Position numbers and translations under genes: made by a program
Shown here: in pieces, positions 1-34,168 of the stretch
Position numbering within the stretch: the stretch's first letter is position 1
Layout: every line of letters begins with the position of its first letter
Notes under the pieces: generated by a model
What the model was told of the DNA's origin: nothing
What the model saw: only the letters and a program-made list of their open reading frames with translations
Databases searched by the model: none
DNA from: Candidatus Pelagibacter communis
Lineage (GTDB): Bacteria; Pseudomonadota; Alphaproteobacteria; Pelagibacterales; Pelagibacteraceae
Direction: 5' to 3'
Assembly: GCF_001179925.1 (NCBI RefSeq)
Contig: NZ_CVSF01000005.1
Span: 1-34,168 of the forward strand
DNA length: 34,168 bases

Positions 1-1
1 G

Positions 2-589
2 CACAATGACACTCAATTACCACAAAGTGATTTGGTTGTTCTTCCGGGCGGTTTTTCTTATGGAGACTATTTAAGATGTGGAAGTATGGCATCAAAATCA
101 AAAATAATGAGCTCGATTATTAGTTTTGCAAATTCTGGTGGAATGGTTATGGGCATTTGTAATGGTTTTCAAATCTTAGTTGAAACAGGTTTGGTTCCTG
201 GTGTTCTATTAAGAAATAAATATCTTCAATTTATATGTAAAAATGTATTTGTTAAAATTCACAATAAACAAAATACTTTTTTTAAAAACATCGATAATGA
301 TATTTTGGAATTGCATATAGCACATAATGAAGGAAATTATTTTTGTACAAGTGATCAATTAAAAGAAATTAATGATAATGATCAAATTGCAATTAATTAT
401 TGTGATAAAAATGGAAAAATACAAGATGAATTTAATCCAAATGGATCAATTGAAAATATTGCTGGGATATTTAATAAAAAAAAAAATGTTTTAGGAATGA
501 TGCCCCATCCTGAGAGAATGATAGATAAATCATTATCAGGTGAAGATGGATCTATTTTTTTTAATAATTTAATAAACAACATTAAATGA
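2..589 (+). CDS. purQ: Phosphoribosylformylglycinamidine synthase, glutaminase subunit PurQ (5' truncated)
   Basis: PurQ releases ammonia from glutamine and passes it to PurL for the FGAR to FGAM step of purine synthesis. The reading frame is open from base 2, and residues before the first possible in-window start (TTG at 32) still fit the family, so the true start lies upstream. What remains, about 195 codons, shows a class I glutamine amidotransferase: the LPGGFSYGD stretch, the nucleophile cysteine in GICNGFQIL, and the histidine and glutamate of the triad in PHPER near the end. Roughly 30 N-terminal residues seem to be missing. The stop overlaps the purL start as ATGA, which suggests translational coupling. 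Identity is secure. Confidence 0.95.
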   Translation, partial: HNDTQLPQSDLVVLPGGFSYGDYLRCGSMASKSKIMSSIISFANSGGMVMGICNGFQILVETGLVPGVLLRNKYLQFICKNVFVKIHNKQNTFFKNIDNDILELHIAHNEGNYFCTSDQLKEINDNDQIAINYCDKNGKIQDEFNPNGSIENIAGIFNKKKNVLGMMPHPERMIDKSLSGEDGSIFFNNLINNIK

Positions 590-2776
590 TTGTAAACGAA
601 AAAGTAGCTCTTGATCATGGATTAAAAAAAGATGAGTATAAAAAAATATGTGAATTATTAAAAAGAATTCCAAACATAACTGAACTTGGAGTTTTTTCAG
701 CAATGTGGAATGAACATTGCTCTTATAAGTCTTCAAGACTTCATTTAAAAAAACTTCCCACAAATGGAAAATACGTAATTCAAGGACCTGGAGAAAATGC
801 TGGGGTAATAGATATAGGAGATAAGGATGCGATTGTCTTTAAAATTGAGAGCCATAATCATCCATCGTTTATTGAACCCTATCAAGGAGCTGCAACTGGT
901 GTAGGTGGAATAATGAGAGATGTCTTCACAATGGGAGCAAGACCAATAGCAAATTTAAATTCAATACATTTTGGATCACCTCAGAACAAAAAAACTAAAA
1001 ATTTATTAAGAGGTGTAGTTCAAGGTATAGGTGGTTATGGGAATTGTATGGGTATTCCTACAATCGCAGGTCAAACATGTTTTGATAGTTCGTATAACGG
1101 AAATATTTTAGTAAATGCAATGACAGTGGGTTTAGTAAAAAAAGATAAAATTTTTTATTCCAAAGCTGCTGGCTTGAACAAGCCAGTCATCTATGTAGGT
1201 TCAAAAACAGGACGTGATGGAATTCATGGAGCCAGTATGGCTTCAGCAAGTTTTGATGAAAAAATAGAGGAAAAAAAACCTACTGTCCAAGTGGGAGATC
1301 CTTTTACAGAAAAATTACTTCTTGAAGCTTGTTTGGAATTAATGGCTGGCGACTCAATTATTGCTATTCAAGATATGGGTGCTGCAGGTCTAACTTCATC
1401 GAGTATAGAAATGGCATCAAAAGGTAATCTTGGTATTGAGCTAAATTTAAATAAAGTTCCTACAAGAGAAGCGAATATGACACCTTATGAAATTATGCTG
1501 TCAGAAAGTCAAGAACGGATGCTTATCGTACTTGAGAATGGCAAAGAAGATCAAGCTAAAAAAATTTTTGATAAATGGAATTTAGATTTTTCTGTAATTG
1601 GTAAGACAACTAAATCAAAAAAAATAGAACTTTTTTTTGATAATAACAAAGTTGCAGATATTCCAGTAAATATATTGGTTGAAAACTCACCAATGTACGA
1701 TCGTAAATGGAAAAAAGCAAAACTACCAAAAAAAAATAAGATTAAAAAAGAAGATCTAAATAATTTAAAAGTTATTGATGTATTAAAAAAAATTTTATCT
1801 AATCCTAATATTTGTAGCAAAGAATGGATTTGGCAACAATATGATCATACTGTAATGGGTGATACAATTCAAAAGCCTGGTGGAGACTCAGGAGTTGTAA
1901 GAGTTCATGGAACAAAAAAAGCAGTTGCAACTTCTGTAGACTCATCTGCTGTTTATTGTTGGGCCCATCCTCTAACTGGAGGCAAACAAGTAGTTTGTGA
2001 AAATTTTAGAAACCTAATTAGTGTCGGTGCAAAACCAATTGCTATTACAAATTGTTTAAACTTTGGTAGTCCTGAAAATGAGGAAAACATGGGTGAATTT
2101 GTGGAGTGTGTTCAAGGAATTGGGGAAGCAAGTGAGTATCTTAAATTCCCAGTTGTCTCTGGGAATGTGTCATTCTACAATCAAACGAAAGAGGTTGGAA
2201 TTAAGCCTACTCCAACAATTGGAGGTGTTGGCTTGATTAAAGATTATGAAAAAATGATTACAATGGATTTAAAGGAAGTTGATAACCTTGTTTTAGTAAT
2301 TGGTAAAACAGAAGGCCATATTGATCAAAGTTTATTTGCAAGAAATATCTTAGATGAAAAAAATGGGCCTCCGCCTGAAATAAATCTTTTTAATGAAAAA
2401 AATAATGGAGAAACATTATTAAGATTAATTGATAACGGACTAATTAAAAGTGCTCATGATGTTTCGTTAGGTGGAATAATTACTGCAATCTCCAAAATGT
2501 GTATAAAGGGAAATAAAGGAATAAATTTAAAAAAACCAAAATATTTAATTAATCAAATTGAATATTTTTTTGCTGAAGATCAGGGAAGATACTTAATTGA
2601 AATCGACAAAAAAAAATTACAAAAAAGTAACAGATATTCTTAATAAAAACGCAGTTCATTTTGATGAACTTGGAATTATAAACGAAAATCAGTTATATAT
2701 TGATGACAAGACAAAAGTTACAATTGACGAATTAAAAACTTCGAATAAGAATTGGTTAATAAACTATATGAGTTAA
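586..2776 (+). CDS. purL: Phosphoribosylformylglycinamidine synthase subunit PurL, frameshifted near the 3' end
   Basis: PurL is the ATP-dependent synthetase subunit that makes FGAM with PurQ. The main frame runs 586-2643 (685 residues) with the small-PurL signatures WNEHCSYK (residues 41-48), KIESHNHPS (86-94) and two AIR-synthase-like halves. It then stops abruptly after a lysine-rich stretch. The next frame continues without a break to a TAA at 2774-2776 and encodes a plausible PurL C-terminus (VTDILNKN, HFDELGII, NWLINYMS). Removing one base from the A9 run at 2608-2616 or the A6 run at 2621-2626 restores a protein of about 729 residues, the usual size of small PurL. Either the assembly has one extra A, the gene carries a real lesion, or slippage rescues it. 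The start overlaps the purQ stop, and bolA follows after 5 bases. Confidence 0.93.
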
Positions 2777-2781
2777 TAATT

Positions 2782-3012
2782 ATGGCGATGGATCTAAAAG
2801 AAATAGAAAGTTTGATTAAGGAAACTTTAACAGATGCAACAGTAGAAATTCAAGATTTGGCTGGTGATGGTAACCATTACTCAGCAACTATTACCTCGTC
2901 TCAGTTTTCAGGCAAAAGTAAAATAGAACAGCATAAAATGGTATATAATTCATTAAAAGGTAAAATGGGTAATGAATTACATGCTTTAGCAATTAAAACA
3001 AAGGAACAATAA
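2782..3012 (+). CDS. bolA: BolA family protein
   Basis: This 76-residue protein of the BolA/IbaG family probably works with the next gene product, a CGFS glutaredoxin, in iron-sulfur cluster trafficking or sensing. The family features visible are the GDGNHY segment, the SGKSKIEQHKMVY region and the ELHALAIKT tail, whose histidine is a candidate cluster ligand. I start it at ATG 2782 (MAMDLKEIE). A TTG further up at 2752 would add residues that overlap the restored purL tail, and another ATG lies at 2788. The stop codon is immediately followed by the glutaredoxin ATG, so the pair is almost certainly co-transcribed and coupled. The specific BolA subtype is not resolved. Confidence 0.9.
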   Translation: MAMDLKEIESLIKETLTDATVEIQDLAGDGNHYSATITSSQFSGKSKIEQHKMVYNSLKGKMGNELHALAIKTKEQ

Positions 3013-3345
3013 ATGGATGATCAAATAAGAAATTTAATTCAAAATCATATTGACAATAATGATGTTTGTTTATTTATGAAGGGAACCCCAGACGCTCCTC
3101 AATGTGGTTTCTCCATGGCTGTATCAAATATGCTTAAAATTCTTGAAATAAATTTTAAAGGCGTAAATGTTTTAGAAGATCAAAAAATTAGAGAAGGTAT
3201 TAAAACTTTTAGTGACTGGCCTACAATACCACAATTATATATTAAAAAAGAATTCATAGGTGGTTGTGACATTGTTAAAGAAATGTATGAGAACGGAGAA
3301 CTAAAAAAAATTCTTGAGACTAAAGGAATTAATTTTAAAAAATAA
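3013..3345 (+). CDS. grxD: Monothiol glutaredoxin (Grx4/GrxD type)
   Basis: This is a single-domain monothiol glutaredoxin of 110 residues with the diagnostic CGFS active site (Cys31) preceded by FMKGTPDAPQ. Downstream are the WPTIPQLY cis-proline loop and the glutathione-binding FIGGCDIVKEM motif. Proteins of this family bind a [2Fe-2S] cluster between two monomers with glutathione, or in a heterodimer with BolA. They act in cluster delivery in the cytoplasm rather than in disulfide reduction. Direct abutment to bolA supports that pairing. The gene ends two bases before the convergent stop of rpsD, leaving no room for a separate terminator. Confidence 0.95.
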   Translation: MDDQIRNLIQNHIDNNDVCLFMKGTPDAPQCGFSMAVSNMLKILEINFKGVNVLEDQKIREGIKTFSDWPTIPQLYIKKEFIGGCDIVKEMYENGELKKILETKGINFKK

Positions 3346-3347
3346 TG

Positions 3348-3965
3348 TTATCTAGAATAATATTCGATAACTAGATTAGGTTCCATTACAACTGGATAAG
3401 GTACTTCTTCAAACTTTGGAACTCTTATAAATTTTAATTTTTTATTTTTTTCATCCATCTGAATATATTCTGGAGTTTCTCTTTCTTTATTAGCTAATGC
3501 AATATCTATAATTGCTAGCTGCTTAGATTTATCTCTAATTTCAATAGTATCTTCTTCTTTAACTAAGTAGGATGAGATATTAACTTTTTTTCCATTAACT
3601 TTTACGTGACCGTGATTAATTAATTGTCTTGCTGAAAATATTGTTGTTGCAAACTTTGCTCTATAAATAATTGCATCAAGTCTACGTTCTAAAAGACCAA
3701 TAAGATTCTCACTTGTATCACCTTTGAGCATTGAAGCTTTTCTGTATATATTTCTAAATTGTCTTTCATTAATATTTCCATAATAGGCTTTTAATTTTTG
3801 TTTTGCTTGAAGTTGAATTCCATAATCTGATGGTTTTGATGATCTGGTCTGACCATGTTGACCTGGTCCGTAAGCTCTAGTATTAAAAGGACTCTTTGGT
3901 CTACCCCATAGGTTTACTTTTAATCTTCTATCTACTTTATGTTTAGAGTTTATTCTTTTTGTCAT
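3348..3965 (-). CDS. rpsD: 30S ribosomal protein S4
   Basis: S4 is a primary 16S-binding protein that nucleates assembly of the small subunit body. The 205-residue product begins [15 protein letters not shown], with the [19 protein letters not shown] segment near the N-terminus and the S4 RNA-binding domain around residues 95-160 ([29 protein letters not shown]). Length is normal for the family. Unusually for S4, it sits outside a ribosomal-protein operon, downstream of trmJ, with its own promoter right behind the trmJ stop. The 3' end is two bases from the convergent grxD stop. No Shine-Dalgarno sequence is evident. Confidence 0.97.
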
Positions 3966-3977
3966 TCGAATACGGGG

Positions 3978-4005
3978 TTTATAAACTTACACATCATTTT
4001 GTCAA
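3978..4005 (-). promoter_or_regulatory. Sigma-70-type promoter of rpsD with a very short leader
   Basis: On the minus strand a perfect -35 TTGACA (4005-4000) is followed by a 16-base spacer and -10 TATAAA (3983-3978). Only 12 bases separate the -10 box from the rpsD ATG at 3965, so the expected transcription start leaves a leader of about 5-6 bases. The -35 box begins directly after the restored trmJ stop codon. The motif match is strong; the leader length is inferred. Confidence 0.75.
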
Positions 4006-4720
4006 TCAACGTTTTTTGCCTAAACTTGCAAATACACTTGATAATATACGAGTTTCTTTATCTGATAAGTCCATCCTATAAAAAATATTTCTTAGATTTT
4101 CTAACATAATAGGTTTTTTTTCTTTAGGTTTAAAAAAAGTTTATATTTTCTAAATTTTTGACACAAAGGTTTACCATAGATTGAATTTCTTTTTTAGAAG
4201 CAGTTTTAACCTTTTTAGATTTTTTAAATGGTTTAATTCTAATTTTTAAGATACTTGACAAAGTTTGAGCAATTATAATTAGACTATGTGACAAGTTTAA
4301 AGATTTAAACTCAGGATTAGTTGAAATTTGTAAAGTGTAATTAGCATAACTTATCTCATTATTAGACAATCCTGATGACTCGGAACCAAACAAAAAAGCT
4401 ACTTTTCTTTTAAAATCAATTTTTTTAAGATCTTCAAGATTAATATGCCTAATATTCTTATTTCTAAATCTTGCAGATGTTGCTATCACGATATCAGTAT
4501 TTCTTAAAGCATCTTCTAAATTTTGATATACTTTACTTTTATTTATTATATTTTTTGCACCAACTGCTGTAGCTAATATTTTGTCATTTGGGAAAATGGG
4601 TTTTGGATTTACTAAAATTAATTTTTTAAAATCAAAATTTTTCATTGCTCTAGCGCATAATCCTATATTTTCAGATAATTGAGTTTTATGAAGAATAAAG
4701 AATATATTATTTTTACTCAT
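4006..4720 (-). CDS. trmJ: TrmJ-family SPOUT RNA 2'-O-methyltransferase, frameshifted near the 3' end
   Basis: The family methylates the ribose of nucleotide 32 in the tRNA anticodon loop using SAM; a related rRNA target cannot be excluded. The open frame (4720-4130, 196 residues) has the N-terminal LHKTQLSENIGLCARAMKNF motif and the trefoil-knot signatures FLFGSESSGLSNNE and LNLSHSLIIIAQ. It stops just after VKNLENINFF, at a T7 run on the coding strand (A7 at 4132-4138). One base removed there opens a further 36 or so codons ending in LSDKETRILSSVFASLGKKR, which fits the conserved TrmJ C-terminus, with a TGA at 4008-4006. The restored protein has about 237 residues, close to the E. coli length. 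The lesion has the same sign as the one in purL. The gene starts one base after the DUF1989 stop. Confidence 0.88.
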
Positions 4721-4721
4721 T

Positions 4722-5588
4722 TTATTTAGTTAAACCGTGGTCTTTGTTATATGATGACACTTCTGAAAATTTAATTCCTTGTAAATATTTTTTATTCACA
4801 TTCCAAATAGAAACTTTTAATGGAAAACATTTTGCAACATCTGAAGAATGCTCAGAGCCACAATCACCACCGGGACAAGCTGATAAAACGCCTAATAAAT
4901 CTGTTTCAGCAAAAAATTCTAAATAATCTCCAGGTCTAGCTGGGCTAGATTTCATAAAGTATTGTTTAGTGTCATTAGTAAAACCAGTTAACATAAAAAC
5001 ATTTAAAACATCATGAACAATTTTTTCTGCATCATCTAATTTCATTTTTTTTTCTTTAACCAAAGCTCTAGTCAAATTTGAATGACAACAATAATGATAA
5101 TCTTTTCCTGATATTAATTTTGAAGTATATGGATCACACCTTGTTCCTATTACATCATGCACTGATCCTCCATCTTCATCATAGTCATACCAATCTAAGG
5201 TGTCCCAAGTAATAGTCGCTAATGATCTTAAATATGGAAAACAACTAAAAAGTTTATCACCTACTGAAATATGAGTTCCGTAAAGAGCTCTAGTTTTTCC
5301 TGAATAGAATTTTTCATCAAGGTTATTTGCCTGAAATAAGTTTAAATCACCGACTTGAGGACCCTCAACACTTTCTATTCTAAAAAAATTTCCTGACTTT
5401 ACTTTGAATGATTTTGCATCTCGTGGTGGAATTATAATTTCATCTATTTTATTTAAATGTTTTCTTGCCTCATGAAGCACATCTAAGTTGTTATTCTCTA
5501 AGTTGTTATTTGGGTAACAAACTATTGGCTTTGCTCCAATCCTATCATTTAAATCCTCTGGTTTTTTTGAAAACTTCTTAATTTTCAT
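4722..5588 (-). CDS. DUF1989 / urea-carboxylase-associated family protein
   Basis: This 288-residue protein matches the DUF1989 family, whose members are best known beside urea carboxylase and in aminomethyltransferase-like contexts; their biochemical role is not settled. Likely metal-site or active-site features are GTRCDPY (148-154), the cysteine-histidine cluster CCHSN (167-171) and the CPGGDCGSEHSS segment (238-249). There is no signal peptide, so it should be cytoplasmic. It begins in a TAATG overlap with cimA and ends one base before trmJ, so it is translated within a cysS-cimA-DUF1989-trmJ run. No urea carboxylase, allophanate hydrolase or transporter lies nearby, so the usual functional inference does not apply. 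Family call fairly sure, function unknown. Confidence 0.82.
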   Translation of the reverse strand: MKIKKFSKKPEDLNDRIGAKPIVCYPNNNLENNNLDVLHEARKHLNKIDEIIIPPRDAKSFKVKSGNFFRIESVEGPQVGDLNLFQANNLDEKFYSGKTRALYGTHISVGDKLFSCFPYLRSLATITWDTLDWYDYDEDGGSVHDVIGTRCDPYTSKLISGKDYHYCCHSNLTRALVKEKKMKLDDAEKIVHDVLNVFMLTGFTNDTKQYFMKSSPARPGDYLEFFAETDLLGVLSACPGGDCGSEHSSDVAKCFPLKVSIWNVNKKYLQGIKFSEVSSYNKDHGLTK

Positions 5589-7189
5589 TACTTACTTGCA
5601 GGCGCATTGTCTTTAAATAGTTTATAATCTAAACTATCAATTAATGCTTTAAAAGAAGCTTCAATAATATTAGTTGAAACTCCAATGGTGAACCAATTTT
5701 TTCCTTTAGAGTCTGTGCTTTCAATAGAAACTCGAGTGACAGCTTCCGTTCCAGTGTTTAAGATTCTTACTTTATAATCTACTAATTTTAGATCTTTTAA
5801 ATATTTTGAATATTTTGCTAATCGATCAACATTTTGCCTTATAGCATTATCTAAAGCATTAACTGGTCCGTTACCTTCTCCTTCACAAATAATTTTTTCT
5901 CCATCAACCTCTAATTGTGCTTTAGCAGATGAAACTATTTCACCAGATTTTTTTTTTTTTACAGAAACGTCATACTCATTAATTGATATATATCTTGGAA
6001 TTTCTCCAATAATTCTTCTTGCTAATAATTCAAATGAAGCGTCTGCTCCATCGTAACTGTATCCAATAAATTCTCTATCTTTAACTTCATCTAATAATTT
6101 TTTAATTTTTGGATCATTTTCCTTAATATCAACTTTAATACTTTTAAGCCTTGAAATTATATTAGATTTTCCGGACTGATCGGAAACAACTATGTTTCTA
6201 TTATTTCCAACTTCTTCTGGATCTATATGCTCATATGTTTTTGGATCTTTTTGAACTGCGGAAACATGTAAACCTCCTTTATGAGAAAAAGCAGCTGCTC
6301 CAACATAAGGCAAATGTTGATTTGGTTTTCTATTTAAAATTTCATCCAGTAATCTTGAACATTCAGTTAAATTCTTAATATTACTTGCTTTGACACCGAT
6401 TTCAAACTTTGATGAAAAATCTTTTTTTAAAAAAAAAGTTGGGATTAAAGACATTAAATTTGCATTACCACATCTTTCCCCAAGTCCGTTAATTGTACCT
6501 TGTATTTGTCTTGCTCCAGATATTACTGCTGCTAGTGAATTAGCAACTGCATTTCCAGTATCATTATGTGCATGAATACCCAAATTTTTTCCTGGAACAA
6601 TTTTTGAGACTTCAGAAACAATTTTTGAAACTTCATGAGGAAGTGTTCCACCATTAGTATCACACAATACAATCCATCTAGCACCATGATCATATGCAGC
6701 TTTTATACAAGAAATTGCATATTTTGAGTTCGCTTTATAACCGTCAAAAAAATGTTCAGCATCAAACATAAATTCTTTATTAGCTTTCACAAAATGTTTT
6801 GTGCTTTCACTGATGTTTTCTAAATTTTCTTCGTTTGTAATACCTAGAGCTACATCTACATGAAAGTCCCATGATTTTCCTACTAAACAGACTGAGGAAG
6901 TATTTGAATTCATTAATGATGATAAACCTGTATCATTTTCTGCACTACGACCTATTTTTTTAGTCATTCCAAAACACGTTAGTTTTGAATTTTTAAAATT
7001 ATGTTTTTTTTGAAAAAACTCAGTATCTGTAGGATTTGCACCTGGCCAACCTCCTTCTATATAATCAACACCTAAATTATCTAAAGCTAGTGCAATTTTT
7101 TCTTTGTCCTTAATTGAAAAATCAACTCCTTGGGTTTGAGCTCCATCTCTAAGTGTTGTATCAAAAATATATAATCTCTCTTTACTCAT
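5588..7189 (-). CDS. cimA: (R)-citramalate synthase
   Basis: The enzyme condenses pyruvate with acetyl-CoA to citramalate, the first step of the threonine-independent route to isoleucine. The 533-residue protein has the DRE-TIM catalytic signature FDTTLRDGAQT (residues 9-19), the metal-binding HAHND (206-210), and a C-terminal allosteric domain from about residue 400 (KAQLEVDGEKIICEGEGNGP, NTGTEAVTRVSIES). The DGAQTQGVDFS variant and overall length fit the CimA branch rather than 2-isopropylmalate synthase or homocitrate synthase. The start overlaps the cysS stop by four bases (ATGA) and the stop overlaps the DUF1989 start by one, an operon arrangement. 2-isopropylmalate synthase is the main alternative and less likely. 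Confidence 0.9.
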   Translation of the reverse strand: MSKERLYIFDTTLRDGAQTQGVDFSIKDKEKIALALDNLGVDYIEGGWPGANPTDTEFFQKKHNFKNSKLTCFGMTKKIGRSAENDTGLSSLMNSNTSSVCLVGKSWDFHVDVALGITNEENLENISESTKHFVKANKEFMFDAEHFFDGYKANSKYAISCIKAAYDHGARWIVLCDTNGGTLPHEVSKIVSEVSKIVPGKNLGIHAHNDTGNAVANSLAAVISGARQIQGTINGLGERCGNANLMSLIPTFFLKKDFSSKFEIGVKASNIKNLTECSRLLDEILNRKPNQHLPYVGAAAFSHKGGLHVSAVQKDPKTYEHIDPEEVGNNRNIVVSDQSGKSNIISRLKSIKVDIKENDPKIKKLLDEVKDREFIGYSYDGADASFELLARRIIGEIPRYISINEYDVSVKKKKSGEIVSSAKAQLEVDGEKIICEGEGNGPVNALDNAIRQNVDRLAKYSKYLKDLKLVDYKVRILNTGTEAVTRVSIESTDSKGKNWFTIGVSTNIIEASFKALIDSLDYKLFKDNAPASK

Positions 7190-8529
7190 TTAAATTTCCA
7201 AAGTGTTTTACCATCTTTGTCCTCTATTAAAACACCTTTATCAAAAAGTTCATTTCTTATTTTATCAGCTTCTTTATAATTTTTATTTGACCTTGCTTTG
7301 TTTCTTAGTTCAATTTTATTGTTTATTTCAATTTCGCTTATTGAAACTTTATCTTTTTTATGCTTTTCCCATTGTTTTTCATTTTCTTTTAATAAACCGA
7401 CAAATTTACAAGCAGATATAAATAGTTCTACATTCTTTCCTTTATTGGCTTGCTCATAAAGTTTATGTAGGTTAGCTATATAGCCAGGAGTATTTAAATC
7501 CTCATATAAAGGTTTCAAAATTTCATCATTAATTTCAACAGACTCGATATCAGATGAATAAACACGATACCATTTATCTAAAGTATTTTGACACTCATCT
7601 AATAATTTTTCATTCCAGTCAAGAGGTTGTTTATAATGAGAGCTAATTAGTGCTAATCTTAATACTTGACCGCTCATTTTATTTTTAAAATCTTTGATCT
7701 TTAAAATATTTCCCTGAGACTTTGCCATTTTTTCGTTTGATATTGTAATAAAAGCATTATGCACCCAATAATTTGCAAATATTTTTGTATCATTTACACA
7801 TCTAGATTGAGCAATCTCATTTTCATGATGAGGAAAAATTAAGTCTATTCCACCTCCATGAATATCAAATTGATCTCCTAAAAACTTTTTTGACATAGCT
7901 GAACATTCTAAGTGCCAACCAGGTCTTCCTTTACCCCAAGGTGAGTCCCAATAAGGTTCATTTTCCTTGGATGGCTTCCATAATACAAAATCTTCAGAAT
8001 TTTTTTTATTTTCACTAATTTCAACTCTTGATCCAGCAATTAAATCATCTAATTTTTTATTTGATAATTTTCCATAATCAGAAAATTTTTTTAATTCAAA
8101 ATAAACATGATTGTTAATTTCATATGCGTAACCTTTTTTAATCAATTGATCAATCATCTCAATCATTAGTTTAATATGTTCTGTTGCTTTAGGTTGATGA
8201 GTAGGTTCTTCACAAATCAAAAACTTACAATCATCTAAAAAGTTTTTGGTTATTTTTTCAGTTAACTCTTTTACAGAAATTTTTTGCTCTTGCGATGCTT
8301 TAATTATTTTATCATCTATATCAGTAATATTTCTAACATATGTAACGTTCGAATAACTTTTCTTTAGTAATTTATAAAGAATATCAAAAATAACTAATGG
8401 TCTTGCATTACCAATATGTGGATCATCATAAACAGTTGGTCCACACACATACATTCCTATATGTTTTTTATCATTTGGAACAAATTGTTCTTTTTTATTT
8501 GTTAAATTATTTGTTAAAAAAATATCCAT
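7186..8529 (-). CDS. cysS: Cysteinyl-tRNA synthetase
   Basis: This class I synthetase charges tRNA-Cys. The 447 residues show the HIGH-type motif as HIGN (38-41) and the KMSKS loop as KMAKS (267-271). The zinc ligands are at Cys29, Cys209, His234 and Glu238, the same numbering as the E. coli enzyme. The LDEIP-like DALIA region and a short C-terminal anticodon-binding domain (RSNKNYKEADKIRNELFDKG) follow. The protein ends ALWKFK-like in GKTLWKFK with nothing missing. It is first in the cysS-cimA-DUF1989-trmJ run and separated from nadE by 51 bases. A weak promoter may lie there (TTAACA, 15 bases, TATATT on the minus strand). Confidence 0.96.
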   Translation of the reverse strand: MDIFLTNNLTNKKEQFVPNDKKHIGMYVCGPTVYDDPHIGNARPLVIFDILYKLLKKSYSNVTYVRNITDIDDKIIKASQEQKISVKELTEKITKNFLDDCKFLICEEPTHQPKATEHIKLMIEMIDQLIKKGYAYEINNHVYFELKKFSDYGKLSNKKLDDLIAGSRVEISENKKNSEDFVLWKPSKENEPYWDSPWGKGRPGWHLECSAMSKKFLGDQFDIHGGGIDLIFPHHENEIAQSRCVNDTKIFANYWVHNAFITISNEKMAKSQGNILKIKDFKNKMSGQVLRLALISSHYKQPLDWNEKLLDECQNTLDKWYRVYSSDIESVEINDEILKPLYEDLNTPGYIANLHKLYEQANKGKNVELFISACKFVGLLKENEKQWEKHKKDKVSISEIEINNKIELRNKARSNKNYKEADKIRNELFDKGVLIEDKDGKTLWKFK

Positions 8530-8580
8530 ATCAATAGATTTAGAAATATACCTTATTTGGTGATTTGTTAATCTAATTGA

Positions 8581-9318
8581 TTAACTGGGAATTTTGCACA
8601 CTGGAATAGGCTCCATTTTATGCAAATTTTGTTTTCTGATTTTTTCGTATTCTTCTTTATGAGGTGATTTTGGATTTATCATGGCATCCTCTAAATCTTC
8701 ATATTTGAAACCTAATTGGCCTTCATCAGTTCTACCATCGTCCCAAAGACCATCTGTTGGAGGAGCATCAATTATTTCTTTTAAAATACCCAATTCTTTT
8801 CCAAGTTCCCAAACTTCCGTTTTATTACAATCAGCTATAGGTGAAATATCAACTCCACCATCTCCATATTTTGTATAAAAACCTACTCCAAAATCTTCCA
8901 CCTTGTTTCCTGTACCAACAACTATGCCTTTATTTGCAGCAGCCACCTGGTACAAAGTGGCCATTCTTAATCTAGCTCTAGAGTTAGCGAAGCCATGTTC
9001 GTTATCAAATTTATTTAAAGTTGATGAAAAAGATTTAAACAGTTCATCTAAATTAATAGTATGAGCCTCAACATTTTTAAATTTTTCAGTTAACCATTTT
9101 TGATGTTTCAAGCTAAGATCATGTTGATTTTCTTTTTGTTTTATTGGCATAGATAAAACAATCGTCCTTAAACCTGTCAAGGCACTTAATGTGCTTGATA
9201 CCGAAGAATCTATTCCTCCAGAAATTCCTATAACTAAAGACTCTGCCTTGTTTGGCATTTTTTCAACATAAGATTTGATCCAATTGGATATATATTTTAC
9301 TTTTTCTGAAGGACTCAT
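8581..9318 (-). CDS. nadE: NAD+ synthetase, ammonia-dependent type
   Basis: NadE amidates deamido-NAD to NAD using ATP. The 245-residue single-domain protein carries the ATP-pyrophosphatase P-loop SGGIDSS (33-39), RARLRMATLYQVA, and the VGTGNKVEDFGVGFYTKYGDGG substrate loop. It has no glutaminase (nitrilase-like) domain, so nitrogen must come as free ammonia or from a partner. It lies 38 bases downstream of the class II DAHP synthase gene on the same strand. Length and motifs are normal for the short NadE form. Confidence 0.95.
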   Translation of the reverse strand: MSPSEKVKYISNWIKSYVEKMPNKAESLVIGISGGIDSSVSSTLSALTGLRTIVLSMPIKQKENQHDLSLKHQKWLTEKFKNVEAHTINLDELFKSFSSTLNKFDNEHGFANSRARLRMATLYQVAAANKGIVVGTGNKVEDFGVGFYTKYGDGGVDISPIADCNKTEVWELGKELGILKEIIDAPPTDGLWDDGRTDEGQLGFKYEDLEDAMINPKSPHKEEYEKIRKQNLHKMEPIPVCKIPS

Positions 9319-9334
9319 AATTTATATTTAATCA

Positions 9335-9355
9335 CCTATTGCAGGAAAGCAATGG
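9335..9355 (-). terminator. Small hairpin between DAHP synthase and nadE
   Basis: An inverted repeat CCtATTGC / GCAATGG with a six-base loop and one bulged base lies immediately after the DAHP synthase stop codon. It is not followed by a clear U-tract (the RNA continues GUGAUUAAAUAU), so it is at best a weak terminator or an mRNA 3'-end stabiliser within the intergenic gap. Confidence 0.3.
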
Positions 9356-9356
9356 C

Positions 9357-10736
9357 CTAAGATGCCACTTGAATAGCATTTTTTGAATAGCTGCTATTCT
9401 TTTTTATCTCATCTGAAATTAAAAAAGCTAATTCTAGAGCTTGATTAGCATTTAATCGTGGGTCACAATGAGTATGGTATCTAGAAGATAAGTCTTTTTC
9501 AGAAATTTTTTGTGCTCCACCTGTGCATTCTGTCACATTTTGCCCAGTTAATTCAATGTGCAATCCTCCGGCGTAACTTCCTTCGCTTTGATGGCAAGCA
9601 AAGACATTTTTAACTTCTTTTAAAACACTGTTGAAAGGTCTTGTTTTAAATCCTGTTGAAGCTTGCATCGTATTTCCATGGCATGGATCGCAAGACCAAA
9701 TCACATTTAGTCCCTCTTTTTTGATAGCTCTTATTAATTTAGGTAAATGTTTAGAAACATTATCACAGCCAAATCTTGATATTAATGTAATTTTACCTTT
9801 TTCATTTTCTGGATTTATTCTATTACATAAATTAATTAAATCATCTGCCTTTAATGTTGGTCCACATTTAATTCCAATAGGATTTTCTATACCTCTGCAA
9901 AATTCAACATGTCCTCCATCGAGTTGTCTCGTTCTATCCCCGATCCATACAAAGTGTGCAGATGTATCATGATTTTCACCAGTTGTTGAGTCTGTTCTAG
10001 TCATTGATTCCTCAAATGGAAGATGTAGGGCTTCATGTGAGGTCCAAAAATTAACTGTCTTCAACCTTCTGTTAAAATCTGAATTAATTCCACACGCATC
10101 CATAAATGCTAAAGCATTTGCAATTTGATCTTCTAATTCTTTGAATCTTTTCGCTTCAGGACTTTTTTTTATAAAACCCAGATTCCAAGTATGAACTTTT
10201 TTAAGATCTGCAAAACCACCATGTGAAAATGCTCTTATTAAATTTAAAGTAGCTGCAGATTGAGAATATGCTTTGAATAATCTTTTTGGATCAGGAACTC
10301 TTGCTTTCCCATTGAACTCTATACCATTTATATTATCACCTAAGTAGCTTGGTAATTCAATTCCATTTTTAACTTCAACTGGCGAACTTCTTGGTTTAGA
10401 AAACTGTCCAGCAATTCTACCCAACTTAACAACTGGCAATGAAGCGGAATAAGTTAAAACCAATGACATTTGAAGCATTAGCTTAAATGTGTCTCTTATA
10501 TTATCTGGATGAAATTCAGCAAAACTTTCAGCACAATCACCACCTTGTAATAAAAAAGCTTTTCCATCAACAACTTCAGCAAGTTGTTGTTTTAGATGTC
10601 TAGTTTCACCGGCGAAAACAAGAGGTGGAAAAGTTTTAATCTTATTTAAAACTTGATCCAATTCTTTTTTATCCGGATATTCCGGAATATGTTTTACTGG
10701 GAATTTTCTCCAGCTATTTATTTTCCAATTTTTCAT
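9357..10736 (-). CDS. 3-deoxy-7-phosphoheptulonate (DAHP) synthase, class II
   Basis: The enzyme condenses phosphoenolpyruvate and erythrose 4-phosphate, the first step of the shikimate pathway. The sequence is clearly the class II (plant-like, AroA-II) type: WRKFPVKHIPEYPD at the N-terminus, LLQGGDCAESFAEF, the SHEALHLPFEE and WIGDRTRQLDGGHVEF segments, and NVIWSCDPCHGNT with metal-binding residues. The ATG at 10736 gives 459 residues starting MKNWKINSW. A TTG two codons upstream is possible but not needed. It lies downstream of glmS with a gap of about 35 bases and upstream of nadE. Feedback control cannot be judged from the sequence. Confidence 0.93.
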   Translation of the reverse strand: MKNWKINSWRKFPVKHIPEYPDKKELDQVLNKIKTFPPLVFAGETRHLKQQLAEVVDGKAFLLQGGDCAESFAEFHPDNIRDTFKLMLQMSLVLTYSASLPVVKLGRIAGQFSKPRSSPVEVKNGIELPSYLGDNINGIEFNGKARVPDPKRLFKAYSQSAATLNLIRAFSHGGFADLKKVHTWNLGFIKKSPEAKRFKELEDQIANALAFMDACGINSDFNRRLKTVNFWTSHEALHLPFEESMTRTDSTTGENHDTSAHFVWIGDRTRQLDGGHVEFCRGIENPIGIKCGPTLKADDLINLCNRINPENEKGKITLISRFGCDNVSKHLPKLIRAIKKEGLNVIWSCDPCHGNTMQASTGFKTRPFNSVLKEVKNVFACHQSEGSYAGGLHIELTGQNVTECTGGAQKISEKDLSSRYHTHCDPRLNANQALELAFLISDEIKKNSSYSKNAIQVAS

Positions 10737-10771
10737 GTTCAACCCAAGATTGTTGTATCAGAGTTTTTTTA

Positions 10772-12592
10772 TTATTCAACGGTGACAGATTTAGCTAAAT
10801 TTCTAGGCTTATCTATGTCAAAACCTTTTTTTAATGCAGAATAATAAGCTAATTTCTGTAATGGTATTGTTAGAAGAAAAGGTAGTAAATCCCCATTAGT
10901 AGTCTCAACCTCTAGCGTTTCCCAAATATTTTCAGAAACAACTTCATCTTTACTTTTATTAGTAATTAATAAAACTTTTGCTCCTCTTGCAATTACTTCC
11001 TGCATATTTGAGATAGTTTTTTTATAGTAGTTATCTCTTGGTGCCAAAACCACTACTGGCATTCCTTCTTCAATTAAAGCCAATGGTCCATGTTTCATTT
11101 CACCTGCTGGATAGCCTTCTGCATGAATATATGATAATTCTTTCAACTTTAGAGCACCCTCTAAAGCGATAGGGTATGAAAATCCTCTACCTAAAAACAT
11201 TGATCCTTTTGCTTCATTAAAAGTATTGGATATTGTTTGTATCTTATGATCAATCATTAAAGTTTGATCAACTAAATTTGGTAATTCTTTTAAATCTCTA
11301 AGTTTTTTTGAAAATAAATCTTTATTCAAATCTTTCCTTAAAAAACCTAATTTTAAGGTTAATATATATAATATTAAGATTTGGCCTAAAAATGCTTTTG
11401 TGGATGCTACACCAATCTCTGTTCCACAATGTATTGGTAAAACAAACTCAGAGTCTCTTGCAATAGAACTTTCTATTACGTTAACAACTGCACAAGTTTT
11501 CATTCCATTTTTTTTGCATAAATCTAAAGCAGCATAGGTATCTGCAGTCTCACCTGATTGCGAAACAAAAATATATAATGTCTCTTTTTTAAACCTATTT
11601 TTTCTGTATCTAAATTCAGACGCTATATCTACATTTACATCTAACGAAGTTAATTCTTCAAACCAATATTTAGCCATTAAACAGCTATGATATGCAGTGC
11701 CACAACCTATCAAAGTTATTGAGGAAATTTCATTTATTTTCCAAGGAAAGTTATAAATGTTTATATCGTTATTAGAATTATCAATATACTCTTTTATTCC
11801 ATTTTTTAATGTAATTGGTTGTTCCTCGATTTCCTTAGCCATAAAATGTTTGTATTCACCTTTGTCATATTTTTCCTCATCAGATGATAATTCTAGGACT
11901 TTTTTATTTATCTTATTTCCTTCCTCATTAAAAAACTCTACATGATCTTTTTTAATCACACAGAATTCACCATCATTTAAATAGGTAATTTTATTTGTCA
12001 TTGCTTTTAAAGCGTAAGAGTCTGAACCTAAATAATTTTCATTAGGACCATATCCAACTGCTAATGGTGAACCTCTTCTTGCTCCGATAATTAGATCTGG
12101 TTGATCTTTAAAAATTATTCCTAAAGCAAAACTTCCATGAAGAGATTTCAAAGTTTTTTTAATTGAATTTACAATATCATAATTTTTAAGATGTTCGGTA
12201 ATCAAATGAACAATAACTTCAGTATCAGTCTGAGATTTAAACTTATGTCCTTTGCCTACCAAAAATTTTTTTAACAAAGTTGAATTTTCAATTATACCAT
12301 TATGAACCACTGATACATTTTGAGAAGAATGAGGATGTGCATTTACACTATTAGGTAATCCATGTGTGGCCCATCTAACATGACCTATTCCAATAGTGCC
12401 CTCCATAGATTGAACTAAAGAATTTCTTTCTAAATTATCAACTCTACCTTCTGATTTAACTTCATTGATTTGACCACTTGAGAGCGTTGCAATGCCAGCA
12501 GAGTCATATCCTCTATATTCTAACTTTTTTAAAGAATTGATAATTGTTGCCGAAACAGGTTTATTACTATTTATTCCTATAATTCCACACAT
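10772..12592 (-). CDS. glmS: Glutamine--fructose-6-phosphate aminotransferase (isomerizing)
   Basis: GlmS makes glucosamine 6-phosphate for peptidoglycan and lipid A. The 606-residue protein starts MCGIIGINSN with the nucleophilic Cys2 exposed after removal of Met. The glutaminase domain (HVRWATHGLPN, SDTEV-like QTDTEVIVHL) spans about 1-230, followed by two SIS sugar-isomerase domains (CGTAYHSCLMAKYW, VSQSGETADTYAAL, EGALKLKELSYIHAEGYPAGE). The C-terminus DKPRNLAKSVTVE is the conserved channel-closing end. It starts two bases after the GlmU-type acetyltransferase gene, so the two amino-sugar genes form an operon. No glmS ribozyme or riboswitch is possible in the two-base gap. Confidence 0.97.
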   Translation of the reverse strand: MCGIIGINSNKPVSATIINSLKKLEYRGYDSAGIATLSSGQINEVKSEGRVDNLERNSLVQSMEGTIGIGHVRWATHGLPNSVNAHPHSSQNVSVVHNGIIENSTLLKKFLVGKGHKFKSQTDTEVIVHLITEHLKNYDIVNSIKKTLKSLHGSFALGIIFKDQPDLIIGARRGSPLAVGYGPNENYLGSDSYALKAMTNKITYLNDGEFCVIKKDHVEFFNEEGNKINKKVLELSSDEEKYDKGEYKHFMAKEIEEQPITLKNGIKEYIDNSNNDINIYNFPWKINEISSITLIGCGTAYHSCLMAKYWFEELTSLDVNVDIASEFRYRKNRFKKETLYIFVSQSGETADTYAALDLCKKNGMKTCAVVNVIESSIARDSEFVLPIHCGTEIGVASTKAFLGQILILYILTLKLGFLRKDLNKDLFSKKLRDLKELPNLVDQTLMIDHKIQTISNTFNEAKGSMFLGRGFSYPIALEGALKLKELSYIHAEGYPAGEMKHGPLALIEEGMPVVVLAPRDNYYKKTISNMQEVIARGAKVLLITNKSKDEVVSENIWETLEVETTNGDLLPFLLTIPLQKLAYYSALKKGFDIDKPRNLAKSVTVE

Positions 12593-12594
12593 AA

Positions 12595-13218
12595 TTATTT
12601 TTTCTTTTTTTTATAGTTTCTAATTTCAGTTTGTAAACTTCTTGTAAGAGCTAAAGATTTTTTTCTTACATTTTTGGTAATCACTGAACCAGCGCCGATA
12701 ACACTATTTTCATCAATTGTTATAGGAGCCACTAATGCTGAATTTGATCCTATAAAAACATTATCCTTAATTTTTGTTTTACTTTTTTTCACTCCATCAT
12801 AATTACAAGTAATTGTTCCTGCACCGATATTTACAGATTTGCCTATAAGACTATCACCTATATATGTTAAATGGTTTGCTTTAGATTTTTTGCCTAAAAT
12901 ACTTTTTTTAATTTCTACAAAGTTACCAACTTTAGATCCCTCTTTTAAGACTGTTCCGGGTCTTATTCTGGCGTAAGGACCTATATCAACTTTATTTTCA
13001 ACTTTACAATTTTCTAAATAGGAAAAAGATTTAATGGTAACATTATTTCCTATTTTAACTTTTGTTCCAAAGACTACATATGGTTCTATTGTAACATTTT
13101 TTCCAATCTTAGTATCTTTCGAAAAAAAAACTGTTTCAGGTCCAATCATTTTAACACCTAATTTTAAGAATCTGTTTCTCAAAGTATTTTGTGTATCTTT
13201 TAATTTTAATTGTTTCAT
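12595..13218 (-). CDS. GlmU C-terminal half only: glucosamine-1-phosphate N-acetyltransferase domain
   Basis: The 207 residues match only the left-handed beta-helix acetyltransferase half of GlmU, from the linker helix onward. The hexapeptide repeats, the [20 protein letters not shown] segment, the catalytic-histidine motif [26 protein letters not shown] and the terminal RSLQT segment are all present. The N-terminal uridylyltransferase domain of about 230 residues is absent. An in-frame TAA lies five codons upstream of the ATG, and the divergent HAD gene occupies the DNA beyond, so this is not simply a mis-called start. The protein should acetylate glucosamine 1-phosphate; the UTP-transfer step needs another gene. 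It is cotranscribed with glmS. Confidence 0.87.
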
Positions 13219-13289
13219 CTTTGAAATTCTTTATATTAAGTATATATCTTTCTTAATTCACAAAATATTTCTTAAAAATACTTTGTATT

Positions 13290-13973
13290 ATGAAACAAAA
13301 ATTTATAATTCTTTTTGACCTAGATGGAACTTTAGTTGATACAGCGCCTGATTTAATGCGTGCTCATAATCATGTAATGAAAAATTTTGGATATCCCACA
13401 AAGTCTACCGAAGAGATTAGAAGTTTAGTTGGACAAGGCGCTAGCGCTATGCTTGGCAGATCAATTTGGGGACAAGCAAAAAAAGAATTTGGAAAAGTTC
13501 AGGACGAAAAAATTAAGAAAGAAATGGTAAAAGAATTTATAGATTATTACGGAAAGAATATTGTTAATGAAAGTACATTGATCAATGGTGTAAAAGAATT
13601 TTTAGTGTGGTCTAAAAAACAAGATATATTAATGGCAGTTTGTACAAACAAACAAGAGCATTTGGCGGTCGATCTTTTAAAGAAAATTGGAATATATAAA
13701 TTTTTTGAATATGTTGCCGGACATAACACATTTGATTACTGTAAACCAGACCCAAGGCATTTAACTTCAGTAATTGAAATTCTTGATGGAAATGTAAATA
13801 AAAGTTTGATGATTGGAGATAGTGAGACTGATGCTAACGCTGCAAGAGATGCTGGAATTCCGATAATTTTACTTGAAGATGGTTATACTGAAAAAAACAT
13901 AACCGAAATTTACCATAATCACTTGATTAAAGACTTTGTTGGTATTGAAAAAATTGTAACAAAATATCTTTAA
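13290..13973 (+). CDS. gph: HAD-superfamily phosphatase, phosphoglycolate-phosphatase-like
   Basis: This 227-residue HAD hydrolase resembles Gph, which clears 2-phosphoglycolate formed during DNA repair or oxygenation. Motif I is FDLDGTLVDTAPD with the two catalytic aspartates, motif II lies in AVCTNKQ, motif III is the lysine of CKPDP, and motif IV is MIGDSETDANAA. A C1-type helical cap occupies roughly residues 15-85. The substrate is not determined by sequence alone; other small phosphomonoesters are possible. It is divergent from the GlmU-half gene with 71 bases between, and prpD follows 55 bases downstream on the same strand. Confidence 0.85.
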   Translation: MKQKFIILFDLDGTLVDTAPDLMRAHNHVMKNFGYPTKSTEEIRSLVGQGASAMLGRSIWGQAKKEFGKVQDEKIKKEMVKEFIDYYGKNIVNESTLINGVKEFLVWSKKQDILMAVCTNKQEHLAVDLLKKIGIYKFFEYVAGHNTFDYCKPDPRHLTSVIEILDGNVNKSLMIGDSETDANAARDAGIPIILLEDGYTEKNITEIYHNHLIKDFVGIEKIVTKYL

Positions 13974-14018
13974 TATTGATTATTTATTTTTTAACTATTA
14001 AAAACAATTGCGTTAATT

Positions 14019-14023
14019 AGGAG
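14019..14023 (+). promoter_or_regulatory. Shine-Dalgarno site fixing the TTG start of prpD
   Basis: AGGAG lies five bases before the TTG at 14029. It decides the start of prpD because no nearby in-frame ATG exists, and it contrasts with most genes here, which lack a clear Shine-Dalgarno sequence. Confidence 0.75.
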
Positions 14024-14028
14024 TTTTT

Positions 14029-15531
14029 TTGATAATACATAATGTAAAAGTTTATCCATCTAAAACAAATCTTCCCAAAAAAAAACAACTTGCATGGAAG
14101 ATTGCAGAAATTGCAAGTGACAACTCTAAATTGAATAAAGATGCTATTGAAATGGTGATTAATAGAATTATAGATAATGCATCTGTTGCAATTGCATCTC
14201 TTAATAGAAAACCAGTAATTTCTTCAAGAGAAATGGCTATTAAGCATTCTAGAAAAAATGGTGCAACATTATTTGGTTTAAATAAAAAATTTAAATTTGA
14301 TTGTGAATGGGCAGCTTGGTCAAATGGTACAGCTGTAAGAGAGCTTGATTTTCATGATACTTTTTTAGCAGCAGATTATAGTCATCCAGGGGACAATATA
14401 CCTCCTCTAATAAGTGTAGCTCAACAAAATAAAAAAAGTGGTTTAGATCTTTTAAGAGGAATTATTACTGCGTATGAAGTTCAAGTAAATTTAGTAAAGG
14501 GGATTTGTTTACATAAACATAAAATTGACCATATAGCTCATCTTGGCCCAAGTGTTGCCGCAGGTCTAGGTGCAATGCTTAAACTAAACACAGAAACAAT
14601 TTATCAAGCAATTCAACAATCATTACACACAACTATCTCAACTAGACAATCAAGAAAAGGTGACATCTCAAGCTGGAAAGCTTATGCTCCTGCTCATGCT
14701 GGAAAGCTTGCAATTGAAGCTGTTGATAGAGTTATGCGTGGTGAAGGTGCTCCTAGCCCGATTTATGAAGGTGAGGATAGTGTAATTGCAAGAATTCTAG
14801 ATGGAAAGAAAGCTGTGTACAAAGTTCCTCTCCCAAAAAAAGGAGAGAGTAAAAAAGCTATACTAGAAACCTATACTAAAGAGTATTCTGCTGAATACCA
14901 ATCTCAAGCTTTAATTGATTTAGCTAAAAAACTTAAAAAAAAAATAAAAAATCTAAATCAAATTAAGAAAATAGATATTTATACAAGTCATCATACTCAT
15001 TATGTAATAGGAACTGGCGCAAATGATCCTCAAAAAATGGACCCAAATGCAAGTAGAGAAACCTTAGATCATTCAATTATGTATATTTTTGCTGTGGCAT
15101 TAGAGGATGGTGACTGGCATCACATCAAATCTTATACAAAGGCTAGGGCTAGAAGAAAAAGTACTATTAAAATTTGGAAATCGATTAAAACTCACGAAGA
15201 TAAAAAATGGACAAAAAAATATCATAACCCAGATCCAAAAAAAAAATCATTTGGTGCAAAAGTAATAATTACACTTAAAAGTGGTAAAAAAATAGCTGAG
15301 CAGCAAGATAAAGCTGATGCTCATCCTTATGGTTCAAGGCCATTCAAAAGACAAAATTATATAAATAAATTTTTAACTTTAACTCATAGTATAATTGATA
15401 AAAAAGAAAGTAATAGATTTCTAAAAACAGTTCAAAATTTAAAAAAGTTAAAGCCTGGACAGCTTTATAATCTAAATATAGATGTTAAAAAAAGTAAAAT
15501 TAAGAGAAATTTAAAAATAGGGATTTTTTAA
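14029..15531 (+). CDS. prpD: 2-methylcitrate dehydratase
   Basis: PrpD dehydrates 2-methylcitrate in the methylcitrate cycle that oxidises propionyl-CoA. The 500-residue product is typical of the MmgE/PrpD family: [19 protein letters not shown], the [13 protein letters not shown] region, [14 protein letters not shown], and [16 protein letters not shown] take the TTG at 14029 as the start, giving [12 protein letters not shown]. It is preceded five bases upstream by AGGAG (14019-14023), a good Shine-Dalgarno site, rare in this window, and no in-frame ATG is close. The stop overlaps the prpB ATG (TAATG). The prpDBC order and coupling support the assignment over aconitate-related homologues. Confidence 0.93.
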
Positions 15532-16427
15532 TGCATTTTGTAGAAAAAGAACCAAATCAAAAGAGAGAAGATTTTGTAAAAAAATTAAAGTCTAATAAAA
15601 TCTTAAGAGTTCCAGGTGCATATAATCCTTTAACAGCTAAATTAATAGAAGAGATTGGTTACGATGCTGTTTATGTTTCAGGAGGAGTAATGGCGAATGA
15701 TCTTGGATTTCCTGATATTGGTTTAACAACTTTGCAAGATGTGAGTACAAGATCTTATTTAATTTCAAGAGTAACAAACCTTCCAACGATTGTTGATATA
15801 GATACAGGATTTAAATCTTGTAAAGAGACGATTGAAACTTTTGAAGAATTTGGGGTGTCTGCAGTACACCTTGAAGATCAAATTGAGAGAAAAAGATGTG
15901 GGCACTTAGATAATAAAAAATTAATCTCAACTGATGAAATGGTTAAAAAAATAAATGAGTGTGTAAAAACAAAAAAAGATGAAAATTTTAAAATTATTGC
16001 AAGATCTGATGCCAAAAGCGTCGAAGGTATAGATAAAATGATTGATAGATGCAAAGCTTATGTTGATGCAGGTGCTGAAATTATTTTCCCTGAAGCTTTA
16101 GAAAATGAAAAAGATTTTGAAAAAGTTAGAAAAGAATTATCATGTTATCTTTTAGCTAACATGACTGAATTTGGTAAATCTAAACTATTTAATTATAAAG
16201 AATTAGAGAAATTGGGATATAATATAGTAATTTATCCAGTTACAACCCAAAGATTAGCAATGAAAAATGTTGAAGATGGATTAAGAGACATTTATGTAAA
16301 TGGACATCAAAATAATATTATTGATAAAATGCAGACAAGAAAACGATTATATGAACTTGTTGATTATGAAAAATATAATAGTTTAGATGAAAAAATTTAT
16401 AATTTTAGTACTGAAGGTCATGAATAA
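15531..16427 (+). CDS. prpB: 2-methylisocitrate lyase
   Basis: PrpB cleaves 2-methylisocitrate into pyruvate and succinate, the last step of the methylcitrate cycle. The 298-residue protein belongs to the isocitrate lyase/PEP mutase superfamily, with the metal-site segment VDIDTGF (89-95), LEDQIERKRCGHLD (catalytic Cys123), IIARSDAKSVEGID and a normal single-domain length. It overlaps prpD and prpC by one base each, so the three genes must share one transcript. A carboxyvinyl-carboxyphosphonate phosphorylmutase annotation is often given to such proteins, but the neighbours argue for PrpB. Confidence 0.92.
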   Translation: MHFVEKEPNQKREDFVKKLKSNKILRVPGAYNPLTAKLIEEIGYDAVYVSGGVMANDLGFPDIGLTTLQDVSTRSYLISRVTNLPTIVDIDTGFKSCKETIETFEEFGVSAVHLEDQIERKRCGHLDNKKLISTDEMVKKINECVKTKKDENFKIIARSDAKSVEGIDKMIDRCKAYVDAGAEIIFPEALENEKDFEKVRKELSCYLLANMTEFGKSKLFNYKELEKLGYNIVIYPVTTQRLAMKNVEDGLRDIYVNGHQNNIIDKMQTRKRLYELVDYEKYNSLDEKIYNFSTEGHE

Positions 16428-17551
16428 TGAGTGATGAAGTTAAAAAAGGATTGCTTGGTATAGTAGTTGATGAAACTGAAGTTTCCAAAGTGATGCCTGA
16501 GATTAACTCTCTAACCTATAGAGGTTATGCTGCTCAAGACTTGTGTGAATACTGCAGATTTGAAGAGGTTGCGTATTTAATTTTAAACAAAGATTTACCA
16601 AACACTATTGAATTGAGAAAATTTGAAAAAGAAGAAAAGAATAATAGAGATTTATCTAAAGATCTTTACTCAATAATCAAAAGAATGCCGAAAAAATCAC
16701 ACCCAATGGATGTTGCCAGAACAGCTGTAAGTATTATGGGTTTAGAAGATAAAGAAACAACTGACTCTTCTCCTGAAGCTAATATGAGAAAAGCTATAAG
16801 GATTTTGGCGAAAACACCGACTGCTTTAGCTGCTTTCTACAGACTAAGAAAAGGGAAAAAAATTATTAAACCTAAAAAAAATCTTAATATTTCTGAAAAT
16901 TTTTTCTACATGTGTTTTGGTAAAGTGCCTCAAAAAGAAATAGTTAAAGCTTTTGATGTGTCTTTAATTTTATACGCTGAGCACAGTTTTAACGTTTCAA
17001 CTTTTACAGCAAGAACTATCACAAGTAGTTTATCTGATATTCATGGTGCCATTACAGGAGCAATTGCTAGCTTAAAAGGTCCACTTCATGGAGGTGCAAA
17101 TGAAGAGGTAATGCATATGATGAATAAAATAAAAAGTCCTAAAAATGCCCTTAATTGGATAAATAACGCACTAGATAAAAAAGAAGTTGTGATGGGTTTT
17201 GGTCATAGAGTTTATAAATCTGGAGACTCTAGGGTTCCAACTATGAGAAAATATTTTGCAAAAGTTGCTAAAATTAAAAAAGATAAAAAATTTGAAAAAA
17301 TTTATGACATTGTAGAAAAAGTTATGATAGATAGAAAAAATATCCATCCAAACGTTGACTACCCTACTGGACCAACTTATCATTTAATGGGTTTTGATAC
17401 TGATTTTTTTACTCCGATTTTTGTTATGTCGAGAATTACAGGTTGGTCAGCTCATATAATGGAACAACACGCAGCAAATAAATTAATTAGACCTTTAGCC
17501 AGCTACAAAGGTAACCAGCATAGAAAAGTTGTTCAACTAAACCAAAGATAA
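16427..17551 (+). CDS. prpC: 2-methylcitrate synthase / citrate synthase
   Basis: This citrate-synthase-family enzyme of 374 residues most likely condenses propionyl-CoA with oxaloacetate. The family catalytic residues are in GPLHGGANEEVM (His), GFGHRVYKSGDSR (His) and NVDYPTG (Asp). The N-terminus GLLGIVVDETEVSKV and the short length fit the PrpC/type II short form rather than the longer housekeeping citrate synthase. Co-location with prpD and prpB is the main reason for choosing PrpC; some activity on acetyl-CoA is likely. Its stop codon directly abuts the stop of convergent nrdB, with no base in between. Confidence 0.9.
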   Translation: MSDEVKKGLLGIVVDETEVSKVMPEINSLTYRGYAAQDLCEYCRFEEVAYLILNKDLPNTIELRKFEKEEKNNRDLSKDLYSIIKRMPKKSHPMDVARTAVSIMGLEDKETTDSSPEANMRKAIRILAKTPTALAAFYRLRKGKKIIKPKKNLNISENFFYMCFGKVPQKEIVKAFDVSLILYAEHSFNVSTFTARTITSSLSDIHGAITGAIASLKGPLHGGANEEVMHMMNKIKSPKNALNWINNALDKKEVVMGFGHRVYKSGDSRVPTMRKYFAKVAKIKKDKKFEKIYDIVEKVMIDRKNIHPNVDYPTGPTYHLMGFDTDFFTPIFVMSRITGWSAHIMEQHAANKLIRPLASYKGNQHRKVVQLNQR

Positions 17552-18577
17552 TTAACTAAAAGCTTCTGCCCAAGTTCCTTGAGTTGATGCTTTAGAATAC
17601 TCTGTTGCTCTACCTTCAAAGAAATTCATATGCTCAACAGCATTCAACATAGTATCTAACCAACCTAGTGGATTTTTTTCAACTTTATAAATTGGTTCTA
17701 ATCCTAGTTGATCTAATCTTCTATTAGCAATAAATCTGATATAATCTTTAACTTCTTGAGCAGTTAAACCTTCCATAGGACCCATTTCAAAAGCCAGATC
17801 TATGAAAGCATCTTCATGCTCCACTATTGTTCTACAAGCCTCATAAAGTTCTTTTTTTAATTTTGGAGTCCAAATTTCTGGATTTTCTTTTATAAACTCC
17901 TTAAAAATTCTTATCATTGAATTGCAATGAAGAGTTTCGTCTCGAACAGACCAAGTAACTATTTGACCCATACCTTTCATTTTATTGTGTCGAGGAAAAT
18001 TTAAAAGAATAGCAAAGCTTGCAAATAATTGTAATCCTTCTGTAAAGGCGCTAAACACTGCAACTGTTTTTGCAATATCTTCTTTAGAATTTACATTAAA
18101 ACCTTGCATATAATCATATTTATCTTTCATTTCTTTATATTTCATAAAAGCTGAATACTCCGACTCTGGCATTCCTATAGTGTCTAATAAATGAGAGTAA
18201 GCAGCTACATGAACTGTTTCCATTGCAGCAAAAGCTGTCATCATCATTAGAACTTCAGTAGGCTTAAATACAGTTGTGTAATGTCTTAAATAGCAGTTAT
18301 TAACTTCAACGTCTGCTTGAGTAAAAAATCTGAAAATTTGTGTTAATAAATTTTTTTCAGGTTGAGACAAGTTCTTTTGCCAGTCTCTAACATCATCACC
18401 AAGTGGAACTTCCTCTGGCAACCAGTGAATTCTTTGTTGAGTTAACCATGCATCATAACACCATGGATATCTAAATGGTTTATAAACAGGATTCTCAGTT
18501 AACAATCCCATTTTTTTTGGTTTAGTTATTTCTTTTTTCTCTAATTTGATTTTTTCTGCTACTGACATGATAGACAT
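17552..18577 (-). CDS. nrdB: Class I ribonucleotide reductase, small (radical) subunit
   Basis: NrdB holds the dimetal centre and tyrosyl radical needed for deoxyribonucleotide synthesis. The 341 residues carry the metal ligands in FTQADVEV, AMETVH, FTEGLQLF and RDETLH. The radical tyrosine is in ETVHVAAYSH, spaced as in the E. coli ETIHSRSY segment, so a tyrosyl-radical enzyme is expected. There is no N-terminal ATP-cone fused to it. The chosen ATG at 18577 overlaps the nrdA end by 19 bases; a second ATG three codons in (18568) is equally possible. It is cotranscribed with nrdA. Confidence 0.95.
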   Translation of the reverse strand: MSIMSVAEKIKLEKKEITKPKKMGLLTENPVYKPFRYPWCYDAWLTQQRIHWLPEEVPLGDDVRDWQKNLSQPEKNLLTQIFRFFTQADVEVNNCYLRHYTTVFKPTEVLMMMTAFAAMETVHVAAYSHLLDTIGMPESEYSAFMKYKEMKDKYDYMQGFNVNSKEDIAKTVAVFSAFTEGLQLFASFAILLNFPRHNKMKGMGQIVTWSVRDETLHCNSMIRIFKEFIKENPEIWTPKLKKELYEACRTIVEHEDAFIDLAFEMGPMEGLTAQEVKDYIRFIANRRLDQLGLEPIYKVEKNPLGWLDTMLNAVEHMNFFEGRATEYSKASTQGTWAEAFS

Positions 18578-20496
18578 TCCTCGTATTCTTGTTCATTTGA
18601 TTGTTGATTTTTAGACTTGTATACATTCGCTGTAATATCAGTTGATTTTGCATCATTAATATTTTCAGCTCTTTGAATTGATTTTGACCTACAGTAATAA
18701 AGGCTTTTAAGACCCTTTTTCCAAGCATCAAAATGAATTTTATGTAATTCTTTTTTGTGTACATCTGCTGGTAAGAATAAATTTACTGATTGAGCTTGTG
18801 ATATAAATGGAGTTCTGTCTCCACTTAAATCAATAATCCAATGTTGATTCAACTCAAAAGCAGTTTTGAAAACATCTTTCTCTAAATCTGTTAAAAAATC
18901 TAAATGTGATACCGAGCCTTGATTAGTGGTGATTGTAGACCAAGTTTCATCATCGTTTTTACCATGACTTTCTAAAATTTCCTCTAAATATCTATTTCTA
19001 ACATTAAATGATCCAGACAAAGTTTTGTGGGTATAACTATTAGCTGCTATAGGTTCAACTCCTGGTGAAGCTCCACCACAAATAATAGAAATAGAAGCCG
19101 TTGGAGCTATTGCAGTTTTATTTGAAAATCTTTCCTTATAACCGTATTCAGCTGCATCCGGACATGCGCCTCTTTCCTCTGCTAAATCTTTTGAAGCTTG
19201 ATTAACTTTTTCGTGAATATTTTTAAAAATTTTTTTATTCCAAGCTTTTGCCATTACGGACTCTAATGGAATTCTATTTTTTTGTAGAAAAGAATGAAAA
19301 CCCATTACGCCTAAACCTACACTTCTTTCTCTTTCGGCCGAATATTTAGCGTCTTTAAATTGATCAGGTGCCTTATTTATAAAATCAGATAAAACATTAT
19401 CAAGGAACCTCATTACGTCATTAATCATATTAGGATCATCTTTCCACTCATCATATTTTTCAATATTTAAAGAAGACAAACAACAAACTGCAGTTCTATC
19501 TCTACCGTCTTTATCTATACCCGTGGGTAATGTTATTTCGCTACATAGATTAGAAGTTTTAACAGTTAAATTTGCTAACTTATGATGCTGAGGAATTTGT
19601 CTATTTACAGTATCAATATAAATTATATATGGTTCACCAGTTTCAATTCTAGCTGTTAACAATCTAATCCATAAGTTTCTTGCAGATATAGTTTGTTGAA
19701 CAGATCCGTCTACAGGACTTTTTAAAGCCCATTGTTCATCAGTTTCAACAGCACGCATAAATGCATCTGAAACTAAAACTCCGTGATGTAAATTTAAAGC
19801 TTTTCTATTTGGATCACCACCTGTTGGTCTTCTCATTTCAATAAATTCTTCAATCTCTGGATGATCAATTGGAAGGTAACAAGCAGCGGAACCTCTTCTT
19901 AAAGAACCTTGGCTAATTGCCATTGTTAAAGAGTCCATAACTTTAATGAAAGGAATAATTCCAGAAGTTTTGCCTACTCTACCAATTTTTTCACCAATAG
20001 ATCTTAGATTTCCCCAATAACTTCCAATTCCTCCACCCTTCGCTGCTAACCAAACGTTTTCACTCCAAAGATCCAGTATTCCACCAAGACTATCTGTAGC
20101 TTCATTTAAAAAACAAGAAATAGGCAAGCCTCTTTTTGTTCCACCATTAGATAAAACAGGTGTTGCAGGCATGAACCAAAGATTGCTTATATAATTATAT
20201 ATTCTTTGAGCATGTAAATTATCATCTGCATAAGTGCTAGCTACTCTTGCAAATAGATCCTGAAAAGATTCGTTATGACCAAGATATCTGTCTTTTAAAG
20301 TTGCTTTTCCAAAGTCAGTTAAATTTGCGTCTTTCGATCGATCAATTTTGATAATAATACCTTTGTCATTTTGAAAAAGTTCAGTTTCATTATTTAATGA
20401 AAATAAATCAGGTCTATTAGATTTGGAGACTTCTTTTACTTCAGGGCTATATTCAGAGACAGCTTTCTTTAAGGCCTGAGATAGTATTTTATTCAT
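18559..20496 (-). CDS. nrdA: Class I ribonucleotide reductase, large (catalytic) subunit
   Basis: NrdA reduces ribonucleoside diphosphates. Catalytic parts seen are the first redox cysteine in PISCFLNEATDS, the NLCSEIT active-site triad (Asn, thiyl Cys, Glu), the second redox cysteine in AVCCLSSLNI, the radical-transfer tyrosines in LYYCRS and the C-terminal redox pair CLSC just before the end. At 645 residues it is about 115 shorter than E. coli NrdA. The N-terminus reaches the core quickly with no recognisable ATP-cone, so dATP overall-activity inhibition may be absent. The promoter region carries an apparent NrdR box pair. The ATG lies about 8 bases after the -10 box. Confidence 0.95.
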   Translation of the reverse strand: MNKILSQALKKAVSEYSPEVKEVSKSNRPDLFSLNNETELFQNDKGIIIKIDRSKDANLTDFGKATLKDRYLGHNESFQDLFARVASTYADDNLHAQRIYNYISNLWFMPATPVLSNGGTKRGLPISCFLNEATDSLGGILDLWSENVWLAAKGGGIGSYWGNLRSIGEKIGRVGKTSGIIPFIKVMDSLTMAISQGSLRRGSAACYLPIDHPEIEEFIEMRRPTGGDPNRKALNLHHGVLVSDAFMRAVETDEQWALKSPVDGSVQQTISARNLWIRLLTARIETGEPYIIYIDTVNRQIPQHHKLANLTVKTSNLCSEITLPTGIDKDGRDRTAVCCLSSLNIEKYDEWKDDPNMINDVMRFLDNVLSDFINKAPDQFKDAKYSAERERSVGLGVMGFHSFLQKNRIPLESVMAKAWNKKIFKNIHEKVNQASKDLAEERGACPDAAEYGYKERFSNKTAIAPTASISIICGGASPGVEPIAANSYTHKTLSGSFNVRNRYLEEILESHGKNDDETWSTITTNQGSVSHLDFLTDLEKDVFKTAFELNQHWIIDLSGDRTPFISQAQSVNLFLPADVHKKELHKIHFDAWKKGLKSLYYCRSKSIQRAENINDAKSTDITANVYKSKNQQSNEQEYEECLSCQ

Positions 20497-20504
20497 TTTT
20501 TGTT

Positions 20505-20533
20505 ATTATATTTTGTTGTAAGTGCGAAAACAA
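20505..20533 (-). promoter_or_regulatory. nrdAB promoter, near-leaderless
   Basis: On the minus strand TTGTTT (20533-20528), a 17-base spacer and a perfect TATAAT (20510-20505) lie eight bases from the nrdA ATG at 20496. The expected leader is 0-2 bases. The -35 box overlaps the proximal NrdR-like box. Motif quality is good; the start site is inferred. Confidence 0.7.
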
Positions 20534-20578
20534 CTATATGTTGTATGCGCTTATTATTAATATACTATATAACTAGTA
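20531..20578. promoter_or_regulatory. Putative NrdR box pair
   Basis: Box 1 at 20531-20546 reads CAACTATATGTTGTAT; its core CTATATGTTG matches nine of ten positions of the NrdR consensus core CWATATATWG. Box 2 at 20562-20577 has core CTATATAACT starting at 20565, conserved in its left half only. The cores start 31 bases apart, three helical turns, the spacing known for NrdR operator pairs. Box 1 overlaps the nrdA -35 element, which fits repression. The nrdR gene is not in the window. Confidence 0.65.
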
Positions 20579-20583
20579 AATCA

Positions 20584-20602
20584 ATAGAACATTTATAGAA
20601 CA
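20584..20602. repeat. Tandem ATAGAACA direct repeat upstream of phosphomannomutase
   Basis: ATAGAACA occurs at 20584-20591 and again at 20595-20602, an 11-base period (one helical turn), followed by TATAAAA stretches upstream of the phosphomannomutase gene. It could be a binding site on one DNA face or chance in AT-rich DNA. Confidence 0.35.
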
Positions 20603-20654
20603 CTATAAAAATAATTCAACTATAAAATTGAAAAAAAGGTAAGTAATTAACAGC

Positions 20655-22109
20655 ATGACTCTATCAATAAAAATTGATCCCCTAGGCTTTAGAGAATATG
20701 ACGCACGATGGATTTACAACAAAGATATCAATAATGAGGGAATCAAAAATTTGGGTAAAGGTCTAGGAACCCAGATTATAAAACATACCAAAAAAGAAAA
20801 TCCTAAAGTTATAGTTGGTCATGATTATAGGTCTTATAGTGTAGAAATAAAAACTGCACTTAAAAATGGTTTAATTTCAACAGGATGTTTTGTTGAAGAC
20901 ATAGGTTTATCTTTATCACCTATGGTTTATTTTGCACAATTCAAATTAGATGCCGATGCAGTAGCCATGGTTACAGCAAGTCATAATGAAAATGGTTGGA
21001 CTGGAGTAAAAATGGGTATTCAAAAAGGTTTAACCCATGCTCCTGATGAAATGGAAGAATTAAAACAAATTACATTAGATCAAAATTTTTTAAAAGGTAA
21101 AGGAAAAGAAAAAAATATAAAGAATTTTGATAAAATTTATAAGGGTGATTTAATTCAAAAAAATAAAATTAAAAAAAAAATCAAAGCAGTTGTAGGTTGT
21201 GGGAATGGTACAGCAGGAATATTTGCCCCTGATATTTTAAGAGGCATCGGTTGTGATGTGGTTGAATTAGATTGTGAACTAAATTGGAATTTTCCAAAAT
21301 ATAATCCTAATCCTGAGGATTTGGAAATGCTTCATGAAATAGCTAAAGTAGTTAAAAAAAACAATGCTGATATTGGCTTTGGTTTCGATGGTGACGGAGA
21401 TAGAGTTGGTGTAATTGATAACAATGGAAATGAAATATTTTCTGATAAGATTGGTTTAATAATTGCTAGAAATTTATCAAAAAACCATCAAAATTCAAAA
21501 TTTGTAGTGGATGTAAAATCAACTGGTTTATTTAAAAATGATGAAATCTTAAAAAAAAATAAATGTGAGACTATTTATTGGAAAACTGGACATTCTCATA
21601 TTAAAAGAAAAGTAAATCATGAAAAAGCTTTAGCTGGGTTTGAAAAAAGTGGTCATTTTTTTTTCAATCCACCCCTAGGACATGGTTATGACGATGGAAT
21701 TAACTCTGCAATACAAGTTTGTCACCTATTAGATAATCAAAATAAAAAAATGAGTGAAATAATTAAAGAACTTCCAAAAACTTTTCAGTCACCAACAATG
21801 GCTCCATATTGTAAAGATAAAGAAAAATACAAAGTTGTTGACAGCTTAGTAAAACAAATAGAAAAAATTAAAAATGATAGAATAAAGATAGATAATCAGG
21901 AAATAAAAGAAATTTTAACAGTCAATGGAATTCGATTCTCTTTTGAAGATGGTTCGTGGGGTTTAATTAGAGCGTCTTCAAATAAACCATCTTTAGTAAT
22001 TGTTACTGAAAGTCCGACTTCAAATAACAGAAAAATAGAAATTTTTAAATTTATAGATAAATTGCTTCAAAGTACCAATCAAATAGGAGAATACGACCAA
22101 AAAATTTAA
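20655..22109 (+). CDS. Phosphomannomutase/phosphoglucomutase
   Basis: This alpha-D-phosphohexomutase interconverts hexose 1- and 6-phosphates for surface polysaccharide or storage metabolism. The 484-residue protein has the four family motifs: the phosphoserine loop TASHNENG (Ser109), the magnesium site DGDGDR (245-250), the sugar-binding GFEKSGHFFF around 330 and the C-terminal phosphate-binding RASSNKPSLVI. The family resembles AlgC/ManB, which accepts both mannose and glucose. A purine-rich AAAAAAAGGTAAG lies about 15 bases before the ATG and may act as the ribosome site. The stop shares the palindrome TTAA with the convergent gene downstream. Confidence 0.92.
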   Translation: MTLSIKIDPLGFREYDARWIYNKDINNEGIKNLGKGLGTQIIKHTKKENPKVIVGHDYRSYSVEIKTALKNGLISTGCFVEDIGLSLSPMVYFAQFKLDADAVAMVTASHNENGWTGVKMGIQKGLTHAPDEMEELKQITLDQNFLKGKGKEKNIKNFDKIYKGDLIQKNKIKKKIKAVVGCGNGTAGIFAPDILRGIGCDVVELDCELNWNFPKYNPNPEDLEMLHEIAKVVKKNNADIGFGFDGDGDRVGVIDNNGNEIFSDKIGLIIARNLSKNHQNSKFVVDVKSTGLFKNDEILKKNKCETIYWKTGHSHIKRKVNHEKALAGFEKSGHFFFNPPLGHGYDDGINSAIQVCHLLDNQNKKMSEIIKELPKTFQSPTMAPYCKDKEKYKVVDSLVKQIEKIKNDRIKIDNQEIKEILTVNGIRFSFEDGSWGLIRASSNKPSLVIVTESPTSNNRKIEIFKFIDKLLQSTNQIGEYDQKI

Positions 22110-23248
22110 TTATTTTCTTTTTCTCCTTCATTTTCACTTAATTTAACTTCTTCTCCTTGCACGTCATTATTTGTATCTTTATTGTGAATTTGAGATTGAT
22201 TACTATAAAATTTTCTAATTAATTCTTCCTCTTTCTTTTTTTGTTCCTGATCAAATTTTTCTTCCCATTCTTTAATTCGTCTATTTTCCTCGACAATCCT
22301 CTTTTCTTCTTCGGCTTGACGTTTTATCTTTAATTCATTCTCCTCTTCTATTCTTCTTCTTTTCTCCTCTTCTTTTCTTAATTCTTCCTCTTGTTCTCTA
22401 AGTTCTTTTTCCTTCATTAAGCGTTCTCGCTCTTGGGATTTAATTTTCTCCTCCTTGATTCTTAATTCCTCCTCTTTGGCTCTTTGATCAGCTTGCTCTT
22501 TGAGTAATTGTCGCTCAATCTCTTGTTGTCTTTCTATTTCCAATTGTTTAAGTCTATTCTCAGTTTCTCTCAGTTTTTCTTCTTCATATTGCAATTTTCT
22601 AGCTGCCTCTCTTAATTTTTGTTCTTCATCTAATCTATTTTGTCTCTCAATTTCATTTAGCCTATTCTTTTCTTGTCTTTCTTTTTCTTTTTCATCTCTT
22701 AACTTTTGAGCTTGTATTGCTTTATTCTTTATATCTTCTTCTTTAATTCTAATTTTTTCCTCTCTAATTCTTTGTCTTTCCAGCATTCTCATTCGTAATT
22801 CTTCATCTTTTAATCTTCTAGCATCTTCTCTAATTTTTTTGGCTTCTTCATCTTTAATTTTTTGCTGTTCTATTTTAATTCTCCTTAATTCTATTTTTCT
22901 TTGCCTTTCCTCATTTTTTCTTACTTGTTTTTCATTATCAGCTAATAATTTTTGTTGGAGGAATATTTGTTTTTTTTCCTCTTTAATTTTATCTAATCTT
23001 TCTTTTTGAGCTTGTTTTTTTTCATTTAATAATTCTTTTTTTTCATCATTTTTTCTTTTCTTTTCTAATCTAATTTTCTCTTTTTCTTTTCTTTTTTTTA
23101 AGTCAATAAAATATTTTTCTACTTTTTTTTTTGTATTTTCTATTAAACCAAAAGGATTTATATCTAAATTTTTTGGGGCTTTCGGAACTAAAGATTTGAT
23201 ATTTTCTAAAATCACATTTTTTTGTTTTTGTGATTTTTTTGGACTCAT
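22106..23248 (-). CDS. Long charged single-helix/coiled-coil protein of unknown function
   Basis: I do not recognise a named family. The 380-residue protein has an ordered-looking N-terminal segment of about 50 residues (KSLVPKAPKNLDINPFGL, then ENTKKKVEKYF). From there to about residue 345 it is an almost uninterrupted Lys/Glu/Arg/Gln-rich run without proline or glycine, and then a short acidic tail. Patterns such as EEKIRIKEED and RRRIEEENELKIKRQ favour a stable ER/K-type single alpha helix or a long coiled coil of about 300 residues, roughly 45 nm if fully extended. No signal peptide or membrane segment is seen, so unlike TolA it should be cytoplasmic. The gene is purine-rich on its coding strand. 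Roles as a spacer, scaffold or cytoskeletal element are inference only. Confidence 0.75.
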   Translation of the reverse strand: MSPKKSQKQKNVILENIKSLVPKAPKNLDINPFGLIENTKKKVEKYFIDLKKRKEKEKIRLEKKRKNDEKKELLNEKKQAQKERLDKIKEEKKQIFLQQKLLADNEKQVRKNEERQRKIELRRIKIEQQKIKDEEAKKIREDARRLKDEELRMRMLERQRIREEKIRIKEEDIKNKAIQAQKLRDEKEKERQEKNRLNEIERQNRLDEEQKLREAARKLQYEEEKLRETENRLKQLEIERQQEIERQLLKEQADQRAKEEELRIKEEKIKSQERERLMKEKELREQEEELRKEEEKRRRIEEENELKIKRQAEEEKRIVEENRRIKEWEEKFDQEQKKKEEELIRKFYSNQSQIHNKDTNNDVQGEEVKLSENEGEKENN

Positions 23249-23447
23249 AATTTAAGTTAACATTTTTAAAGTAATTTAAAAATCTTTGAAAAGTTTAAAT
23301 TGGGGTTTTGATATTTGATTAGCAAAAAAATCTTATTAATTGAGTAGTATAATCGATCAATACAATCTCTACGTGTAATTTTATTTTAACTTAAATTTTT
23401 TTTTAGGATTAATAAGCAAAGAATCAGATATTAGCTTTTGTAATTTC

Positions 23448-23771
23448 ATGATTAAAAATTTTTTTTATTTATTTTGTTTTTTTTTAATTTCAAATTGCTC
23501 AATACCAAATACTGCTTTTTTTGGTCCTGTTTATACTGGTGTAAAAACAGGAAGCGTTTATCAAGCTTCACTGTCTTATAGTTCTGGCAAAATTATTAAC
23601 AATTTAGGATTACAAAATTCATTATATCAATCAGATAAATTTAAAAAATTTTCAAAAAACCCAATATTACCTGATATTCCTTTTGTAGATGAAGACCCCA
23701 AAATTCTTTTAACTTATAAAGTGAATCTTGTTGAAATTTCAAGTGTAATGGAACCTGAGCCTTTACCTTAA
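23448..23771 (+). CDS. Small predicted lipoprotein, unknown function
   Basis: The 107-residue product begins with a lysine and a hydrophobic stretch (FFYLFCFFLIS) leading to a possible lipobox ISNC, with the lipidated cysteine at about residue 17. Asparagine at -1 is atypical for the lipobox but the overall shape fits. The mature part has FFGPVYTGVKTGSVYQASLSY, rich in Gly/Ser/Tyr, and ends acidic and proline-rich (VMEPEPLP). It would sit on a membrane facing the periplasm. It is divergent from the helical protein, with a 199-base gap in which no other gene is visible and only loose promoter-like matches (TATAAT at 23350) occur. No function is proposed. Confidence 0.7.
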   Translation: MIKNFFYLFCFFLISNCSIPNTAFFGPVYTGVKTGSVYQASLSYSSGKIINNLGLQNSLYQSDKFKKFSKNPILPDIPFVDEDPKILLTYKVNLVEISSVMEPEPLP

Positions 23772-23840
23772 TTAATAACTTTATTTTTCAACTTTTTCGC
23801 GATTACATTTTCATTAAGAATCAATTAATTTTTTATTTAA

Positions 23841-23868
23841 GGGTGGTAGAGGGAGACTGAAACCACCC
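23841..23868. other. Isolated GC-rich hairpin element between convergent genes
   Basis: In a region of about 20-30% GC, bases 23840-23880 reach about 61%. GGGTGGT (23841-23847) pairs perfectly with ACCACCC (23862-23868) around a 14-base loop, and AAGGG/CCCTT offers an alternative outer stem. There is no T-run after it on either strand, so it is not a standard terminator. CGATTACA occurs on both sides (23800-23807 and 23878-23885). It could be a bidirectional transcript end, a small RNA or a remnant of an insertion. Confidence 0.5.
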
Positions 23869-23880
23869 CGACCCCTTCGA

Positions 23881-24669
23881 TTACAATTTAAAATACTCAA
23901 ACAAAAACTTGATAGCAATCGCAAGTAAAAAAATGCCAAAAAATTTTGTAATTTTATTTTTATCAATTTTATGAACGGTTCTAGCTCCTATTCTTGCCAT
24001 AAAGGTTGTAATTGGAATAAATATTAAAAATGCTGGTATATTCAAAAATCCTATGCTTAATGGAAGGTTGGATTTTAAGTAACTTCCTGAAACCAAAAAC
24101 CCAATTGCACCAAATACCGCAATAAAAAAACCTATAGCAGCAGCGCTTCCTATGGCTTTATTAATTGAATAACCAAAAAATTTAAGAATGGGAACATTCA
24201 TAATAGCACCACCTATTCCCATAGGAGCAGATATAAACCCAACAATAAATCCTAATAAAATTCTAAGATATAATTTCATATCTATAATTATATTCTTTTC
24301 TTTTTCTTTAATTAAAAGCAAGTATGTTCCCAAAAATAAAATCACTATTGAAAAAAATAAAACTAAAGATTTTGTTTTTAAAGATGCTGCAAAAATAGTT
24401 CCAACAATTACTCCTAACACGACAAAAAATCCATATTTTTTAACAACATCAAAATCTACTGCTTTAAATTTATTATGTGTTAAAACTGATACAGTAGAGG
24501 TTGGTATGATTATTGCAAATGATGTACCCACTGCTAAATGCATAATATATTGTGGATCTATTCCTAAAGATCCAAATATATAATATAAAAATGGAACTGT
24601 TATTAAACCTCCTCCAATTCCAAATAAACCTGCAACAAAACCAACTGGAATAGCAGTAAGCACCATCAA
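23881..24669 (-). CDS. TSUP (TauE/SafE) family membrane transporter
   Basis: This integral membrane protein of 261-262 residues has about eight hydrophobic segments and the two family repeats: VAGLFGIGGGLITVPFL near the N-terminus and VGFISAPMGIGGAIMNVPIL in the middle. TSUP proteins export sulfite, sulfoacetate or similar organosulfur anions, or take up sulfur compounds; the substrate here is unknown. The start is uncertain: TTG 24669 or ATG 24666 would begin right at the first membrane segment. The frame stays open further upstream, so a few residues may be missing. It follows the dihydrouridine synthase gene closely on the same strand. Confidence 0.87.
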   Translation of the reverse strand: MMVLTAIPVGFVAGLFGIGGGLITVPFLYYIFGSLGIDPQYIMHLAVGTSFAIIIPTSTVSVLTHNKFKAVDFDVVKKYGFFVVLGVIVGTIFAASLKTKSLVLFFSIVILFLGTYLLLIKEKEKNIIIDMKLYLRILLGFIVGFISAPMGIGGAIMNVPILKFFGYSINKAIGSAAAIGFFIAVFGAIGFLVSGSYLKSNLPLSIGFLNIPAFLIFIPITTFMARIGARTVHKIDKNKITKFFGIFLLAIAIKFLFEYFKL

Positions 24670-24706
24670 TAAAACTACATAACTATATTCATTTGCTAAA
24701 ATTGAA

Positions 24707-25699
24707 CTAAGCAGACTGCCCTACTCTTATATCAACATTATTGTATTTAATTTTATCCATTATGTGATCAATCTTTTTTACATCAGCATCTCTTACACAC
24801 ATATTTTCACTTAAGTATCTTTTCCAATAACTTGCACCACTTTGTCCATGAAAAAGTCCCAGTGTATGTCTCATTATTTGGTTCAATCTAGTTCCTTTTT
24901 TAATTTCATCTTTTATGTAGGGAATAAGTTTTTCAATTACATCTTGTCTACTCGGGACATTATCATTTTTAAATATTTCTCTTTCAATATCAGCTAGCAG
25001 ATACGGTGTATGATAGGCTGCTCTTCCGATCATAACCCCATTAGTTTTTTTTAAATGAGATTTTATTTCGTTAATTGAACTTATACCGCCATTAATAATA
25101 ATTTCCTCATTTGGAAAATCTTCTTTAAGTTTATAAACATAGTCATACTTTAGTGGAGGAATATTCAAATTTTGTTTAGGAGTAAATTTGCCTAGCATGG
25201 CCTTTCTGGCATGAATGATAAAAGTTTTGACACCTGTACTTTTTATAGTTGAAATAAATTTATGAAAAGTTTCATAATCTTCAACATCATCATATCCTAT
25301 TCTTGTTTTGATAGTGACTGGAAGTTTTGTTGAAGATTGCATTTTTGTTAAACAATCTGCAACTAAATTTGGTTCTTTTATTAGACAAGCCCCAAATTTG
25401 TTTTTTTCAACTTTTTTACTTGGACAACCTAAATTCAAATTAATTTCGTCATATCCAAAATCTTCGCCTATTTTAGAGGCTTCAGATAAAAGTTTGGGAG
25501 ACGAACCTCCCAGCTGAAGTGCTACAGGCTTTTCATTTACATTAAATTCTAATAATTTTTTTTTATCTCCTCTGTGAATAGCCTCATCAACTATCATTTC
25601 TGTATAGAGAAATGTATTTTTAGATATTAATCTTAAAAAATATCTTTCATGTCTGTCAGTACAATCCATCATAGGAGCGACTGATACTTTCCTGTTCAT
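24707..25699 (-). CDS. dusA: tRNA-dihydrouridine synthase A
   Basis: This FMN enzyme reduces uridines in the tRNA D-loop. The 330-residue protein starts with the DusA signature SVAPMMDCTDRHERYFLR and has INLNLGCPSKKVEKNKFGACL, including the catalytic cysteine, and TIKTRIGYDD. The TDRHER segment and the YTEMIVDEAIHRGD region point to DusA rather than DusB or DusC. It is 22 bases downstream of rpoZ on the same strand and upstream of the TSUP gene, suggesting one transcript starting at rpoZ. Length and motifs are complete. Confidence 0.93.
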   Translation of the reverse strand: MNRKVSVAPMMDCTDRHERYFLRLISKNTFLYTEMIVDEAIHRGDKKKLLEFNVNEKPVALQLGGSSPKLLSEASKIGEDFGYDEINLNLGCPSKKVEKNKFGACLIKEPNLVADCLTKMQSSTKLPVTIKTRIGYDDVEDYETFHKFISTIKSTGVKTFIIHARKAMLGKFTPKQNLNIPPLKYDYVYKLKEDFPNEEIIINGGISSINEIKSHLKKTNGVMIGRAAYHTPYLLADIEREIFKNDNVPSRQDVIEKLIPYIKDEIKKGTRLNQIMRHTLGLFHGQSGASYWKRYLSENMCVRDADVKKIDHIMDKIKYNNVDIRVGQSA

Positions 25700-25721
25700 A
25701 ACTAAACTTTATATGATTTTG

Positions 25722-26261
25722 TTATTGGTTTGAAGTGTCGTTATCTTCTAAATTTTCTTGCGCTTCTTGTTGATTTTCTGTTTCAGAAACCTCATCTAAA
25801 GAAACATTGCCCTCTTCAGAAACGTTTTCTTCATCTACCGATCCTTCGACATCAGGTTTGGTAGTTTGTGAAAGTTCAGCTAAATCTTCCTGAGAAACTT
25901 GAATTTTTTCGGGTGCTTTTCTAGCTCTTTTAGATGGTAGAATTGGAGTACCACTTTTTGAAATTTCGCCTTTGTATAGACTTTCAAAATCATCACCTAC
26001 TTCTTCATCATCTTCAGATCCATCATCAATTTGTTCGACATGTTTTCTTAATTTATAAACTGCACTTTCAGTTAAATCTGGAACTTTGATTTTTTTTTCA
26101 GCAATTTCTCTTAAAGCAATGACTGTATTCTTATCATTATCTCTATCTAGTGTAGGTTCTATACCTGAATTTAATTGAGTTGCTCTCTCTTTAGCTACTA
26201 AAACTAACTCGTAAGGACTATCTACTTTATCTATACAATCTTCCACTGTAACTCTCGCCAT
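25722..26261 (-). CDS. rpoZ: RNA polymerase omega subunit with long acidic tail
   Basis: Omega assists folding and assembly of beta-prime. The first 75 residues are typical ([41 protein letters not shown]). The rest, about 100 residues, is an acidic Glu/Asp/Asn/Gln/Ser-rich tail ([20 protein letters not shown], then repeated Glu and Asn stretches) that should be disordered. At 179 residues it is about twice the E. coli length. The promoter lies just before the ATG and leaves almost no leader. dusA follows after 22 bases. Tail function is unknown. Confidence 0.95.
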
Positions 26262-26267
26262 GCGGAG

Positions 26268-26296
26268 TATCTATACAGCCAGCCTTAAAAAATCAA
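26268..26296 (-). promoter_or_regulatory. rpoZ promoter, near-leaderless
   Basis: On the minus strand TTGATT (26296-26291), a 17-base spacer and TAGATA (26273-26268) end six bases before the rpoZ ATG at 26261. An overlapping TATAGA (26275-26270) with a 15-base spacer is an alternative -10. Either gives a leader of about 0-2 bases. Confidence 0.55.
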
Positions 26297-26305
26297 GCTT
26301 AATTT

Positions 26306-27514
26306 CTAAAAATATGTAGGATTAAGTTTATTTCTAACTAAGAAAAGCAAGATTATTGACCCTATAATATAAATGCTAGAGACAATTGATATTTGTTCTA
26401 TTGAAAATCCATAATCAATTAAAAAGCCAAATAAAGCTGTTCCAAATGCAGTTGAAAAAACCATCAGTGCCGTAGTTAAAGCTTTTATAGATCCAATATG
26501 CTTAACTCCATAAATCTCAGCCCAAGTTGACGATCCTAATACATTGGCTAATCCATTGGAGACACCTATCAATCCAAGGAATAAAAATGCAGTAATAGAG
26601 CTATCAAAATAAATTAAAACCAATGTAGAAAGAAATAAAGGTATATTCATAAATACTAATAATTTTCTACTAGTAAACTTGTCAATTAAAAAACCCGATC
26701 CTAATAAGGTCAATACAGATAATATTGAATATGTCATAAATGATTGAGCTATAACAAATGAGCCCCATTCCTTAGACTCTGTTATAAAAGATTGATAAAC
26801 AAAAACCCCAGTAGCAATCCAAGGCATTGCTAACATATTTAAACAAATTATATAAAATCTATAATCTTTCAAAACCTCTATTCTTTTCCATTGTTTGATC
26901 TCTTTTTTTTCAAAATCATCTAAATTTTTCTGCTCCCTAGAGTCAAAATTTAAATTTTTTATTAAAAGGAAAGAAATCAAAGGTAAAAAAAGTAATGTTA
27001 ATAAAGATATAAATATCCAAATATTTTGCCAAACCGTGATTGTAAGCAAATAGACCATTAAAACTGGTAAAATAAATTCAGCTGTCGAAAGCCCGAACCA
27101 TCCTGCACTAAGAGCTTTTCCTCTCGATTTAGTAAAATACCTAGTAATAGTTGTTGTTGCTGTATGTGACATTAAACCTTGACCTGAAAATCTCATCAAA
27201 AAAATTGCAATGAATAAAAAAACTATCGAAGATATCTTTGAAAAGAGAAAACAAGAAAAAGATAAAAGTAAAGAAACATAAAAAGCAAATCTAAAAATAT
27301 TGATGTCATCAATTTTTTTTCCAACCCAAATTAAAAGGAAGCTACTTAATAATGTTGCTGAGGCATAGATTGAGCCAAATTGTCCATGAGTGATTGAAAG
27401 TGTTTCTCTAATGCTAGAATTGAATAAACCTAAAAAAAAACTCTGTCCAAAACTAGAAAAAAATGTAAAGATAAATCCAAAAATAATTACTTTTAAACTT
27501 AAACTGTTAAACAT
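26306..27514 (-). CDS. Major facilitator superfamily transporter
   Basis: The 402-residue membrane protein has about 12 hydrophobic segments in two halves, with a charged cytoplasmic loop in the middle (NFDSREQKNLDDFEKKEIKQ). MFS features include GQFGSIYASATLLSSFLLIWVGKKIDD after the second segment, a variant of the loop 2-3 motif. MRFSGQGLMSHTATTTITRYF resembles the oxalate/formate-antiporter or monocarboxylate-type MFS branch. The substrate cannot be told. Its start codon is only nine bases from the divergent dehydrogenase start, and the gene ends 44 bases before rpoZ on the same strand. Confidence 0.85.
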   Translation of the reverse strand: MFNSLSLKVIIFGFIFTFFSSFGQSFFLGLFNSSIRETLSITHGQFGSIYASATLLSSFLLIWVGKKIDDINIFRFAFYVSLLLSFSCFLFSKISSIVFLFIAIFLMRFSGQGLMSHTATTTITRYFTKSRGKALSAGWFGLSTAEFILPVLMVYLLTITVWQNIWIFISLLTLLFLPLISFLLIKNLNFDSREQKNLDDFEKKEIKQWKRIEVLKDYRFYIICLNMLAMPWIATGVFVYQSFITESKEWGSFVIAQSFMTYSILSVLTLLGSGFLIDKFTSRKLLVFMNIPLFLSTLVLIYFDSSITAFLFLGLIGVSNGLANVLGSSTWAEIYGVKHIGSIKALTTALMVFSTAFGTALFGFLIDYGFSIEQISIVSSIYIIGSIILLFLVRNKLNPTYF

Positions 27515-27523
27515 AAAAAAATT

Positions 27524-28393
27524 ATGAGTTGTAATGTTGCTTTCATAGGTCTTGGTGTCATGGGTTATCCAATGGCTGGTTATATATCAAAAGGTGGTCA
27601 CAATGTAACTGTTTTTAATAGAACAAAATCAAAAGCAGAAAAATGGATTAAAGAATATAAAGGTAAAATGGCAGAAACTCCTGCTGAAGCTGCAAAAGAT
27701 GCAGAGTATGTCTTTACATGTGTTGGAAACGATAATGATTTAAGAGAAGTTACTTTTGGTGACAATGGTGCATTTAAAACTATAAAAAAAGGTGCAATCT
27801 ATATTGATAACACCACAGCATCAGCAACAATTGCTAGAGAAATTTATGAACATGCAAAGAAAAATGAATTTGGTGCATTAGATGCTCCTGTATCTGGTGG
27901 ACAGGCCGGTGCAGAAAATGGTGCCCTAACAGTAATGATTGGTGGAGATCAAGCAGACTTTGATAAAGCAAAAGATAAAATTGATTGCTACAGCAAAAAG
28001 ATGAAACTACTTGGTAAAGCAGGTTGTGGACAACTAGCAAAGATGGTTAACCAAATTTGTATAGCAGGATTAGTTCAAGGATTATCAGAAGGAATTAATT
28101 TTGGAATGAAAGCTGGGTTAAATATGGAAGATGTTATTGAAGTAATTTCAAAAGGAGCTGCTCAATCTTGGCAAATGGAAAATAGATATAAAACAATGAT
28201 TGATGATAAATTTGATTTTGGGTTTGCAGTTGACTGGATGAGAAAAGATTTAAAGATTGCAATGGATGAAGCTAAAAATAATGGTTCATTATTACCTGTA
28301 ACAGAACTTGTAGATAAATTTTATGGAGAAGTTCAAGGTTTAGGTGGAAATCGTTGGGATACTTCAAGCTTAATTAAAAGATTTAGAAAGTAA
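27524..28393 (+). CDS. 3-hydroxyisobutyrate dehydrogenase family NAD(P)-dependent oxidoreductase
   Basis: This beta-hydroxyacid dehydrogenase of 289 residues has the Rossmann nucleotide motif AFIGLGVMGYPMA (near 6-18), NRTKSKAE after beta-2, the substrate-binding DAPVSGGQAGAENGAL, and the catalytic lysine in GQLAKMVNQ. Family members reduce 3-hydroxyisobutyrate, tartronate semialdehyde, succinic semialdehyde or related short semialdehydes; the sequence does not decide among these. The asparagine in NRT after beta-2 favours NADP(H). A PNPOx-like gene follows at once and is probably cotranscribed. A divergent MFS transporter may import its substrate, which is inference from position. Confidence 0.88.
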   Translation: MSCNVAFIGLGVMGYPMAGYISKGGHNVTVFNRTKSKAEKWIKEYKGKMAETPAEAAKDAEYVFTCVGNDNDLREVTFGDNGAFKTIKKGAIYIDNTTASATIAREIYEHAKKNEFGALDAPVSGGQAGAENGALTVMIGGDQADFDKAKDKIDCYSKKMKLLGKAGCGQLAKMVNQICIAGLVQGLSEGINFGMKAGLNMEDVIEVISKGAAQSWQMENRYKTMIDDKFDFGFAVDWMRKDLKIAMDEAKNNGSLLPVTELVDKFYGEVQGLGGNRWDTSSLIKRFRK

Positions 28394-28396
28394 TGT

Positions 28397-28996
28397 ATGC
28401 AGCCAGCATACTATGAAAACCTAGAAGAAATTCAGAATAAGTACTGGTCTATGCTAGATGATGCGGTAACCAATAGAGGTTCACCGTTTAGAATTCCTGT
28501 TTTTATTTGTGCTCATCAAGATGAAGTAGATGGTAGAATTGTTGTTTTACGTAAATCAGATAGAGCAAACAATCTATTACAATTTCATACAGATTTAAGA
28601 TCTCCAAAGGTAGATATTCTAAAAAGAAATAAGAATGCCTCTCTAGTTTTCTACGATAAAGAAGAAAAGATACAATTAAGAGTAAAAGTAGAATGTGAGG
28701 TAAATAATCAAAATTCCACAACTGAAGAGTCATGGAAAAAAACTCAACACATAAGTAGAAGATGTTATTTAACTGATAGCCCTCCAGGTACTACATCGCA
28801 ACATCCAACTTCTGGAATGATATCTAAATTAGAAGATTTTGATTATACTATGGAACAAAGCGAGGAAGGCTACAAAAATTTTACTGTTATTAAATGTAAA
28901 ATTAAATCTATTGAATGGCTATATCTTGCAGCTAAAGGACATCGAAGAGCTAAGTTTGATTTAGATACAAAGAAGAATAATTGGTTGGTTCCTTAA
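28397..28996 (+). CDS. Pyridoxamine 5'-phosphate oxidase-like flavoprotein
   Basis: The 199-residue protein has the split-barrel FMN-binding fold of the PNPOx family. The segments are RGSPFRIPVFICAHQDEVDGRIVVLR, FHTDLRSPKVDILKRNKNASLVFYD, and a C-terminal EWLYLAAKGHRRAKFD like the substrate/FMN end of PdxH. It departs enough from canonical PdxH (no clear RRVL-type C-terminal motif) that I call it family level only. The start at ATG 28397 lies three bases after the dehydrogenase stop; another ATG at 28393 is out of frame. It ends three bases before the convergent lipoprotein stop. Confidence 0.8.
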   Translation: MQPAYYENLEEIQNKYWSMLDDAVTNRGSPFRIPVFICAHQDEVDGRIVVLRKSDRANNLLQFHTDLRSPKVDILKRNKNASLVFYDKEEKIQLRVKVECEVNNQNSTTEESWKKTQHISRRCYLTDSPPGTTSQHPTSGMISKLEDFDYTMEQSEEGYKNFTVIKCKIKSIEWLYLAAKGHRRAKFDLDTKKNNWLVP

Positions 28997-28999
28997 TTT

Positions 29000-29239
29000 T
29001 TATCTATATGGATCACAAGCCCAGTCTTCTTGCATTGCCATCATAACTCCTAATAAAAAATTACCAGCATTTGAATCAGCTTGGGCTTTACTATTTTTGT
29101 TTTCTTCTATCTGAGCCTTACAAGCAGCATCTACTTGAGCTTTAGTTCTGTATTTATAAGGAATGGTATTTTTTGATTTTTCCGAAGGTGCGCAACTAAA
29201 AATAAAAAGAGCTAATAATATACTAGTAAAAAGTTTCAT
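29000..29239 (-). CDS. Small predicted lipoprotein
   Basis: The 79-residue product has a short lipoprotein signal, MKLFTSILLALFIFSC, with the lipidated cysteine at residue 16. The mature chain of about 63 residues contains two more cysteines (DAACKAQ, DWACDPYR) that could form a disulfide in the periplasm. I recognise no family. It is last in a leftward set after the YHYH-type secreted protein and the gamma-carbonic anhydrase, so the trio may act in the same compartment, although the anhydrase itself has no signal. Start at ATG 29239 gives the signal peptide directly. Confidence 0.72.
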   Translation of the reverse strand: MKLFTSILLALFIFSCAPSEKSKNTIPYKYRTKAQVDAACKAQIEENKNSKAQADSNAGNFLLGVMMAMQEDWACDPYR

Positions 29240-29252
29240 ATGATAATTATAT

Positions 29253-29525
29253 TTAATATTTTGAGGTGCTACAATATGCTCCCATTACTCCTGATCCTCT
29301 TATTGCAGACATACACGAGCTATAACTTGAGTATGGCCCATATGATCTTCCTTGATGTTTAATATAATAATATGTTTTAAAAGGATCTGTTTGTTTAGCC
29401 TGATGACAATGATACTGACCAGTTGTGTAGTTCATGTGACACCCTCCAGCATTCGTACCCCCTGAATGAGAATTTGCATTTACAGCAAATAAAAAAATAA
29501 AAATAATACTTACTAAGAATTTCAT
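29253..29525 (-). CDS. Secreted YHYH-type small protein
   Basis: The 90-residue protein has a cleavable signal peptide (residues 1 to about 17-19, ending AVNANS). The motif HSGGTNAGGCHMNYTTGQYHCH (about 20-41) follows, with four histidines and two cysteines in the pattern of the YHYH domain group, probably a metal site or disulfide-bearing unit. The C-terminal half (YYIKHQGRSYGPYSSYSSC, then GAYCSTSKY) has two further cysteines. Export to the periplasm is expected. The gene lies 14 bases after the gamma-carbonic anhydrase gene and 13 before the lipoprotein. Function of the family is not known to me. Confidence 0.78.
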   Translation of the reverse strand: MKFLVSIIFIFLFAVNANSHSGGTNAGGCHMNYTTGQYHCHQAKQTDPFKTYYYIKHQGRSYGPYSSYSSCMSAIRGSGVMGAYCSTSKY

Positions 29526-29539
29526 TTTATTAATTTATC

Positions 29540-30052
29540 TTAAAAAATTGATTTAGAGTATTTTTTCCAATTTTCTTGATAATGTCTAGTATTTTCTGCT
29601 ACTGCTTTTTTTTCTTCTTCAGTAACATCTCTGACAACTTTACCCGGAGAACCTATTACTAATGAATTATCTGGTATCTCTTTATTCTCTGTAATTAAAG
29701 CTTTGGCTCCAATAATGCAATTTTTTCCAATCTTTGCGTTATTTAATATAACAGCACCAATTCCAATTAAACTATTGTCCCCTATCGTACATCCATGAAG
29801 CATAACCATATGACCAACAGTTACATTTTTTCCAATTTTTAATGGATAACCTGGATCAGTATGCAAAACACTTCCATCTTGAACGTTTGATCCCTCACCT
29901 ATGTAAATATTTTCAATATCTCCTCTTAAGGTTGCATTAAACCATATACTAGAATTCTTTTCTAAAGTTACATCACCTATTATAGTTGCATTAGGAGCCA
30001 CCCAATTTTCGCCAGAGTTTTTTGGTTTTTTACCTTTTAAATCGTAAAACAT
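29540..30052 (-). CDS. Gamma-carbonic anhydrase family protein
   Basis: This 170-residue left-handed beta-helix protein has the three zinc-ligand histidines of the gamma class at His64 (SVLHTD), His81 (VGHMV) and His86 (MLHGC), and the conserved RGDIENIYIGEGSNVQDG segment. The C-terminal helix follows GSPGKVVRDVT. Members include YrdA and PaaY types; carbonic anhydrase activity is possible but not assured, since the acid loop of the archaeal prototype is missing. It starts 20 bases from the divergent thioredoxin-like gene and heads a leftward set of three genes. Confidence 0.88.
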   Translation of the reverse strand: MFYDLKGKKPKNSGENWVAPNATIIGDVTLEKNSSIWFNATLRGDIENIYIGEGSNVQDGSVLHTDPGYPLKIGKNVTVGHMVMLHGCTIGDNSLIGIGAVILNNAKIGKNCIIGAKALITENKEIPDNSLVIGSPGKVVRDVTEEEKKAVAENTRHYQENWKKYSKSIF

Positions 30053-30058
30053 AATTTA

Positions 30059-30064
30059 TATATT
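30059..30064 (+). promoter_or_regulatory. Candidate -10 box for the thioredoxin-like gene
   Basis: TATATT lies eight bases before the ATG at 30073; a weak TTAAAT (30037-30042) sits 16 bases upstream. If used, the transcript would be leaderless. The whole divergent spacer is only 20 bases, so the -35 falls inside the opposite gene. Confidence 0.35.
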
Positions 30065-30072
30065 ATTACATT

Positions 30073-30627
30073 ATGCCAATACAAACTCCAATATGTGATT
30101 TCGGCCAAAAGGCACACGACTTTAAGCTCAAATCAACTGATAATAAAATAATTTCTCTAGATGATGTTAGAGGTGAAAATGGAACTTTAATAATGTTTAT
30201 CTGCAATCATTGCCCTTATGTAAAAGCTGTTACAAAAGATATTGTGGAAGATTCTAAAAAATTATTAGATTTAGGTATTAGTTCAGTTGCCATTTGTGCA
30301 AATGATACTGAAAATTACCCAGAAGATTCTTTTGAAAATATGATTAAATTTGCGAAACAAAATCAATTTGGTTTTCCATACCTAATTGATGAAACTCAAG
30401 AGATAGCAAAAACTTACGATGCCGTATGTACTCCAGATTTTTTTGGATACAATAAAAACTTAGAACTCCAATATAGAGGAAGATTAAGAGAGCTTAAAAA
30501 CTTAATACCAGTTAGAGAAGGTGAAAGTGATCTATTTAAAGCAATGAAACAAATCGGCCAAACTGGAAAAGGACCAGAAAATCAAACACCTAGTGCTGGC
30601 TGTAGCATTAAGTGGAAAAATAATTAA
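30073..30627 (+). CDS. Thioredoxin-like (redoxin/AhpC-TSA fold) protein
   Basis: The 184-residue protein has a thioredoxin fold of the redoxin type: FGQKAHDFKLKSTDNKIISL, then an active-site CNHC (44-47) in MFICNHCPYVK, and the cis-proline region VCTPDFFGYNK. The CNHCPYV arrangement is typical of a family of putative peroxiredoxin/thioredoxin-like proteins whose substrate is not known. There is no signal peptide. A C-terminal cysteine (SAGCSIKW) is also conserved in the family. The stop overlaps the start of the next glycosyltransferase gene (TAATG), so they share a transcript despite unrelated roles. Confidence 0.83.
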   Translation: MPIQTPICDFGQKAHDFKLKSTDNKIISLDDVRGENGTLIMFICNHCPYVKAVTKDIVEDSKKLLDLGISSVAICANDTENYPEDSFENMIKFAKQNQFGFPYLIDETQEIAKTYDAVCTPDFFGYNKNLELQYRGRLRELKNLIPVREGESDLFKAMKQIGQTGKGPENQTPSAGCSIKWKNN

Positions 30628-31709
30628 TGTATTTAATTGTAACAAGATCTTTTCCCCCAGAATTAGGGGGTATGCAAAATTTAATGTGGGGTCTTAGTGT
30701 TGAGATGTCTAAAAACTTTTTGATTAAAGTTTTTGCAGATTTTCAAGAAAATCACAAAGAATTTGATAAAAAAGTAAGTTTTTCTATTGATAGGGTCGGT
30801 GGAATAAAATTTTTGAGAAAAATTAGAAAAGCTCAATTAATAAATGAATATTTAAAAGAAAATAAAGTTAAGGGGATTATTGCTGATCATTGGAAAAGCT
30901 TAGAATTAATTAATACTGACAAAAAAAAATTTTGTTTAATTCATGGAAAAGAAATAAATCACTCTAAGGGAAGTTTGCTAAATAAAAGGGTAATAAAGGT
31001 ATTAAATAGTGTTGAAAAAGTAATTGCCAATTCTGAATATACTAAAAATTTAGCAATTACAAAAGGGGTAAACCAAGAAAAGATTATAGTTATAAATCCT
31101 GGTGTAAATCCAGTCGAAGAATTAAATGAAAAATCATTGGAAAAAGTTGAGAGCTTGCTTAAGATTAAAACACCAAGACTAATCACTGTCTCTAGATTTG
31201 ATAAAAGAAAAAATCATGAAAAGATTATAATGGCTTTACGAAATTTAAAACAATTGTACCCCGGTATAGTTTATATTTGTATAGGTTATGGTGATGAAGA
31301 GGATAATATTAAAAGACTTGTACAAGAACTTGATTTAGGTCCACAAGTTATGTTCTTCAAGGATATTAGTACAGATTTAAAAAATTCATTGATAGCCAAA
31401 TCAGATATTTTTGTTATGCCTTCTATAATGCATAAAACTTCTGTTGAGGGATTTGGAATAGCTTATGTTGAAGCGGCTCAATATAGTGTCCCATCTCTTG
31501 GTGGAAAAGACGGTGGTGCATCTGATGCTATAAGTCATAATCAAACTGGATTGATTTGTGATGGGAATAGTTTAGACGACATTTATTCGTCATTAAATCT
31601 AATGATAAATAACAAAAAATATTTAGAATTAGGTAAAAATGCAAAATTAAATTCTAAGAAATTTGAGTGGTCAAAAATTATTGAAAAATATAAAAAAATC
31701 TTATCTTAA
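30627..31709 (+). CDS. Glycosyltransferase family 4 protein
   Basis: This retaining GT-B glycosyltransferase of 360 residues has an N-terminal FPPELGGMQNLMWGLS motif typical of PimB/WaaG-like enzymes, ANSEYTK around 140, the linker LITVSRFDKRKNHEKII, and the donor-binding E-x7-E motif in SVEGFGIAYVEAA. It probably adds a sugar from a nucleotide-sugar to a lipid-linked or surface glycan at the inner face of the membrane. Donor and acceptor are unknown. It begins a run of glycan genes. Its 3' end overlaps the convergent GT9 gene by nine bases. Confidence 0.88.
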   Translation: MYLIVTRSFPPELGGMQNLMWGLSVEMSKNFLIKVFADFQENHKEFDKKVSFSIDRVGGIKFLRKIRKAQLINEYLKENKVKGIIADHWKSLELINTDKKKFCLIHGKEINHSKGSLLNKRVIKVLNSVEKVIANSEYTKNLAITKGVNQEKIIVINPGVNPVEELNEKSLEKVESLLKIKTPRLITVSRFDKRKNHEKIIMALRNLKQLYPGIVYICIGYGDEEDNIKRLVQELDLGPQVMFFKDISTDLKNSLIAKSDIFVMPSIMHKTSVEGFGIAYVEAAQYSVPSLGGKDGGASDAISHNQTGLICDGNSLDDIYSSLNLMINNKKYLELGKNAKLNSKKFEWSKIIEKYKKILS

Positions 31710-32642
31710 ATTTTCTTCTATTTTCTCTAATACTTTTTTGGCACTTAATTTTGATAAATCATTAACCTGTATTGCTTTAAAACGTTCTCTTTCAATATTA
31801 ACTTTAGCAGCTGTGGTATGTTCACCAAATAAAGTTAAACCTTTCGCACCTACATGAGCAGCTATATGAGCTGGACCGGTATCATTAGCAATTATATAAG
31901 AACTATCTTTTATCAAAGAAGTTAATTGAGAAATATCTAATGCTTTTTCATTATTAAGAATATTTATAGCGTTAATTGATTTTGCTTCTTTAATTTCTGT
32001 AGGTCCTGGTGCAATTATAATCTTATATTCATTTCCAAATTTATCTAGAATCAACCTTATTAACTCATTAAAATATGGCCATCTTTTAATTGATAGATGC
32101 GGAGAACAAAAAGGAAATAATAAGATATATTTTCTTAGATCAAATTGAGTTTTAATATCATTAATATCTGTGGAAGCCCATTCGAAGTTCGGTAATAAAG
32201 TATTTGAAATATTTAAGCCTGAAGTTTTTAATTGATGACTAAATCTTTCTAATACTGAATATTTATCAAATTCATTTTTATCTTTTCCAACAGGTAAAGT
32301 CGTATAAGAACTTGACCAAACTTCACAACCTGCTTTTGGAAATAAAATTTTTTTATAAAATTGTGTTCTTGAAGAATTCTGAAGATCGAAAATTTTAACG
32401 AATTTATATTTTTTAAGTTCTTTCATTAAAAAATATAAATAAATCAAATTATATCTGGGTAATCTTTTATCTAAAATTACGTCTTTTATATAAGGATTTT
32501 TTTTGAATAATTCAAAATAAGGCTTGGTAGTTAGTAGAAAGATATTATCATTTAAATGATTTTCAGAAATATCTTGAATAGCACCACTAGCTTGGGTTAT
32601 ATCACCGAGAGAACCATGTTTGATAATTAGAATATTAGACAT
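31701..32642 (-). CDS. Glycosyltransferase family 9 (heptosyltransferase-like) protein
   Basis: The 313-residue protein matches the ADP-heptose:LPS heptosyltransferase family (GT9): start ILIIKHGSLGDITQASGAI, DLQNSSRTQFY, LFPFCSPHLSIKRWP and the C-terminal NDTGPAHIAAHVG with GLTLFGEHT. It probably works on lipopolysaccharide core or another surface glycan, but heptose as donor is only family-level inference. It overlaps the end of the GT4 gene and is divergent from the DUF6165 gene with 32 bases between starts. Confidence 0.88.
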   Translation of the reverse strand: MSNILIIKHGSLGDITQASGAIQDISENHLNDNIFLLTTKPYFELFKKNPYIKDVILDKRLPRYNLIYLYFLMKELKKYKFVKIFDLQNSSRTQFYKKILFPKAGCEVWSSSYTTLPVGKDKNEFDKYSVLERFSHQLKTSGLNISNTLLPNFEWASTDINDIKTQFDLRKYILLFPFCSPHLSIKRWPYFNELIRLILDKFGNEYKIIIAPGPTEIKEAKSINAINILNNEKALDISQLTSLIKDSSYIIANDTGPAHIAAHVGAKGLTLFGEHTTAAKVNIERERFKAIQVNDLSKLSAKKVLEKIEENLR

Positions 32643-32674
32643 ATTTTTAATAACTTAACATAGTATTACATATA

Positions 32675-33064
32675 ATGAATAAAATTTTAATTGAGGTATC
32701 TGTCGGTGAGCTTTTAGATAAAATTTCAATCTTAGAGATAAAACAAGAAAAAATTAAAGATCCGGAGAAATTAAAATTAATAAGTATTGAACACTCAATT
32801 TTGAAAGCACAACTAGATCAAAATGTTAAAACTGATGAAAAATTGAATGATTTTTTTCAATCGTTAAAAACTATTAATAATAAATTATGGATTATTGAGG
32901 ATAATAAAAGACTTTGCGAAAAGGAAAAAGATTTTGGAGAAAAATTCATTAAACTTTCGAGAGATGTTCATTTTTTAAATGATGAAAGAGCAGAAATAAA
33001 ACTTAAAATTAATAAATATACAAATTCAAAAATAAGAGAAATAAAAGAATATGTTAAATATTAA
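32675..33064 (+). CDS. DUF6165 family protein
   Basis: The 129-residue protein opens with IEVSVGELLDKISILEIKQEKI and continues with a mostly helical, Lys/Glu-rich body (KLKLISIEHSILKAQL, NNKLWIIEDNKRLCEKE, FLNDERAEIKLKINKY). This is the pattern of DUF6165, small proteins found among glycosyltransferases and surface-polysaccharide genes. There is no signal or membrane segment. Its position between GT9 and GT17 fits that association; the molecular function is unknown. Confidence 0.78.
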   Translation: MNKILIEVSVGELLDKISILEIKQEKIKDPEKLKLISIEHSILKAQLDQNVKTDEKLNDFFQSLKTINNKLWIIEDNKRLCEKEKDFGEKFIKLSRDVHFLNDERAEIKLKINKYTNSKIREIKEYVKY

Positions 33065-33081
33065 ATTAATTACTTATAATT

Positions 33082-33894
33082 TTATTCAATTAAATATTCA
33101 TTAAATTTTTCTTTATTCTTGCTTATATAATCTGGTAATTTACCATCCTCATATTTTCTAAAGATATATCCTCTGTCATAAATATCTTGATTATCTTTAA
33201 TTTTTTGTTCAATCTTTTTTTTATCAGCAAAAAAACTATTATTATATTCCTTATGGGCAAATCCTTTTACTTTTTTTAATATTTCATCAGTTTTTAATAT
33301 GTATGAAAAATGCCATCCTCCGTTTTCTACTACATAGTTGTTACTTAAATACCTTTTTATTATTTCATATTTTCTAGGAAATTTTGTATTTCTAAGTTGT
33401 TGTGGAGAGTTTAAGTTTTTTAACTGACATCCTCTTGATCCAGGCCATTTTTTAAAAGTTAAATTTTGATTATTAAATTTGTAATAAAAAAAATCTTGTG
33501 AAAAAAAAATGTATTTATATTTTTTAAGTACCAATTCTAAATTAATATTTTTTAGGTTGGGTATTTCATCTAAATCAGAAATAATTATGAAATCCTCTTT
33601 ATCAAATTTTAATAAATTAGAAATATAATTTCTTTGATAATTTTCTATCCACCAATGATTTTTTTTTTGAAATTCTAAAAAATCATCTGGCATTTTATCT
33701 ATAAATTTATAGATAATTTTATTTTCAAATTTTTTAAATTTATCAATATTAAAATTTTTCTTCTTTTTTGTTCCTTGATGTTCATATGCACATTCAACGA
33801 TTACAAAATAATCAACAAATTCATCTAAAGTATTTAATCTAACGTCTAGTACTACATCTTCATTGAAATACGTAAAGCAATCTATTACTTTCAT
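33082..33894 (-). CDS. Glycosyltransferase family 17 protein
   Basis: The 270-residue protein resembles GT17, the family of eukaryotic beta-1,4-mannosyl-glycoprotein N-acetylglucosaminyltransferase (MGAT3), which also has many bacterial members. Visible are MKVIDCFTYFNEDVVLDVRL, IVECAYEHQGTKK, the donor/metal motif SDLDEIPNL around 112-120, and WPGSRGCQLKNLNSPQQLR with NGGWHFSYI. It presumably adds a sugar to a surface glycan. It is extremely AT-rich and lies convergent to the DUF6165 gene with 17 bases between. Donor and acceptor unknown. Confidence 0.85.
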   Translation of the reverse strand: MKVIDCFTYFNEDVVLDVRLNTLDEFVDYFVIVECAYEHQGTKKKKNFNIDKFKKFENKIIYKFIDKMPDDFLEFQKKNHWWIENYQRNYISNLLKFDKEDFIIISDLDEIPNLKNINLELVLKKYKYIFFSQDFFYYKFNNQNLTFKKWPGSRGCQLKNLNSPQQLRNTKFPRKYEIIKRYLSNNYVVENGGWHFSYILKTDEILKKVKGFAHKEYNNSFFADKKKIEQKIKDNQDIYDRGYIFRKYEDGKLPDYISKNKEKFNEYLIE

Positions 33895-33986
33895 AATTAG
33901 AACTTAACAAAAATATATCAAAAAAAAATGAATATTTTTATTATTAATTAATATACAAATTCTTAAAAAATAATATTCGCTTATTA

Positions 33987-34168
33987 ATGAAAAAAAAAAT
34001 TTTAGTCATTAATTCCATCAACTACATAAGAAATACATCGATTAATAATTTTCTAAAAAAGAAATATGATTTGAAAGAAGTTAGATATAATGGAAACTTT
34101 ATAATAAAAAATTTAAAATTATTAAAAATTTTTTTTTTAAAATTTGATTTAATCTTTATAAACTGGAA
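33987..34168 (+). CDS. Start of an unidentified protein (3' truncated by window end)
   Basis: An ATG at 33987 opens a frame that runs off the window after about 60 codons: MKKKILVINSINYIRN, then a Lys/Asn/Ile/Phe-rich stretch with a hydrophobic part (LLKIFFLKFDLIFINW). The beginning has the beta-strand/loop look of a GT-B glycosyltransferase N-terminus, and the neighbourhood favours this, but 60 residues are too few to decide. The 92-base gap before it (33895-33986) is almost pure A/T and shows no clear promoter or gene. Confidence 0.55.
   Translation, partial: MKKKILVINSINYIRNTSINNFLKKKYDLKEVRYNGNFIIKNLKLLKIFFLKFDLIFINW

Follow-up and report, generated by a model that had tools for sequence, protein, structure and literature searches.

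Among described proteins, the closest counterparts of the rod analysed here are the single alpha-helix domains (SAH, also CSAH or ER-K) of proteins such as myosins, together with de novo AEEEKKK helices. In the available parts of the source, such helices are recognized by a Glu/Lys/Arg-rich composition, the lack of a hydrophobic seam and pairs of opposite charges at i+3 and i+4 (PMC5347031), and occurrences in bacteria are reported in the accessible text of a second paper (PMC5378345). The KER region of CAF-1, as presented in the portion available, is a eukaryotic K/E/R-rich SAH of 128 angstrom that has been shown to bind DNA, and both its length and its phase matter (PMC10335832). A third group comprises the crescentin/FilP-type rod proteins, which the accessible text of a survey characterizes as long helical rods without other known domains (PMC2680258).

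Our comparison reveals that a SAR11 protein shares with SAH domains, so far as the available texts describe them, the K/E/R-rich composition with opposite charges at i+3/i+4 (PMC5347031, PMC5378345), the absence of a 3.5-residue hydrophobic seam and a predicted long single helix. This is distinct from those domains, which are described as linkers between other domains, whereas the SAR11 protein consists of almost nothing but the helix. Furthermore, unlike the SAH domains of these texts, the SAR11 rod holds a charge phase of about 22/3 residues over some 30 periods, keeps a near-constant core length, carries two invariant amphipathic nodes and is found in one bacterial genus only. CAF-1 KER is likewise of the K/E/R-rich SAH type, and while its DNA binding is established in the text available (PMC10335832), the SAR11 rod offers a charge gradient only; a search of the PDB, in which the relation was sought, gave no sequence match between the two. 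The rod resembles crescentin and FilP in being a long helix without other known domains, but, by comparison with what the survey text gives, it lacks a heptad seam, its predicted helix contains no linkers and its occurrence is patchy.

The window, that is, the whole stretch of 34,168 nucleotides under analysis, is contig C5 of a 1.01-Mb draft genome of Candidatus Pelagibacter communis that is 86% complete. The first-pass annotation had placed a 380-residue protein at 22106–23248, and a minus-strand ORF running from ATG to TAA indeed occupies that interval (Table 1). It lies tail-to-tail with a phosphomannomutase gene, the two stops overlapping by 4 nt. The phosphomannomutase is present in 49 of 61 genomes of the genus, and the DNA behind it was read in 47 of the 48 other genomes (G079, a partial match, was left out; L063 and L087 are short regions). 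A K/E/R/Q-rich ORF of 347–386 aa, 40–64% identical to the window rod, is found convergent with the phosphomannomutase at the same place in 12 of these 47 related regions. Among the best 80 of 192 relatives, the phosphomannomutase is convergent with the rod in 75, with a gap of at most 23 nt in 67 of the 75 and often a 4-nt overlap or direct abutment; for the other 5 of the 80, the phosphomannomutase marker peptide was not seen in the available flank. The neighbours of the rod gene are convergent or divergent, giving no hint of an operon.

Table 1. Positions of the rod gene, its convergent neighbour and the parts of the rod protein within the window
Feature	Positions	Strand	Basis
Rod gene, 380 aa, charge-striped single-helix protein	22106..23248	-	ORF, homologues, dN/dS, AlphaFold2
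Phosphomannomutase/phosphoglucomutase family gene, convergent neighbour marking the locus	20655..22109	+	Pfam domains I-IV
Residues 1-31: variable Lys-rich head, poorly conserved; NPFGL starts at residue 31	23156..23248	-	
Residues 32-348: one predicted uninterrupted alpha helix, ~48 nm	22205..23155	-	AlphaFold2
Residues 89-308: phase-locked charge period of ~7.33 residues (22/3), inside the constant-length stretch 88-351	22325..22984	-	
Residues 201-240: central conserved node, possible short dimer contact	22529..22648	-	
Residues 321-348: C-terminal conserved node, ENRRIKEWExKFDxEQxxKEEELIxKFY	22205..22288	-	
Residues 349-380: acidic, variable, low-confidence tail	22109..22204	-	

The stretch between the phosphomannomutase and a TauE-type gene (window 22106–23880; regions L045–L091) is a small accessory-gene spot. 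At this place L062 has an ORF resembling a DmdA/aminomethyltransferase-type protein and L065 an 846-aa epimerase-like ORF together with a glycosyltransferase-like ORF, all named by reading the sequence, and some other genomes have little between the two flanking genes. In the window, a 107-aa lipoprotein-like ORF (23448–23771, plus strand; SNCS...GPVYTGVKTGSVYQASLSYSSGK) is divergent from the rod gene, and a similar ORF adjoins the rod in L048 and L056; the window copy matched no profile in Pfam or NCBIfam. Further along, the minus strand at 25722–26261 holds an RpoZ (omega)-like ORF, so named from its sequence, with a long acidic extension and 179 aa in total, and similar ORFs occur in many phosphomannomutase-flanking regions of relatives.

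The protein had been described as nearly all one charged helix tens of nanometres long, with about 300 K/E/R/Q-patterned residues free of Pro and Gly, and both statements are borne out. Residues 61–350 of the window rod contain neither Pro nor Gly, K/E/R/Q make up 67% of residues 61–345, and in the same 61–350 stretch of 85 homologues (the best 80 of 192 relatives from a contig scan, biased to closer ones, plus five others) there are four Gly in all, in three sequences. AlphaFold2, run on the window rod as a monomer only with an alignment of 20 sequences, predicts a short helix at residues 8–20 followed by a single helix whose 317 residues, at 0.15 nm each, give the length in Table 1. The mean pLDDT is 79 and the pTM 0.27. 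Confidence is highest over residues 51–250, where every 10-residue block averages above 90; it ranges from 61 to 82 over 261–340 (61 at 291–310, 78 and 73 at 321–340) and drops to 49 at 341–350, so that the long uninterrupted helix is predicted with low confidence at 281–310 and 341–350. By inspection, no signal peptide or membrane helix is seen in the rod sequence.

The charges along this helix are ordered beyond chance. Acidic residues recur with a period of 7.35 residues (power 24.7 against a 99% level of 9.8 from shuffled maxima) and basic residues with a period of 7.40 (15.6 against 10.3, 99% shuffle level). The autocorrelation of charge peaks at lags 7, 15, 22, 29, 36, 44, 51, 58–59, 66 and 73, which are multiples of 22/3. 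The phase at 7.33 stays within 107–121 degrees in five overlapping 88-residue windows from residue 45 to 308 and is held over about 220 residues, although the first of these windows (45–132) has its own best charge period at 5.90. The full-length charge power of 16.9 at 7.32 exceeds the 99% level of 15.3 from 500 phase-slipped versions, in which 44-residue blocks were shifted in phase. The window rod has 81 pairs of opposite charges at i+3 and 80 at i+4, where shuffled sequences give 53.6 and 53.3 (sd about 5.6). The charge period is 7.24–7.38 in five long rods tested singly and 7.10 and 7.22 in two short rods (a sister protein introduced below), and all seven exceed their own 95% shuffle level.

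By comparison, the 3.5-residue hydrophobic periodicity of a canonical coiled coil is absent along the rod and is present in the SMC control. At 3.4–3.6 residues the hydrophobic power of the five long rods is 0.9–2.8, whereas two SMC stretches from the rods' own genus give 9.8 and 12.3 (SMC 171–480 was chosen as the coil region). Hydrophobic residues (I/L/M/F/V/W/Y) make up 20% of residues 61–345, which seems high for a pure SAH. What hydrophobic order exists is weak or local: the family-average signal at 7.30 is 9.2 against a 99% level of 8.9, sequence L074 shows 11.7 at 7.28 and 7.0 at 3.64, sequence L219 shows 8.7 at 7.24 and 5.2 at 3.64, and the window rod shows 8.6 at 5.86 (95% level 8.4). 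In view of these signals a weak, non-heptad association of rods is conceivable. The helical hydrophobic moment falls below p = 0.05 only at 211–234 (p 0.018) among 21 overlapping stretches and approaches significance at 316–354 (p 0.050–0.055), all uncorrected. The exceptions to a seamless helix are thus the weak signal near 7.3 and the local nodes at 201–240 and 321–348. The first-pass annotation had left a choice between a single alpha helix and a coiled coil; the periodicity test with its SMC control disfavours the canonical coiled coil, and on balance the charge pattern is that of a single alpha-helix.

Conservation is concentrated at the two nodes. Mean entropy is 0.48 at residues 201–240 and 0.54 at 321–348, compared with 1.79 at 1–60 and 2.34 at 349–380. 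The central node is formed by L206, I/L212, A215, A216, L219, Y221, L226, L233 and L236, of which L219, Y221 and L226 are invariant in all 85 homologues (best 80 of 192 plus five), as are W328, F332, F347 and Y348 of the C-terminal node and its WE..FD..[QH] pattern. The N-terminal NPFGL segment had been proposed as the anchoring part of the protein, a proposal that the alignment does not support: NPF occurs within the first 60 residues in 10 of the same 85, the N-terminal entropy is high, and the conserved parts are instead the centre and the C-terminal W/F/Y motif. Length does not vary freely, since residues 88–351 span exactly 264 residues in 84 of the 85 (best 80 of 192 plus five); the sole exception, L074, has 22 additional residues, which fall elsewhere in a wider combined alignment of the long types. 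The rod gene is under purifying selection, with a median dN/dS of 0.134 (range 0.021–0.318) over 821 pairs of core sequences with dS 0.2–1.2, drawn from 81 sequences and hence non-independent. Computation therefore supports the reality of the gene as well as its conserved length, charge phase, predicted helix and conserved nodes.

The family turned up in one genus only. All of the best 80 of 192 relatives are labelled Candidatus Pelagibacterales, 75 of them Pelagibacteraceae (5 of these also Candidatus Pelagibacter) and 5 to order only, which places the rod in SAR11. A search of the order gave matches in 59 of 297 genomes, all from one of the 11 genera, and a search of the class in 2 of 192 genomes, both from the same genus, so that no relatives were found beyond the genus. 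Of the 14 rows from the first search, which used 68 N-terminal residues as the query, 9 (E 6e-4 to 0.5) fell at loci elsewhere that carry no such rod, and these were dropped. Across the 217 genomes of the genus with a completeness of at least 85%, that of the window among them, a combined profile finds the long rod in 62, with one match each; a less complete genome, G153, has two long-rod matches. Two of the 62 matches (G462 and G409) are partial, and as those of G462 contain stops, damaged copies may exist. The long rod occurs in 35 of the 113 genomes that are at least 90% complete, and is therefore not a gene that every SAR11 cell requires. When the window-type (type I) rod is mapped onto a tree of 30 phosphomannomutases, the best tree calls for five changes in its presence, of which well-supported branches force three, so that the type I rod looks like an accessory gene coming and going at a fixed place. 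Purifying selection, conserved locus and conserved length agree with the earlier suggestion of a gene retained in a streamlined genome, a suggestion that this accessory distribution qualifies.

Rods occupy three or more loci within the genus. A type II long rod lies at another locus in G178, G393, G328 and G086 (4 of the 62, the loci of the other 58 having been checked in part), next to a 740-aa hydroxyacyl-CoA-dehydrogenase-like gene and permease-like genes, as named from sequence reading. A type III long rod (G118, L226) lies at yet another; the copy at L226:4418-5548 contains neighbouring 22-residue repeats (DLEVQRQKEEEQKL) at 187 and 209 that differ at one residue, and the repeat core recurs upstream at 85, which could be a picture of rod growth in 22-residue steps. 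Types I–III can be aligned ungapped as far as the C-terminal node, a stretch of about 260 residues, and have W328, E329, F332, D333 and Q336 in common. When only the C-terminal motif was used as the query (46 genomes), a sister protein came to light: a short rod of about 240–290 aa that carries the motif KEWExxFD internally; the form common to short and long rods is K[EQ]WExxFD. One such protein, of 244 aa, is encoded in the window's own genome at G000:C64:4936-5670 (L241:4936-5670, minus strand); its motif is KEWEEKFD, it ends in a conserved C-terminus of its own (LExFdvdK..N), and its gene adjoins a 431-aa ORF that reads as MFS transporter-like. The short rod is found in 50 of 115 genomes of the genus. 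Among 113 good genomes, 18 have both rods, 17 the long only, 31 the short only and 47 neither, with no significant association between the two (Fisher p 0.31). Since these 47 include G329, in which neither rod was found, no such rod is required by every member of the genus; patchy occurrence together with the damaged-looking G462 copy indicates that the function of the rod is dispensable for the genus.

The window rod matched no profile in Pfam, NCBIfam, PHROGs or PADLOC (E 0.01) and no PDB sequence (E 0.001); fourteen long rods searched against Pfam and the short rod against PADLOC also gave no match, and the literature searched contained no description of the family. A phage origin was rejected, as a scan of viral contigs returned 439 pattern matches and no relative and PHROGs gave no match, and a defence protein was rejected for want of a PADLOC match. 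With SAHs already reported in bacteria and no counterpart in the databases and literature searched, what is new is a free-standing, phase-locked, SAH-like rod family of SAR11.

Several other accounts of the rod have to be weighed. That it is an ordinary low-complexity charged protein with no precise structural role, a product of repeat drift or a hydrophilin- or LEA-like filler, would agree with the K/E/R/Q-rich composition in a window of 29% GC, the variable head and tail and the accessory occurrence. The 11-residue arithmetic is also LEA-like, 22/3 being 11/3 doubled. Nevertheless, we consider this account very unlikely: the constant 264 residues in 84 of 85 homologues (best 80 of 192 plus five), dN/dS of about 0.13, W/F/D/Q positions invariant across long types I–III and the coherent charge phase all argue against it, and constant length, dN/dS and invariant residues rule out repeat drift. 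A role along nucleic acid, as a length ruler or nucleoid spacer comparable to CAF-1 KER, is a serious rival because net charge runs from basic to acidic along the chain, with family means of +6.4, +7.8, +6.0, +4.0, +0.6, -3.4, -1.9 and -4.8 in eight successive unequal segments. The importance of length and phase in CAF-1 KER, as given in the accessible text, would also fit a rod of constant length (PMC10335832). We rate such a role as improbable, as we do its specific form, in which the basic N-terminal half or more would lie along DNA or RNA and the acidic C-terminal node would dock a partner: the 7.33-residue alternation alone gives no continuous basic face, the net charge is only about +15 over 380 aa, and no known DNA-binding domain was found in Pfam or NCBIfam.

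SAR11 is a curved alphaproteobacterium, in which the rod could be a crescentin- or intermediate-filament-like cytoskeletal protein that pairs as a coiled coil into filaments shaping or stiffening the cell. The central Leu/Ala patch is heptad-like, and a 2008 survey by COILS (Bagchi et al.) counted two rod-domain proteins of unassigned function in P. ubique, although the available text of that survey does not describe the rod family (PMC2680258). G328 carries a type II rod, a long helix without other known domains that would suit the survey criterion, and this rod may be one of the two. Yet the rod lacks the hydrophobic seam that SMC of its genus displays, SAHs are reportedly mistaken for coiled coils by predictors, according to the accessible text (PMC5378345), and 47 of 113 good genomes without either rod argue against a general role in cell shape; we therefore regard a filament of this kind as unlikely. 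Distinctly less probable is an arrangement in which the near-exact 22/3-residue charge phase would allow identical long rods to associate laterally, offset by half a period, in a minimal cytoskeletal or spacer lattice held together electrostatically and not by a coiled-coil seam, the rods forming an uncatalogued SAR11 superfamily of long types I–III and the short type, united by K[EQ]WExxFD. If true, this lattice would explain why the sole change in type I core length is 22 residues.

Our best explanation, to which we give about an even chance, is that the protein is a stand-alone, charge-striped SAH-type rod of about 45–48 nm that bears two contact nodes and functions as a strut, spacer or cross-linker. 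Acidic and basic patches would follow one another in turn, one full cycle taking about 7.33 residues, equal to two helical turns, so that salt bridges from i to i+3 and i+4 can form along the whole helix and would keep it straight without a partner strand. The amphipathic nodes hold the majority of the invariant large residues and are likely to be the surfaces through which the rod makes contact: the central node may pair with itself, the nodes may dock partners, or both. We infer a cytoplasmic protein, monomeric or locally paired, with partners engaged by such pairing or docking; a rigid helix of fixed length with two nodes would most likely serve as a strut, spacer or cross-linker.

SAR11 bacteria rank with the smallest and most abundant cells on the planet, their genomes lack most extras, and a rod of about 45 nm equals a quarter or more of the cell width. 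The role of the family is thus probably mechanical or spatial. The rods provide a natural bacterial SAH whose length and helical phase are held nearly constant under selection, and with it a clean test of whether SAHs serve solely to link domains or can also act as exact rulers or as units of a lattice.
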